Assembly: GCA_030445275.1 (NCBI GenBank) | Contig: JAUCSE010000088.1 | Location: 1 to 64,000 of the forward strand | From: Mucilaginibacter sp. | GTDB taxonomy: Bacteria; Bacteroidota; Bacteroidia; Sphingobacteriales; Sphingobacteriaceae | Reading direction: 5' to 3' | DNA: 64,000 bases | Shown here: positions 1 to 64,000 of the stretch, piece by piece | How the letters are laid out: the number at the start of each line of letters is the position of its first letter | How positions within the stretch are numbered: position 1 is the first letter of the stretch | Notes under the pieces: generated by a model | What the model saw: the letters and a program-made list of their open reading frames with translations, nothing else | The model's database searches: none | What the model was told of the DNA's origin: nothing | Program-made: the position numbers and the translations under genes

Positions 1-2
1 TG

Positions 3-350
3 ACAAGTAAAGTTATGTTGACAATGGAGAGCCGTATACATGGAGACATGTACGTACGGTTCGGGGGCGGGTTAGCAGAGACTTACCACCGCAAGGTGGC
101 AAAGCGCTGTTGGCCTAGCCTACTAAAGGAGATTGCGGACGTATCTGGTATAAATAAAAAGCTAACTTTTCATACCGCCAGACATACTTTTGCCACTACT
201 ATTACGCTTACCAATGGAGTACCAATGGAAACTGTGTCAAAAATGCTGGGTCATAAGTCAATAAAACAAACACAGCATTATGCTAAAGTCATTGATGTAA
301 AAATCAGTAAGGATATGAAATTGTTAAAAAGAAAGTTGGAGAAGGTTTAA
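3..350 (+). CDS. Tyrosine recombinase/site-specific integrase, C-terminal catalytic part (frame open to the window's left edge, so probably 5'-partial)
   Basis: Translation contains HTARHTFATT...MLGHKSIKQTQHYAKV, the box II R-x-x-H / GH / Y signature of tyrosine recombinases; no in-frame stop between the window edge and base 15. Confidence 0.85.
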   Translation, partial: TSKVMLTMESRIHGDMYVRFGGGLAETYHRKVAKRCWPSLLKEIADVSGINKKLTFHTARHTFATTITLTNGVPMETVSKMLGHKSIKQTQHYAKVIDVKISKDMKLLKRKLEKV

Positions 351-388
351 GTCTATTATTAATACATTTTTCGTAATAGCTCATTTCC

Positions 389-423
389 AAAAAAGGAAAG
401 TGCGTTGTTGCACTTTCCTTTTT
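389..423. terminator. Rho-independent bidirectional terminator hairpin
   Basis: Perfect 14-bp stem AAAAAGGAAAGTGC-gttgtt-GCACTTTCCTTTTT just after the recombinase stop. Confidence 0.8.
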
Positions 424-648
424 GTATAAAGCCGATGGACTGGGTAGCTCTAACTACACCAGAAAGTAATCATTTATTATCTTGAGGTAATCCCGTTAAT
501 AATATAAATATATATGGCATGGTTAGGTTACAACCAGGACAACAGCGAAATGCAGCGTTAATCGCTGGCAGCCTGGATAACAAACGCTAGTAGTATTATC
601 CCTGGTCTAGTCGATAGTTATATCCACGATAAAGGCTACCTTACTTAA

Positions 649-1905
649 TCACGAAGTCCAGCTAAAAGAAAATGTGTGGCGATGATCAATTAAGCAATAA
701 CTGACCATTATTTGAGATTGTTCACAGATCTGTTTGATGATCGCAAGGCCCAGACCATTGTGCACACTATGCTGCTGATGTTTATAAAACCTGGTATAAA
801 TTCTTTCCGGGTCTATCGCGGCATCACCACCAGTATTCCTGACAACCAGTTCCCCTTGTTTGAGGTAAATATCTATCACGCCATCGTGAATATTATGCCG
901 GCTCGCATTACTCAATACATTATTTAGCAAAATATCCAGTAAATCAGGATGGATACGAATCAGGGCTTTTTCAGAACAATAGCTAACCGCAATCTGTTTC
1001 TCCAGCCAGAACTCTTCCAGCTGAATAATTTTATCTGTAACCTTTTCTTCGACATCGATCACGATGGTGTCGTTAAATTGGTTGTTTTCATTTTTGGAAA
1101 GCAGTAAAAGTGATTGCCCGAGATTAGTCAGCCTTCTAACCGACTGGTAAGCGCTTTCCATGGCCTGGCTTTGCTGTTCCGTTAAATTATCACCCTGCAC
1201 GATCGTATCCAGCTTGGAGCGGATAATACTGATGGGGGTCTGCATTTCATGGGACGCGTTCTCTGTAAATTCCTTCAGGACTATAAATTCCTTTTCTGCC
1301 CGGCTGACCATGTTCGCGATGCGCTCATTCATGAAATTAAACTCATCGGTGCCCGTTTCGCTAAAGGAAATGAACTTCCGGCTGCCCAGCTTATAATCCC
1401 GGAGCAGATCCAATACCTGGTAAAAAGGCCGCCAGAGTTTCCTAAATACAAAATGGCTAAGCAGCAGGGTAACGATAATGACCGGTAAAAGGGTGATCGT
1501 CGTGATCAGCATGATGGAACGGGATAAGCCTTGCAAGGCTTCCAATGATTTGGAAATCGTTATTAAATAGTACTGAGCCTTCTTATTATAAATATAATAC
1601 AAGGTTCTGTACTTACTGTTATCCTTATCGTCCGGATCATACCGTTCAGTGGTTTCAATATAAGGGGGGATTATGGTTTTCTGTTGCCGGTACGTGATCA
1701 GCCAGTCATCCGTCAGGCCGGCCTGTGGGAAGTAACCGTTTTTATGCGTATACAAGGCAATCTTTTGCGCCTGCTCATGCAGACTGTCGTCAAAATCAGC
1801 AATGAGCAGGTGATCGATCCAAAAATAACAGCCGATGCCGGAGAGAATAAAGATACCCAGAATGATGGGAAGGCTGATCCGGTTGTAACGCGTAAACAGT
1901 TTCAT
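649..1905 (-). CDS. Sensor histidine kinase (two TM, HAMP-like, HisKA, HATPase)
   Basis: H-box ENASHEMQTPISIIRSKL, N-box NVLSNASRHN, GLGLAIIKQI; directly downstream of an OmpR-type regulator. Confidence 0.93.
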   Translation of the reverse strand: MKLFTRYNRISLPIILGIFILSGIGCYFWIDHLLIADFDDSLHEQAQKIALYTHKNGYFPQAGLTDDWLITYRQQKTIIPPYIETTERYDPDDKDNSKYRTLYYIYNKKAQYYLITISKSLEALQGLSRSIMLITTITLLPVIIVTLLLSHFVFRKLWRPFYQVLDLLRDYKLGSRKFISFSETGTDEFNFMNERIANMVSRAEKEFIVLKEFTENASHEMQTPISIIRSKLDTIVQGDNLTEQQSQAMESAYQSVRRLTNLGQSLLLLSKNENNQFNDTIVIDVEEKVTDKIIQLEEFWLEKQIAVSYCSEKALIRIHPDLLDILLNNVLSNASRHNIHDGVIDIYLKQGELVVRNTGGDAAIDPERIYTRFYKHQQHSVHNGLGLAIIKQICEQSQIMVSYCLIDHRHTFSFSWTS

Positions 1906-1918
1906 ACAAAGGGTGTCA

Positions 1919-2596
1919 TTAATGAATCACAAATTTATATCCCATCCCGTAAGCTACCTTGATATAATCCGGGCAACCTGCCTGAACAAGCTTTTTGCGA
2001 AGATTTTTGATATGCGCATAGATAAAATCATAGCTGTCGGCCATTTCAATATAACTTCCCCATAAATGTTCTACGATAGCTTCTTTGGTCACCACCTTAT
2101 TTTTATTGCCTATAAAATAAAGCAATAAGTCATATTCTTTTCGGGTCAAAGGGACTTCCTCGTCTTTTAGTTTTAAGGATTTTTTGGAAATATCTAATAC
2201 CAGGCGATCCAGCACAATCTTATTTTTGCCGCCAAATGACCTTCTGCGGATAATTGCAGCCACCCTGGCTCCCAGTTCAGACAAATGGAATGGTTTGGCC
2301 AAATAATCATCAGCACCCGTCTCCAGTCCCTGGATCTTATCATCGAGCGAATTGCGCGCACTGATGATCATGACACCGTCGGCTTTATCCATTTCCCTCA
2401 ACGCTTTCAAAATATCCAGTCCGTTCCCATTCGGAAGGTTAATGTCCAGCAGAATACAGACATATTCGTTCAGGTGTATCTTTTCCATTGCCGAATGATA
2501 GTCTGCAGTGGTATCACATAGAAATTCCTCATCCCTAAAATATGCACTAATACTTTCAGAGATTTCTTTTTCGTCCTCAACAATCAGTAGCTTCAT
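1919..2596 (-). CDS. OmpR/PhoB-family response regulator (ATG at 2596; ORF opens at a TTG at 2614)
   Basis: MKLLIVEDEKEI...ILLDINLPNGNGLDIL receiver domain plus C-terminal winged helix LTRKEYDLLLYF..VVTKEAIVEHLWG. Confidence 0.95.
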   Translation of the reverse strand: MKLLIVEDEKEISESISAYFRDEEFLCDTTADYHSAMEKIHLNEYVCILLDINLPNGNGLDILKALREMDKADGVMIISARNSLDDKIQGLETGADDYLAKPFHLSELGARVAAIIRRRSFGGKNKIVLDRLVLDISKKSLKLKDEEVPLTRKEYDLLLYFIGNKNKVVTKEAIVEHLWGSYIEMADSYDFIYAHIKNLRKKLVQAGCPDYIKVAYGMGYKFVIH

Positions 2597-2808
2597 ATTT
2601 TCCCTTTTAGACAAAGGAACATTCGGAATCTGTTTTATTTCTGGAATTCAGGCAATGAAAAGTAATCAGGTGACTTAATCAGTTTCCATATAGACGGCGA
2701 ACGGCTTAATTCGTACAAAATCAAGCTGGCTCTTCCCCGGTGAATTCAACATTCAAAATTAATTCAGGTTTGTATCCGAATTTCGGCCACATATCTAACT
2801 ATGGTTTT

Positions 2809-5271
2809 ATGTATCGCATATTTATAACTTTTTTACTCCTGCTTAACTTCATGGGATCATTTGCGCAAACAAATGCAGGTAAAGGCAAAATTACCGGTAA
2901 AGTCACTGACGCCGTATCAAAAGCTCGGGTAGATTTTGCAACGGTTAGTATCTTCAAGACCGGCGCCACCAGCCCCTTTAATGGGATCAGTACTGATCAG
3001 AAGGGGAATTTCAAGGTAGATAATCTGCCGGCAGGAGAATACCAGGTAAGAGTGGAATTCCTGGGTTATCAATCCAAGCGCATTGATCATGTAACCATCA
3101 GCAGTACCTCACTAACTGCATCTTTAGGAAATATCCTTTTGTCGCCTGTTCAGAACCAGTTGCAGGGTGTCACCATAAGCGCAAAGGCTCCTGTAGTAGA
3201 AAATAAAATTGATAAACTGGTTTATAACGCCGCCAATGACCTTACCGCACAGGGAGGCGTTGCCCTGGATGTTCTAAAAAAAGTACCGATGGTCAGTGTC
3301 GATGTCGATGGTAACGTGGAACTGCAGGGAAATGCGAATGTACGTTTTTTAATCAACGGAAAGCCTTCCAGTATATTCGGTGCCAGCCTGGCAGATGCAC
3401 TACAGTCTATTCCCGCCAGTCAGATTAAAAGTATTGAAGTTATTACCAGTCCCGGGGCAAAGTATGATGCCGCGGGAACCGGCGGGATCATCAACATCGT
3501 ATTGAAAGACAGCAAAATACAGGGAATTAATGGAAGCGTAAATCTATCTGCAGGTACGCGCCTGGAAAACGGCTCATTCAATCTGAACGCCCGCAAAGGT
3601 AAATTGGGGGTTGGCTTATTTTTCAGCGGCAACGAGCAGTTAAATACGACAACAAAAAACACCACTGACCGCTTCTCATACAATAACAACAGGGATACGA
3701 TCAGCCGTCTGTTTCAACAGGGCAGCAGCCCTTTTACACGAAGCAGCTACCAGTCCGGATTGAACTTTAACTGGAGCATCACCAAGGATGATGAATTGAC
3801 AGCAACAGTAGGCTTCAATCATTTTGGCAACCATGGAACTGGAATGACCAATCAGGACCAGCAATCCTTCTTATCCACCGGTAGTATATTATCCGATATC
3901 CAGAGCATCAGGAATTCTGCCAGCAGGTTCAGCGCCAACACGACGGACTGGAGCATGGCTTATAAAAAGACCTTTAAAAAAGAGGGTCAGGAACTTGATG
4001 TTTTATACAGCTCCAGCTACGGAAAAAACACAGTGGATGCGTCGCAGGTCTCTGATTATCTCACCGGAGGTTATCCTTCTCCGGGTCTGCGGAGTCACAA
4101 CCCCGGTAAAGATCATGAAACAGACATCTCCATGGACTATACCCAACCGGTAAGCAAAGGATTTACGGTTGAGGCAGGTGCCAAATTAGTTTTGGAGAAC
4201 CTGAACAACAGCGTGGTTACGGATACATTGCTCCATGATGGCACTTATGTATCGAATCCCGGTCAGACCTATAGTTTTACCTACAAACGCAATATCTATG
4301 CGGCTTATCTTTCCACGTCCTTTTCCTTATTCCATGATTTCCTCAATGGCAAAGCAGGCCTGCGTTATGAACGAACCAATACCACCGCTGATTTTTCTGG
4401 AACCAATATTCCCGGTTATAACACCTTTGCACCATCCTTTATGGTACAGCATAAGCTGGATGAAACGCAATCCATTAAATTTGCTTACAGCTACCGCATA
4501 GAAAGACCCGACTACGGTGATTTGAATCCTTTTTTAAACGTCAGTGATCCGCACAACATCAGTACGGGCAACCCTTTATTGAAGCCGGAGATCGGCCACA
4601 ACTTTGAACTGGGCTATAACAAAACCTTCAAAAATGGCGGAAACATTTATTTTTCCGGTTTTTACCGCCGCAATACGGATGACATACAATCATTTACAAC
4701 TTATTATAAGGTGTACAGCGTCAACGGAACAAATTACTCGGATGTATCCCTTACGCAGCGGTATAATATCGGCTCACAAACAGGTATAGGCGCCAATATC
4801 TTCGGTTCGGTACCCGTGACGGAACACCTGAACCTGCGTTCAAACATACAGCTGGGGGAAAGAACGAACAGCACACCCGGCCTGGCTAGTGTAAGCGGAT
4901 TTGCCTATCGCCTAAACTTAAATGCCACTTATCAGTTTCCCAATAACCTGTTAGCCGAGGTATTCGGTAATTACAATTCATCACAAAAGAATATCCAGGG
5001 AACACGGCCTGCATTCGCATTTTACAACCTGGCGATACGAAAGCAATTCCTGAATAAAAATGCCAGTATCGGCTTAACTGCTGCTAATCCTTTTAACAGC
5101 TATGTCAATCAGCGCTCCACCGCGTTTGGCCCCAATTTTAACCAGTCAAATTTAAGACAGATCCCTTTTCGCTCCTTTGGTATTACCTTAAGCTATAAAT
5201 TTGGCAAGCTGGAGTTTAAAAAGAATGAAAAAGAAGAAAATAATGTTCCGCAGCAACCAACTGAAAATTAA
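2809..5271 (+). CDS. Outer-membrane beta-barrel / TonB-dependent receptor with carboxypeptidase-regulatory-like N-terminal domain
   Basis: Signal peptide MYRIFITFLLLLNFMGSFAQ; CarboxypepD_reg-like repeat (GKVTDAVSKARVDFATVSIF..GNFKVDNLPAGEYQVRVEFLGYQ), plug, barrel C-terminus. ORF opens at GTG 2740; ATG 2809 fits the signal peptide better. Confidence 0.9.
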   Translation: MYRIFITFLLLLNFMGSFAQTNAGKGKITGKVTDAVSKARVDFATVSIFKTGATSPFNGISTDQKGNFKVDNLPAGEYQVRVEFLGYQSKRIDHVTISSTSLTASLGNILLSPVQNQLQGVTISAKAPVVENKIDKLVYNAANDLTAQGGVALDVLKKVPMVSVDVDGNVELQGNANVRFLINGKPSSIFGASLADALQSIPASQIKSIEVITSPGAKYDAAGTGGIINIVLKDSKIQGINGSVNLSAGTRLENGSFNLNARKGKLGVGLFFSGNEQLNTTTKNTTDRFSYNNNRDTISRLFQQGSSPFTRSSYQSGLNFNWSITKDDELTATVGFNHFGNHGTGMTNQDQQSFLSTGSILSDIQSIRNSASRFSANTTDWSMAYKKTFKKEGQELDVLYSSSYGKNTVDASQVSDYLTGGYPSPGLRSHNPGKDHETDISMDYTQPVSKGFTVEAGAKLVLENLNNSVVTDTLLHDGTYVSNPGQTYSFTYKRNIYAAYLSTSFSLFHDFLNGKAGLRYERTNTTADFSGTNIPGYNTFAPSFMVQHKLDETQSIKFAYSYRIERPDYGDLNPFLNVSDPHNISTGNPLLKPEIGHNFELGYNKTFKNGGNIYFSGFYRRNTDDIQSFTTYYKVYSVNGTNYSDVSLTQRYNIGSQTGIGANIFGSVPVTEHLNLRSNIQLGERTNSTPGLASVSGFAYRLNLNATYQFPNNLLAEVFGNYNSSQKNIQGTRPAFAFYNLAIRKQFLNKNASIGLTAANPFNSYVNQRSTAFGPNFNQSNLRQIPFRSFGITLSYKFGKLEFKKNEKEENNVPQQPTEN

Positions 5272-5582
5272 GAAAAAGATAAATGCTATTATTTTAAATA
5301 TACTAACTGAAGCTCCGTGTTGATTGACCACAATATTTGTGCTTACTGACGAAGAATAAAATGAAAAATATTTTCTGTACAAACGGATAGAGGAATAGCC
5401 GGTTATTAAAATGATTATGGCAGTGATACCCAACGGAAAACGCTGACAGCAAAAGAATAATATAAGAATAATGTGGCACATGCGAATATCATTTTCCTGC
5501 ACCCGGCTGAATATTCAGATTTTTAACATTCTCGATCCTTTAGATCTTCATTTTGCGAAGAATTGAACATGGTCAGCAAGTG

Positions 5583-5607
5583 TGGTTTTAGGCATAAACT
5601 AAAACCA
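5583..5607. terminator. Possible hairpin between convergent genes
   Basis: TGGTTTTAG-gcataaa-CTAAAACCA 9-bp stem between convergent 2809..5271(+) and 5639..6754(-); no clear T tract. Confidence 0.35.
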
Positions 5608-5638
5608 TACTCGTTGACCTCGTCATCAATTTATTTTC

Positions 5639-6754
5639 TTATCTGGTGGCCATTCTCAAGGGCGTCCCGAGCCTTATTTCGTCAGTCGCATTGGCAACTA
5701 ACACATCACCTGCTTTGAGCGCGCCGGTTACGGTAATGGTGTTTCCATCTTCCAAACCTTTCTTAACATCTACCCAAACAGCTTTATGATTAACAATACT
5801 GATCACAAAAACTCTTTCAGCATTCGTTACCAATGCCGTACGCGGAATAACAAAACCATGCTGATCTCCCTTAACCTGTAGGGAAATATCAGCATACATT
5901 TGCGGTAACAGTACGTGATCTTTGTTATCGACATCCATTTCCACTTGTTCGGTGCGGGTTTGAGGGTCAATACCGCCGGCCATTCTGCTGATGTGTGCTA
6001 CAAACTTTTGGCCGGGCAATGCCCTTACCGAAAAACCTACCGTATCCCGGTTATTCAGGTAACCGGTATATCCCTCGGTAATATTCATGGTCAACCTCAA
6101 TCTGTTTTGATCCTGTAGCACCAGCAATGGTTTGCCAGAGCTTTTATCGCCAGGCCCCACATAGGCACCTGGCGAAACGTTCCTGACGGTAATTACCCCG
6201 TCGAAAGGCGCTTTTATACTTAAATAATTAAGCAGGTCAGCCGCTTGCCTGAAGCTTGATTGCGATGCTTTCCATTGTGCACTATCCGCACTTGCTTTGG
6301 CAAGAGCAAGATCCAGATCATTAGGAGATATGGTACCCGGGATTTTACTGGTGCGGTTTAAACGTTCATAATTCGCCTTACTCCCTTTGTACGTTGCCAG
6401 TTTAGTGTTCATATCTGCCTGTGCCTGGTTATACTGGGATATCATTTCTGGTGCCTCCAGGTTAACCAGCAGCTGCCCTTTTTTCACACGTGTGCCTATA
6501 TCTACATTTATACTTTTTACATAACTGTTTTCCTTGGCATACAATTCTACGTTATTGTAGGGCACCAGTTGTCCAGGCACAGTTAATGGTGCACTGATCT
6601 GCCCGGTTGTCAATACGAATGATTGCACATCCACAGCCGCATTAACTGCTACTTTTCGATGGTTATTATTATTACTACTGCAGGAGGCAGTAATAAACCC
6701 TAAAATCAAAAGGCCTAAATACACCTTTATATTGTTTTTTTTTATCGTTTTCAT
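5639..6754 (-). CDS. RND efflux periplasmic adaptor (MFP) lipoprotein
   Basis: Lipobox LGFITASCSS; ELYAKENSYVKSINVDIGTRVKKGQLLVNLEAPE barrel-sandwich motif; upstream of permease and TolC genes in the same operon. Confidence 0.93.
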   Translation of the reverse strand: MKTIKKNNIKVYLGLLILGFITASCSSNNNNHRKVAVNAAVDVQSFVLTTGQISAPLTVPGQLVPYNNVELYAKENSYVKSINVDIGTRVKKGQLLVNLEAPEMISQYNQAQADMNTKLATYKGSKANYERLNRTSKIPGTISPNDLDLALAKASADSAQWKASQSSFRQAADLLNYLSIKAPFDGVITVRNVSPGAYVGPGDKSSGKPLLVLQDQNRLRLTMNITEGYTGYLNNRDTVGFSVRALPGQKFVAHISRMAGGIDPQTRTEQVEMDVDNKDHVLLPQMYADISLQVKGDQHGFVIPRTALVTNAERVFVISIVNHKAVWVDVKKGLEDGNTITVTGALKAGDVLVANATDEIRLGTPLRMATR

Positions 6755-6790
6755 TTGAATTATCTTGTTAATATTATTTAGACAATCTGG

Positions 6791-9700
6791 TTAATTATTA
6801 GCAGCCCCCACCTTATCGTAGCTGATGCTCCGTTCATCATCCGGATCCATGGATACGGAGGTAACAGCTGATCTTTTCTGCACTATGGAGAAGATCAAAG
6901 GCAGGATGAGCAAAGAGGCGATTGTTGAGGCGATCAATCCTCCGATCACAGCACGGCCCAAGGGGGCAGTTTGCCCCCCGGATTCGCCAATACCGGAAGC
7001 CATGGGTATCATCCCTACTGCCATGGCAATACTGGTCATCAAAATGGGCCTTAACCTTAATCCTGCCGCCTTAATTGCCGATTGCATAGAATCCTTATTT
7101 TCCAGCCGGATATGCTCGGCATTGGTCACCAGCAAAATAGCATTGGCTACGGAAACCCCTACCGACATAATGATGCCCATATAGGACTGAAGGTTTAATG
7201 TGGAATCGGTGATCCATAACAGGATCATTGACCCGGCCAGCACCGAGGGAATGGTAGTAACCACCACAAACGCAAGCTTAAACGACTGATAATTGGCCGC
7301 CAGCATTAGTAATAAAACAATGATGGTGATCAATAAGCCAGACTGCAGACTGCTCATCGTTTCATCCAGCAAGCTGGTCAATCCCCGTTTTTCCACCTTG
7401 ATCCCGACCGGCGGGTGCCCGGCATCTTGAATGACCTGATCAACCGCTTTGGAGGCTTTACCCAAATCAACTTTATTAATATTGGCACCAATGGATAAAA
7501 AGCGAACAGCGCCTTTTCTATCATACTGCTCTACCATGGTACTCACTTTTAGAGTCGCGACATCACCCAATGTTGGGGTCTGTTGCCCTTTTAAAAGCGG
7601 TATCGATGCGATATCAGCAAGTCCCTTCATATCATATTCCGGGATCTGTACCTGCACATTATAACTGGTGGCATTATTTTGGTCAAGCCATAATACTTTT
7701 TGTGTAAAGCGGCTAGATGAAGTAGCGTCTGTTATGGAACTGGCCACATTGCTCATGGTTAAACCCAACTGTTTGACTTTCTGACGGTCAATCGTAATAC
7801 TGATAGATGGATAATTCAGGCTCTCTTTCTGTTGAACATCTCTTAAAAACGGAACTTTTTTTAATCCCGCAATGATCTTGTTCGCATAAGCCTGGCTCTG
7901 ATCCAGGTTTTTACCGGTTACTGCAACCTCTATAGGGGTTGTGGAACCCTGGCTCATGATCTTATCCGTAAGGTCGATAGGCTCAAAGGTAACCTGCACC
8001 TCGGGCATTACCTGATGCAGACGCTGGCGGATCTTTTCTTCGAGCCCGTCTAGGTCTGTTTTATAGTCCGGGTTCAAAGCAATCTGCATAATGGCCTGGT
8101 CAGATCCGCTCATAAAAAAGATAATGGGGATAGTTGGATAGGTAGATGGATGCGAACCGGCAAAAGAAGAGATGATCTCGATATTTTGCTTGCCACCAAC
8201 CAGGTCGTATATGTTTTGCTGTGCCTTTAGCATATATGCCTCCGTATTTTCGAGTCGGGTACCCACAGGTGCTTTTATCCTCAGCTGAAACTGACCGCTA
8301 TTTACTTTAGGCAAAATATCCGTTCCCAGGTTCATTAAACCGATAGCTACTATACCGAACGAAACAATTACATACAGCATAATAACGAGGTTTTTCCTGT
8401 TCATTATCCGAGTCAAAAAGTTCAGGAAATAGGTTTCAAATTTTTCAAAACGGTTAACCTGATGTTCTTTTTTATCGGGCTGATGATCTTTCAGCAACCA
8501 GTTGGACAAAACAGGAACAAAAGTTTGCGAAAGCAAAAAAGCCGCGATCATCGAGAAGCCAACAGCAAGTGATAGGGGCATAAACATACCCCTGGGAATA
8601 CCGGTCATGAAAAATGCCGGAACAAACACAGCCAGAATACTCAATAATATCAGCAGCTTTGGCAAGGCAATTTCCTGACAGGCATCCGCAATAGCACGCG
8701 CCTTGGTTTTCCCCATTTCCTGGTGCCGGTGAATATTCTCAATCGTAACCGTTGACTCATCAACCAAAATCCCGATAGCCAATGCCAGGCCGCCCAGCGT
8801 CATGATATTGATCGTTTGCCCAAATAACTTCAGCAGCAATCCGCCAATGATAATAGATACCGGGATATTGACAATTACAATAACTGCGCTTCGCCAGTCA
8901 CCCAGGAACAACAGCACCATAATACCTGTTAAGATGGCACCGATCACCCCTTCACTGATCAAACTCTTAACAGAATTGATCACATAAACAGATTGGTCAA
9001 ACTCAAATTTGAGCTTCACATCCGGAGGCAAAAGACTTTGCATATAGGGCAGTTGTTTTTTGAGCCCCTGCACAACCGACCAGGTAGATGCTGATGCATT
9101 TTTGATGACCGGCATATAAATGGCTCTTTTGCCATCTATATAGGCATAACCGGTAGTGATATCGGCACCGTCACTCACCTTAGCGATATCCTTTAAAAAC
9201 AGGGTCGCACCGTTTTGATAACGTAAAGGAATATTTTCGAAATCCTTAACCTTAGCTATAACCGTATTGGCCGGGGTAAGATACATAGTGGTGCCGATGC
9301 GTACATTACCAGCCGGTGAGATCTGGTTATTATCCTGAACCGCAGCCGTTATTTCCTGCGGGGTCAGGTTATGGCTCCGCATTAAAGCAGGGTCGACATC
9401 AATCACTACGGTCCGGGCATTACCGCCTACCGGTGGTGGTGATGAAAGTCCGGGCACGCTGGAAAAGGTAGGCCTCACCAATGTGGAGGCCAGATCCTGC
9501 AGCTCGTTATTATTGCGTTTGTCGCTACTGAGTGTAAGCTGGCCGACCGGCAGACTGGATGCATCAAAACGCAGGATGATGGGTGGTGGCGTACCATCAG
9601 GCATGGACGCGAATGCCCGGTTGGTTAAAGAGGTAACCTCGGCAGCAGCCTGGGCCATGTTGGTGCCATCATAAAAAGATAACTTAAGCAGGCTTAGCCC

Positions 9701-9958
9701 CTGCACATTATTCGCTTCAACACTTTTAATGCCGCTGATATAAAGATAAAGTCCCTGATAATTGGAGGAGATAAAACCCTCCATTTGTTGGGGTGACATA
9801 CCCCCGTATGGCTGGGCCACATAAATGGATGGCAAATTTAAATTCGGAAAAATGTCGATATTTATTTGAGTTAGCGCCGTTATCCCAAACAGGATGAAAC
9901 CGGTGACCACCACAATAATGGTAATGGGTTTTCTTAACGCTGAAGTTATTAAATTCAT
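6791..9958 (-). CDS. RND efflux permease subunit
   Basis: 1055 aa; N-terminal PITIIVVVTGFILFG, TM4 GLALAIGILVDESTVTIENI, duplicated architecture of the AcrB/CusA superfamily. Confidence 0.95.
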   Translation of the reverse strand: MNLITSALRKPITIIVVVTGFILFGITALTQINIDIFPNLNLPSIYVAQPYGGMSPQQMEGFISSNYQGLYLYISGIKSVEANNVQGLSLLKLSFYDGTNMAQAAAEVTSLTNRAFASMPDGTPPPIILRFDASSLPVGQLTLSSDKRNNNELQDLASTLVRPTFSSVPGLSSPPPVGGNARTVVIDVDPALMRSHNLTPQEITAAVQDNNQISPAGNVRIGTTMYLTPANTVIAKVKDFENIPLRYQNGATLFLKDIAKVSDGADITTGYAYIDGKRAIYMPVIKNASASTWSVVQGLKKQLPYMQSLLPPDVKLKFEFDQSVYVINSVKSLISEGVIGAILTGIMVLLFLGDWRSAVIVIVNIPVSIIIGGLLLKLFGQTINIMTLGGLALAIGILVDESTVTIENIHRHQEMGKTKARAIADACQEIALPKLLILLSILAVFVPAFFMTGIPRGMFMPLSLAVGFSMIAAFLLSQTFVPVLSNWLLKDHQPDKKEHQVNRFEKFETYFLNFLTRIMNRKNLVIMLYVIVSFGIVAIGLMNLGTDILPKVNSGQFQLRIKAPVGTRLENTEAYMLKAQQNIYDLVGGKQNIEIISSFAGSHPSTYPTIPIIFFMSGSDQAIMQIALNPDYKTDLDGLEEKIRQRLHQVMPEVQVTFEPIDLTDKIMSQGSTTPIEVAVTGKNLDQSQAYANKIIAGLKKVPFLRDVQQKESLNYPSISITIDRQKVKQLGLTMSNVASSITDATSSSRFTQKVLWLDQNNATSYNVQVQIPEYDMKGLADIASIPLLKGQQTPTLGDVATLKVSTMVEQYDRKGAVRFLSIGANINKVDLGKASKAVDQVIQDAGHPPVGIKVEKRGLTSLLDETMSSLQSGLLITIIVLLLMLAANYQSFKLAFVVVTTIPSVLAGSMILLWITDSTLNLQSYMGIIMSVGVSVANAILLVTNAEHIRLENKDSMQSAIKAAGLRLRPILMTSIAMAVGMIPMASGIGESGGQTAPLGRAVIGGLIASTIASLLILPLIFSIVQKRSAVTSVSMDPDDERSISYDKVGAANN

Positions 9959-9970
9959 AATAAGTATATT

Positions 9971-11383
9971 TTAATGTATTTGGCTCAGAAATAGGTTAAG
10001 GTCCCCGGCGGTAGCGGCTTTATATAGCAAAGCCTGCCAAAGGCTGTTATAAGCCAGGTCATGGTCTGTTTCGGCACGGTTAAGGTTATATAGCGCCTGA
10101 GTTACATCTACAATTGTAGCGAGGCCATTTTGATACAGGCTGCTCTTTTGCAGGTAAGCATCGCCTGCTGATTTGAGCTGCAACGGTGCCTCATTATATT
10201 GTTTAATGGCAATCAGTATCCGCTGATCTGCGAGTGATAGCTGATCTTGCAGGGCGCTTTGCTGCACTTCATATTCATCTTGGTAAGCTGTGGTCAGGTA
10301 ATTCTGCGTGGTCACTCTTTTTTTTGTGCGGATCAGGTCAGTTAGATTCCAAACTGCGCTGATACCTAACATATAGTTCGTCCGGACAGGGTCTAACCCC
10401 GCCGAGAGGCTATGATTTATTACCGAATTTGTTCCGGTGGCATAATCGCTTCCAAAACCTGATCCCCTACCCTGATAAAGGGTAAAGAAAGAAAATTTGG
10501 GCCATTTAGAAGTATTGATGGCATTGGCTTGCAGCTCACTAACTTTAGTCCTTGAGTCTAAATATTTAAGCATAGGGTGTTGCAGCCCAGCTGTTTTCTG
10601 TTCCAATCCCAGGTCATTCGGTTGGTGTGTTACAAACGAAGTATCCAGAGTAATCAGCGGCTGATGGTCTCCAAGCAGTACCATCAATTGATTGGCCTGT
10701 GTTTGCTGATAGTTCTGCGCATCCAGCAGGCTTAACCTCGCCTTGGATAGTTCTGCATTAGCGATAGCACTATCTACCCCCGGGTTAAGGCCATTGATGG
10801 TACGTGTTAGTATCAGGTTACGCAACGTTGTTGCCCTGTCAAGGTTTTTCTGCATGCTTAGCGAAAGCCGCTGTGCTGAGAGCAGGTTCAGGTATGCTCC
10901 GCTAACGTTTGCCTGCACTTGAAAATTCTCCTCGCCAAGCGCGTCTAGGTCGTTTTGGTATTGCCCCTGGGCAACTTTAACATTTGCCTTTTGGCTGCCA
11001 AATGCAAAAAACTGCCAGTTAATGTTGGCTACATATAAACTGCCGAAAGCAGCGTTCCAGTTTTGAGTTGGTGACACTACCCCACCATTAATGGTGCTGA
11101 CTCCGGGTAAACCATAGTTGGGGCCATTAATTCCGTTGATAGTTCCATATGCGGTTTGAGCCCCCATATTCAGATCGGGCAGGTATTGGGATCTAACCGC
11201 GCTTACCGCTGATTTGGATGCTTCGGCATAGTTTTTCCGGGCATCTATGGTTTTATAGTGTGTTAATGCAATTTGAATGGCATCCTGAATTTTCATTATT
11301 GGCACCTGGGCTATAGCCACAGAAGACACAGAGATTAAAAACAGCAGCAACCCTACAAAGCATAGCTTGTTGTATGATTTCAT
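9971..11383 (-). CDS. TolC family outer-membrane efflux protein
   Basis: Signal peptide MKSYNKLCFVGLLLFLISVSSVAIAQ; repeated coiled-coil TolC pattern; operonic with RND permease. Start at ATG 11383 chosen over upstream 11428. Confidence 0.9.
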   Translation of the reverse strand: MKSYNKLCFVGLLLFLISVSSVAIAQVPIMKIQDAIQIALTHYKTIDARKNYAEASKSAVSAVRSQYLPDLNMGAQTAYGTINGINGPNYGLPGVSTINGGVVSPTQNWNAAFGSLYVANINWQFFAFGSQKANVKVAQGQYQNDLDALGEENFQVQANVSGAYLNLLSAQRLSLSMQKNLDRATTLRNLILTRTINGLNPGVDSAIANAELSKARLSLLDAQNYQQTQANQLMVLLGDHQPLITLDTSFVTHQPNDLGLEQKTAGLQHPMLKYLDSRTKVSELQANAINTSKWPKFSFFTLYQGRGSGFGSDYATGTNSVINHSLSAGLDPVRTNYMLGISAVWNLTDLIRTKKRVTTQNYLTTAYQDEYEVQQSALQDQLSLADQRILIAIKQYNEAPLQLKSAGDAYLQKSSLYQNGLATIVDVTQALYNLNRAETDHDLAYNSLWQALLYKAATAGDLNLFLSQIH

Positions 11384-11478
11384 CGTAAAGAAATAAATAG
11401 CTTTAACAACAGGATCAGCAGATCCCATTGTGGTAATTAAACAATAAAAGTTCGAGGGAGATCCTTTAAGGCGGGATC

Positions 11479-11820
11479 TCAGCTATTTATAGCAGGGGGG
11501 CCTCTTAACGAGGTATGTTCTGCATCAGGCAGGTCGTAGTGCTCATTTTCGGCTATGATATAGCTGATCTTAGGTAACGATCTGAACGAAACAGGAAATT
11601 CAAAAAGGGTTTCCGGTGGTAAGGTTACCGGCAAAAACTTTTGGGTATAGCATTGTAGCTTGATGAGCTGCTGATGTTCGGCCGTCCTTTGGGGAACGGC
11701 TGTACGATGTTCAAGTTTCCCCTGGAAAAGATCAACATAGCGCTGCACCACCTCGCCCTGCAAAGCAAAGAAGATGAGCAACACCAGGCTTAACCTGCCA
11801 AAAAACTTAACCGGTTTCAA
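11479..11820 (-). CDS. Small secreted/membrane-anchored protein of unknown function, first gene of RND operon
   Basis: 113 aa, hydrophobic N-terminus (MKPVKFFGRLSLVLLIFFALQG), co-directional with the efflux genes; ends ...LRGPPAINS. Confidence 0.65.
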   Translation of the reverse strand: MKPVKFFGRLSLVLLIFFALQGEVVQRYVDLFQGKLEHRTAVPQRTAEHQQLIKLQCYTQKFLPVTLPPETLFEFPVSFRSLPKISYIIAENEHYDLPDAEHTSLRGPPAINS

Positions 11821-11885
11821 AATAATAATTCAATTTAGTAATAAAGCTGGATAGCGATTTCACCATCTGGCCATACAAAGTAAAA

Positions 11886-11915
11886 CATGAATTCTGTAGA
11901 AATCATGAATTCTGT
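11886..11915. promoter_or_regulatory. Direct repeat CATGAATTCTGT x2, 18-bp period, in divergent intergenic region
   Basis: Exact 12-bp repeats at 11886-11897 and 11904-11915 between the divergent 11479..11820(-) and 11989..14799(+) genes. Confidence 0.4.
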
Positions 11916-11988
11916 GTAACTGCTGTTTTAAACAGCCGGGATTATCTTCGATCATATACTATAATCGTATGGATTTGTTCACATCAGT

Positions 11989-14799
11989 ATGAGGCGGATG
12001 ACTGATGAGTTAAATAATTTTATTGCGGAATCCCAAATTTACACAGGATTACGTGATACCTTCGAATTCAATGTTCATTTTAATAAACATTTTCTATGGG
12101 GAAATAAGTACTTGAGTTTATTATATCACTTAATTACTGATTCATTGTTACCGTTTTTTTGGAATTGCATAAAAAAATCACCTTCCCAGAGGCAGGTCAT
12201 ATTGGAGTTTATAAAAAATAACATATCGCGGCTAAATTGCTTAGGCCTGATTGTAATTCCACTATCCCTTTCGGCACAGCAAACAGACACCGTAAAGAAA
12301 AACGCCCCTCCTTCGCGTACAGTTACCAGTGTTACTGGAAAAGTAACCGATGCTACTTCCGGTTTGCCGCTTTCGTTTATCAGCATTCGTTTTGTCGGCA
12401 GTTCCCACGGTACAAATTCTGATAAACAGGGGAAGTATTATTTAAGTGCCGACGGGGCTTTTAACCAGGTCTCCTTTTCAGATATGGGTTATCTGCCGAT
12501 CACCAGGACCATTAAAACAGGTCAGGCCAATAACCTTTCTGTTCAATTAAAAAGGAGCCAAACGCAGCTCAAGGAAGTAAAGATCACCTCTGGCAAAAAC
12601 AAACGGTACCGCAATAAGGGAAACCCGGCTGTAGCGCTAATTCAAGAAGTAATTGACCATAAGCCCGAAAACCGTATGGAAAGTTCAGACTATCTTCAAT
12701 ATGATCAGTATGAACGGATCGGTTTATCCCTATTTAACCTGCCCCGTAAATTGATCAACAGCCGTTTTTTTAGTCAATTTAAATTCATGCTGGATACCGC
12801 GACGAAAGTAGACGGTCAGGCACAAACATCACTTCCGGTGTTTTTCAGCGAGAAGATTTTTCAAAATTACTATCGAAAAAATCCTGCTAAATCTATCCAG
12901 ATATTAAATGCGCAAAAGCAAACCAATATCATCAAATTTGTGGATACGGCAGGCGTAGATATATACCTGAACCGGCTTTATGGCAATAATTTAGATATTT
13001 ACGCCAACAACATATTCATTATTACCAACCAGTTCCTCAGTCCAGTTGCTGACCATGCCCCTGCGTTCTATAAATTTTTTATCACAGACACCGTGCAATA
13101 TGGTAAGGAAAAACTCATTGAAATTAGCTTTACACCACGTAATAAAGGCGACCTGTTGTTTGAAGGAAAGCTGCTTGTTACCATGGATGGGCATTACGCT
13201 GTTGAATCCTGTGAGTTGAATGTTAGCAAACAGATCAATATCAATTTCATGCGCAACCTTAGCATTCAGCTTGCTTTTGAGCATTACCCTGACGGACGGT
13301 ATTACCTGAGCAAAAGTGATGTTAAGGCCAATTTTGGCATTTTAAGAAACAAAGGAACAGGCGCTTTTGGTGAACGAACGGTATTTTATTCAAATTACAA
13401 ACTCAATTCTCCTTTGCGTGCTGAATTCTATGAAGGCAAGAGTCTGCAAACAGCAGAAAACGCGGATCAAGCGGACACTACCTATTGGTTGCATCACCGG
13501 GCCGATACACTTAACCAGCAGCAGGCGCTGGTTTATGCCCACATGAACCGGCTGGAAGGTATGCGCTCTTTTAAAAGAGCCACCTGGATCGCATCCACAT
13601 TTACCGGAGGATTTGCCGATGTGGGCCCCGTCCAAATAGGGCCCTTGGGTACCTTTTTTTCCTTTAACAACCAGGAAGGACCACGTTTTCAACTGACTGG
13701 CCGAACCACTCCCCTATTTAATAAGTCGGTTTACCTGGATGGCTACGTAGGGTATGGCACGAAGGATAAGCAGCTAAAATATGATCTGAACACTTATTTC
13801 TCATTAAATCAAACCGCTCCTTATCGTTTCCCGAATGATTATTTAAAAGTCAGTTATCTGTATGATGTTAACTTACCCGGGCAGAGCTTTTCTATTACGA
13901 ACGCGCAGGCAGCGCTAACATCTTTTCATACTGGAAAAACTGATTACTGGGTTTATAATAAAATTTTCACTGTAGCTTACGTAAAAGATTTTGAAAATCA
14001 TTTTTCTTATAACCTAGCACTCAAAAACTGGAACCAGCAACCTGCCGGAACACTGGTATATCGGCTTAATGATCCGGATAACAGCATTGTCCATGACCTG
14101 GCCACCAGCGAAGTTGATTTGGGCCTGAGATTTGCACCACATGAGAAAATTATACAGGGCACACAGGAACGCCATACCATTTACAGTAAATACCCCATTT
14201 TTAATTTACAGATCAACCATGGTTTTAAAGGCGTACTTAACGGCTCGTATTCTTACACCAATATTGGTTTGAATATTTTTAAACGCTTCTATTTGTCACA
14301 GTTGGGTTATTCAGATATAACGATATTAGGCAATATGTTAGCCGGAAAAGTTCCTTTTCCGTTACTGAATATTAGTCCGGCTAATCAATCCCTTGCTTAT
14401 GACCCCGATGCTTATAATAAGATGAACTACCTGGAATTTGTAAGCGATCATTACGTTGGGTTAAACATGACACAAAGTTTCAATGGCTTTTTTTTGAATA
14501 AAATCCCGCTGATTGAACATCTCAAATGGCGGGAATATCTGTCTTTTAAAATACTGTACGGTGGTTTACGCAATGAAAATAATCCGCTTTATTCAACCAA
14601 TCTATATCAGTTCCCTATGGGTTCAAATGGGGGCACCGGCACCTATGCCCTGGACAAAACACCTTATGTAGAAGCCGGCGCGGGTATAGGGAACATTTTT
14701 AAGGTATTCCGCTTTGATGTGATCCGGAGATTTAATTATCTCGATCACCCAGGTGTATCTCCGTATGGTATTAAGTTCAGCTTCAATCTTGATTTTTAG
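11989..14799 (+). CDS. DUF5686 / carboxypeptidase-regulatory-like domain outer-membrane protein
   Basis: CarboxypepD_reg-like domain (VTGKVTDATSGLPLSFISIRFVGSSHGTNSDKQGKYYLSADG) followed by long beta-barrel. A TTG start at 12202 (LEFIKNNISRLNCLGLIVIPLSLSAQQ) would give a cleaner signal peptide. Confidence 0.8.
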   Translation: MRRMTDELNNFIAESQIYTGLRDTFEFNVHFNKHFLWGNKYLSLLYHLITDSLLPFFWNCIKKSPSQRQVILEFIKNNISRLNCLGLIVIPLSLSAQQTDTVKKNAPPSRTVTSVTGKVTDATSGLPLSFISIRFVGSSHGTNSDKQGKYYLSADGAFNQVSFSDMGYLPITRTIKTGQANNLSVQLKRSQTQLKEVKITSGKNKRYRNKGNPAVALIQEVIDHKPENRMESSDYLQYDQYERIGLSLFNLPRKLINSRFFSQFKFMLDTATKVDGQAQTSLPVFFSEKIFQNYYRKNPAKSIQILNAQKQTNIIKFVDTAGVDIYLNRLYGNNLDIYANNIFIITNQFLSPVADHAPAFYKFFITDTVQYGKEKLIEISFTPRNKGDLLFEGKLLVTMDGHYAVESCELNVSKQININFMRNLSIQLAFEHYPDGRYYLSKSDVKANFGILRNKGTGAFGERTVFYSNYKLNSPLRAEFYEGKSLQTAENADQADTTYWLHHRADTLNQQQALVYAHMNRLEGMRSFKRATWIASTFTGGFADVGPVQIGPLGTFFSFNNQEGPRFQLTGRTTPLFNKSVYLDGYVGYGTKDKQLKYDLNTYFSLNQTAPYRFPNDYLKVSYLYDVNLPGQSFSITNAQAALTSFHTGKTDYWVYNKIFTVAYVKDFENHFSYNLALKNWNQQPAGTLVYRLNDPDNSIVHDLATSEVDLGLRFAPHEKIIQGTQERHTIYSKYPIFNLQINHGFKGVLNGSYSYTNIGLNIFKRFYLSQLGYSDITILGNMLAGKVPFPLLNISPANQSLAYDPDAYNKMNYLEFVSDHYVGLNMTQSFNGFFLNKIPLIEHLKWREYLSFKILYGGLRNENNPLYSTNLYQFPMGSNGGTGTYALDKTPYVEAGAGIGNIFKVFRFDVIRRFNYLDHPGVSPYGIKFSFNLDF

Positions 14800-14894
14800 A
14801 TATATCTGTATAAATCAAAATAAAAACTTAAAGTACTGTTATATCTGCCTGGTGAAAATATTATTTAAGTGGACGAAATTAAATTATACATTGG

Positions 14895-17800
14895 CTAAAG
14901 CTGTTTAGAATTATCCATGGGAACCCTGTCAATTAATTTATTATAAGGATCAATACCCACCCTTTCAGGTTTATCACTTACAATAACGGTCATGGTATGT
15001 TCCCCTGCTTTAAGTTTGTGCTTTTGAAAATAAAGCGGGTTTACCTGGTTGTATCCATCCTTATTGTGAGAATCTTCAGCAAAAACAGCTATATCAATAT
15101 AGTCATTCATAGCTGCCGGTACATCATTTGCTTTACTGTCGATATGAATTTTACTGGTGCTTACCTTAAGGATTACTTTATACTTATTATTCCCTATTGG
15201 TATCGCTTTCGCGCTGATCACCCGGTTACTGTAAAAAGTGATCTTCTCCCAGGTATCTATCAGGTAATATTGAAGCGAATCCGGCGTGTGCTTTTTCAAA
15301 TAACGATACAGGTCATTACTACCAGGATATGGCGGCTGCTTTTTAAAGGCATAAGTGTCCTTGAATTCGCGCAGGGCCGCATCCATATTTTGCTCGCCTA
15401 TCAGATCTCTCAAGCCATACAAAACGGCTCCTGCCTTGTTCTCCCATTCATACCATTCATTAGCCTTTAATACCGGGTGTTCAGGTCCGTTTCCGCGGCT
15501 GTGAAAAAACAGGTATCCCCACATTTCATCCAGTAATAACTGGTGAATGTTATTTTTCCCATATTTTCTTTCGGCCATGACATAGGCATCATATCTTGCC
15601 AGACCCTCCGGAATTACAAATGAACCAATTGTATTATTGGGAGCCACCTGATAACGCCACCATTGTTGAGCTAATTGTTGCGAAGCCGAATAATAGCAAT
15701 AATCAAATAAGCCGGGTTTGCGAAAATCAGCGTTCCATCCATTATTTTCTGAGTAGGTATCCAGCGTAGACAATGATGCGGACCGTGGGCCATAAACACC
15801 GGTTTCCACGATTCGCATATCATGAAAAGGGAAATTACCATAGGTATCTGAAAAATAGCTTATACCATCTCTAATGGCGTCCTTATACCTGTTAACGTTT
15901 GCGGTGTGCAGCGGGTTATAGTACACGTTTGCATTAACCTCATGACCGCCATCCAACTTAATAACATCGTTTAAAACAGCGTATTTCGCGCTCAGGATGC
16001 CAAAAGGCGGGTACATCCCCGGCTTACTTTGCACGTAATGAAAATAACTGCGCCCATTTTGCGCCCATTGTTTTTGCAAATCGCCGGGTGCTACGACAGT
16101 TTGTCCTACCGCCGTACTTATAGTTATATCTGTTTTTTGAATGCCGGCTCCCTTACCGATTCTTAACGCATTGACACCATGGGGGTCTTCTTGTTCAAAC
16201 ACTTTTTCTTTTTTAGGTGGCAGACCGTATTGCTTACGCTCATAAGGGCTGCCCATTTCATCGTCATCATCATAGCCCATACCTGGTAACCCGCCTTTAA
16301 AGAAGGTGCCGTTCCTCAGGATATCGGCACTATAAAGATCATTGCTGAACCCTTTGTAATAAACAGATGAATTCATCTCAACTACAACAGAATCACCGGC
16401 AGCCAGTGCCTGGCGGAATTTATACAGCCTGAAATCGGCTGTATCCAGTTTAGGTCGAAACCAATTGAACTTTCCACGTGAATAAATTAAAGGTGTGGTA
16501 AAAGGAACTGATTTTCCGCTGATCTTTAAATCGTAGGTGGTTACCTCGTCTCCATCTATAAGCAGTTGGCTAATGGTTTCCTTAGTCTTATTTACTACTG
16601 CGAAATATCCGTGTGTTGTAGCTTGCTGCTTTTCTGGAAACAAGTCAATATTCAGCTTTACTGAAGTTATCGTGGGTAAAGGCAGATTTTGGTAACGTTT
16701 TAATGTTTTTTCATACAATACGGCACGCTCATCATTTTCCGGTTTGGTGAGGTAACGGTTAAGATAACTCACATTATAATAAATAAACGACGACAAAGAT
16801 AGGAACATGATCAGCAAAACAACGGTTATCAACTTCGTTTTAAGGTCAAACCGACCTGAAAGCAGTTGCAGTCTTTCTTTAAATGTTGACGATACGCCCC
16901 GATAATAAAACAAGGCGGCTACGATAACCAGTAACCCGGCAGCCAACAGCCAGTAGATATTAAACCAGGCTACAGGACCTGCCATGTGACCGATGCCATC
17001 CATATCCGAGATCCGGTAACCGGGTGTATAGGAATACAATAAAATGTTATAATTAAAAATAGAGGTGACATGTAAAAAGTATAAAGCAACCCAAATGGCT
17101 ATACCGATTCCATGCGCCGCGAATTTGTTATTCACCACTACATGAACCACGTATGAAAACACGACCATTTCCAGGAACCTAGGTAAAATCAAGCTGAATG
17201 CTGATAACAGGTAGACCGGAAAGTTAAACTGCGTAAATCCTTTGATTAACTGTATAGCCACTCCCATCACCACAGGCACAAGCGATAAGCCCAGGCCCAG
17301 AATCAATAAACTTATCAGCCTCGATCCATTCAACACCCAGTTAGGTGCAGGCAATGAATCGTTGATAAACGAATAACGGGTGATCCTATCACGATGAACG
17401 GTTTCCCCGGTATAAAAAATGATGATAAAGAAAATAAAGAATAGAAATACTTCGTTAAAAATATCCAGCAGTTCAACCGTTCTCGGAAAGTCCGGTATAC
17501 TGTAAAAACTGTTCCCCATAAAAAACACAAAACCCAAAAAGGCCAGTCCGCAAATGATAATGATCCAGAAATAATTGTCACGGATGATATTGAGCAATTC
17601 CGTTTTGGTAAGGCTGAAAAGTGTTTTCCAATTATAATTTCCCGTAAAACGGGTAGTCACTTTAGGCCTTATGGCTCCTCTGTTTACTGCTCCATCTTTA
17701 ACTAAATTCTTATCCCGCTTTCCGCTAAAAAAATCTTCAAAATTAAAACGGACATAGGTGTATATTAACACGATCAACCCCAAACCGGGCCACAGGATGC

Positions 17801-18530
17801 GGTTGAGTAACAACAGGCCGCCAAACTCAATCATATTAGTATTTTGCATGGCCGCAGTGGCAGATTGCTTTTGCTCCCGTATACCGTTAAAGGCAAAAGG
17901 GTCGGTCAGGTTTATTACAAGCTGATTATTCGTTCGTACTAAAAAGAATGACGCTATCAGGTATCCTAAAAACAGAATGATGCCGCCGCTATAGATCACT
18001 TTGATATTACGGGTTATGGCAACCAGGCCATAAAACAAAGATGAGGTAAAGAAAAGATTAGGTACCGCGATCAATAAAAATGGCTGCCAGTAGTACATGA
18101 AATTATTTGGCCCATAATTGCTGGCATCTTTCCAGTGCATTAACGGTCCAAGTTTTGTACCCAAAAATACACCCGCCATAACCGCGCTGCCAATAAGCAG
18201 TACAAACATGAGCGAGCTAAAATACCGCCCCCAAAAGTACCCGGCTTTGGTAATGGGATAAGTGAGGTAGTAATCTTTAGTATTGTGCTCAATATCCTTA
18301 TATAAGGGCATGCCCATAATACCCGATGTGACCAGCATCATAAACAGGCTTATCCAACCCATCGCAAATGCGATAAGCATGGGGCTATTAATATGTTCTT
18401 TTTCACCGACAGGCAGCGAACCCGTTGCAAAAGAGAGTGTTATAAAGATAAGTGTAGCTAAAAAATAAACATACACCAAGGGCCTTCTGAGGCGATTCTG
18501 CACCTCAAAAGCAAATATTTTCAAAAACAT
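14895..18530 (-). CDS. ABC transporter permease fused to M1-aminopeptidase-like domain (predicted catalytically dead)
   Basis: Multiple TM in the N-terminal half (FAFEVQNRLRRPLVYVYFLATLIFI...); C-terminal M1-like fold with YYSASQQLAQQWWRYQV where the family has HExxHxWW. Confidence 0.85.
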   Translation of the reverse strand: MFLKIFAFEVQNRLRRPLVYVYFLATLIFITLSFATGSLPVGEKEHINSPMLIAFAMGWISLFMMLVTSGIMGMPLYKDIEHNTKDYYLTYPITKAGYFWGRYFSSLMFVLLIGSAVMAGVFLGTKLGPLMHWKDASNYGPNNFMYYWQPFLLIAVPNLFFTSSLFYGLVAITRNIKVIYSGGIILFLGYLIASFFLVRTNNQLVINLTDPFAFNGIREQKQSATAAMQNTNMIEFGGLLLLNRILWPGLGLIVLIYTYVRFNFEDFFSGKRDKNLVKDGAVNRGAIRPKVTTRFTGNYNWKTLFSLTKTELLNIIRDNYFWIIIICGLAFLGFVFFMGNSFYSIPDFPRTVELLDIFNEVFLFFIFFIIIFYTGETVHRDRITRYSFINDSLPAPNWVLNGSRLISLLILGLGLSLVPVVMGVAIQLIKGFTQFNFPVYLLSAFSLILPRFLEMVVFSYVVHVVVNNKFAAHGIGIAIWVALYFLHVTSIFNYNILLYSYTPGYRISDMDGIGHMAGPVAWFNIYWLLAAGLLVIVAALFYYRGVSSTFKERLQLLSGRFDLKTKLITVVLLIMFLSLSSFIYYNVSYLNRYLTKPENDERAVLYEKTLKRYQNLPLPTITSVKLNIDLFPEKQQATTHGYFAVVNKTKETISQLLIDGDEVTTYDLKISGKSVPFTTPLIYSRGKFNWFRPKLDTADFRLYKFRQALAAGDSVVVEMNSSVYYKGFSNDLYSADILRNGTFFKGGLPGMGYDDDDEMGSPYERKQYGLPPKKEKVFEQEDPHGVNALRIGKGAGIQKTDITISTAVGQTVVAPGDLQKQWAQNGRSYFHYVQSKPGMYPPFGILSAKYAVLNDVIKLDGGHEVNANVYYNPLHTANVNRYKDAIRDGISYFSDTYGNFPFHDMRIVETGVYGPRSASLSTLDTYSENNGWNADFRKPGLFDYCYYSASQQLAQQWWRYQVAPNNTIGSFVIPEGLARYDAYVMAERKYGKNNIHQLLLDEMWGYLFFHSRGNGPEHPVLKANEWYEWENKAGAVLYGLRDLIGEQNMDAALREFKDTYAFKKQPPYPGSNDLYRYLKKHTPDSLQYYLIDTWEKITFYSNRVISAKAIPIGNNKYKVILKVSTSKIHIDSKANDVPAAMNDYIDIAVFAEDSHNKDGYNQVNPLYFQKHKLKAGEHTMTVIVSDKPERVGIDPYNKLIDRVPMDNSKQL

Positions 18531-18542
18531 AATGGTAGGGTT

Positions 18543-19430
18543 TTAAATGGTATTTACATCTACACGGGTTGCAATATTGCTAAAATAAACATCCTCCAGG
18601 TTAGGCGTTGCCAATACAAAACCATTAGCCGGATCGGTTTCGGAAAGAATACGGATGTGTAATTTTCCTGTTTTTAATTGGGTGGAGATCACTGAAAAAT
18701 CATCCTGGTAAAAACTCAGTTCAGCTTTATCAATTGCTTTGCTAAAAACGCGGCCCTCCATCTCGTTCACTGCCATATCAGGTTCACCTGCGTATAACAC
18801 CTCACCCTGGCAAATGATGGCAAAGTTGGAACATAACGTGCTCACATCCTCCACAATATGGGTTGACAGGATCACGATGGTATTTTCACCCAGTTGACTC
18901 AGGAGATTATAAAAGCGGTTCCTTTCGGCTGGGTCTAATCCGGCGGTTGGTTCATCCACGATGATCAGCTTAGGGTTGCCTATGAGCGCTTGTGCTATTC
19001 CGAAACGCTGTTTCATCCCACCCGAATAGGTGCCCAGGTTTTTCTTTTTATCCTTACTAAGGTTTACATTATCCAGCAAGGCGGCAACCAATTCCTTCCG
19101 CTCAGCATAATTACCAACCCCCTTTAGCTGAGCAATATGATCAAGCATGCGTTCAGCAGATATTTTAGGATATACCCCAAATTCCTGAGGGAGGTAGCCC
19201 AGCAGCTGCCGTACCTCTGTTTTGTTCTTTAACACATCCAGGTCATCTAAAAAAATGCTACCGGCATCGGCCTCCTGTAAGGTGGCTATAGTACGCATCA
19301 GCGATGATTTGCCTGCCCCGTTTGGCCCCAGTAATCCAAACATACCGTTGTTCAGGATAAGCGATACATCCTTTAGCGCATGCACACCATTGGAGTATGT
19401 TTTTGAAAGAGCGTTGATCTGTAATTTCAT
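18543..19430 (-). CDS. ABC transporter ATP-binding protein
   Basis: Walker A GPNGAGKSSL, signature YSGGMKQRFGIAQAL, Walker B LIIVDEPTAGLDP. Confidence 0.96.
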   Translation of the reverse strand: MKLQINALSKTYSNGVHALKDVSLILNNGMFGLLGPNGAGKSSLMRTIATLQEADAGSIFLDDLDVLKNKTEVRQLLGYLPQEFGVYPKISAERMLDHIAQLKGVGNYAERKELVAALLDNVNLSKDKKKNLGTYSGGMKQRFGIAQALIGNPKLIIVDEPTAGLDPAERNRFYNLLSQLGENTIVILSTHIVEDVSTLCSNFAIICQGEVLYAGEPDMAVNEMEGRVFSKAIDKAELSFYQDDFSVISTQLKTGKLHIRILSETDPANGFVLATPNLEDVYFSNIATRVDVNTI

Positions 19431-19453
19431 AATTGCTAAAGGAATTAAGTGAT

Positions 19454-20188
19454 TTATTTTTTTAGTGACTTGATAGCGGCACCATTCATGACAAACAGGG
19501 CGCTATCTGCCAAGCTGTAATTTAAACCCGGGATATTTGCCTGATATAAAATGAGTTTGCCTTTATTACGAACGTCGAAATTAGCCTGCTGAATAATATT
19601 ACTTTTTAACACGGTTAATTTTGATCCGCTAAGCTCATTAATACTTGTTAAAGCATTTAAATACACGAAGTTGTTATTTGCCAACACAACCTGACTTCCC
19701 CATTCCTGAATAACCGATAGGCTATCCTGTTTAAACCCTTCTATCAATACTTGATGGTATGCCCAACCTTCTCCTGCCAGCGTGTCAACTATGTTTAGTT
19801 TATTTAGGGTATACACAGCGTTTACATGCACTGATATTAGCTTAGGGCATGATATCACCATCATATAAGTATCCCCTGTATTAAACCGGACATATCCCCA
19901 GTTTAAATCAATCTGTAACGTATTGTTTACCTGTTTAAAAATTAAATTATCTTTTACTATGTTATTAATCATCACCTTAAATGGCCCCTGAACAAGTTTT
20001 ACATTAATCATGCTGGAAGGGTTTATGATTAGGCTGTTAAAGTTCTTATAAGGCAAGCTGCTGAAGTTTATATACGGTTTTTTATAGTTTCCGGTGAGAA
20101 ACTCCTTCTTCATGGCAATAGCATAACCTATAGCTGATACAATAATTACAAGGAAAGCAATTGCTACTATTTTATTACTCGTTTTCAT
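19454..20188 (-). CDS. Membrane-anchored DUF2807/GIN-like (adhesin-like) hypothetical protein
   Basis: MKTSNKIVAIAFLVIIVSAIGYAIAMKK N-terminal anchor, beta-rich remainder; ATG at 20188 overlaps the end of the upstream GntR gene. Confidence 0.6.
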   Translation of the reverse strand: MKTSNKIVAIAFLVIIVSAIGYAIAMKKEFLTGNYKKPYINFSSLPYKNFNSLIINPSSMINVKLVQGPFKVMINNIVKDNLIFKQVNNTLQIDLNWGYVRFNTGDTYMMVISCPKLISVHVNAVYTLNKLNIVDTLAGEGWAYHQVLIEGFKQDSLSVIQEWGSQVVLANNNFVYLNALTSINELSGSKLTVLKSNIIQQANFDVRNKGKLILYQANIPGLNYSLADSALFVMNGAAIKSLKK

Positions 20189-20576
20189 TGGTAGTATCTG
20201 TTTTTGGTTTGCGGTTGTCTTTTTTGAACTGTTGGTATAGGTGCTGCAAATCATTCAGCTCAATATCCAGTAGGTGAATATTCCTGAAAAACTCGGGCAG
20301 CTCCTGCTGCATAAAACGTTCTTTACGGATAGCTTTTATTTTAACAGCACCATCCAGTGCCACAAAAAGGCCCATCCCTCGTTTGTTGATGATTACCTCC
20401 TGGTTTTGCAAAAGCTCGTAAGCCCGGTTAACTGTATTGGGATTTACCTCCAATTCAATGGCCAGGTCGCGTATCGAAGTTATTTTTTCTCCCGCCGGCC
20501 ATTTGCCTGTCAATATATTTTCGCTTACTGCCCCGGCAATCTGCAGGTATATGGGTTCGTTTTCTTTAAAATCCAT
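20175..20576 (-). CDS. GntR family (YtrA-type) transcriptional regulator
   Basis: MDFKENEPIYLQIAGAVSENILTGKWPAGEKITSIRDLAIELEVNPNTVNRAYELLQNQEVIINKRGMGLFV is a canonical GntR winged helix. Confidence 0.93.
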   Translation of the reverse strand: MDFKENEPIYLQIAGAVSENILTGKWPAGEKITSIRDLAIELEVNPNTVNRAYELLQNQEVIINKRGMGLFVALDGAVKIKAIRKERFMQQELPEFFRNIHLLDIELNDLQHLYQQFKKDNRKPKTDTTNENE

Positions 20577-20587
20577 GTGCTGTATAA

Positions 20588-21379
20588 TTAAGCCTGCTTT
20601 TCTTTTAACCGGTAATAAGCCGCCGTCCAAAACAAAAGCGCCACAATTAAATACAAACCCAATGCATAAACTTCCTTATTGTCTTTCAGGTTGAGAATAA
20701 CGATATGTCTATTTTCCCAGAAAGCGACATTAGTTAACAGAAGCGCGGGTCTGGTGTCTTTATGCAGCATTAAATCCAGTAAAAATTTATTGCCATACAT
20801 TGAAATAGCCAGCACAATAAAAAACAAAAACGCCGTCTTTATAAAGTGAAGTTTTTCAAAAAATATGGCACCATAAAATGCTAAGGAATGCATAAATGCG
20901 TATAAGGCTAATACAAGAAATAACAAGGGAAACTGCAGCCCCCCCGGCCTTTGCATCAGGTCAAACATTTCAGGTTGCTGTTGTGAAAAATGCTTGATGT
21001 TTAATAAAAACAGCATTACCATGTAAAAACTTGCCGTAATCACTAAAAACACGATTATAAATGAATACAACCAGGCCACCAGATATTTTTCAAAATGGCT
21101 GGCCGGCAAGGACAGTTTGGCTATCACCTTTTTATTGTTCCCGTATTCGGCAAATATGGTGCTGGTGAATATAGTTCCGCCCAGCAAAAGCATCCAAACG
21201 TAAAGTAACATCTGAAACATGGGATCGAGCGAAGTATTGATAAGATAGATGAGAAAGCTGCCCCCCATTACCATGACACCCATCAACACCGCAGCGGACA
21301 TGAGGTAACTTTTATAATGCTCCTGACTGTGCTTTATAAACAACTTGCTAAACCTGTCAGTATTAAAGAAATTTGACAT
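20588..21379 (-). CDS. ABC-transporter-associated integral membrane protein (permease)
   Basis: Six-TM-like hydrophobic protein located between an ABC ATPase and a GntR regulator. Confidence 0.7.
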   Translation of the reverse strand: MSNFFNTDRFSKLFIKHSQEHYKSYLMSAAVLMGVMVMGGSFLIYLINTSLDPMFQMLLYVWMLLLGGTIFTSTIFAEYGNNKKVIAKLSLPASHFEKYLVAWLYSFIIVFLVITASFYMVMLFLLNIKHFSQQQPEMFDLMQRPGGLQFPLLFLVLALYAFMHSLAFYGAIFFEKLHFIKTAFLFFIVLAISMYGNKFLLDLMLHKDTRPALLLTNVAFWENRHIVILNLKDNKEVYALGLYLIVALLFWTAAYYRLKEKQA

Positions 21380-21383
21380 ATAA

Positions 21384-22217
21384 CTAAGCTTTTAATAATT
21401 CAACTATATTTTTGTTCCCGCCGATGATTGCGTTAAACAGTAATTCGAGGTCAACCTTACTGAATTTGCCGGTTGTATTCTGTAGGATGACGTTACTTCC
21501 CCGCATATCCTTTTCCTCGTGCAACACTTTTAAGCCTTCTATATCGGTATAAAAACCAAACGTCAGTTTTTCAACTACTTCGTCCATCAGGCGATTAACT
21601 ACAATTTCCTTTTCGTGCAAAATCAGCAGGGTATCTATTAGGCTGTCCAGGTCTCGCACCTGGTGGGTAGAGATCACGATACAACGCTCTTCAGTTAATA
21701 CAGAAGCGATCAATTTACGAAATTGTACTTTCGACGGGATATCCAGCCCGTTTGTAGGCTCGTCCATAATCAACAGGCTCGTGTTGGTTGCCAGACCAAA
21801 GGCAATGATCGCTTTTTTTTGCTGTCCGAAAGATTGTTTATCCATCACCGCGTCTTCATCAACATCCAAAACTTTCAGGTATCTATAAAAATCAGATTTG
21901 CTGAATTTCGGGTAAAAGCCCGCTGTATTGGCAACAAACTGAGCCGGGGTAAGCGAAGGTACATAAAGATTTTCGGCCAGGAAATAGATCTCTTCCAACA
22001 CAGAAACTGGTCTGTCCGAAACGTTGGTGCCATTAAGCAAACAAAACCCTTCTTGCGGATATGCCAATCCAGCTATATTTTTTAACAACGTTGACTTACC
22101 GGCACCATTTTTCCCCAGCAAGCCATAAATATGCCCTTGCTCCAAAACCAGGTCCAGATCCTTAAACAATAAAGTTTGCCGGTTATAGCCAAAGCTTAAG
22201 TTCTTAATTTCGATCAT
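21384..22217 (-). CDS. ABC transporter ATP-binding protein
   Basis: Walker A GLLGKNGAGKSTL, Walker B LLIMDEPTNGLDIP. Confidence 0.95.
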   Translation of the reverse strand: MIEIKNLSFGYNRQTLLFKDLDLVLEQGHIYGLLGKNGAGKSTLLKNIAGLAYPQEGFCLLNGTNVSDRPVSVLEEIYFLAENLYVPSLTPAQFVANTAGFYPKFSKSDFYRYLKVLDVDEDAVMDKQSFGQQKKAIIAFGLATNTSLLIMDEPTNGLDIPSKVQFRKLIASVLTEERCIVISTHQVRDLDSLIDTLLILHEKEIVVNRLMDEVVEKLTFGFYTDIEGLKVLHEEKDMRGSNVILQNTTGKFSKVDLELLFNAIIGGNKNIVELLKA

Positions 22218-22328
22218 TATGAGTAACAGTGTGTTGGTTATCTAATACACAACAATATAATTGATTGTTTTCGGAATTTCCAAACGATTTGCCTGATTAA
22301 TTTATGGTTATCCAGGTTAAATTACCCC

Positions 22329-22344
22329 TTCAGTAACCACTGAA
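22329..22344. promoter_or_regulatory. Inverted repeat TTCAGT-aacc-ACTGAA in divergent intergenic region
   Basis: Perfect 6-bp arms with 4-bp spacer between the ABC/GntR operon (starts 22217, -) and the TBDR gene (starts 22480, +). Confidence 0.4.
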
Positions 22345-22479
22345 TAATTGACAATATTTCCCTTCCCGATCTCAAATGTTAAATTTTGATTATCAATAAG
22401 TTAACAATTTAATTGCAGCTATTTATTCAGTATTCCTCCCAAATTGACGAATTGATTTGCAAAAAAATCACTTGAACAT

Positions 22480-25206
22480 ATGAGGAATAAACTTTACCTA
22501 ATCGTCGTTTTTCTTTTTCTTTCTTCTGTTGCCGCGGCCCAAAATGCGGCTTTGAAGGGACAAATAACGGATGAAAACACCAAAGAACCCTTAAGCGGTG
22601 CATACGTGCATTTTGATGGTCAAAAAGGAGGATCAATAACCGATGCTTTCGGACATTACCAGATCAGCGGGATATTGCCCGGATCCTATAAAGTAAAAGT
22701 AAAATATATTGGTTACAAGGAATACGAGCAGCATATTGACCTTTCAGCAGAAAAAGCGGTCATTTTAAATATGACGCTTAGCGAAAAAACTGAAGCACTA
22801 AAAACGATAAGTGTATATGCAAAGGCTAACGCGGAGTCTGAAACGTCCTCCCGCCGTTCGGAGAAAAACGCGGGTAATGTTACCAATGTGATTTCGGCAC
22901 AGGCCATGCAAAGATCGCCGGATATCAGTGCGGCCAATGCGCTGCAACGGGTGTCTGCTGTAACATTGCAGCGCAACAGTGGCTCTGATGAAGCATATGC
23001 CATCATCAGGGGATTGGAGCCCCGCTATAACAATACCTTAATTAACGGTGTAAAGGTTACCAGTCCTGACCCTGTATCCAGGTTTGTATCCCTGAGTATA
23101 GTTCCATCCGATCTTTTAGAGAAAATTGAGGTCAGTAAAACCTTAACCCCGGATATGGAAGGTGATGCCATAGGTGGCACAGTGAACCTGGTGTTTAAAG
23201 ATGCCCCCGAGTACGAATATTTTACAGCAAATGGAGCAATTGGATATAGTACCTTATTCTTTAACCGGAAATTTGACAATTTTGATCATGGCGCTGTTCA
23301 GAAACAAAGCCCGGCCAATAGGTTCGGCCCATCTTATAAAGCCAATCCCGGAAATTTCTCCAGAGCTAATCTGGACTTTACGAAGAAAAATGCACCCTTA
23401 ACCTCGCTACTAGGTTTCACTTACGGCCGAAGATTCCTAAAGAATAAATTAGGCTTTATTGTTGCGGATAGTTACCAAAACCAGTATTACGGCACCAATT
23501 CACAATTTAATATTGCTCAATTGGATACACGTCCTGAAAAAAATTTCCAACCGGTAATATCTGATGTAGCGAACCGCACGTATTCTACCCAGCAACTGAA
23601 CAATGGTCTATCAGCTCACCTGGATTACCAGTTTAATGACAAAAATAAGATAAGCCTGGATAATGTTTTCCTGTATACCCATATCGCTCAAACCCGGCTA
23701 AGCATTGATACTTCCATTTTAGGTGGTAATGGAGGCCGGTTAGGGCCGGGTACCGGAACCGTGTTTAATGATAACCGGTCAAATATTCAAAATCAGTATG
23801 TAGAGAACTTGAAATTGACCGGTAAACATGTACTTTCAAAACATTTTCTTTTTGACTGGGCAGGTGTTTATTCCAACGCCACGCAAAACGCACCTGACCG
23901 GGCAGACATATCCATCAATCACCTGATCAATCCTGATTTGACCAGTACCCCGGATTATTTTGATAATATTTCCAGGATATGGCAAAAAAGCGGCAATAAG
24001 GATCTAAGTGTCATGGCCAATCTGAGTTATAAAACAGCATTGGGAGAAAAAAATTCCGTTGAACTGAAGGCCGGAGGTTTGTACAGGCACAGTACCAGGT
24101 ATAATACCCAAAACGAATATACCTTAAGGCCTACCCCCACAGCAAATGGTGTAAAAAGCCCCTTTACAGATATTTATGCTGCTGACTGGATAGTTTATAA
24201 TGTTACTGGGACTACCACAAGTGATAAGGCTAATTATACCGCTTATGAAAATATCACTGCCGGCTACGGAGAATTTAAGTTAACACTGGAACAGTTAGAT
24301 ATAACCGGCGGTGTACGTATTGAAGGAACCAAGCAGGGATATGATACACATCCGGTGGTTTTGGATATCAGGAGTAATGCAAAAAAAACGTATACCGATG
24401 TTTTGCCCAGCTTAAATCTGAAGTATAAACTAAGCGACAAAGCAAACCTGAGGGCATCTTATTTTAAATCTATCGCTCGTCCTGCATTATATGAGCTGGT
24501 GCCTACTCCTACCCTTGGCGAAAGTACTGATGTTACCGGTAACCCATATGTTCAACATACAGAGGCTGACAATTATGATTTGCGATATGAGTTATATCCG
24601 GGTAAGGAAGAACAGTTTTTTGTGGGTGGTTTTTATAAAAATATTAAAAACCCTATAGAGTTTGCCCTAAATGCACTTTCCGGCGGTCAGCTTAACACCT
24701 CACCACAAAACTTCGGAACAGCTAAGGTTGCCGGGGCCGAGATTGTATACAGCAGATATTTTGGCGATGTTGGGTTATCCGGTAATTATACCTACACCTA
24801 TTCCAATATCAATACAACAAAGATCTATACCTCTACCGATGCGGCTGGTGTTACCACTTCGGTACCCAGGTTACAAAGCAGGCCGTTACAGGGCCAGACC
24901 GGAGATGTGGTTAATCTTTCCTTACTATATAAAAATGATAAGCAAAAAGCCTTTGTGCAGTTAGCCTATACCTACACCAGTAAAACTCTCGACCTGGTTT
25001 ATGGCAATTACGGTTATGATTATTATCAGCAACCACAGTCTTTTCTAGCCCTATCCGGAGAAAAGCAGGTGAGCAAACATTTTGTACTCACCGCAAAGGT
25101 CAATAACCTCTTAAATACACCAACTACCATTAAAATCAGCAACCTGATACAATCCAGGGATGTATCCAATGTAAGCTTTAATGTAGGTTTCCGTTACGCA
25201 CGCTAA
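22480..25206 (+). CDS. TonB-dependent receptor with carboxypeptidase-regulatory-like domain
   Basis: Signal peptide MRNKLYLIVVFLFLSSVAAAQ; CarboxypepD_reg-like domain; plug (ANALQRVSAVTLQRNSGSDEAYAIIRGLEPRYNNTLINGVKV) and barrel. Confidence 0.95.
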   Translation: MRNKLYLIVVFLFLSSVAAAQNAALKGQITDENTKEPLSGAYVHFDGQKGGSITDAFGHYQISGILPGSYKVKVKYIGYKEYEQHIDLSAEKAVILNMTLSEKTEALKTISVYAKANAESETSSRRSEKNAGNVTNVISAQAMQRSPDISAANALQRVSAVTLQRNSGSDEAYAIIRGLEPRYNNTLINGVKVTSPDPVSRFVSLSIVPSDLLEKIEVSKTLTPDMEGDAIGGTVNLVFKDAPEYEYFTANGAIGYSTLFFNRKFDNFDHGAVQKQSPANRFGPSYKANPGNFSRANLDFTKKNAPLTSLLGFTYGRRFLKNKLGFIVADSYQNQYYGTNSQFNIAQLDTRPEKNFQPVISDVANRTYSTQQLNNGLSAHLDYQFNDKNKISLDNVFLYTHIAQTRLSIDTSILGGNGGRLGPGTGTVFNDNRSNIQNQYVENLKLTGKHVLSKHFLFDWAGVYSNATQNAPDRADISINHLINPDLTSTPDYFDNISRIWQKSGNKDLSVMANLSYKTALGEKNSVELKAGGLYRHSTRYNTQNEYTLRPTPTANGVKSPFTDIYAADWIVYNVTGTTTSDKANYTAYENITAGYGEFKLTLEQLDITGGVRIEGTKQGYDTHPVVLDIRSNAKKTYTDVLPSLNLKYKLSDKANLRASYFKSIARPALYELVPTPTLGESTDVTGNPYVQHTEADNYDLRYELYPGKEEQFFVGGFYKNIKNPIEFALNALSGGQLNTSPQNFGTAKVAGAEIVYSRYFGDVGLSGNYTYTYSNINTTKIYTSTDAAGVTTSVPRLQSRPLQGQTGDVVNLSLLYKNDKQKAFVQLAYTYTSKTLDLVYGNYGYDYYQQPQSFLALSGEKQVSKHFVLTAKVNNLLNTPTTIKISNLIQSRDVSNVSFNVGFRYAR

Positions 25207-25219
25207 GCATAAAATCAAA

Positions 25220-26425
25220 ATGAAAAAAAGATACTATCATCTGTTAATAGTTGGCTGCTTGCTAACGATTATCCTTACTTCCTGTAAAAAACTGGAAGTA
25301 ACAACATTTACCAAGATCAAGATCCCTGCCTCCAGTCCAATTACCCCAGGCAATATCAGTGGTTTTGTTAAGGGAACCTTATTAACCGGTGAAACCTATA
25401 CGGTAACGGGCGACGTAACTGTTAAAAAAGGTGATACACTGGCCTCACAGCCCGGCGCTATCGTCATTGTTAAAAATAATGCACAGTTCACGATTCAGGG
25501 CGTATTGCAATTGCTGGGTAGCAAGGATCAGCCTATATTTTTCAATTCTGATTTAAACAAACCCGGCACCTGGGGTGGCTTTCAGGCGGATAGCGCGCAA
25601 GCCATCACCATTAAATGGGCGCATATCGATAATACAGGTGGGCCTGATGCTTCAGGAAGTGCCAGACGAACACTGGTTGTTAACAATCCTATTCCTGTTG
25701 ATATTGAAGATTCCTGGTTTACCAATGGGCAGGATGATCTGATGGGGCTTTTTCATGCCACGGTAACCATACTCAGAAATACCATCAGTTCCTCCGGAAG
25801 TACAGACGGCGAGGGCATCAACTTAAAATCGGGCGCTAAAGGTGTTGTAGCGTATAATGTGGTATTCAGCCAGGCAGGTAGCGGCATCAAGCTGGAAACC
25901 AGCCCCAGTATTCCTTTCCCGCAAACAGAGGTAGATGTTTATAATAACACCCTAGTATCCAATGGATGGCGTAGAGGTTCTGCAGAACCGGGGCGTGCCG
26001 TTTCTGTCGGTGTTAATGCTATCGGGCACATTTATAATAACATCATCGTTAATTGCTATCATGGTATTGAACTGTTCAGTGATGGCGACCTGGTGCATAC
26101 CACTTATGGAAATAACCTGTTTTATGCTACAGTTGATACCTATGCCGATCTGGTTGACCCATTACAAAAGATCAATATCAGGGACAATTTTTACCCTGCT
26201 TCCGGCTTGGGCAAACCGCAACCTACCGACCTGATCTCCAAAAAAACAGGCGACTTCAATCCTTTATTTGTAAAATTTGATGGCACCGTAGCTGCACCAA
26301 ATGGTTATCCGAATACTAATGATTTCCGGTTACAAAGCACCTCTCCCGCCTTTAGTGCCGGTAATACCAAATATAACCTTGATCTGGGAGCTTACACAAG
26401 TGATGGCAAAGGCAATCAACACTAA
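25220..26425 (+). CDS. Right-handed parallel beta-helix lipoprotein
   Basis: Lipobox LLTIILTSCKK; repeated short beta-strand/NNTI-type rungs (ILRNTISSSGSTDGEGINLKSG, VYNNTLVSNGWRRG, IYNNIIVNCYHGI). Confidence 0.75.
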   Translation: MKKRYYHLLIVGCLLTIILTSCKKLEVTTFTKIKIPASSPITPGNISGFVKGTLLTGETYTVTGDVTVKKGDTLASQPGAIVIVKNNAQFTIQGVLQLLGSKDQPIFFNSDLNKPGTWGGFQADSAQAITIKWAHIDNTGGPDASGSARRTLVVNNPIPVDIEDSWFTNGQDDLMGLFHATVTILRNTISSSGSTDGEGINLKSGAKGVVAYNVVFSQAGSGIKLETSPSIPFPQTEVDVYNNTLVSNGWRRGSAEPGRAVSVGVNAIGHIYNNIIVNCYHGIELFSDGDLVHTTYGNNLFYATVDTYADLVDPLQKINIRDNFYPASGLGKPQPTDLISKKTGDFNPLFVKFDGTVAAPNGYPNTNDFRLQSTSPAFSAGNTKYNLDLGAYTSDGKGNQH

Positions 26426-26515
26426 GTAACAAAGGTGATTTATTTGCGATTCATTAGCCTTTAATCGGGGCTATTACCATAATTTTACTTCACAGCAAAG
26501 TCAGTACAGCAATCC

Positions 26516-29251
26516 ATGATTAGAAAATATTTTTTGTTCAGCATGCTTAATGCTGGTTTATTTATTTCGCTTACCGCATGTCATCATATCAGCAATACCA
26601 AGCAGGCAACAGGGAATGAGCAGGTAAATATGCACAGTGCCTATGACGATAGTACGCTTAATCGTAGTATACTACCCGTTTTAATGCCCTACAACAGGAT
26701 TATTGATCCGGCGGGCCAGGTAATAACTTTTGGCGATGCCGGGGATGAAAATCACAGTATGGATATACGGCTGATACCCGGCAAACTTATTGCGGTAGAA
26801 GACAGATATGGGATAACATTAATTGATATTGTTGTAAAGAAGGTTATCAGCCGGTGGACCTATAGACAGAATACCCAGTATAGGGGGCTTACCAGTACCT
26901 ATTCGGGTTTGAAAGTTTTAAAGACAAATGATCAGACACAGATCTATTGGAGCGCGGCGGCGGGTAAGGGTAAAGATTCTAGATCGTACGTTTTTCAGGC
27001 CATTTGGGACGGCGAAAAGGTCAGCATTAAAAACACTTTTAATTTTAAGGCCGAAGGTGAATCGCCATTAGCTTTGCCAAATGATCTGGCCATCAATAAT
27101 GAAAACGGAACTAATTATTTGTATGTAGTTCTCAATGGCAATAATCAACTGGTAAAAATTGACCTGGCAACCAATAAAACCGTTTGGACAAAACCTACCG
27201 GCGTAGCTCCCTATGGTATTGTAATAGCAAAAAACAAAGCTTTTGTTACCAATTGGGCCGGCCCCGAAGCGGTGGACACCATAAACCGGGAAACAGCAGG
27301 CGTACCTTATGGCAAAACCTATATTGATCCTAAAACCGGGGCAACCGCACAGGGTACCGTTATGGTAATGGATTTAAATAAAGGCAATGTTATTAAGGAG
27401 ATACCCGTTGGATTACACCCCAACGCTATCATTAGCAGTACCGATGAGGATTTTGTATACATTGCCAACGGAAACAGTGATATGGTTTCTGTTATATCCA
27501 CAAATTCACTTCAAAGCGTTGATGCCATTGATGTAAAGCTTAATCCAGGCAAAAAAAGTTATATAGGCGATACACCTAATGCTTTGGCCATCAATACCGA
27601 TGGCACAATTTTATATGTGGCCAACGGATTGGATAATGCGGTAGCTATGGTGAAACTGGGTTCAAGAGCAGCAAACAAAGGGTTTGGGAATAGCCTGGTA
27701 AAGGGCTTTATACCTACCGAAGCGTATCCGGGTGGTCTCGCTGTTGACGGCAACACTCTGTTTGTAACCAACCTAGAAGGCGAAGGCTCACGCGTTAGCA
27801 GCAAGGAAATTGATAAAGCGGGTTTAGGTGGTGAAGTGGCCGAGAACATTCCGGCCGCATATAACTCGCACCATCAAAAGGCTACGGTTTCTATTATCAA
27901 TATTCCGGATGCCAATCAATTACAACAATATACCCAAAGGGTGCAAGACCTTAACCTGAGTTTCAGACAGCAGATAGCTAATTTATTGCCTCGTAAAAAC
28001 ATTCAGGCAAAACCTATACCTGAGCGTATTGGCGAGCCATCAGTGTTTAACCATGTGTTATATATTATAAAAGAGAACCGGACTTATGATCAGGTTTTAG
28101 GTGATATGCCTGAGGGTAACGGGGCCAAATCATTGTGTATCTATGGCGATAGCGTTACCCCAAATCAGCATAATCTTGCACGGAATTTTTTACTGCTTGA
28201 TAATTACTATGCATCGGGAAAATGTTCGGCAGAAGGTCACCAATGGACGGATGCTGCCATGGTGACCGATTATGTTGAAAAAAGCGTACGATCATGGTTC
28301 AGGAGTTATCCGCATGTGCAGGAAGATGCATTGGTTTATGATGGCAATGGCTTTATCTGGAACAATGCTGCTGATCATGGTAAAACGGTAAGAATATATG
28401 GAGAAGCTTGTGCAGTACATTTTGACGATAAATTAAGCTGGACAACTATTTATAATAATTATAAAGCCGGTAAGCCCTTTATATTTAAGAACACCAGCAC
28501 CATATCGCGGGTTAGACCCATGTTATCGCAAAACTATCCAGGCTCTGATGAACATAAGATCAATGAGCAATTAAGGGCAACCGCTTTCATCAAAGAGCTG
28601 AATGAGTACGAAAAGCAGCCCGGCGATCAGTTACCTCAGCTGATGGTTATGGCTCTGTCCGCTGATCATACCGTAGGAACCAAGCCGGGTTATCCAACAC
28701 CAAATGCAATGGTAGCTGATAATGACCTTGCCCTTGGCCGTATTGTGGAAGCAATATCCAAAAGCCGTTTCTGGAAAAACACGGTGATATTTGTTACCGA
28801 AGATGATTCACAGGCGGGTTGGGATCATGTTTCGGCGTATCGAACCACAGGTTTTGTAATAAGCCCATATAGCAGATTGCAAGGAAAGGTGAGTAAAAAC
28901 TACAACCAAACATGTATGGTACGTTCCATTGAGCAGATATTAGGTTTACCACCCATGAATATTATTGATGCAACAGCATTGCCCATGTTTGATTGTTTTA
29001 CCAATAAGCCTTCAAATTACACCTATCAGAGCATCCCTAACCACATCCCTTTAAATAATATCAATCCTAAATTAGCAGCGCTTAAAGGAACCGCCCTGCA
29101 CTTTGCTCAATTATCTTCCCGACCTGAATATGATCACATAGATGGCGGAAATGATGATGTAATGAACCGTATATTATGGTTTGCAGCTAAAGGGAAAAAA
29201 GCATACCCAGCTCAGCTGGCCGGCAAGGATACAGAAGATGAAAAAGAATAG
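26516..29251 (+). CDS. YncE-like beta-propeller fused to phosphoesterase/alkaline-phosphatase-superfamily domain (lipoprotein)
   Basis: N-terminal lipobox ISLTACHH; propeller repeats (GLHPNAIISSTDEDFVYIANGNSDMVSVIST; DTPNALAINTDGTILYVANGLDNAVAMV); C-terminal HVLYIIKENRTYDQVLGDM...GHQWTDAAMVTDYVEK...VIFVTEDDSQAGWDHVSAYRTTGFVISPY of phosphoesterases. Confidence 0.9.
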   Translation: MIRKYFLFSMLNAGLFISLTACHHISNTKQATGNEQVNMHSAYDDSTLNRSILPVLMPYNRIIDPAGQVITFGDAGDENHSMDIRLIPGKLIAVEDRYGITLIDIVVKKVISRWTYRQNTQYRGLTSTYSGLKVLKTNDQTQIYWSAAAGKGKDSRSYVFQAIWDGEKVSIKNTFNFKAEGESPLALPNDLAINNENGTNYLYVVLNGNNQLVKIDLATNKTVWTKPTGVAPYGIVIAKNKAFVTNWAGPEAVDTINRETAGVPYGKTYIDPKTGATAQGTVMVMDLNKGNVIKEIPVGLHPNAIISSTDEDFVYIANGNSDMVSVISTNSLQSVDAIDVKLNPGKKSYIGDTPNALAINTDGTILYVANGLDNAVAMVKLGSRAANKGFGNSLVKGFIPTEAYPGGLAVDGNTLFVTNLEGEGSRVSSKEIDKAGLGGEVAENIPAAYNSHHQKATVSIINIPDANQLQQYTQRVQDLNLSFRQQIANLLPRKNIQAKPIPERIGEPSVFNHVLYIIKENRTYDQVLGDMPEGNGAKSLCIYGDSVTPNQHNLARNFLLLDNYYASGKCSAEGHQWTDAAMVTDYVEKSVRSWFRSYPHVQEDALVYDGNGFIWNNAADHGKTVRIYGEACAVHFDDKLSWTTIYNNYKAGKPFIFKNTSTISRVRPMLSQNYPGSDEHKINEQLRATAFIKELNEYEKQPGDQLPQLMVMALSADHTVGTKPGYPTPNAMVADNDLALGRIVEAISKSRFWKNTVIFVTEDDSQAGWDHVSAYRTTGFVISPYSRLQGKVSKNYNQTCMVRSIEQILGLPPMNIIDATALPMFDCFTNKPSNYTYQSIPNHIPLNNINPKLAALKGTALHFAQLSSRPEYDHIDGGNDDVMNRILWFAAKGKKAYPAQLAGKDTEDEKE

Positions 29252-29255
29252 ATAA

Positions 29256-29355
29256 TTAAAATAGTGTCGTGGTGAACCCCAATACTTAAATTTAGACTTT
29301 GAGGATTGAGGAGCCTGTAACTGGCCAAAGGCGATAAATAAAAACAAGATGTTTC
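29256..29355 (-). pseudogene. Remnant of an outer-membrane beta-barrel protein C-terminus (unit 1, one frameshift)
   Basis: Reverse strand reads ETSCFYLSPLASYRLLNPQSLNLSIG-[+1 G]-FTTTLF*; matches unit 2 at 30568..30666. Confidence 0.6.
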
Positions 29356-29520
29356 CAAGGTCAGCGCAAAATGTTCTCCCAAGCAACACCCATAGTCTTA
29401 ATTTATTAATTTTCAGCCTATAAAAGTTTTTTAAACCGAAAATCTTGTTAAAGATCATCAATCTTCTCGTTTATTTTACCCGATTCAATGCATTCAAATT
29501 ATTCGTTAATAACTATGAAA

Positions 29521-30192
29521 TCAGAAAGATTTATCTACATTTATTTGCATATCAGATTTTCTAAATAATAGCCAAATTAATTCGATCAACATTGGTAGCA
29601 CAACTACCAGAGTTACATACCATCCCGATCGCGACTGATCGTTGAATTTTGTTTCACCATAGACAATAAGACATAGAAAAGCATTGGCAAGATAAGCGGC
29701 GGCGATACCTATAAAACATGCTCGGGTAGGATGTATGTTTTTTCTCTTAACAAATAAAAAGATTCCGCTGATTAGAATAATGCCCAGACCTGAAAATATA
29801 ACTTCCAGGCGCTGCAGTCCACTGGTACCTGCACGATGTAACAAAAAAGGAGCTTCTACTAATAGCGTACCAACCACAGAAAAAATAATCGATATCCATA
29901 ATGCGCGTCTAATAAAGAGTGCGGGCAACTGTTCTGAATTTAATAAACGCAAATGCAGCCAAATCATTGGCAAGGACAAAAAGAAAGGGAGCCCTACTAG
30001 TGCATGCCACCAATTACCTTCATTATTAGGTACTCTAAGTAAAAGCGCATCAAGCGGAGAGGTACCAAGTGCAAATGGCAACATAATACCAATTCCGGCT
30101 GTAATCCAAACGAGTAGCATTAGAATATTTGCCATTCGTGGTAAATGCAATTCATTAATAGTTTCTAGGGTTATTTTAGGGTTTGTTGCCAT
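29521..30192 (-). CDS. Multi-pass integral membrane protein, unknown function
   Basis: 223 aa with about 6-7 hydrophobic helices (MANILMLLVWITAGIGIMLPFALG, ALWISIIFSVVGTLLVEA, ...). Confidence 0.65.
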   Translation of the reverse strand: MATNPKITLETINELHLPRMANILMLLVWITAGIGIMLPFALGTSPLDALLLRVPNNEGNWWHALVGLPFFLSLPMIWLHLRLLNSEQLPALFIRRALWISIIFSVVGTLLVEAPFLLHRAGTSGLQRLEVIFSGLGIILISGIFLFVKRKNIHPTRACFIGIAAAYLANAFLCLIVYGETKFNDQSRSGWYVTLVVVLPMLIELIWLLFRKSDMQINVDKSF

Positions 30193-30333
30193 AAGTCTTA
30201 TTTTAATGCGACAAAAAAATAGTTGTCATTTATTAAGTTTTTTGAGCTTCAAGAATCCGCATAGGTAAATATAGTACTATTTATTGCATAGTACCATACA
30301 TTATACTGTTTTTATTTGAAGAAATAGTTAAAC

Positions 30334-30483
30334 GAAGAAAGAAAGGCAATTTGATGTGGAAGCTACCTTCGGAAACATTAAACAGAACTACGGGGTCCGC
30401 CGCTTTATTCTCGGTGATAAGGAAAAAGCAACGATCGAAACGAGGGCTACTTCCAATCGCTCAAAATCTAAAAAATGCATCTG
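30334..30483 (+). pseudogene. IS1182-like transposase C-terminal remnant
   Basis: Frame 1 RQFDVEATFGNIKQNYGVRRFILGDKEKATIE, then +1 frame GLLPIAQNLKKCI*, the two halves of the E-x-x-FGxIKxNxGxRRF...EWGLLxIAxNLKK block of IS1182-type transposases. Confidence 0.65.
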
Positions 30484-30567
30484 AAAGTACCTTTTTCCGC
30501 CTATTTTCTTTAAGTCCTGCTTATTCTTAAGCCTCAATAAAAAACTCTCCTTGCATTGATCTATTTG

Positions 30568-30666
30568 CTAAAATAAAGTTGTTGTAAAACCAATACTCAA
30601 ATTCAGACTTTGAGGATCAAGTAGTCTGTAACTGGTCAATGGAGATAAATAAAAATAAGATATTTC
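30568..30666 (-). pseudogene. Remnant of an outer-membrane beta-barrel protein C-terminus (unit 2)
   Basis: Reverse strand reads EISYFYLSPLTSYRLLDPQSLNLSIGFTTTLF* ending in the terminal Phe typical of outer-membrane barrels; direct imperfect repeat of 29256..29355; no full-length ORF upstream. Confidence 0.6.
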
Positions 30667-30839
30667 ACGCTTTATTCGGCATTATTTTCATTAAAACTAT
30701 CTCTTTATGAACAAATAAAGCTTTCGGATTTAAATACTAAAGGCCGGTGTTTTAGTTTTTCAAAGAAGACGGTCACCTCATTCACCTAAAGCTACTTCAC
30801 CAAGTAAAACAAACAGCTATTTGGATTTCTGACAATCTA

Positions 30840-31922
30840 TTACTTTATCTGAACGGTTGTACCTTCTTTCAGTTCTTCATTGGCCTGTGCTACCAACTGG
30901 TCACCGGGTTTCAGATCGCCCGCGATTTCGGTCTTTTCTTTGCCGGTAAACCCGGTCTTAACATCCACCCATTTCGTCTTTCCGTTTTCTATCCTGATCA
31001 CGAACTTCCGTTCCTGCGTGGTTACCACTGCCTTAAAAGGAACCAGGAACCCGTCCTTGGGGCGACTGACCGGTAATACGATTTGCGCGAACATACCGGG
31101 TTTGAGCAAACCATTAGCATTCGGAAACGTAAGCTCCCAGGTTTCGCTCCTGGTTTGCGGATCAATGGCATCTGATTTCCGGGCCAGTTTGGCTTTAAAA
31201 ACCTGTCCTGGATTAGCCGATACGGTAAAAGTTGCTTCATTACCTTGTAACGTGGTTGAATTATAGGCTTCCGGTACGGCTACATCCACCCTTAATGATG
31301 AATTATACTCTACACGGAACAACAAGATTTTGCCGGTATTGTCTACAAAATCGCCTTTAAATATATTTCTTGCCGTCACCACGCCGTTAAAAGGAGAACG
31401 GATCACCAGGTAATTCTCCAGTGCTTTATTTACTTGCGTAGCTGAACGGGAAGCCTGGTAAACCGAACTGTCTGTCCGCATTTGATTGCGTGCTATTTCC
31501 AGTTCATTATCCGCAACAGCGCCGGGTGTTTGTGCTGCCTTTAATAATCTTAAATAAGTTGATTTGCTGGATTCATATTTAGACTTCGTACCCATGCTGG
31601 TGCTTTGGCTTTGGGTCTGGGCCGCTTTTAATTCCGGGGCATCCAGGATACATAGCACCTGCCCTTTCGTAACTTTTGAACCGATATCTACTTTAACCTC
31701 TTTGACGTAGCCCGGTGTACGGGCATAAATATTGGCACGGTCAAAGGGGATAATTTCGCCTGTCAGGTTTAATTTATTGGAAATCGGTTCCAGTTTCAGC
31801 GTGATCAGTTTAACCGCCGGTTTTTCCGGCAGCCCCTGTGGAGTGGCTTTTTCGGCAGGATTGCCACTACAAGCTGCCAGCAGGCAAACCGGAATTAAGA
31901 GTATATAATATATAGTTTTCAT
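30840..31922 (-). CDS. RND efflux periplasmic adaptor (MFP) lipoprotein
   Basis: Lipobox IPVCLLAACSG; IYARTPGYVKEVKVDIGSKVTKGQVLCILDAPEL; overlaps the permease gene by ATGA. Confidence 0.93.
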   Translation of the reverse strand: MKTIYYILLIPVCLLAACSGNPAEKATPQGLPEKPAVKLITLKLEPISNKLNLTGEIIPFDRANIYARTPGYVKEVKVDIGSKVTKGQVLCILDAPELKAAQTQSQSTSMGTKSKYESSKSTYLRLLKAAQTPGAVADNELEIARNQMRTDSSVYQASRSATQVNKALENYLVIRSPFNGVVTARNIFKGDFVDNTGKILLFRVEYNSSLRVDVAVPEAYNSTTLQGNEATFTVSANPGQVFKAKLARKSDAIDPQTRSETWELTFPNANGLLKPGMFAQIVLPVSRPKDGFLVPFKAVVTTQERKFVIRIENGKTKWVDVKTGFTGKEKTEIAGDLKPGDQLVAQANEELKEGTTVQIK

Positions 31923-34900
31923 GATTGATTTTCGGTTAAGAGGTGATACTTGCTTGCAGGATCATCAGGGTCTAAGGAAATAACAGGTACGGGTCGGTTC
32001 CCGATGGACGACTGGTAAATTAAAGGCAATATGATTAGGCTGGAGAACATAGAAAAGATAAGGCCGCCGATCACGGCAGTTCCCAAAGGTGATATCTGGT
32101 CGCCGCCTTCTCCCAAACCCAATGCCATCGGTATCATCCCAGCGATCATCGCTAAGCTGGTCATCAGGATCGGTCTGATCCGGTCTTTGATCCCCCGCAA
32201 ATAAGGTTCATTGAGTTTTTCACTCCGATGTTTTTCGGCTTGCGTTACAAAAAGGATGGCATTCGCCACCGCCACTCCAACTACCATGATGCAGCCCATA
32301 TAAGATTGTATATTCAGTGTTTTGCCGCAGACCCATAACAACAGCAGGCTGCCCGCTAAAACTCCCGGAATGACCGAGATGATCACCAATGACAATCGGA
32401 ACGACTGGAAGTTTACAGCCAGCAGCAGGAAGATCACCACAATAGCCAGTAAAATGCCATTTTGCAGTTCCTGGAAAGTTTGTAAAAATACTTCTGCTTG
32501 TCCGGGCTGCTGGATTTTCATACCTTCAGGCAGCTTGCCTGTCTTTGAAATAATTTTATCAATATCATTGATGGCTGAACCTAACGCCTTACCCTGTAAG
32601 TTGGCCGTAATCGTGATAAAGCGTTTTTGATTCAGGCGGTCATACTCTCCCTCTGTATTGCCTATCTTCCAGGTCGCTACATCCCGTATATAGACCTGTT
32701 TCCCATTGTTGGAACTTAACAAAATATTATCCACCTGTCCCGGATCATTCATGATCAGCTCGGGTACCTGCACCTGTACCTGGTAGGCCGTTCCGGCCGC
32801 TTTATCTACCCAATAGTTAGGCTGCGTAAAACGACTGGAAGAAGTAGCGGCCGCCAAAGATTTACCGGCATCCTCCACGGTCAAGCCTAACTGCCCTAGT
32901 TTCACCCGGTCAAACTCGATCTTCATCGCCGGGTAGCCCTGCGGTGCACTGTAAGCCACATCCCGGAGGTAAGGCAGTTTTTTCAACTGTTCAACGATCT
33001 TTTTCCCAAATTCCCGGTCCTGTGCTAAACTCTTACCCAGTACCTGTACCTGTATCGGTGTTCCCGTTCCCTGGCTCATGACCTGCTCCACTAGATTTGC
33101 CGGCTCAAAAGAAATATGCGATCCGGGCATTTGCTGGTTTACAACCTGCCGTACCTTTTCCTTAAAATCATCCAGTGGGATACCCGCGCCTGAAATGAAT
33201 TTAACTTTTAAGAAAGCCTCTTCCGGCCCGCTGGTCCATAAATGGATCACGCTAACCGGATAGCTTGAACCAACCAGGCCAACATAGGCAGAGGAAATGG
33301 CAATTTTATTGCCGCCGGAAATACTGTCGATCAGGTGTAGCAGTCGTTTGGTGCTTTGTTCTGTCCGCTCAATGCGTGTGCCTTCCTTTAACCTTAACCT
33401 TACCTGGAACTGCCCGGCATCCACTTTCGGAAATAACTCTTTACCAACGGAAAAAAAGAGCAGCGCGGCTAAAGCTATAGAAAGTACGATGTAAATGGGT
33501 ATCAGGACGTTTCTACCCGGAGACAGGTGCACGATCAGTTTTTCATGTTTTTCTTTAAAACGGATCATGCGTTTGCCTTCCCCCACGTTTCCGGCCAACT
33601 TATCCTTAAACAACCAGTTAGCAATCACCGGTACAAAGGATTGTGACAACAGGAAAGAAGCGATCATAGCAAAACCAACCGAAAGGGAAAGCGGTAGGAA
33701 CATAGCTTTTGGAATGCCCGACATAAAGAAAGCCGGGAAGAATACAGTCAGTATACAAAGCAGGATCAGCAGTTTAGGTAAAGCTATCTCTTTACAGGCT
33801 TCCAATATGGCCCTGCCTTTCAGCTCGCCTTTTTCCTGGTGATGGTGGATGTTTTCTATGGTTACCGTCGCCTCATCTACCAGTATGCCGATAGCCAAAG
33901 CTAAACCACCAAGCGTCATGATATTGATGGATTGCCCAAAAAGCTTCAGGAAGATCACGGCCGAAAACAAGGCCAGCGGAATGGTTAAAACAACAATGAG
34001 CGAACCTCGCCAGTCACGCAGGAACAGCAGCACCATTAAACCGGTTAACAATGCTCCTAAAACACCCTCCGTCATTAGGCTTTTTATGGAATTGATCACA
34101 TAACCCGATTGGTCAAATTCATAACTGACTTTGATATCCGACGGAATGGCCGCCTGCATATCCGGTATAGCGGCTTTTACCTTTTGAACCACATCCCAGG
34201 TAGAAGCATCGGCCCGTTTCGTTACTGGGATATAGACCGAACGTTTGCCATTAATGAGGGCGTAACCTGCGGTAATATCTGCGCCATTGTCAACCTGCGC
34301 CAAATCATGCACATAAACAGCGGGGCCACTACCGGTTTTTACCGGAATATTGCCCAGGTCCTGGATATTATCCACCACTGTATTTTGCGGCGCGATGAGC
34401 ATCTGGTCGCCCACCCGAAGGTTTCCCGCTGGGAGGATGGTGTTCCCTTTGGCAATGGCCGTAACCAGTTCCTCCGGGCTGATACCATAACTGCGTAATT
34501 TATTGGGATCGGCCTTGATCAGCACCGAGCGTTGGTTACCCCCAAATGGCGGTGGGGCGGAAACGCCCGGCAGGGTAGAAAACATAGGCCTGACCTTAAA
34601 CAGGGCCAGATCCGACACTTCGGCCAATGATCGGGTTGGACTGGTGAAAACCAGCTGACCTACGGCAACACTACCACCGTCAAAACGGGTTACAAAAGGC
34701 GATACGGTTCCGGGCGGCATAAAGGCCCGTGCCCGATTCACCATCGAGACTACCTCCCCGGTGGCTTGCCCCATATCGGTACCCTCGTAGAAATTGAGTT
34801 TTAATAAAGTAACACCCTGGATGGTTTTGCTTTCTACGGATTTGATGCCGGTCACATATAAAAAATGGTATTCATAGTAAGATGTCACGAAACCTTCGAT

Positions 34901-35083
34901 CTGTTCGGCTGACAAGCCGCCATAGGTCTGTGCTACATAAATTGTCGGTGTCCCCAGTTTCGGGAAAATATCCACGGGCATGGTCTTGATGGATACCACT
35001 GCAAAGAAAATGATAGCAATGACGGCTACTATGATCGTAACCGGCTTTCTTAATGAGGCGTATAAAAACTGGATAATGTTCAT
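31919..35083 (-). CDS. RND efflux permease subunit
   Basis: 1054 aa, PVTIIVAVIAIIFFAVVSIKTMPVDIFPKLGTPTIYVAQTYGG, TM4 GLALAIGILVDEATVTIENI; clear paralog of 6791..9958. Confidence 0.95.
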   Translation of the reverse strand: MNIIQFLYASLRKPVTIIVAVIAIIFFAVVSIKTMPVDIFPKLGTPTIYVAQTYGGLSAEQIEGFVTSYYEYHFLYVTGIKSVESKTIQGVTLLKLNFYEGTDMGQATGEVVSMVNRARAFMPPGTVSPFVTRFDGGSVAVGQLVFTSPTRSLAEVSDLALFKVRPMFSTLPGVSAPPPFGGNQRSVLIKADPNKLRSYGISPEELVTAIAKGNTILPAGNLRVGDQMLIAPQNTVVDNIQDLGNIPVKTGSGPAVYVHDLAQVDNGADITAGYALINGKRSVYIPVTKRADASTWDVVQKVKAAIPDMQAAIPSDIKVSYEFDQSGYVINSIKSLMTEGVLGALLTGLMVLLFLRDWRGSLIVVLTIPLALFSAVIFLKLFGQSINIMTLGGLALAIGILVDEATVTIENIHHHQEKGELKGRAILEACKEIALPKLLILLCILTVFFPAFFMSGIPKAMFLPLSLSVGFAMIASFLLSQSFVPVIANWLFKDKLAGNVGEGKRMIRFKEKHEKLIVHLSPGRNVLIPIYIVLSIALAALLFFSVGKELFPKVDAGQFQVRLRLKEGTRIERTEQSTKRLLHLIDSISGGNKIAISSAYVGLVGSSYPVSVIHLWTSGPEEAFLKVKFISGAGIPLDDFKEKVRQVVNQQMPGSHISFEPANLVEQVMSQGTGTPIQVQVLGKSLAQDREFGKKIVEQLKKLPYLRDVAYSAPQGYPAMKIEFDRVKLGQLGLTVEDAGKSLAAATSSSRFTQPNYWVDKAAGTAYQVQVQVPELIMNDPGQVDNILLSSNNGKQVYIRDVATWKIGNTEGEYDRLNQKRFITITANLQGKALGSAINDIDKIISKTGKLPEGMKIQQPGQAEVFLQTFQELQNGILLAIVVIFLLLAVNFQSFRLSLVIISVIPGVLAGSLLLLWVCGKTLNIQSYMGCIMVVGVAVANAILFVTQAEKHRSEKLNEPYLRGIKDRIRPILMTSLAMIAGMIPMALGLGEGGDQISPLGTAVIGGLIFSMFSSLIILPLIYQSSIGNRPVPVISLDPDDPASKYHLLTENQS

Positions 35084-36474
35084 TTGCCGTATTGGTTTAA
35101 AAACAGGTTGAGGCTGCCGCTATAGGCTGCCTCATTTAACAAAGCCCACCAGGCCCCATAATAAGCGATCTTCACGGTAGCCGCAGACTGAAATAAAAGC
35201 TGCTGCGACTGGATCACATCATAATAATTGATCAGCCCCGATTTATACCGGGATTGGATGGCTTTATAGGAATATTCAGCAGAATGGAACTGCTGGGGTG
35301 CAAGTCTGGCTGATTGTACCGCCTTTTGAAAGTTCGATACAGCGATCTCTTTTTGGGTGTTTAAATGTAGCTCGGTTTGGGCCAGCTGCTCTCGGCTGGA
35401 GGCTGTAATGAGTTCCTGTTGTTTCCATAAAGGTTTCTGCCGGAAAACTTCCAGTATGGGGAAAGCGATCTGCGCACCCACGCCGTAATTATACCGCTGA
35501 AAGTGCCAGCCGTCACTGGAATTGACTGAGCCATCCGCACCAATGCCCGAACCCCGGCCATAACCAGTGCTCCACAAAGTCAGGCGGGGCAGGATGCTTT
35601 TTTTGAGTGACCGTAAAGCCAATTCATTAGCACTGACATTGGCCTTTCCCAATTGCACTTCCGGATGGTCAGCCGATGAAGTATCAGCCAAAGCAATGGC
35701 CGGAAGATGGCTGAAGATCGAAGAATCCACTGGTTGGCCAGCCGGCAATTTACCGCCTACCAGTTCTTTCAAAGCGATCAACGTGGAATCCCTTTGTCTT
35801 TCAAAAGCGATCAGTTGCATTTCTGCCCTGGTATATTCGGAATGAAAAGAAGAAGAATCGGTTCCCGGTCTTAAGCCACTGACCACTAAGATTTGTGCCT
35901 GTTTTAAGTTAAAAGCCGATTTATCGGTGTTAGACTGATAAACCTTGATCAGGTCGCTGACCAATAAATAATTCAACCATGCGCTAATCACATAGACTTG
36001 ATGTTGAAATAAGGTTAAGTTCTCATCCGCCTGGCCATATTGCAGCTGGCCTTTAGCCAGATCAATTTCGGCACCACGCTGGCCAAATGTGATGGGTTCC
36101 CATTGAAGGTTGAGTGCGGCAGCGCTGCCCGGTACGCCACTGTAATCATTGCCCTTGCTGGGCGGCCCGCTGATCGGCGTAATATACTGCGGATAGATCA
36201 TACCGGTAATATTATTAGCGGTCGAATAATCTACCTGGTAAGAAGCATTCAGCGAAGGTATCAAACCATTCTGTTTATATTTCACTGCGTATTGCAGGGC
36301 CTGGGTTTGTAACCTTTTAGCTTTAATCAGCGGATGATTGGCTGTAGCCGCTCGAAGCAGGGAATCCAGGTACGATTTACCTTGTGCATAACTTATGTGT
36401 GGCCATAAAAAACAAAGGAGCAGACCTGCGATCAGGCTAATCTTTGGAAAGACGGTTAAAACGGGACGTTTCAT
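35080..36474 (-). CDS. TolC family outer-membrane efflux protein
   Basis: Signal peptide then TolC-like helices; 4-bp overlap with RND permease. Confidence 0.9.
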   Translation of the reverse strand: MKRPVLTVFPKISLIAGLLLCFLWPHISYAQGKSYLDSLLRAATANHPLIKAKRLQTQALQYAVKYKQNGLIPSLNASYQVDYSTANNITGMIYPQYITPISGPPSKGNDYSGVPGSAAALNLQWEPITFGQRGAEIDLAKGQLQYGQADENLTLFQHQVYVISAWLNYLLVSDLIKVYQSNTDKSAFNLKQAQILVVSGLRPGTDSSSFHSEYTRAEMQLIAFERQRDSTLIALKELVGGKLPAGQPVDSSIFSHLPAIALADTSSADHPEVQLGKANVSANELALRSLKKSILPRLTLWSTGYGRGSGIGADGSVNSSDGWHFQRYNYGVGAQIAFPILEVFRQKPLWKQQELITASSREQLAQTELHLNTQKEIAVSNFQKAVQSARLAPQQFHSAEYSYKAIQSRYKSGLINYYDVIQSQQLLFQSAATVKIAYYGAWWALLNEAAYSGSLNLFLNQYGK

Positions 36475-36565
36475 AGCTGGAGATCCTGTGCTGTATATAT
36501 TAGCACAATGCTATGGGAATTTCAAACTCCAAAATAGAACGGATTTTACCTGGGTAGAACCCGTT

Positions 36566-37405
36566 TTACTTTTTGGCTATATTTTTTTTGTAGTCGGATG
36601 CTTTCATGCTCATTTGTTTCTTGAAGATCCGGTTAAAATGGCTTTGGTCGGAAAAACCAGTCAGGTAGGCGATTTCCGATAAGGAATAATCGGTAGTTTC
36701 CATCAGGGTCATGGCTTTTTCGATCCGCATTTTTCTGATGTAATCTCCAAAGGAAAGATTCTCAAAATACTTGGAAAACTCCCTTGACAGGTAAGCAGCG
36801 TTGATATCTAGTTCCTCGGATACCTGCTGTAAACTCAAGCTTATATTAGTATCAATTTGGTCCTGAATCATCTCCCTGATCTCCTTTGCCCATTTTGGTA
36901 TCTTTTTAGAACCTTTTTGTTCAAGGAACTTATTGAACAATTCCAGCCAAAGCTGCCCCACAGGTTCTTGTGTGTGCTTTTGCTGATATAGATACTTCGC
37001 CCAGGTATAGAGGCCATCATATATTTTCATACCCAGGTCCAACAATTCATGATCGTCTTTGATGTTTTGCGATAGTCCCAAAAAAACAGCTGATAATCCT
37101 GCCGCCTGCGGCGCAAAATCAAAACGATCGGTATCCGCTCCACGTACGATGGCTGCAATCCGGAACAACGCTTCGTCTTTTAAGTGATGCTTCTTTAGAA
37201 AATAGTCAAATGAACACTGGTCTTCATAATGGCTATATTCTACATCCGGTATATCAAAGGGAATCGCTTCTAATTCGTTCGCTTTGATCAACACCTGATC
37301 TAACGGTACATAAATGATCTCGCCTTCCGGATCAATAAACCTTTTGATCAACCAGGGACAGGCAATACGGTCTATTTTGGGACGTTCACGGGTGATCCAT
37401 TTCAT
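36566..37405 (-). CDS. ChrB C-terminal (chromate-resistance) domain fused to AraC-type HTH
   Basis: N-terminal RPKIDRIACPWLIKRFIDPEGEIIYVP...VRGADTDRFDFAPQAAGL (Chrome_Resist family pattern); C-terminal AraC HTH LSEIAYLTGFSDQSHFNRIFKKQMSMKASDYKK. Start at ATG 37405 (ORF opens at 37501). Confidence 0.88.
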   Translation of the reverse strand: MKWITRERPKIDRIACPWLIKRFIDPEGEIIYVPLDQVLIKANELEAIPFDIPDVEYSHYEDQCSFDYFLKKHHLKDEALFRIAAIVRGADTDRFDFAPQAAGLSAVFLGLSQNIKDDHELLDLGMKIYDGLYTWAKYLYQQKHTQEPVGQLWLELFNKFLEQKGSKKIPKWAKEIREMIQDQIDTNISLSLQQVSEELDINAAYLSREFSKYFENLSFGDYIRKMRIEKAMTLMETTDYSLSEIAYLTGFSDQSHFNRIFKKQMSMKASDYKKNIAKK

Positions 37406-37612
37406 AATGATCAAAGTTAAAAATCTAAAGCAGCATTGATGAAGGTCTATTGATAGTTGCCAAATCAGTACAGCAGATGAGCGGGCCATAAATACGTACA
37501 AAATCTGTAGGAAACTGGGAATTATGATCTTTTAAAATAATAGTTTAATTAATGATAGCTTATGAGGTAAAATCACCCGGAAACAGTAGGTCTTTACTAT
37601 CTTTGCTTTGGA

Positions 37613-38011
37613 ATGCTTAAAAGAATACTCTTCTCGTTTATGGCCTGTCTCTTTTTAGGGAGCAGTATTCTATTGCCATTGGGGGATTTTTCCCTAATGC
37701 GTGATCTTCCTGAAATGTACAGGAATTATTCCAGGATCACCACCCAGGAAGAGTTAGGTGTGATTGACTTTATCGGCGACTATCTATTGCATGGTAAAGA
37801 AATATTCGGTAACAACGAACATGATAAGGCGCAAGCCAATGGTAATAGTGTTCAATTTCAGCACCAGGCCAGTTCCTTAAACGTTGTCCTTCTGCATCAG
37901 CCTATCAGCTTGCTGTTTACACCTGAATCCCTGGTGTCACATCCGCTGTTCAGCCAGCCGTTCCGTACGTCCGATTATCGTGACGAACTGTTCAGACCGC
38001 CGCTTGCCTGA
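37613..38011 (+). CDS. Small secreted protein of unknown function ending in FRPPLA
   Basis: 132 aa, N-terminal hydrophobic segment MLKRILFSFMACLFLGSSILLPLGD; precedes a TBDR gene; C-terminus ...YRDELFRPPLA. Confidence 0.65.
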   Translation: MLKRILFSFMACLFLGSSILLPLGDFSLMRDLPEMYRNYSRITTQEELGVIDFIGDYLLHGKEIFGNNEHDKAQANGNSVQFQHQASSLNVVLLHQPISLLFTPESLVSHPLFSQPFRTSDYRDELFRPPLA

Positions 38012-38114
38012 TTTCAGTCCGCATCTTAAAATTTATTTTCTATTATTTCATCCGCCTGTCTTGCTATGCATTTCCATCAGCGTGGACATGGCTCTATTCA
38101 TATATCCATTATCC

Positions 38115-40295
38115 ATGAAAAGAATTTTCATGCTCGTTGCCTTTATGCTATTCTATGATGGCGTAATGGCCCAAAATACTTATAGAGCGAAAGTAATCAA
38201 TGATCAAACCAAAACGATACTTAAAGGTGCTACCGCCACCATTCCTGATTTAAAAAAGACCATTGCCGCTGATACAAGCGGATTGATCATCATACCTGAT
38301 ATCCCTAACGGCAAGTTTGAAATTGAAATTACTTATGTTGGTTTTGGCAAAAGTGAAAAGGTTTACAGCTTTCCATTGCAGCACCCGGATCAGCTCCTTG
38401 AAATCAGCCTGGAACCCTCCTCCGGCGAATTGGCCGAAGTAACCATCCAAACTACGCGTACCAACCAGAACCTGCGGGATGTCCCGACAAGAATAGAAGC
38501 ACTTCCTTTAGAAGAACTGAACGAAAAAAGTACCATGCGACCGGGTGATATCAAAATGCTGCTTGGTGAAACTACGGGTATCCATGTACAGCAAACTTCT
38601 GCGGTAAGCGGAACAGCCAGTTTCCGTATCCAGGGTTTGGACAGCCGCTATACCCAATTATTGCAGGATGGGATGCCGCTTTATTCCGGATTTTCTGGTA
38701 ATTTAAGTTTATTACAGATTAGCCCGCTCAATTTAAAACAGGTTGAATTTATCAAGGGATCAGCCTCTACCTTATATGGTGGTGGTGCCATTGCGGGGCT
38801 GGTTAATTTAATCAGCAAAACACCAGAGAAAACGCCTGAACTTACCCTATTAATGAATGGCACCAGTGCTAAAGGCACGGATGCAAGTGTTTATTACAGC
38901 CAGAAGTGGCAGCATGTCGGCACAACTATCTTTAGCTCCTATAACTACAATGGCGCTTATGATCCATCCCATACCGGGTTAAGTGCGATACCGCAAACCA
39001 ACCGTTTCAGTATCAATCCAAAGGTATTCCTATACATAGATGATCATAATACGGGTTGGTTCGGCGTAAATACTACTTATGAAAATCGTTTCGGTGGCGA
39101 TATGCAGGTAATTGATGGAAAAGCAGACAACATTCATCAATATTTTGAGCGCAATAAAACGTTCCGGTTTTCCACCCAATTATCTTTTACCCATAAAATT
39201 GATGAGGAAAGCCGGATCAACTTTAAAAACACCATCGGTTATTTTGACCGGCAATTAGCAGAGCCCGGATTTAACTTTAAAGGCAAACAGTTTTCATCCT
39301 TCAGCGAAGTGAATTATGTGCGCAACGGTGAAAAAGCTTCCTGGGTGGCCGGAGCCAATTTGATCACCGATCATTTTACGGCGCAGCCGCCACAAAACGC
39401 TTTAAGCTATAACCAAACCACTTTAGGCGCTTTTGTGCAGAATACGTTTAAAGCTACAGATTGGTTCTCGCTCGAAAGCGGGGTTCGGCTGGATAAAAAC
39501 ACACCATCGCCGGATAAACCATCCAGTGGTCTTTTTCTTCTGCCGAGGGTAAATGCGTTATTTACATTAAGCGACCATTTGACTAGTCGCATCGGCGGCG
39601 GCTTGGGTTATAAAATGCCAACTTTATTTAACGACCAGAGCGAACAGGATGGTTACCAGCATATCCAACCATTGAATATTGGGAATACCCAGGCGGAGCG
39701 ATCTTATGGATTAAATGGTGATCTGAATTACCGCAGTAAGCTTGGTGATGAAGCGGTTCTCAATATTAACCAATTGTTCTTTTATACGAAGGTAGACCTG
39801 CCTTTGATCCTGCAAAATAACAGCTTTGTAAATGCCGCTGGTCACCTGACCACACAAGGTGCGGAAACCAATATTAAACTGGTCATGGATGAACTGTTTT
39901 TTTACCTGGGATATACCTATACAGATACCAAACAGCATTTTAATGGCCAAAGCAGCATGCAGCCTTTAACGCCTAAAAACCAATTCAGTTTTGATGCCAC
40001 CTATGAGATCGAGGGTAGTTTCCGTTTTGGTGCTGAGAGCTTTTATACCGGACAGCAATTGTTAAGCGATGGCGCAACGGGAAAAGGATATGTAATTTTT
40101 GGTTTATTGGTTCAAAAAATGTGGAAACACCTGGATATTTTTGTCAATGCCGAGAACCTGACCGATCAAAGACAGACCCACTGGGGGAATATTTATACAG
40201 GGAGCATTACCAATCCAAACTTCAGGGACATTTACGCGCCATTGGATGGTGTGATCGTGAATGCCGGAATTAGAATCAAATTGCTCAACAAATAA
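38115..40295 (+). CDS. TonB-dependent receptor
   Basis: ATG 38115 MKRIFMLVAFMLFYDGVMAQ signal; plug domain (LRDVPTRIEALPLEELNEKSTMRPGDIKMLLGETTGIHVQQTSAVSGTASFRIQGLDSRYTQLLQDGMPLYSG) and barrel to INAGIRIKLLNK. Confidence 0.93.
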   Translation: MKRIFMLVAFMLFYDGVMAQNTYRAKVINDQTKTILKGATATIPDLKKTIAADTSGLIIIPDIPNGKFEIEITYVGFGKSEKVYSFPLQHPDQLLEISLEPSSGELAEVTIQTTRTNQNLRDVPTRIEALPLEELNEKSTMRPGDIKMLLGETTGIHVQQTSAVSGTASFRIQGLDSRYTQLLQDGMPLYSGFSGNLSLLQISPLNLKQVEFIKGSASTLYGGGAIAGLVNLISKTPEKTPELTLLMNGTSAKGTDASVYYSQKWQHVGTTIFSSYNYNGAYDPSHTGLSAIPQTNRFSINPKVFLYIDDHNTGWFGVNTTYENRFGGDMQVIDGKADNIHQYFERNKTFRFSTQLSFTHKIDEESRINFKNTIGYFDRQLAEPGFNFKGKQFSSFSEVNYVRNGEKASWVAGANLITDHFTAQPPQNALSYNQTTLGAFVQNTFKATDWFSLESGVRLDKNTPSPDKPSSGLFLLPRVNALFTLSDHLTSRIGGGLGYKMPTLFNDQSEQDGYQHIQPLNIGNTQAERSYGLNGDLNYRSKLGDEAVLNINQLFFYTKVDLPLILQNNSFVNAAGHLTTQGAETNIKLVMDELFFYLGYTYTDTKQHFNGQSSMQPLTPKNQFSFDATYEIEGSFRFGAESFYTGQQLLSDGATGKGYVIFGLLVQKMWKHLDIFVNAENLTDQRQTHWGNIYTGSITNPNFRDIYAPLDGVIVNAGIRIKLLNK

Positions 40296-40337
40296 AGCAG
40301 AAAGTAAACAGAAATTCAGCTTGGATTCGGTTAATCA

Positions 40338-40550
40338 ATGACAATGAACGAGCAAAATTATAAGATACTAAACCTGCTCGTTGCGGGGTTAGTATCCTTT
40401 ACGGATTTTGAGGCGCAAAATGGGCCGGGCAATCTAAGTTTGATGTTAATAGAAACAATCAGCTTGCTAAATGTCAAAGGCCGGATACTGTTGTCCGCTA
40501 CGGGCGAACAGCAGAACGAATGCAGCCACGATAACTGGCAAATCCGGTAA
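40338..40550 (+). CDS. Short hypothetical ORF
   Basis: 70 aa, co-directional downstream of the TBDR; no recognisable domain. Confidence 0.25.
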   Translation: MTMNEQNYKILNLLVAGLVSFTDFEAQNGPGNLSLMLIETISLLNVKGRILLSATGEQQNECSHDNWQIR

Positions 40551-40595
40551 AAGGAACTTTTTAGGATACGACATGCAACGCCTTTTGGTTTTATT

Positions 40596-41918
40596 TTATT
40601 TGGCGGCTTTCGTATAACCGATCAGTTTTCCGCCCGATCCCCTGATCAACTGCACCGCCCAGCTGGTGATCACCAAGGCCCCAATCAGGCCGCTGATGTC
40701 ATCGAGCCAGTACAATTGATAATACCAGCCGATACATAAAGCAATAATCGCGGTGAAGCTCGTCAGTCCGTCTGCCAACACATGCAGGTAGGCCGCCCGG
40801 ATATTGTCATCATGGTGATCATGGCCGTGATGGAGCATTTTAGCACAGATGGCATTGACGACCAATCCAATAACAGCGACGATGATCGCCTCGCTGAATT
40901 TGACGGAAGTGGGGTGGATCAACCGCCCAATGGATTCGATGGCCATGATCACTGCGATGAGTTGTAATACGATCGCGCTTGCAAAGCCGGAAAGGGATAA
41001 TACATTTTCTTTTTGAAAGGTATATTTCCCGGACCCGGCGTGCTTCCGGGTAAATAAATAGGCCAGCCAGGTCAGTCCAATGGCGAAAACATGGGTTGAC
41101 ATATGCCAGCCCTCGGTGGTCAGCGCCATGGAACGGCTATAATAACCGACCCCGATCTCCAGGATCATGGTAAACACCGTCAGATACACCACCCACTTAC
41201 TCGTATTCTCGTAATCATCGGCGTGTTCATGCGGGTCGACCTGCTCCTTGGCTGACGTTTTGTGATTTATAGCCTCGTTCCGGGATAACAGCTCCTGCAA
41301 GTCGTCGCAGTCTTTCGCTATCCATTCGGTGCAGACCTCCAAAGGGTTCCTTTTTGATACTGCTGTAATCGGCTTGACCGGATAACCGATATAGAAAAAG
41401 CCAAGCAACTTATCTTTGGCCTGAAGCCCAAAATAGGGTTTAGCCTCCTCAAAATAGGTGATCCCGGCAGTAGTCCAGTAAGCCCCCAGGCCGTAGGCGG
41501 TGACCGAAAGGAACATATTTTGCACGGCACAGGCTACCGCTGCTATTTCTTCGTTTTCCGGTAGTTTACCATTTTCGTCGCGGCGCATCCCAATGGATAT
41601 GACATGAGATGACATTAACGGGTACTCGCGCATTTTACGGTGCCGGTCTTCATTGTAGCTTTCCCCTGCGTACTGATGATAAAGGTTGGCCTGCAGATCG
41701 CCAAAATATTTCAGGCCTTCACCGGTAAATACCTTGAAACGCCAGGGTTCGGTCTGCTTATGATTAGGGGCACGTATGGCATTCTCCAAAATCTGCCGAA
41801 TAACTTCGTCGGGGATATGTTTTCCCCGGATATACTGATACGGGTAAATGCTGCGCCGGTGCTTGATGATGGCGTTAAGCTGTTCCGTATCATATTGCGC
41901 TTCAATCTCCGCTTCCAT
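40596..41918 (-). CDS. Nitroreductase-family domain fused to a CDF (DmeF-like) cation transporter membrane domain
   Basis: Residues about 10-195: nitroreductase pattern (IKHRRSIYPYQY..ILENAIRAPNHKQTEPWRFKVFTGE...AAVACAVQNMFLSVTAYGLGAYWTTAG). From about 235: CDF pattern (MALTTEGWHMSTHVFAIGLTWLAY...HHGHDHHDDNIRAAYLHVLADGLTSFTAIIAL...DDISGLIGALVITSWAVQLIRGSGGKLIG). One uninterrupted ORF. Confidence 0.88.
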   Translation of the reverse strand: MEAEIEAQYDTEQLNAIIKHRRSIYPYQYIRGKHIPDEVIRQILENAIRAPNHKQTEPWRFKVFTGEGLKYFGDLQANLYHQYAGESYNEDRHRKMREYPLMSSHVISIGMRRDENGKLPENEEIAAVACAVQNMFLSVTAYGLGAYWTTAGITYFEEAKPYFGLQAKDKLLGFFYIGYPVKPITAVSKRNPLEVCTEWIAKDCDDLQELLSRNEAINHKTSAKEQVDPHEHADDYENTSKWVVYLTVFTMILEIGVGYYSRSMALTTEGWHMSTHVFAIGLTWLAYLFTRKHAGSGKYTFQKENVLSLSGFASAIVLQLIAVIMAIESIGRLIHPTSVKFSEAIIVAVIGLVVNAICAKMLHHGHDHHDDNIRAAYLHVLADGLTSFTAIIALCIGWYYQLYWLDDISGLIGALVITSWAVQLIRGSGGKLIGYTKAAK

Positions 41919-41999
41919 AAATTATGTATTGAAGCGAAACTACTATTTAATGGCAAGGTACAACAGGTAAAAAACCGCTCTTTTTCGGTATTTTAGCAC

Positions 42000-42848
42000 A
42001 TGGAATTATTTAAGGACATTGAAATCACCCTGCGTACCATCCAATCGTCCGTTTCTCCAACTCACAGCCATCATTATTTTGAATTGTTATATATTCTGGA
42101 AGGCACAGGTATCCATACCATTAACAGCAATCATTATCCTTACGGGAAAGGCAACTTGTTTCTATTGACACCAGAAGATACACACAGTTTTCAAACGGCT
42201 TCGGATACCCAGTGCTGCATCATTGATTTTACCAAAGGGCTTTTCTCGAAACGGCACCGCAGGGAAACCGACCGGGCAGAGATTACCGAATTCTTTGTGC
42301 GTATGGAGTACATATTTCATAACCATCAGAATCTGAAGGGTCATATTGAAATGAACCTGCAAGAAGCGGGTTTAACGGATAAACTAATCATGCAGTTGGT
42401 TACGGAAAAAGAGCGGTCACGCATTTACAGCAGTATTATCATTCAAAACATCGTTTTTCTACTATTGAATATTATTGCCAGACTGATCCAGGAAAATATC
42501 GCCGGGGAACTGAAGAGTGCAGGATTAAAAAACATCATTCACGAAATAACCACTTATATACAACAGCATGTCTATCAAAAGGAGCTGCTTAAACTGGAGA
42601 ATCTGGCGCACCAATTTCATAAAACGCCGGATCACCTGAATCGTTATTTTAAAAAACAAACCGGGCTGACGCTCAAAACATATATCAACCGCTATAAGTT
42701 GAACCTGGTCGAAACACGCCTGCATTACAGCGACCTCACCATTTCCGAAATCGCTGATGAAATGGGCTTTACAGATGAAAGCCATTTAAATAAGGTTTTT
42801 AAAAGCGCTTTGGGTCAAACCGCTAAAGCGTACCGGAAAAGTTTATAA
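42000..42848 (+). CDS. AraC family transcriptional regulator (cupin N-terminus)
   Basis: HSHHYFELLYILEGTGIHTIN cupin motif; HTH LTISEIADEMGFTDESHLNKVFKSALGQTAKAYRK. Confidence 0.93.
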   Translation: MELFKDIEITLRTIQSSVSPTHSHHYFELLYILEGTGIHTINSNHYPYGKGNLFLLTPEDTHSFQTASDTQCCIIDFTKGLFSKRHRRETDRAEITEFFVRMEYIFHNHQNLKGHIEMNLQEAGLTDKLIMQLVTEKERSRIYSSIIIQNIVFLLLNIIARLIQENIAGELKSAGLKNIIHEITTYIQQHVYQKELLKLENLAHQFHKTPDHLNRYFKKQTGLTLKTYINRYKLNLVETRLHYSDLTISEIADEMGFTDESHLNKVFKSALGQTAKAYRKSL

Positions 42849-43043
42849 GTGGATGGCGACTATTTTATCGCCTTCTTCGCCATATCCCTAAATTTAATTA
42901 GTGGAATAGTTATGGGCGATATGGAACTGTTACCCTAAGATTTGAAGTCGTATCCAACTATTTGGACCTCATCTGAATTGTCGAAATCGTGAAGTGAGCG
43001 GCTGAATGATGTAGAGTTGAAAGATTTATTCGGGGATATTGAT

Positions 43044-43313
43044 TTATTTGATAAATCGGTAAAAATGCTTGTTATAGCCAACTGATCTTTTCTCAACCAA
43101 ACCGGCTTCAACCAGCTTTTTTAACCTGGTATTAAAAGAACTGATACTTAATTCATAACCCGCTGTTTTCATTCCAAACCAAAGTGCTTCTGCATCTTCT
43201 TCTACAGTACGGTTTTTTATGTACGACACGATCTGATCGGTTCTCCGGTTATAGTCCTCCTGTTTTTTAGTGATTCGAGACTTGGAGGACCTGTATTGCG
43301 ATTGATTGATCAT
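43044..43313 (-). CDS. Small winged-helix-like hypothetical protein
   Basis: 89 aa; FNTRLKKLVEAGLVEKRSVGYNKHFYRFIK resembles the recognition helix/wing of a winged-helix DNA-binding domain. Confidence 0.5.
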   Translation of the reverse strand: MINQSQYRSSKSRITKKQEDYNRRTDQIVSYIKNRTVEEDAEALWFGMKTAGYELSISSFNTRLKKLVEAGLVEKRSVGYNKHFYRFIK

Positions 43314-43858
43314 CTGATTCCTTTTACTTTTCTAATGGCGATGACTTTTGAAAACCAATTAAAAGTTAAATTTCAAATTTGGAGTAAATCTGTAGTTCGT
43401 AAATTGATTAATTAAACAACGATGAGATAGATGCATTTTTGAAGTACCGAATGCCTAGCGGCCGTATAAATATCCTGTTAACATGCTTTCTAATAAAAAC
43501 CCACCTAAGCCGAGCTTATTAAAAAAACACTTCATCATGGAAGAGTTCCAACTTCATAACAAACAAATGAAGGCCGTATGTCCATTGAACCGATTAACAA
43601 AGTATTTTGCGAAATACCTGAGTTTGGATACTGATATCTTTTGTGCAATATACTAATAGGTCTGATGTAGTGATACCGGACACCTGCGGTGATTACATTG
43701 TCCGTATTCGTACGGCTGCTTGTAAAAATTCGTTCTATTCAACTGTAAAACAGATAGCGGAGCTACTGGCATAGTAATTGTCTGAGTCGATAAGCAGACT
43801 TAGCGCATTTTTTGGAGTTCAACAGGCTCTACAACTTATAATAATCAAAATCATAATT

Positions 43859-46246
43859 ATGTTCTCGAACTACTTAAAGATTGCTTTCCGTGTTCTTTGG
43901 CACAACAAAATTTATGTTATCCTTAATGTAGCAGGCCTTGGCTTTGCTATTGCCTGTTGTATACTGGCTTATCTCAATTATAATTACCGGGCCAACTTTG
44001 ACCAAAACCACACTGATACCGAGCAGATTTACCGGCTCAACAGTATGCGATTGGTTGACGGGAGGAAGCAGCCCTGGGGTGTTATACCCCTGCCATTAAC
44101 CCAGGCCATGGAGAAAGACATATCAGGAGTAGAGCAGGTTGCCCGACTTAGCAGCACTGCCGTTGTGGTAAAGCATGAGGAGAATACATTTGATGAACAT
44201 ATCCATTACGCAGATAAGAACTTGTTTGATTTTTTTAAGTTCCCTTTAAAAAGCGGAAGCTTGTCTGGCTTTGACCAACCTGGTCAGGTAATTATCAGCG
44301 AGGTATTTGCAGAGAAATGTTTTTCGAAGGAAAATGCTGTCGGCCAGTCTCTGACAATCATCGGCTCAGATGGTAGTCCTAAGGTGTATATGGTTGCTGC
44401 AGTAGCTCAGAAAGTTCCGGCTAATTCAAGTATTCAGTTTGATATCATCACCTCATTTGAGAACGCACCTGTTAATAAGCAAACAGCACTTAATAGCTGG
44501 AAGAGCCCCGGTGTTGTTACCACATTTGTTAAATTAAAAGATAAACGGTCCCCTGAATTAATAACAGGTGCTTTTAATTCCTATGTACAGATTAATAATC
44601 GTAACAATAAGGATTGGCCGGTAGCGGGCTTTTTTCTCCAACCCTTCTCTGACTTAGCTACGAGTTCGGATATTGATATGCCAGGGTATGTTTACGGTAG
44701 TCAGCTTACTGTCAATCCGCGCGGTGTACTGGTTATTGTTCCAGTTATTATGTCTCTTTTTATTTTACTGATTACCTGCTTCAACTTTACTAATATCTCT
44801 GTGGCATTTGCCAGTGGCCGGTTAAAGGAGATCGGTATCCGCAAAGTAATAGGGGGCCTCAGGCGACAGCTGATCTGGCAGTTTCTTACTGAGAATATTG
44901 TTCTTTGTCTTTTAGCATCAGCATTGGCGTTGTTTTTTGTTCGATTACTATTACCAACGGTTATTCAGCTTACCGGCATCGACCTTTCACCCGATTTTGC
45001 CAGGGACTATGGTTTTTGGCTGTTTTTTATACTTATTCCTGCTGTAAGTGCGGTCTTTTCGGGTCTATACCCTGCTATGTATATCAGTTCGTTTGAGCCG
45101 GTTAAGATTCTCAAAGGCAAAACGGCTCTGGGTTCTTCCAACCGCTTTACTCGTTTTTTATTGATCGCGCAATTCAGTTTATCGTGTTTTGCCCTGGTAG
45201 TTGGTATCGTGATGTCCCAGAATGCGTCATTTCAGAAGAAAGCAGATTTTGGATATGCCATCAATGAGGTAGCTGTGGTAGAAATAAACAGCCCGCAGGC
45301 GTATACTGCCCTCAGTCAAGTGGTTCAGCAATACCCTGAAATAAAAGGCGTAGCAGGATGTATCCAGCAAATTGGTGACGGGACTTACACTCAAATGGTT
45401 AAAACCCAAAATGAAAAAATTCCGGTGCAGGCTGCAAAAGTTGGCGGAGAAGCCTACCTCAAAACCATGGGTATTCAGTTAATTCAGGGACGCCATTTTT
45501 ATAATACAGGTGCCGATGCCGACGAATCAATCCTAGTTAACCAAACCTTTGTGCAACGATTAGGGCTCAAACAACCTCTCGGTAAGCGCATAAGTCTGGA
45601 TAGTGCCAAATACACCATTGTTGGCGTTGTAAACGACTATAAAGAGTATGGCTTACACGACCTGGTGCCGCCATGTGTTTTGCATATGGCTAAATCTGCC
45701 GACTATAAATTTATGGTAGTGCGGGCAGATGAAAATAAATTGGTTCAGGTAACCAGGCTCCTACAAACAGCCTGGCACCAGGTTGCTCCAACTGTTCCAT
45801 ACCGTGGCTACCTGCAATCAGATCTGATTGAAAAAGAGATCAGGATGACGCAGGGTTTTAAGTCGATTGCGTTTTTCCTCGCTGTAGTTACGTTGCTTTT
45901 GTCAGCGTCAGGGTTGTTTGCTCAAATTGCATTGAATATTGACAAACGAAGTAAGGAAATTGGCATGCGCAAAGTACTTGGTGCTTCCGTGATGCAAATT
46001 ATCGGATTAATTAACCGGGAGTTTATACGCATTATCCTGATCGCGTTTGTAATTGGCTCGGCTTTGGGGTATCTGTTCACCAGTAAATTTATTTTTCAGG
46101 TTATCTATAAATATCACCCTGACGCAGGGCCGGAACCATATATTGGCACATTGTTGATCGTTGTGCTTTCCTGCACTGCTATCATCGGGACTAAGGTGTT
46201 TCAGGCAGCTAAGGCAAATCCAATAGAGAGATTACGTGCTGAATAG
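43859..46246 (+). CDS. FtsX/MacB-type ABC transporter permease
   Basis: MFSNYLKIAFRVLWHNKIYVILNVAGLGFAIACCILAYLN (MacB_PCD N-terminus); two FtsX blocks (RLKEIGIRKVIGGLRRQLIWQFLTENIVL; KRSKEIGMRKVLGASVMQIIGLINREF). ORF opens at TTG 43778; ATG 43859 preferred. Confidence 0.93.
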   Translation: MFSNYLKIAFRVLWHNKIYVILNVAGLGFAIACCILAYLNYNYRANFDQNHTDTEQIYRLNSMRLVDGRKQPWGVIPLPLTQAMEKDISGVEQVARLSSTAVVVKHEENTFDEHIHYADKNLFDFFKFPLKSGSLSGFDQPGQVIISEVFAEKCFSKENAVGQSLTIIGSDGSPKVYMVAAVAQKVPANSSIQFDIITSFENAPVNKQTALNSWKSPGVVTTFVKLKDKRSPELITGAFNSYVQINNRNNKDWPVAGFFLQPFSDLATSSDIDMPGYVYGSQLTVNPRGVLVIVPVIMSLFILLITCFNFTNISVAFASGRLKEIGIRKVIGGLRRQLIWQFLTENIVLCLLASALALFFVRLLLPTVIQLTGIDLSPDFARDYGFWLFFILIPAVSAVFSGLYPAMYISSFEPVKILKGKTALGSSNRFTRFLLIAQFSLSCFALVVGIVMSQNASFQKKADFGYAINEVAVVEINSPQAYTALSQVVQQYPEIKGVAGCIQQIGDGTYTQMVKTQNEKIPVQAAKVGGEAYLKTMGIQLIQGRHFYNTGADADESILVNQTFVQRLGLKQPLGKRISLDSAKYTIVGVVNDYKEYGLHDLVPPCVLHMAKSADYKFMVVRADENKLVQVTRLLQTAWHQVAPTVPYRGYLQSDLIEKEIRMTQGFKSIAFFLAVVTLLLSASGLFAQIALNIDKRSKEIGMRKVLGASVMQIIGLINREFIRIILIAFVIGSALGYLFTSKFIFQVIYKYHPDAGPEPYIGTLLIVVLSCTAIIGTKVFQAAKANPIERLRAE

Positions 46247-46254
46247 TTTTTTTA

Positions 46255-46303
46255 GAGGTAATGGGGGGCAGATTAGGACTAGGTACCGGAACAGTGTTTT
46301 ATG
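46255..46303 (+). pseudogene. Short TonB-receptor-like coding fragment
   Basis: ggtaatggGgggcagattaggactaggtaccggaacagtgttt closely matches 23735..23775 inside the TBDR (GNGGRLGPGTGTVF) allowing one inserted G. Confidence 0.35.
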
Positions 46304-46305
46304 CA

Positions 46306-46589
46306 CTAATTGAAAACGGAATGTTTATTTGTGCTTACATCGTTTAAGATTCTAAGAATATCATCATATTTATAGTAGAGTATACCGCCAATTTTTGAAA
46401 AAGGTAGTGTACCATTATCTCTCAATGTTGCAATGTATTTGTTGAGATTTTAGGTAAGTTTTTAACTTGATAGCTCTTTAGCCATTTTCTGGGTTCTTCT
46501 CTTGATTGCCCCACGATTGACATAATTTTATTAATTATTCGCTCTTCAAACTCTTGTAAGTCTTCCTTAGTTATAATTTCTGCCGCCAT
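46306..46589 (-). pseudogene. Helix-turn-helix (excisionase/MerR-like) protein, frameshifted (copy 1)
   Basis: Reverse strand: MAAEIITKEDLQEFEERIINKIMSIVGQSREEPRKWLKSYQVKNLPKISTNTLQ-[1-nt deletion]-LRDNGTLPFSKIGGILYYKYDDILRILNDVSTNKHSVFN*. Confidence 0.75.
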
Positions 46590-46866
46590 AGTCGTTATCT
46601 GTTATTAGATAATTGAATAGAACAAATCTCACCATTTACGATGGTGATTTTATCCGATTTAGTCCGAGTCGGACTACGTTTTTTTAATTTATTACCAAAA
46701 GTGACTATATTGAATTTTCACTTAGTTTTGTAATGCAGAACAATCAGATTGCTGATTAAGTTTCAATTTTAAAGTCAATACCTAACCCGTAACCTTTAAA
46801 ATTACCCAACTTATAAGCATTTAAAAATCAACAACATACAGCTAAAAGTTCGATCCCAGCTGAACC
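46336..46866. repeat. Imperfect direct repeat, copy 1 (HTH C-terminal half plus downstream att-like block)
   Basis: 46336-46486 and 46745-46866 match 50363-50514 and 50524-50646 in the same order and orientation. Confidence 0.75.
46778..46795 (+). repeat. 18-bp motif ATACCTAACCCGTAACCT (copy 1 of 3)
   Basis: Consensus ATACCTAWYCCGTAACCT, shared with 46976 and 50556. Confidence 0.6.
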
Positions 46867-46975
46867 ACAAAAAAGAGTATCAACTCGTATCAAAACCCTT
46901 AAATCGTTGATTTACAGGCTTTTTTTTTCGTTTAGCCCCAAACGCAAAACTACCCAAAACAACGCAGCATATCTG

Positions 46976-46993
46976 ATACCTATTCCGTAACCT
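46976..46993 (+). repeat. 18-bp motif ATACCTATTCCGTAACCT (copy 2 of 3)
   Basis: Within 170 bp of the integrase start codon; see copy 1. Confidence 0.6.
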
Positions 46994-47157
46994 GTTTTTG
47001 ATCTTTAGCTTTGAGGCATTGAAAAGTGGTATAATTATCTGTAATACAATCAATTAAGCCACATCGAAATAACATTAAATCCGGGTAATTTTGCGCCATT
47101 TTTATACCTCAAATCTGTTCAAAATGTGCCATAAATTATCAATTAATCGCAAAGGAT

Positions 47158-47840
47158 ATGAGAACAGTAAACACCTTCGGCCGGCAATTCCTGATTAGAC
47201 CGGACAAATTAAAGGACGGAAAAGCGCCTATATACGTGCGTATCACCGTTAACAAGGCAATCACTCACCTCGGGTTGAAGCAATATATAGAGCCCAAATC
47301 ATGGGATGTCAGGCGTAGTTTTGGCAAAGGCACCCGGGATGAAGTGCGCGCTTTGAATAATTATTTAGAAGACGTTTGTACAGAAATTGGCCAGTGCCAC
47401 CGGGAGCGGCAGCTCAAAAAGTTGCCGATCACTGCGGAAGCCATTAAAAACACTTTTCTGCGTACCGAAGAAGTCGAACATACGCTAAATCGTCTTTTTA
47501 CGTATCACAATAAGACTGCCGCACATCAGCTCTCCCCCAATACGCTCAGTCATTACGAAACCTCCCAAAAGTACCTGAGATCGTTTATAAAGGAACAATC
47601 ATAAAAACGACCTGCACATTAAAGATTTCAAATTCCTTACGGACTTTGAAGTTTACCTCCGGAGTTTAAAACCCAGGGACCATCAAAAACCAATCGGTAA
47701 TACTTGCGCTATGACGCACCTGATCCGCCTGAAGAAAATGATCAATATGGCCATTAATATGGAGTGGATCAATACCAGTCCGTTTAAAAATTACAAAATC
47801 AAGATCCGGCATGAAGAAAAGGCTTTCATAACAAATTCAT
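47158..47840 (+). pseudogene. Site-specific tyrosine integrase, frameshifted and truncated before the catalytic domain
   Basis: 47158..47604 encodes the Arm-binding N-terminus (MRTVNTFGRQFLIRPDKLKDGKAPIYVRITVNKAITHLGLK); from about 47605 the SAM-like core-binding domain continues in another frame (NDLHIKDFKFLTDFEVYLRSLKP...NTCAMTHLIRLKKMINMAINMEWINTSPFKNYKIK); no catalytic RHRY domain follows. Confidence 0.8.
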
Positions 47841-47936
47841 TAAAAAATATAAACTGATGAATGTTTACGAAAATAAAGGTAAAAGAGCCTAGTCACAATG
47901 TAAAAAGCTATTATTATACGATGTTACCTTATTATT

Positions 47937-48263
47937 ATGACTTATGATTGCATTGGTAAGCAAGATACAAAACTAGCACAAGCCATTAAATATCAAATAG
48001 ATACAATTTTAATTAACGATACAAGAGCTTGAGTAAAGCACAAGAACGGCCCCGATGAGGTCATATGTATCATCCTGGATTTGGAAAGTAAGGATGCGGA
48101 GCTTTGTTATCCGTTATTTACTGCTTATGACGAAAAGCCAAATTACGAGGGAAGGATACTGTTTGATATGCAAGGTTTTTGGATACATGACGGTGATGTA
48201 CTCGCCGTTTCCGGACAGGAACAAGTGGCAAAGTTTATCATTAATTATGCTGAGCCTATTTAA
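47937..48263 (+). pseudogene. Small hypothetical protein interrupted by in-frame TGA
   Basis: ATG at 47937 gives MTYDCIGKQDTKLAQAIKYQIDTILINDTRA-TGA(48030-48032)-VKHKNGPDEVICIILDLESKDAELCYPLFTAYDEKPNYEGRILFDMQGFWIHDGDVLAVSGQEQVAKFIINYAEPI*, same frame throughout. Confidence 0.45.
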
Positions 48264-48293
48264 AAAATAAAAGCGATATGGAACCATCAAGCT

Positions 48294-48521
48294 CTATTGC
48301 ATAAGCAGTACAGCACAAAAGATAATTGAAAAAATTGCTAAAATATCGGCTGGGTTTATTCGATTTTCATCGAATAACATTTTTTGATACACCTGCAACT
48401 CCGTAAAGCATGTATCCTTGCCTTCTATCGTGATAATGTTTTCTTTAAAAACAAACTGCTTGGAACATTTTAACCTGATCTCATTAACAGGCTTATTCCA
48501 CTTAAACTTTAACAAGATCAT
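48294..48521 (-). CDS. Small hypothetical protein with C-terminal hydrophobic segment
   Basis: 75 aa; start overlaps (ATGA) the stop of the S41-peptidase remnant; ends in ILAIFSIIFCAVLLMQ. Confidence 0.45.
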   Translation of the reverse strand: MILLKFKWNKPVNEIRLKCSKQFVFKENIITIEGKDTCFTELQVYQKMLFDENRINPADILAIFSIIFCAVLLMQ

Positions 48522-48709
48522 TTGTTCAGTATTTCCAATGCTTTCTGTTTTGCGGCATCAGTCCCGTTTAATAGATCTTTGATTGTTTTTCTTATAATAA
48601 TAGCCGGCATAATACCCACACCGACGAACTCCTTTCCGTCGGGATAACTATCACGTTTGCCGCAAACACGCGCAGAGCCACCACTGACATAGATGCCATC
48701 AGGGAACAG
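48518..48709 (-). pseudogene. S41 (C-terminal-processing) peptidase, C-terminal remnant
   Basis: Reverse strand: LFPDGIYVSGGSARVCGKRDSYPDGKEFVGVGIMPAIIIRKTIKDLLNGTDAAKQKALEILNK*, the conserved tail of S41 peptidases; an in-frame TAA sits immediately upstream. Confidence 0.6.
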
Positions 48710-48759
48710 TTATCCAAATAGGGATGCACCCGCACTTCCGCTACAGTGCTGTAGCCGCA

Positions 48760-49764
48760 TTATTTATTGCTCTTCATTCCTGTTTGAACAACCTTTTGAA
48801 TCGTTCCGTCAGCATTAAAGTATAGCTTGTCCACACAGATAGAACGAAGGTTTCCCCGTCCCGAAAGTACATCGTTGTGATAAAATGCATACCATTGCCC
48901 CTTATATTCAACCACAGAACCGTGGCTTGTATCACAACCCGTTGGATCTAAATAAACACCTCCATAAGTCCAGGGACCTAAAGGGCTTTTACTGGTTGCA
49001 TAATTCAAACGGTTAGCACCTTTTCCGTTCACTTTATTGTTGTCGGCATACGTGAGATAATATAATCCATTTCTCTTAAACACCCATGTAGCTTCATGAA
49101 AATCCTTTAATCCCTCCATAGTTACCAGAGATTGAGCCAATTCTGCCATATTGTCTTTCAATTTAGCTCCAACGCATCTGCTGCCACCGCCATAATAAAA
49201 ATAAGCTTGTCCGTCTTCATCAATGAAAATACAGGGGTCAATCATTGCATGATTGTCGTTACCTAATTCAAGGTACCCCTGCACAACAAAATCTCTTGCC
49301 GGCTTTTTACTCGTAGCAATTCCAACTTGCCATGTTTTATTCCATTCGGTCCCGCTGGGATGAGGGAAATAAAAATAATAGATGCCATTTTTATAAACAC
49401 AATCCGGGGCCCACATAAAACCACCTTCCTTGCGCCCCCAGGGTACCTGGCTGGCACGCAATATTTCACCGTGATCTTTCCAGTTCACCATGTCATCAGT
49501 TGAAAAAACATGGTATTGGTCCATCAAATCACATCCGCGCGGTGGATCCACATCATGTGAAGGATAAACATATAACCGACCATCCGAAAATACTCTTGTG
49601 GAGGGATCTGCAGTATATATATGCCGGATAAATGGATTTTCTGCCAATTTAGAAATTGGTTTTTGCGTCTTACAACCTGAAAATATAGTTACAGCCACAA
49701 ATAAAGTAATAGTAATTTTTTTCAAAAAAGCTATCTTGGTTTCTTTGAAAGAAGAGTTTCGCAT
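48760..49764 (-). CDS. Glycoside hydrolase family 43-type five-bladed propeller enzyme (lipoprotein)
   Basis: Lipobox VTIFSGCK; FIRHIYTADPSTRVFSDGRLYVYPSHD, MWAPDCVYKNGIYYFYFPHP, IDPCIFIDEDGQAYFYYGG, EATWVFKRNGLYYLTYA typical of GH43. Confidence 0.9.
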   Translation of the reverse strand: MRNSSFKETKIAFLKKITITLFVAVTIFSGCKTQKPISKLAENPFIRHIYTADPSTRVFSDGRLYVYPSHDVDPPRGCDLMDQYHVFSTDDMVNWKDHGEILRASQVPWGRKEGGFMWAPDCVYKNGIYYFYFPHPSGTEWNKTWQVGIATSKKPARDFVVQGYLELGNDNHAMIDPCIFIDEDGQAYFYYGGGSRCVGAKLKDNMAELAQSLVTMEGLKDFHEATWVFKRNGLYYLTYADNNKVNGKGANRLNYATSKSPLGPWTYGGVYLDPTGCDTSHGSVVEYKGQWYAFYHNDVLSGRGNLRSICVDKLYFNADGTIQKVVQTGMKSNK

Positions 49765-50293
49765 GTACATAGTTTATCTTAATAATTTGGTTTTTACAAA
49801 AGGTAGAAAAGCAATTTTATTCTGGTGAAATCGACTGCAATTATCGTTTTGTGGGATAACAAAAAATTAATAAAACATTAATACCGATATTCTCCGTGAT
49901 ATGGAGAACCAAACTCTTTCAGATCAGCTATAGAGCTCAGCGCAATTTGAAACTGACCAATCCCTCTTTACGGATAGACAATACTATTGGCTGTATTGCC
50001 TATAATTGCTAACGTCCAAATTAGGTGGTACCATCGTATAAATGGCATCGGCATGGCGCCGGATAATCGGAAACCCATCCAGCATCATTATTTATTCCTC
50101 TGAATGTAACCATATTCTTTCTATGAAAACGGAATCCTTACCCGGGCCCCATCCAGTATTTACAAGAACCCCGCGTTTTATATCCTGAAAATTAATGATG
50201 AAGGGCGTACGCTTGAATTTTACCCTACGTCAGTTTACTTGATATCCTGCGGAAATATCTTGATTTGATGGAAAAAAAGGATGCGATCCAGGG

Positions 50294-50514
50294 CTATGCG
50301 TAGCTTGCATCGTTTTGTGTGATGGTAAAAGAATTATTAGTTGGCTGAACGAGGGGCTGAAATACATCGTTTAAAATTCTAAGAATGTCATCATATTTAT
50401 AGTAAAGTATACCACCAATCTCTGAAAAAGGCAGTGTACCTTTATCCCTCAACGTTTGCAAAGTGTTTGTAGAGATCTTAAGCCGGTTTTTAACTTGGTA
50501 GCTCTTTAGCCATT
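50294..50514 (-). pseudogene. Helix-turn-helix (excisionase/MerR-like) protein fragment lacking its N-terminus (copy 2)
   Basis: Reverse strand: WLKSYQVKNRLKISTNTLQTLRDKGTLPFSEIGGILYYKYDDILRILNDVFQPLVQPTNNSFTITQNDASYA*; nearly identical peptide to 46306..46589. Confidence 0.75.
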
Positions 50515-50646
50515 AACAGCACGCAGATTGCTACAAAACTTTGATTTTAAAGTCAATACCTAATCCGTAACCTTTAGAATAGCCGAGTTTATAAGCATTT
50601 AACAATCAACACAATACAGCTAAATACTCGATCCCAACTGTACCCG
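50363..50646. repeat. Imperfect direct repeat, copy 2
   Basis: See 46336..46866; lacks the segment equivalent to about 46487-46744. Confidence 0.75.
50556..50573 (+). repeat. 18-bp motif ATACCTAATCCGTAACCT (copy 3 of 3)
   Basis: See 46778 and 46976. Confidence 0.6.
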
Positions 50647-50740
50647 TCTGGCCAGTCCGGCCGCTTTCAAAATGATATGCCTGGCCTGAGATTTGGAAAG
50701 AGCGATTGGTTCCATTAAGCCAAAATAAGCAAATATTTGC

Positions 50741-50944
50741 ATGAGCGTTCAATTTACCAGCATCGTAGCAGCACTGCGAAAGGATGATTTAGCTACCAAT
50801 TGGGAAGTGTTAAAGTCTCCAGGTAAAATACTTAAAACCCGGACCGATATCCTTGTGGGTACATTAATAACAGTTACAGCAGAATCAGCCGGTGATGACG
50901 GGAAAATAATAAATTCATTAACAATAAAATTATTACCGGGCTAA
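50741..50944 (+). CDS. Short hypothetical ORF
   Basis: 67 aa, low-complexity-free, ATG start; no recognisable domain. Confidence 0.3.
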   Translation: MSVQFTSIVAALRKDDLATNWEVLKSPGKILKTRTDILVGTLITVTAESAGDDGKIINSLTIKLLPG

Positions 50945-51312
50945 CAGAGCACTCCGCTAACCCAACTTAAACAAGGTCACACGTTGGTTTATGTGTCCAG
51001 CTTTCAGCTGTTAAATGGGATGTTGCACCTATGCTGCAAACAACTGTTATAGAAAGCCGTGATGAAAGCATTCGCTGGTCAACAAAAGAAGATTGACAAA
51101 AGGGAAAAGCATCTGGCGCGTTCATAGTTGGTCAATAAATCCTATTCATTAGCAATGGTTAGATATAAAAAAATATCTGTATTTAAGCATGCCATTAATA
51201 TTAGGTTGAATAATACCAGGGCTGTGTAATTTCCAGATCATATGTTTGCTTCAGTTTTTAAATGACAACTGTTTGCAGAAGTAATCCAGAATATAGTTTT
51301 GAATGTTCATTA

Positions 51313-51350
51313 AAAAATGAGGCTGTATCATCATGACCAGCCTCATTTTT
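51313..51350. terminator. Rho-independent terminator hairpin
   Basis: AAAAATGAGGCTG-tatcatcatgac-CAGCCTCATTTTT, 13-bp perfect stem just downstream (minus-strand sense) of the PUL genes. Confidence 0.8.
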
Positions 51351-51448
51351 CTTTGATTTATTCAGGTGCCTGACCTGATGGACAACGTTTTCTTTTAAAT
51401 GATTCTCAGAGCCTCTATTTCACTTATGATTCAGCCTCTTTTTATCAC

Positions 51449-52624
51449 TTAATTCACTTTGAAACCTGTCCTTGTCAAATCAAGATACACGTTACCATAA
51501 CTCTGCGTTGGTTCTATCTGCGAATCGACACTGAAGTTGTTAAATGAATTTATAAATATTAGCCTGCTCTTTGATGCATTACGTTTGGCTACATTGGTAA
51601 ATATTTTGTAATACGCGCCATCTGCAGTTCTCGGAACACTTAAGCTTGATGAGGTTGTGTTGGCAATCTGATAATTATAACCGGCCATAACGCAGGGAAT
51701 AAATTCCTGGTTCCATGATTCCACTGTTGTTTTCCAGTAGGCGAAATTCTGGTCGCACATTTGAGGGAAAAGATTATACCTGTCGATGTCACTGGCGTAA
51801 TCGGACATGTTATCCTCATACATAGCATCCGTACAATTCTGGAAACGATAGTAAAATCTTTCGGGCGGTGTCCATCTATTTTGCATCCCAACAATATAAA
51901 GGTCGAAACCCATGGCCGATAAATTGGTCCTGATCTGTTTGTACAACGCACTATTACTATTAGAATTAAGATCCTGGGCGTTATTGATAACGATGAGATA
52001 TTTACCGTTCACTTTCTGATAATTGCTCTTGGTCATCCAGTAAGCCAATCTTTTAAAATCATTATAAAAAGCGGTCAGCTTTGCCGCATTGGTTTCAATA
52101 GTTACACCATTTCCACTGGTACCACCGGAATTAGTAACACCTAATAAACTAATACTTAAGTTGTAAGAAATGGCAAAATTCATTTTAGATGAATTTGCAG
52201 CATTCAGGAAGCTAACAATCGCATTGGAATCAGCTTTAAAGTTAGTATTGTCGAGGTTTGGCGAACGAACAGAAAAGATAAAATAATCTATTCTAGCCAA
52301 TTGCGCATCCGCAACGTGCTGATCTATAATGGCCGGTGTAAGTATTGGTGCAACTGTTGTACCCAGAGCTGGTATACCATTAGCATAAAAATAAGGCCCC
52401 GGCCCGCCCACCGTAGGTTTTTGAGTAATATTAGCATTAAATGAACCAAAGGTATAATAAAATGCACCTACGGTATAATTTGAGGTAACCGGTATATCTG
52501 GGATAGTGTAGTTCAGAAAATTATCTGTTACAGTTGGTTTATTCTTTTTGCAGGAAAACAACCCTGTTACTATCAGTAGCGTAAAACAACTAATGATGTA
52601 TAAATTTTTATTTTTCATCTTCAA
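51449..52624 (-). CDS. GH71/99-like (WbsX-like) putative glycoside hydrolase lipoprotein
   Basis: Lipobox TGLFSCKK; DQHVADAQLARIDYFIFSVRSP...; tail RLIFINSFNNFSVDSQIEPTQSYGNVYLDL resembles the NSWNEW-x-E-x-x-x-IEP-x-x-x-YG-x-x-YL tail of GH99-like proteins; adjacent to SusD. Confidence 0.6.
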   Translation of the reverse strand: MKMKNKNLYIISCFTLLIVTGLFSCKKNKPTVTDNFLNYTIPDIPVTSNYTVGAFYYTFGSFNANITQKPTVGGPGPYFYANGIPALGTTVAPILTPAIIDQHVADAQLARIDYFIFSVRSPNLDNTNFKADSNAIVSFLNAANSSKMNFAISYNLSISLLGVTNSGGTSGNGVTIETNAAKLTAFYNDFKRLAYWMTKSNYQKVNGKYLIVINNAQDLNSNSNSALYKQIRTNLSAMGFDLYIVGMQNRWTPPERFYYRFQNCTDAMYEDNMSDYASDIDRYNLFPQMCDQNFAYWKTTVESWNQEFIPCVMAGYNYQIANTTSSSLSVPRTADGAYYKIFTNVAKRNASKSRLIFINSFNNFSVDSQIEPTQSYGNVYLDLTRTGFKVN

Positions 52625-52641
52625 TCTTTTTTGTCAGGTTA

Positions 52642-54372
52642 TTAATAAGTAGATAACACTGTGTATTTTATACCTGCTGTTGTTAAATCTTCTATGTTAT
52701 TACCATACCATTTTTCTACAAAGCTGTAGTCAATAAAAGCCTTCGCTTTTGACCAGTCAGGATAGGTATAAGGTGGTTCCATTTTTAGCGGTGTAAACAC
52801 ATAATCGCCGGGGCTGCCTAATAGTTTTACACCATTGGCATATCCTGTAGGGTTGGTATTAATTTCGCTTTGAACAGGATAAAACCAACGATCGGGCAAA
52901 TTGGCATAAACCCCATTTGTGCCTGGGTTATTGCCCGGGTTGGTATGCGGCGGCAGTATCAGGCTATGAGTTCTGCGTTGCAGGCACCAGGCATCAAAAG
53001 CCCCGTCATCATAAAAATTGAGCCATTCCTGGATCCATATCTTGGTCATGTTATCAGCCGGGATACTGGTATTAATAAAGCCAAGAACATAATTAAAACC
53101 CTTTCCGGCGGTTCCCCATTTAATACCATCCTGGGCTTCATAAGCACTGGCCTGTGCACCTGTTAAGCCCCAAAAAGCAAAGTTGGCGTTTATACCTGCA
53201 TAATAATATTGATCGGCAGATTGCGAACCGCCATAACCTTTCAGGGCGGCTTCTGCCTTCATAAAGCAAACTTCAGCATAGGTCATGATATAAAACGGGC
53301 GGGCTGCTGCTGTTAAAGCAGCAGGCATGGTACTAAAATTAACCGGAACTGTTGCCCCATTGAACGGACCATTGGTCAGCCCCCAGTTAGAAAGCGCAGT
53401 TTGAGTTGGCGCTGCTTTGGGTTGTCCAAGATGTGGTATAGGGTAACTTACCACATAATGCAAAGTACTATTGGTACTGGTTAAGGTATCCGTAATGTTA
53501 AACGGTGTTGCTGCTTTTTGAAAATAAGCATCTAAACGCGGATCGTGATAAGATCTGAAATAAGTAAACACATAATCACTCATAACAGGTGCTGCGGTAC
53601 CTAAATATGATGTACCCAAAACTAATGAGTTGTAATAGGGCGATTGGCTACCGGTTGCTGTGCCGTAGGTAAACTTAGCATTGTCTGCGTCTGATGTTAA
53701 AAGCGCACTTTCGTTCGCCATCACATCCCTGATGTTGGTTGCAGCTACATCCGGCAAATTATATTGTACCCGCAGCGCCAGACGCAACCTTAGTGAGTTG
53801 GCAAATTTTATCCATTGGGTTAAATTGCCATTAAAAATAACGTCGGGGTTTACTTTATCACCATTAACGTTTATAGCAGCGGCATCTGCCTTTAAGCGGC
53901 TAAGTAGTGATGTGTAGATCGTATTTTCACTGTCATACTCAACATCCGGATTATCGGTTTTGCCTGCGTTGCTATATGGGATTGGGCCATAAGTACCTAC
54001 CAGATAAGCAAAAACATAACATTCCCAAATGTCAGCAATAGCTACGCGGTTAGTATAGGCAGCATTTCCCTGATAAAGTTTTTTAAGCTGTTCTGTATTA
54101 CCCAAAACGTTAATATACATCGTTTTCCATGTGCCTTCATCTCCACCTATATACCGGCCAGACGGATCTACGATGTGCGTATATTCCCACAGATAAGAAA
54201 TATTGTTACTCTCAAATTTATTGATCGTATTTAGATAAACCCCTGTTAAAATTGCTTCGGGTGCAGCCGAAGCAAATCGCGATGGATCTGTATTAAGTGT
54301 AGTGAAATTTTTTGTACACGATACAGCAATGCCCGTAAGCAATACGGTAAGATATATGATAATCTTTTTCAT
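52642..54372 (-). CDS. SusD/RagB family nutrient-binding outer-membrane lipoprotein
   Basis: Lipobox TGIAVSCTKN; SusD-like helices; directly downstream of SusC. Confidence 0.93.
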   Translation of the reverse strand: MKKIIIYLTVLLTGIAVSCTKNFTTLNTDPSRFASAAPEAILTGVYLNTINKFESNNISYLWEYTHIVDPSGRYIGGDEGTWKTMYINVLGNTEQLKKLYQGNAAYTNRVAIADIWECYVFAYLVGTYGPIPYSNAGKTDNPDVEYDSENTIYTSLLSRLKADAAAINVNGDKVNPDVIFNGNLTQWIKFANSLRLRLALRVQYNLPDVAATNIRDVMANESALLTSDADNAKFTYGTATGSQSPYYNSLVLGTSYLGTAAPVMSDYVFTYFRSYHDPRLDAYFQKAATPFNITDTLTSTNSTLHYVVSYPIPHLGQPKAAPTQTALSNWGLTNGPFNGATVPVNFSTMPAALTAAARPFYIMTYAEVCFMKAEAALKGYGGSQSADQYYYAGINANFAFWGLTGAQASAYEAQDGIKWGTAGKGFNYVLGFINTSIPADNMTKIWIQEWLNFYDDGAFDAWCLQRRTHSLILPPHTNPGNNPGTNGVYANLPDRWFYPVQSEINTNPTGYANGVKLLGSPGDYVFTPLKMEPPYTYPDWSKAKAFIDYSFVEKWYGNNIEDLTTAGIKYTVLSTY

Positions 54373-54378
54373 AATTGT

Positions 54379-57300
54379 TTAGAATGAAAGTTTTAAGTCA
54401 ACACCATAGCTTGCATAAGGCAAAGACCCGCCCATTTCAAGCCCCTGTCCATTTCCTGATGAAGAAGCAGATTCGGGATCGATACCCTTTGGTGTTTTTT
54501 GAAATATAGTCCAAACGTTTCGCCCTACGAGTGAAATAGCCGCACTCCTGAATGCAGATGGCAACCATTTTGTGTTAAAAGAATAACCAATAATTACCTG
54601 TGTAAGCTTAACATAAGAAGCATCATAGGTATATAAGTGTGCAATATGCCCACCTACCTGCTGCCAATAAGTTTGCGGGGATATGTACTTTGTATTAGGT
54701 GCATTCAGATTGGCTACCATATTTCCATTGGCATCTAAAACGGGTTGACCATTGGCTCCTAACACGGGATAATATCCCTGGAATATAGAACCCTTTACGC
54801 GCGACGCAGACGGATAAGGTAAATTGTACAGCGAAGTTATACCACTTTGTTCGTTGCTGTTCTCGCCCAATACACCGTCGCTAAACAGCCACTGGTCACG
54901 ACCTTGCAATGTTGCCGCCGAAACTCCGGAGGTTAGGTACCTGAAAGCGGTTCCCGAATAAATAGACCCGCCAATACGGCTGGAAATTAAGAAATTAAAG
55001 CTCAATCTTTTGTATCTGAATGTTGACCCAAAAGACATTAATGCACTCGGGCTGGCGTTACCCACTATTGGATTAACAGTAGTATAATACGGTATAGCAC
55101 CATTAGGGTTAATTATAGCCAGGCCGTCGCTGGAATAGGCCTGATCTTGCGCCCGTATTACGCCAATAGGTTTCCCAACTTCGGCATAAACACTGCCGGT
55201 TACAGCCTGGCCAAGTAAGATAGATGAAATACCCGGAGCTAAGGAAAGTACCTTATTACGGTTTACTGAGAAGTTATAAATAGCATCCCAGCTAAAGTTT
55301 TTACTTCTTATTGCCGTACCTGACAAAGTAATCTCGATACCTTTGTTTTGTACAGAACCTGCATTAATAACCTGTTGATTAAACCCATATTCGGGAGGCG
55401 TGTAACCGGTAAGTATCTGGTTAATTGATTTTGATTTATAAACATCCCCATCAAGCGTGATCCGGTTGTTCAGGAAATGTAGTTCGAGGCCTATTTCGGT
55501 AGAGGTGGTTAACTCTGGCTTTAAGTTGCTGTTTTTCAACAGCTGATCAAAAGTCACATAATTGATACCGTTAAAACTGCCACCATTGCCAAATAATGAA
55601 TATAAATTATACGGGCTGGTATCATTACCAACTTTGGCAATAGAAGCCCTTATTTTACCAAAACTTAATATAGCCGGAGGTATGTTTTTCCACAGCTCAG
55701 TAAATACAAAACTTGCGCTGGCAGATGGGTAAAAGAAGGAGGCATTTGCCGCAGGCAGGGTTGATGACCAATCGTTACGACCGGTTAAATCTAAAAATAA
55801 GAAATCTTTATACCCTACAGAAGCTGTGCCATATACCGAATTAACCTGCGATTTTACCAGTGATTCGCTTGCAGTATATATGCTGGTTGTGTTCGACAGA
55901 TTTTTTACATCATGAACAGCCAATGATGCCGTGCCGGTTTGTGTATTATAATAATTGGTAGCCCTCAAATTGCCACCAAGGTTAGCTACAAAAGAAAAAT
56001 CTTTGATACGTTTATTGTATAAAAACAAACCTTCTGTATTCCATACTTTGTTGTTTTGCTGGAACTCGTTATATTCGCCCGGGACGTTGCTCAAAGACCC
56101 TTTTTGAATAAATGTGTAACGATTGCCCCAAAGTAAATTTCCTGATTCCTGCGCCCTGAACTGCAGATCTTTAAAAATCCTGATCCAGGCCGTTACGCCG
56201 CCAATTATTGTATTGTGGGTATCCTGATTAGAGTTTTCATTAATATCCCAGTAAGGATTTTCAATACTTGCATTACTTCCGCTACGAATCGCATCGCCAT
56301 TAGCATCTTTCCAGGTTGTTAAACTGCTTAAAGGAACGCTAAGTACTGCATTGTTAATGTAGTTTAATGGGTTAGTGGCATCTTCATTACGGGTTGTTCT
56401 ATTCTTTACCGTTTCCTGTACATACTGTATGCGTGTTTCTATCTTCAACCATGGTGCAAATTGCCTGCTGGCATTTAATTGAAAATTATTTTTAGACACA
56501 ACATTTTGCTTTTCAATTACATCATTAGCATCGGTCCTAGTATAAGAAAACCGGAAAGCGCTATTATCATCAGCATTGCTTAGTGATATATTTTGTATTG
56601 AGGTACCGGCTACTTTAAATAAATCTGTTACGGTTGCTTGAGGAGAGTAAGTAGTTAATTGACCATTATAAGCAAGGTAAGGTTGCCCTAACATCGGTGC
56701 ACCCCAGTTACGGGCGGGGTTACCGCTGGAGCCCGCCTGTAAAACACCTGAACCCAAGGCCCCCACTAATGTACCAGACATACGCCCCCCGGTACCCTCT
56801 CCATAAATATTTTGCATATCCGGAAATTGTAAAACGCGCGCAGCCATGTAATTGCCATTATAGGATATTCCTAAACCAGAATTTTTCCTTCCTTTCTTCG
56901 TGGTAATCAAAATTGCACCATTGGCTGCCCTCGAACCATATAAGGCAGCTGCATTCGGGCCCTTTAAAACCTGTATATTTTCAATATCATCGGGGTTAAG
57001 GTCCGCAGCATTGTTTCCATAATCGAGGTTACCAACCTGGCCGTTAGAATCGTTATTGTCAATAGGCACACCATCAACCACGTATAGCGGCTGGTTATTC
57101 CCTGTAATTGAATTCGCCCCGCGTATTACCACCCTGGTTGATCCTGTTGGCTGGCCGCTGGTAGTAATCTGCAAGCCCGACACTTTTCCATCCAAAAGGT
57201 CACTGATGTTTTGCGAGCGGGCTTCGGTCATGTCAGTAACGTTAACACCCTGAACCGAGTACCCTATTGATTTCTTTTCTCTCGGGATGTTAAGCGCCGT

Positions 57301-57618
57301 AATAATTACTTCAGATAAACTACTGGCAGCTGCCGGCACCATCTTAACGTCAATAACTGATTTCCCGGTAACATCAACCTCCTGGGGCCGATAACTGACA
57401 AACGTGAATATAAGTGCATTGGCACCACTACTTAGTGTAATGGTATAATTACCATCCAGATTGGTTGCCACGCGTTGAGTGGTTTGTTTGACAGTAACCG
57501 TAACACCGGGTAAAGGTTGGCCTTTTTCATCGCTCACCTTACCCTTAATTACACGGTTCTGTCCCAAACATTGAAACCCACTCCACGTAAAAAACAGCAT
57601 GAATAAAAGTCTTCTCAT
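54379..57618 (-). CDS. SusC/RagA family TonB-linked outer-membrane protein
   Basis: Signal MRRLLFMLFFTWSGFQCLGQ; IKGKVSDEKGQPLPGVTVTVK; plug NISDLLDGKVSGLQITTSGQPTGSTRVVIRGANSITGNNQPLYVVDGVPIDN. Start ATG 57618 (ORF opens 57696). Confidence 0.96.
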   Translation of the reverse strand: MRRLLFMLFFTWSGFQCLGQNRVIKGKVSDEKGQPLPGVTVTVKQTTQRVATNLDGNYTITLSSGANALIFTFVSYRPQEVDVTGKSVIDVKMVPAAASSLSEVIITALNIPREKKSIGYSVQGVNVTDMTEARSQNISDLLDGKVSGLQITTSGQPTGSTRVVIRGANSITGNNQPLYVVDGVPIDNNDSNGQVGNLDYGNNAADLNPDDIENIQVLKGPNAAALYGSRAANGAILITTKKGRKNSGLGISYNGNYMAARVLQFPDMQNIYGEGTGGRMSGTLVGALGSGVLQAGSSGNPARNWGAPMLGQPYLAYNGQLTTYSPQATVTDLFKVAGTSIQNISLSNADDNSAFRFSYTRTDANDVIEKQNVVSKNNFQLNASRQFAPWLKIETRIQYVQETVKNRTTRNEDATNPLNYINNAVLSVPLSSLTTWKDANGDAIRSGSNASIENPYWDINENSNQDTHNTIIGGVTAWIRIFKDLQFRAQESGNLLWGNRYTFIQKGSLSNVPGEYNEFQQNNKVWNTEGLFLYNKRIKDFSFVANLGGNLRATNYYNTQTGTASLAVHDVKNLSNTTSIYTASESLVKSQVNSVYGTASVGYKDFLFLDLTGRNDWSSTLPAANASFFYPSASASFVFTELWKNIPPAILSFGKIRASIAKVGNDTSPYNLYSLFGNGGSFNGINYVTFDQLLKNSNLKPELTTSTEIGLELHFLNNRITLDGDVYKSKSINQILTGYTPPEYGFNQQVINAGSVQNKGIEITLSGTAIRSKNFSWDAIYNFSVNRNKVLSLAPGISSILLGQAVTGSVYAEVGKPIGVIRAQDQAYSSDGLAIINPNGAIPYYTTVNPIVGNASPSALMSFGSTFRYKRLSFNFLISSRIGGSIYSGTAFRYLTSGVSAATLQGRDQWLFSDGVLGENSNEQSGITSLYNLPYPSASRVKGSIFQGYYPVLGANGQPVLDANGNMVANLNAPNTKYISPQTYWQQVGGHIAHLYTYDASYVKLTQVIIGYSFNTKWLPSAFRSAAISLVGRNVWTIFQKTPKGIDPESASSSGNGQGLEMGGSLPYASYGVDLKLSF

Positions 57619-57832
57619 GTTTAAGAAATTAAGATTAATAAATTGGGTTATATTGGTTAAAATACCGGGAGCTAAGTAAGAATTGATCCTTAACAAAACC
57701 TTAAACGTTTCTTAATGAGAAAAATAAAAAGGCTTTTATTTAATAAATGGACAGACTTTAGATTAATAAGAAAATTAAGACAGAAATTCACTTCAGATAC
57801 GGTCTTGGTATTAAGTACGGCAGACCCAATTT

Positions 57833-57844
57833 AGAACCGGTTCT
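57833..57844. promoter_or_regulatory. 12-bp palindrome AGAACCGGTTCT in the susC/regulator divergent intergenic region
   Basis: Perfect palindrome; followed by the imperfect inverted arm TTCTTAttaaagTAAGGAA. Confidence 0.45.
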
Positions 57845-57992
57845 TATTAAAGTAAGGAACAGTAAATAAGGGGGTAAAAAATCGCTATTTCGGTTAAATT
57901 AATTTCAGATAGTGTTTTAATCTTTTTTTATTTACATTTAGTTGAATCTTTAAAACCTATTTATAATACTGGCTATTGGGTAATCTCCTATC

Positions 57993-60581
57993 ATGAACAT
58001 AATGCGTTTATTATTAGTGTTGTTGCTAATTAATACCTTTTCGGTATTCAGAAGCATGGGGCAATCATATGGCTTAGGATTCTTCAGTCATGATGTAGTA
58101 CCTGAGAAAAGAACATCATTAGATCTTTTTCCGGAAAACGGATTGCGTGTAGATAACAGGATCAAAATTTCCTTTGAAATGTCTTTTTTGCCGGATAAGG
58201 AGGACTATTATGGTTATGTTTTTCGTTTGATACAAAACGGAAAACATAATATAGACCTGATTTATAACAAACGTGACTCCAGACCAGATGACCCAAACAT
58301 TGATCACAATCATTTTAAATTGGTGATAGGCGACGAGTACTCTAAAATAAGTTTTAATATAACCCCAACCGAGCTTGTTAACCACTGGAACAAGTTTTCG
58401 CTTATTTTCAATTTTGCGAATGACGATCTGATCATGATAGTGAACAATAATAAATACGTTGAACACCACCTCCGCCTTAAACCCGATTTCTATAAGCTGT
58501 TTTTTGGCGTTAATGATTTTTCGACCTTTAAAACTAATGATTGCCCGCCCCTTAAGTTAAGAAACATAAAAATTGAGACCGATAATAATCAGGCTTATCA
58601 TTGGTCATTAAATGAAAGCCAGGGAAATATCGCCCGTGAAGACCAAAATAAACTGCAAAGCGATGTGGTTAATCCTCTATGGATGCATTCTTTACATGCA
58701 AAGTGGAGCTATCAGAAAAGCCTGAAAGTTAATGGTGCGGCCAGCATTGCCTTTAATCCACTGACGAATGAACTCTATATTATAGGCAACGACTCCTTAC
58801 TTACTTTTTCTTTAAAAAAGTATAGCTTATCTGCCATTAAGTATAATTCGGGGCAGCTTAATTTGGTAAAAAGCAATCAATCATGCTTTAATCCCCATGA
58901 TTCCACATTGTTTAATTATTACATAGAAAACAAACAAAAGCAAATAGTAACGTTTGATTTTAAAAGTAAAAAATGGAGCCAAAACTACGCAATTGCCGAT
59001 CCGTCAATTGACTTCTGGCAATCCAATAATTTCTTCCGTGCGGCAGATACTTCACTTTATATTATAGGCGGATATGGGCAGTTTAAATATAAAAACACTA
59101 TAAACCGTTATAACCTTGGCAGCCATAAATGGGAAAATATTATTGTAGGTGGGGCCTATTTTTCACCACGCTATTTAGCAGCAACGGGTACTACCAATAA
59201 TGGTGATATTGCTTACATTTTGGGTGGCTACGGTAATAACAGCGGCCTGCAGGCCCTCGGCCCAAAAAATCTATATGACCTGGTTCAGTTGAATGTTAAA
59301 ACCAAAACATTTAAAAAGCTATATGATTTAAGGATCAAAAATGATGACTGGGCTTTTGCCAATTCCCTGATCATTGATCAGGATACCAGGCGTTTTTATG
59401 CCCTCGTATTTCCAAATCATACTTACAATTCAAACCTGCAACTGCTTATCGGCTCTCTTGATAATCCATCATACCGGGTTGTTGACAGTAAAATCCCATA
59501 CGAGTTTTCTGACACTTTTTCTTTTGCCAACATTTATTATAGCAAAACAAAACAAGAATTTGTAGCAGTAACCCTGCTCAGAACAAGCGATAATAAAACA
59601 ATTGTAAAAATATATACCTTACTAAGCCCGCCAGAGTTATTAAACAACGAAACTGCAGCAAAACCGGCAGGCAAAGGCGCTTATATCTTAATATTATTAA
59701 TCGCATTTGTCACGCTGCCTGCTATATGGCTATTTATACAATTAAGAAAACGAAAAAGTAAAGTTATCGTTCAGGTTCGTAAGCCTGCCGCACACCCTGT
59801 TACAGAACAACTTATTAAAGTACCGCAACTGTATGAAGGCATTGAGCAGACATCGTGCAACAAAAATTCGATATTACTTTTTGGTGATCTTCAATTATAT
59901 ACGACAGATGGAGAAGAAATCAGCAAGCATTTTACTTCGCTTTTAAAGGAGCTTTTTTTATTAATACTTGTATACAGTTTAAAATTTGGAAGAGGTGTAA
60001 GTCCCGAAAAACTGATTGAGATCCTTTGGTTCGATAAATCGGAAGAGAGTGCAAAAAATAACCGGTCGGCCAACTTATCTAAACTGAAAACAATATTACA
60101 GCAAACCGAATACATCCAACTATCAAAAACAACCGGTAAGTGGAAGGTAGATATCGATTATAGCGTTATTTATGTTGACTACTATCATTTTCTGCAAATT
60201 GCGTCAGACCGTAAAAGGATCAACAAAGAAAAAATTAATGAGTTGATTGCCATTACTCAGCGAGGTAATTTTTTATCAAACATCGAGTTTTCATGGCTGG
60301 ACGAATTTAAATCGGAAGTGGCCAATGAGATCATTGATATATGCCTGGAATATGCGGACAAAATCAATCACTCAGAAGACCCGGAATTTTTAATTAAAAT
60401 AGCCAATTGCATTTTCCATTTCGATTCTGTGAATGAAGACGCAATGATAATTAAATGCAAATCGCTGGCACAAATAGGCAAACATTCCCTGGCCAAGTCA
60501 ACGTTTGAGCACTTTAATAAAGAATTTAAACAGCTTTATGGAGAGAAGTTCAATAAAGACTTTCATACCATTATTGAATAA
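57993..60581 (+). CDS. Membrane-spanning regulator: LamG-like + Kelch/propeller periplasmic sensor, one TM, cytoplasmic OmpR-type winged helix + BTAD (SARP-like)
   Basis: Signal peptide; propeller blades (LYIIGGYGQFKYKNTINRYNLGSHKWENI; IAYILGGYGNNSGLQALGPKNLYDLVQLNVKTKTFKKL); TM GAYILILLIAFVTLPAIWLFIQLRKRK; C-terminus LLKELFLLILVYSLKFGRGVSPEKLIEILWFDKSEESAKNNRSANLSKLKTIL then TPR-like BTAD. Confidence 0.82.
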   Translation: MNIMRLLLVLLLINTFSVFRSMGQSYGLGFFSHDVVPEKRTSLDLFPENGLRVDNRIKISFEMSFLPDKEDYYGYVFRLIQNGKHNIDLIYNKRDSRPDDPNIDHNHFKLVIGDEYSKISFNITPTELVNHWNKFSLIFNFANDDLIMIVNNNKYVEHHLRLKPDFYKLFFGVNDFSTFKTNDCPPLKLRNIKIETDNNQAYHWSLNESQGNIAREDQNKLQSDVVNPLWMHSLHAKWSYQKSLKVNGAASIAFNPLTNELYIIGNDSLLTFSLKKYSLSAIKYNSGQLNLVKSNQSCFNPHDSTLFNYYIENKQKQIVTFDFKSKKWSQNYAIADPSIDFWQSNNFFRAADTSLYIIGGYGQFKYKNTINRYNLGSHKWENIIVGGAYFSPRYLAATGTTNNGDIAYILGGYGNNSGLQALGPKNLYDLVQLNVKTKTFKKLYDLRIKNDDWAFANSLIIDQDTRRFYALVFPNHTYNSNLQLLIGSLDNPSYRVVDSKIPYEFSDTFSFANIYYSKTKQEFVAVTLLRTSDNKTIVKIYTLLSPPELLNNETAAKPAGKGAYILILLIAFVTLPAIWLFIQLRKRKSKVIVQVRKPAAHPVTEQLIKVPQLYEGIEQTSCNKNSILLFGDLQLYTTDGEEISKHFTSLLKELFLLILVYSLKFGRGVSPEKLIEILWFDKSEESAKNNRSANLSKLKTILQQTEYIQLSKTTGKWKVDIDYSVIYVDYYHFLQIASDRKRINKEKINELIAITQRGNFLSNIEFSWLDEFKSEVANEIIDICLEYADKINHSEDPEFLIKIANCIFHFDSVNEDAMIIKCKSLAQIGKHSLAKSTFEHFNKEFKQLYGEKFNKDFHTIIE

Positions 60582-60586
60582 AAAAA

Positions 60587-60623
60587 GCCTGCCGATGATC
60601 TGATAACAAAATCATCAGCAGGC
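60587..60623. terminator. Terminator-like hairpin between convergent genes
   Basis: GCCTGCCGATGAT-ctgataacaaa-ATCATCAGCAGGC, one mismatch, between convergent 57993..60581(+) and 60644..64000(-). Confidence 0.65.
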
Positions 60624-60643
60624 CAATTAAAATAGCTTAGTGA

Positions 60644-63600
60644 TTATGGCTTTTCGAGCGCTGATACCAGCGTTGACAAAAAAGCGGGTTGATTACTGGT
60701 TAACTGCCCCGAGAACTGCCACTTGCCATCTACCTGTATCAGTTTGATTAAAAAGTGGTTCCATCCTTGTTTTAAAGGAAGTTCTTTTGCAAAAGCTTTT
60801 GCTTTTTCATCGTTATAACTTCCGGTACGGATATTATTGATAATCATTTTACCATTAAGAAATACCTGTATGGCATCACTTGCCGATACCTTCATATTTA
60901 CAATCGGGATATTAGGTTCTATCAGCAGGTCTTCTAGTGATCTGGAACTTGACACCCAAAAGCTTAGATAAGCGACGGCATTATTATGCAGACTCTTTGT
61001 TTTAACAACCGAAATATCGGCTATTCCATTTTCGTTAAATACTGGGTTCCATGTTCTGTCATTCATTACAACGCCTTGATGAATTTTTTCACCTGCGTTG
61101 GGATCAACAAAGTGGCTTTCCACTCCATCACTTAAAGATTTAACTGCAAAATTGCCCAAAAATAATTCTCGTACAATAGTGCCATCCTTTAGCAATGGTT
61201 TATCATCGCTATTTTCTATATCAAGCGGCACACCAGAGTTGGTTAATATTCGCCTGATGAGCTTTTCGCCCTTTGCCAGTTTAGGGGCCGATGGCAAAGT
61301 GGTTACAATTAAAGTACCGTTGCCTTCGTGTTTTTTAATTAATACCACGCCTGATGGCTGCGTTTCCCTTTCGGAACGCACTATCATGGCTGTTTTGGCA
61401 TATTCTGCCTGTTTGTTCCATTTTAACCAGTCGGTATGGCTAACTGTAAGCAACACGCTGCTTTGCTCAACCAGCGGTCCACCAAGTCCACGGGTAACAA
61501 TTTCAGCTGGTTTTAATTCTGAAAAATACAGATCAGCATTACTTATACCTGTAGTAAGACTATCTTTTGCAACCGGCAATAAGGACGAACCCGAACGTGC
61601 TGTTACATTTAATGGGACAGGCAGCAACCTGTTTAAGGCAGCCAGACTGGCAGTATCTGCTCCCCAAACAAAAACAGTTCCGCCTTTATGCAGTACTTTA
61701 TCAATTAATAATTTACTAGCGGCTTTGGGCGGATGTTCCCCATCAATAAATAACATTGCCGGAGTTTTCTCTTTGGCCAGTTTGTCCAATGGCACACCGG
61801 ATCTTTTCAACTCAGCATCCAACGTACTGCCCGTGCCTGCAAGTAATTTTACTGACTTAACAGCTACGCCTGATTTGGCAACGCGGGCGGCAGCCTTTTT
61901 TACAGTCCATTGATCAGCTCCCGCAAGTGGTTCTGTGGCGGCATCTTTAATGGCATCAAACAACGGCCAGGTTTCATACATAGGTAATGTAGGGTCGTAA
62001 CCGGGGTTAAGAGTAGTACTATAAGGCCCCAGGCGTTCGGGTTGTACCCCCGGCTGGTTTTCTTTAAAAGATGTAAAATAAATACCATCATTTAGTGTTG
62101 GCGGGCGACTTGTATCCTTCAATCCTAATGGCAGCGGTTTTAAGCCATACCAAACCAGGTTAAATACACTCTGGTAAACCGCATCTCTTTCTCGTTCGTT
62201 AACCAAAATTTTATGAGAATCAGCTGCTACACCTTCCATACGTCCCAAAAAAGATTCATAAGCGCGGTCACCGTTGGTCTCAGCAACTTGCTCGGGTGTG
62301 CCATAATAAGCATTACCGGCCTCGCCTACCCCCCAGGGCTTGCCGCTCTTTTTACCGCGGTCCATAGTTGCCGGGCCACCATAGTGAACCACATAATCGG
62401 GAAAGTGCCCCTCTCCGTCGTCCTCCCCATCGGCAGATACCCATGGACGCGAAGGGTCTAATTTGTGGCAAATCTCTGCCCAAATACCATAATATTTAAC
62501 CAAAGTATCTTTAACTCCCGGTGGGTTATGCATCACGTTGGTTACCACAGGCATCACTTCGTTAGACACGCTCCAGCCAAAAACGCTGGGATGATTCCTG
62601 TCCCGCATGATCAATTCTGAAACGTGATTTTTAGTATCCGCCCAAAAATGCGAATCATCCATTTTGGGGCCGCCATCACTGGCCCATATTGCAGTTTCGT
62701 CGAGCACCAGGATACCCATTTCGTCGGCCACATCCAGATAAAAAGATGGATAAGGTTGGGCATGCAGACGTACGGTATTTAAATTGGCATCGCGCATGGC
62801 CTTAAACCAGGTCACAGCATAACGGCGGGTCATTTGTGGAATGCCCAGAAAATGCCAGGAATCGCCTTTCATTACAATTGGCTTTCCATTGAGCAATACC
62901 TTACTGCCGTCGAATGTTACTTCGCGCCAGCCAAACCGGATATATTTCTGATCTGCGATTTTTCCATCGATGGTTGTTTTCACAATCAGCCCATACAGGT
63001 TAGGGCTTTCCGGCGACCATGTTTTGAGTTGCCCCTTGACATTAGCTGTAAGTACGATTTTGGTTTCGCTGTGCGCAGGCAGCTTTACTTTTACAGCCGG
63101 GATTTTAAGTGAAACATTAGCATCCAGGCCCGTAATCGGATCGGCATCATTATCAACAGAATGATTATTTCTGTTAATGCATTGAAGCGCGTCGGCTCTA
63201 ATAATAACATCAACGCTTTTATTTTCCTCATTTATCGCTGTTACCTCAACCTCCAGTTTATCTTCATGTACTTTGGGCTTAATGTAAATATTGGATACAT
63301 GTGTCTGTGGTAATGCTTCGAGATAAACATCCTGCCATACCCCGGCAATATGTTGCCCCCAGAATGAGCCCGCCTGATATGTTCTACGGCCATAATTACC
63401 TCTTTTGTCGAAAAGCGAAGCCTTACGGATACCAACAACAATCTCATTCTGTTCGCCCGGAAGTATCAGTTTGGAAACATCGATATCAAAAGGAAGAAAA
63501 ATACCGAAGTGACTACCTGCCAGTTTACCGTTTATCAAAATTTCTGCATCGCCGGCAATAGCTTCAAAATGTAACACCAGATGCCTGCTTCCCCAATTTT

Positions 63601-64000
63601 CAGGTACATGGAAAGTGCGCTTTAACCAACCCATTTTTATGCCTTCCCATGCTTCGGGGTAACTTGGATAAGTCCGAAAATCACCTCCCTCGCCATGGTT
63701 ATCTGCAAAACTGTTTACGTTCCATGGCGATGGAATACGGATTGGTGTTTTAGCCCAGGCACCAGCCTGCACACGTGGAAGTACTGGTGTAGGATCAACT
63801 CCTTCCTTGAACCCTACAGGCAATTGAACCGGCTGAAACTGCCATGATCCGTTGAGGCATATATCTTCCCGGTATGGCTTTTCTGATGGCTTCACCAGGC
63901 TTTCAGAAGGGGCAAAAATACCTGCATATTCCTGATGCTGGCCGTAACAAAATGTGGCAAATAAGGTCAGTACTAATCCTAAAAAAAACGTTTTATTCAT
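60644..64000 (-). CDS. Glycoside hydrolase family 2 enzyme (beta-galactosidase/glucuronidase-like), secreted
   Basis: Signal MNKTFFLGLVLTLFATFCYGQ; GSWQFQPV, WKRTFHVPENWGSRHLVLHFEAIAGDAEILINGK, HLGIPQMTRRYAVTWFKAMRDANLNTVRLHAQPYPSFYLDVADEMGILVLDETAIW, RDRNHPSVFGWSVSNEV (GH2 catalytic acid region). Confidence 0.92.
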   Translation of the reverse strand: MNKTFFLGLVLTLFATFCYGQHQEYAGIFAPSESLVKPSEKPYREDICLNGSWQFQPVQLPVGFKEGVDPTPVLPRVQAGAWAKTPIRIPSPWNVNSFADNHGEGGDFRTYPSYPEAWEGIKMGWLKRTFHVPENWGSRHLVLHFEAIAGDAEILINGKLAGSHFGIFLPFDIDVSKLILPGEQNEIVVGIRKASLFDKRGNYGRRTYQAGSFWGQHIAGVWQDVYLEALPQTHVSNIYIKPKVHEDKLEVEVTAINEENKSVDVIIRADALQCINRNNHSVDNDADPITGLDANVSLKIPAVKVKLPAHSETKIVLTANVKGQLKTWSPESPNLYGLIVKTTIDGKIADQKYIRFGWREVTFDGSKVLLNGKPIVMKGDSWHFLGIPQMTRRYAVTWFKAMRDANLNTVRLHAQPYPSFYLDVADEMGILVLDETAIWASDGGPKMDDSHFWADTKNHVSELIMRDRNHPSVFGWSVSNEVMPVVTNVMHNPPGVKDTLVKYYGIWAEICHKLDPSRPWVSADGEDDGEGHFPDYVVHYGGPATMDRGKKSGKPWGVGEAGNAYYGTPEQVAETNGDRAYESFLGRMEGVAADSHKILVNERERDAVYQSVFNLVWYGLKPLPLGLKDTSRPPTLNDGIYFTSFKENQPGVQPERLGPYSTTLNPGYDPTLPMYETWPLFDAIKDAATEPLAGADQWTVKKAAARVAKSGVAVKSVKLLAGTGSTLDAELKRSGVPLDKLAKEKTPAMLFIDGEHPPKAASKLLIDKVLHKGGTVFVWGADTASLAALNRLLPVPLNVTARSGSSLLPVAKDSLTTGISNADLYFSELKPAEIVTRGLGGPLVEQSSVLLTVSHTDWLKWNKQAEYAKTAMIVRSERETQPSGVVLIKKHEGNGTLIVTTLPSAPKLAKGEKLIRRILTNSGVPLDIENSDDKPLLKDGTIVRELFLGNFAVKSLSDGVESHFVDPNAGEKIHQGVVMNDRTWNPVFNENGIADISVVKTKSLHNNAVAYLSFWVSSSRSLEDLLIEPNIPIVNMKVSASDAIQVFLNGKMIINNIRTGSYNDEKAKAFAKELPLKQGWNHFLIKLIQVDGKWQFSGQLTSNQPAFLSTLVSALEKP

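Follow-up and report, generated by a model that had tools for sequence, protein, structure and literature searches.

Why should a nitroreductase be built into a metal exporter? The window analysed here, a stretch of 64,000 nucleotides from the soil bacterium Mucilaginibacter sp., carries a minus-strand ORF (41918 to 40596) that stays open for 440 codons and joins a nitroreductase (NTR) domain, through a linker, to a CDF metal transporter domain. Nitroreductase was placed by Pfam at residues 18-179 (2.6e-21, 76.9 bits vs 23.5) and Cation_efflux at residues 244-430 (2.5e-29, 102.9 bits vs 26.6). The CDF half also matches TIGR01297 (144.8 vs 82.35), and it has the marks of the family, a six-TM Cation_efflux domain and the four-residue metal site of TM2 and TM5 (HMSTH, HVLAD). 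The NTR half has the nitroreductase domain and fold (Pfam; Foldseek to YdjA and 2i7h). Its flavin-type motifs RRS and RAPNHKQTEPW are invariant in the fusions, and R21 and R22 are almost invariant across 31 relatives; that the RRS motif serves FMN binding, and which residues contact FMN, we take from general knowledge of the nitroreductase family. The linker sequence HEHADDYENTSK was confirmed in the protein, which ends with KLIGYTKAAK, immediately past TM6. Translation in three frames of the 450 bases that follow the stop showed no remnant of the cytosolic C-terminal domain (CTD; e.g. DLHLW), which rules out a CTD missed through a frameshift. A preliminary description of one continuous 440-aa nitroreductase and CDF ORF, with a linker and the His loop HHGHDHHDD and without the CTD, is thus borne out by Pfam and by eight further loci. 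The coordinates given there (40596-41918) are correct, with the minor correction that the gene lies on the minus strand; linker and loop are both present, and no CTD is hidden downstream of the true ORF. Coordinates of the features are collected below.

Features of the NTR-CDF locus, in positions of the whole window
Feature	Position	Strand	Basis or remark
NTR-CDF fusion gene, 440 aa	40596..41918	-	ORF and Pfam; kept in 8 other loci
Nitroreductase domain, residues 18-179, YdjA-like	41382..41867	-	Pfam PF00881, YdjA PDB 3bm1/3bm2 sequence matches, fold match
RRS motif, residues 21-23, presumed FMN-binding	41850..41858	-	invariant in 8 aligned fusions
RAPNHKQTEPW motif, residues 49-59	41742..41774	-	invariant in fusions
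Linker, residues 204-237, with HEHADD	41208..41309	-	diverges faster than either domain
CDF transmembrane domain, residues 244-430, six helices, without CTD	40629..41189	-	Pfam PF01545 and structure model
TM2 metal-site motif HMSTH, residues 272-276	41091..41105	-	H-x3-H as in DmeF proteins
His-rich TM4-TM5 loop HHGHDHHDD, residues 363-371	40806..40832	-	sequence
TM5 metal-site motif HVLAD, residues 379-383	40770..40784	-	H-x3-D as in DmeF
Divergent AraC-family regulator, 282 aa	42000..42848	+	Pfam AraC_binding and HTH_18
TonB-dependent receptor	37962..40295	+	convergent with fusion gene; membership in the system uncertain

A structure model built from 31 sequences (mean pLDDT 81.6) gives the first part of the protein a nitroreductase fold and the second part six long helices, which run to residue 439; the linker between them is of low confidence. 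The NTR part was modelled at about 90 pLDDT with a YdjA-type fold, and its Foldseek matches, among them the minimal nitroreductases YdjA and 2i7h, agree with the PDB sequence search. The pTM of the model is 0.51, and the mutual placement of the NTR and CDF domains is not fixed by it. An earlier model built from 8 fusions alone reached a pLDDT of 46, which rose to 81.6 when standalone NTRs were added.

The same architecture is found at L001-L007 and L081 in Mucilaginibacter/Bacteroidetes genomes (65-87% identity, 438-445 aa), so that homologs are not always two separate proteins. Nine genomes in all carry the NTR-CDF fusion, and the C-terminal ends differ by few residues. The L081 locus belongs to a single-contig genome of 7.6 Mb (G335), of the same genus as the window. 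An assembly artefact is ruled out, because single-contig genomes encode the fusion both in this order (G335) and in the reverse (G1425). Between the fusions, synonymous sites are saturated or nearly so, whereas each half has a pN of 0.03-0.16 and the linker changes faster. In either half dN is much lower than dS; purifying selection has acted on both, and they have been kept as one protein. No conserved internal start codon was found in the linkers of the fusions, two of which (L003 and L005) have no start there at all; this rules out a CDF half that is translated by itself from within the ORF. The NTR-CDF fusion is a genuine single protein, not an assembly error. A search of plasmids for NTR-CDF fusions or close NTR relatives gave neither.

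The two halves also occur in the opposite order. CDF-NTR proteins, each in one ORF, are encoded at L010 in a Chitinophagaceae MAG (437 aa) and in G1425, a single-contig Chitinophagaceae genome (431 aa; domains confirmed by Pfam). A further candidate, G1066, was dropped; it is the same contig as L002 and has the order NTR-CDF. When both fusion orders were forced into one clade of the CDF tree, the cost was 35 log units (AU p=0.006), and with one reversed sequence the AU test still spoke against a single origin (p=0.015). In the NTR tree a single origin of both fusions was not rejected (AU p=0.38). With a common origin rejected in the CDF tree, the CDF half speaks for two independent joinings in opposite orders as the better interpretation. 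A six-helix CDF has its N- and C-terminus in the cytosol, and the NTR would therefore be cytosolic in either order. An accidental, neutral fusion of neighbouring genes without coupled function, or an assembly join, would fit the rarity of the NTR-CDF architecture, which was found in 5/401 genomes of a family sample (the window's own counted), all of them within the genus of the window. Its presence in nine genomes, one of them single-contig, the low dN relative to dS in both halves and the second, independent fusion make such an accident very improbable.

It had been proposed in the preliminary description that the reductase replaces the missing CTD and couples redox chemistry to efflux. The ancestry of the CDF half does not support the first part of this proposal. 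Eleven standalone CDF relatives from Bacteroidota genomes (212-296 aa) end at the same point as the fusion, and the CDF half, which likewise stops past TM6, clusters with such proteins. In the CDF tree, CTD-less CDFs and fusions together split from the CTD-bearing DmeF proteins (100/99), and a 98/94 branch joins the fusion clade to three standalone proteins, L103-L105. Because the CDF half branches from within a group of standalone CTD-less CDFs, loss of the CTD, as judged from this tree, predates the fusion. Replacement of the CTD by the NTR as the origin of the fusion is ruled out by the same tree. Several standalone CTD-less CDFs (L077, L104, L105, L109) have long His-rich N-terminal tails, and the HEHADD stretch of the linker is probably the remainder of such a tail. 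One CTD-less CDF, L106:8047-8937, has an extra N-terminal stretch of ~85 aa and sits among three genes resembling CobW/COG0523 GTPases.

The relatives of the NTR half lie beside metal pumps of another kind. In the NTR tree one clade (96/93) unites the close standalone NTRs with every fusion, the reversed one included. A heavy-metal P-type ATPase lies upstream on the same strand in 11/12 of the close standalone NTRs, compared with 0/16 distant NTRs that have one within 4 kb, a difference estimated at about 6e-7 by Fisher's test for close NTRs that were collected by similarity to the window protein and are all from Bacteroidota, so that wider sampling could add pump-free members. Several MAG contigs give only short neighbourhoods. 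At L008, the exception, no metal pump lies within 4 kb. The ATPase and NTR genes often overlap or nearly touch (start-stop distance of -4 to +2 bp in 6 of the 11 listed), and a CzcA/CusA-type RND pump is often the next gene after the pair. Ten of the 11 ATPases are P1B-4, 77-89% identical to the reference copy at L011; motif scans found SPC in them and, in the full-length copies, also HEGST (the P1B-4 signature). The eleventh, at L014, lacks SPC and is a P-type ATPase of another kind. In seven genomes that carry one or the other fusion, no close copy of the P1B-4 ATPase is present (best match at 33-43% identity, or none). Among the ATPase-NTR genomes checked, 4/5 have one, and the fifth, G1147, has the P-type ATPase of the other kind. 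It looks as if one exporter type had been exchanged for another while the reductase and the type of regulator stayed the same.

Other genes were noted around these operons. A small Cys-rich ORF of 84-90 aa lies upstream of the P1B-4 ATPase at L013:1405-1665, with relatives in L016, L019, L079 and L080; by eye it resembles a thioredoxin-like 2Fe-2S ferredoxin, and it has no Pfam or NCBIfam match. Directly downstream of NTR or CDF-NTR genes are ORFs with an MtrA-like corrinoid-protein domain and PterinBD-DUF4346 (L137:9552-10490, L017:5626-6564, L014:4121-4367). The value of these as proof of a cobalt link is weakened by two findings: the cobalt-binding His84 of archaeal MtrA (PMC4915002) aligns with Phe in the two full-length copies, and the protein is present in 1/12 genomes searched (G1425).

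The regulator is shared in part between the two arrangements. The AraC ORF of the window starts 81 bp from the fusion gene on the opposite strand. It is 72-79% identical to the AraC proteins beside the fusions L001, L002, L003 and L081. With the AraC at L004 it shares 50% identity, and with most of those next to P1B-4 ATPase-NTR operons 52-57%; near the L006 and L007 fusions an AraC of this type was not found. The metal-resistance setting that had been suggested for this locus, with a divergent AraC that is conserved, is supported. The ChrB neighbour that had been added to this argument is seen beside the closest relative, L001, but beside that one only, and is weak evidence. The ORF concerned (36569-37411, minus strand) combines a ChrB C-terminal domain (PF09828) with an AraC-type HTH, an unusual-looking regulator fusion, and its homolog lies at L001:8645-9343. 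A TonB receptor is near the fusion in L001, L006, L007 and L137 too. Between the fusion gene and this receptor in the window, a 70-aa ORF (40338-40550, plus strand) is probably a decayed gene, as it matches the first 48 aa of an ORF of 337 aa at L001:4380-5393. A 144-aa ORF just upstream of the fusion gene at L007 (L007:4534-4968) is Fur-family-like by eye (CxxC pairs), with no Pfam or NCBIfam match.

The reading that we favour, with some reserve, is that the NTR would be a flavin reductase dedicated to the export of redox-active divalent metal of the Co/Fe/Ni class and tethered to its transporter. The CDF half would act as a DmeF-like exporter of a divalent transition metal in the cytoplasmic membrane, the Co/Fe/Ni class being the most likely cargo, and the NTR half as an NAD(P)H-dependent FMN reductase carried on the cytosolic face of this exporter. 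The reductase would change the redox state of the metal being exported, or of a ligand bound to it, so that Fe or Co, for example, is kept divalent and exportable; alternatively, it would dispose of oxidised products of metal overload at the pump. NTR dimerisation would suit the CDF dimer, and the AraC protein would probably turn the fusion gene on under metal stress. The CDF and P1B-4 exporter types would share divalent cargo of the Co/Fe/Ni/Zn type. The coupling of redox chemistry to export, the second part of the earlier proposal, is strengthened by the existence of a second, reversed fusion and of P1B-4 ATPase-NTR operons. A more specific form is put forward tentatively: the reductase may reduce the metal or its ligand where the transporter opens to the cytosol, and thereby feed or gate export, as a separate subunit for P1B-4 ATPases and fused twice to CTD-less CDFs. 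P1B-4 and CDF pumps can also carry Zn, without redox chemistry, and Zn as sole cargo would count against this cargo-reducing version.

The same linkage could be attributed to stress defence alone, the NTR being a CinD-like, metal-induced reductase for quinone, nitro or peroxide stress that is co-expressed with the exporter, tethered to it by chance and never in touch with the metal. The association with unlike transporters (CDF, P1B-4 and another P-type ATPase) fits such a common stress. The copper-induced CinD nitroreductase defends against oxidative stress (Mermod 2010, as cited in PMC8941942), and control by Fur and/or PerR, where known, ties iron-exporting P1B4 pumps to peroxide stress (PMC7762939). 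Two separate covalent fusions and ATPase genes that overlap or nearly touch the NTR gene suggest, however, a link tighter than co-regulation, and we consider the stress explanation the less likely one. The earlier idea that an obligate NTR dimer takes over dimerisation and sensing from the CTD, and gates the transporter by the redox state of its flavin, is distinctly improbable. In its favour, the NTR would lie on the cytosolic side whichever the fusion order, and NTRs and CDFs are, as is generally known, both dimers. Yet CTD-less CDFs without an NTR occur in at least 11 genomes, so replacement is unneeded, and the same NTR clade also accompanies P-type ATPases. With the CTD already absent, and no such domain in the partner ATPases, the claim that the NTR replaces it is not supported. 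The conserved flavin-type motifs argue against a purely structural role.

Metal exporters are usually treated as moving an ion of given redox state. A reductase clade that is fused twice to a CDF, and otherwise found next to P1B-4 pumps, suggests that the export of metals includes a dedicated redox step. Neither such a step nor a nitroreductase-CDF fusion was found described in the literature, in a search that covered only a minority of subscription journals. The fusion is a new domain architecture made of known families. The reductase clade gives CTD-less CDFs a concrete partner that can be tested, and one gene with both functions is a simple genetic test bed.

Each part of the protein can be set beside a known system. 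The best family match of the CDF half is the Co(II)/Ni(II) exporter DmeF (NCBIfam NF033827), with which it shares the TM2 H-x3-H, the TM5 H-x3-D and the His-rich loop. DmeF exports Co (PMC11340326). The CDF half differs from it in scoring 220.1 against a cut-off of 250, in having no cytosolic CTD and in carrying an N-terminal NTR, and the fusion protein thus falls outside the DmeF equivalog. CTD-lacking CDFs are already known (Kolaj-Robin 2015, as cited in PMC6465983, where their role is called unclear); these likewise end past TM6 and are the closest kin of the CDF half, but the known ones are single-domain, whereas the window protein has an NTR attached and L106 another small N-terminal domain. 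The NTR half resembles YdjA, the E. coli minimal nitroreductase (PDB 3bm1), in fold and in sequence across the domain, at 28-29% identity in the fold match; YdjA, however, is standalone and soluble. CinD of Lactococcus lactis is also a nitroreductase linked to metal (copper) stress (PMC8941942), but it is NfsA-type, standalone and of another NTR branch, so that the likeness is functional only. Reduction of chromate by an FMN oxidoreductase is on record (PMC5684319). P1B4 pumps export Fe(II) and, where known, are under Fur and/or PerR control (PMC7762939). The P1B-4 ATPases (PfeT, FrvA, CtpD) are non-homologous to the CDF and are encoded separately from the NTR, unfused, yet they occupy the place of the CDF beside the same NTR clade.
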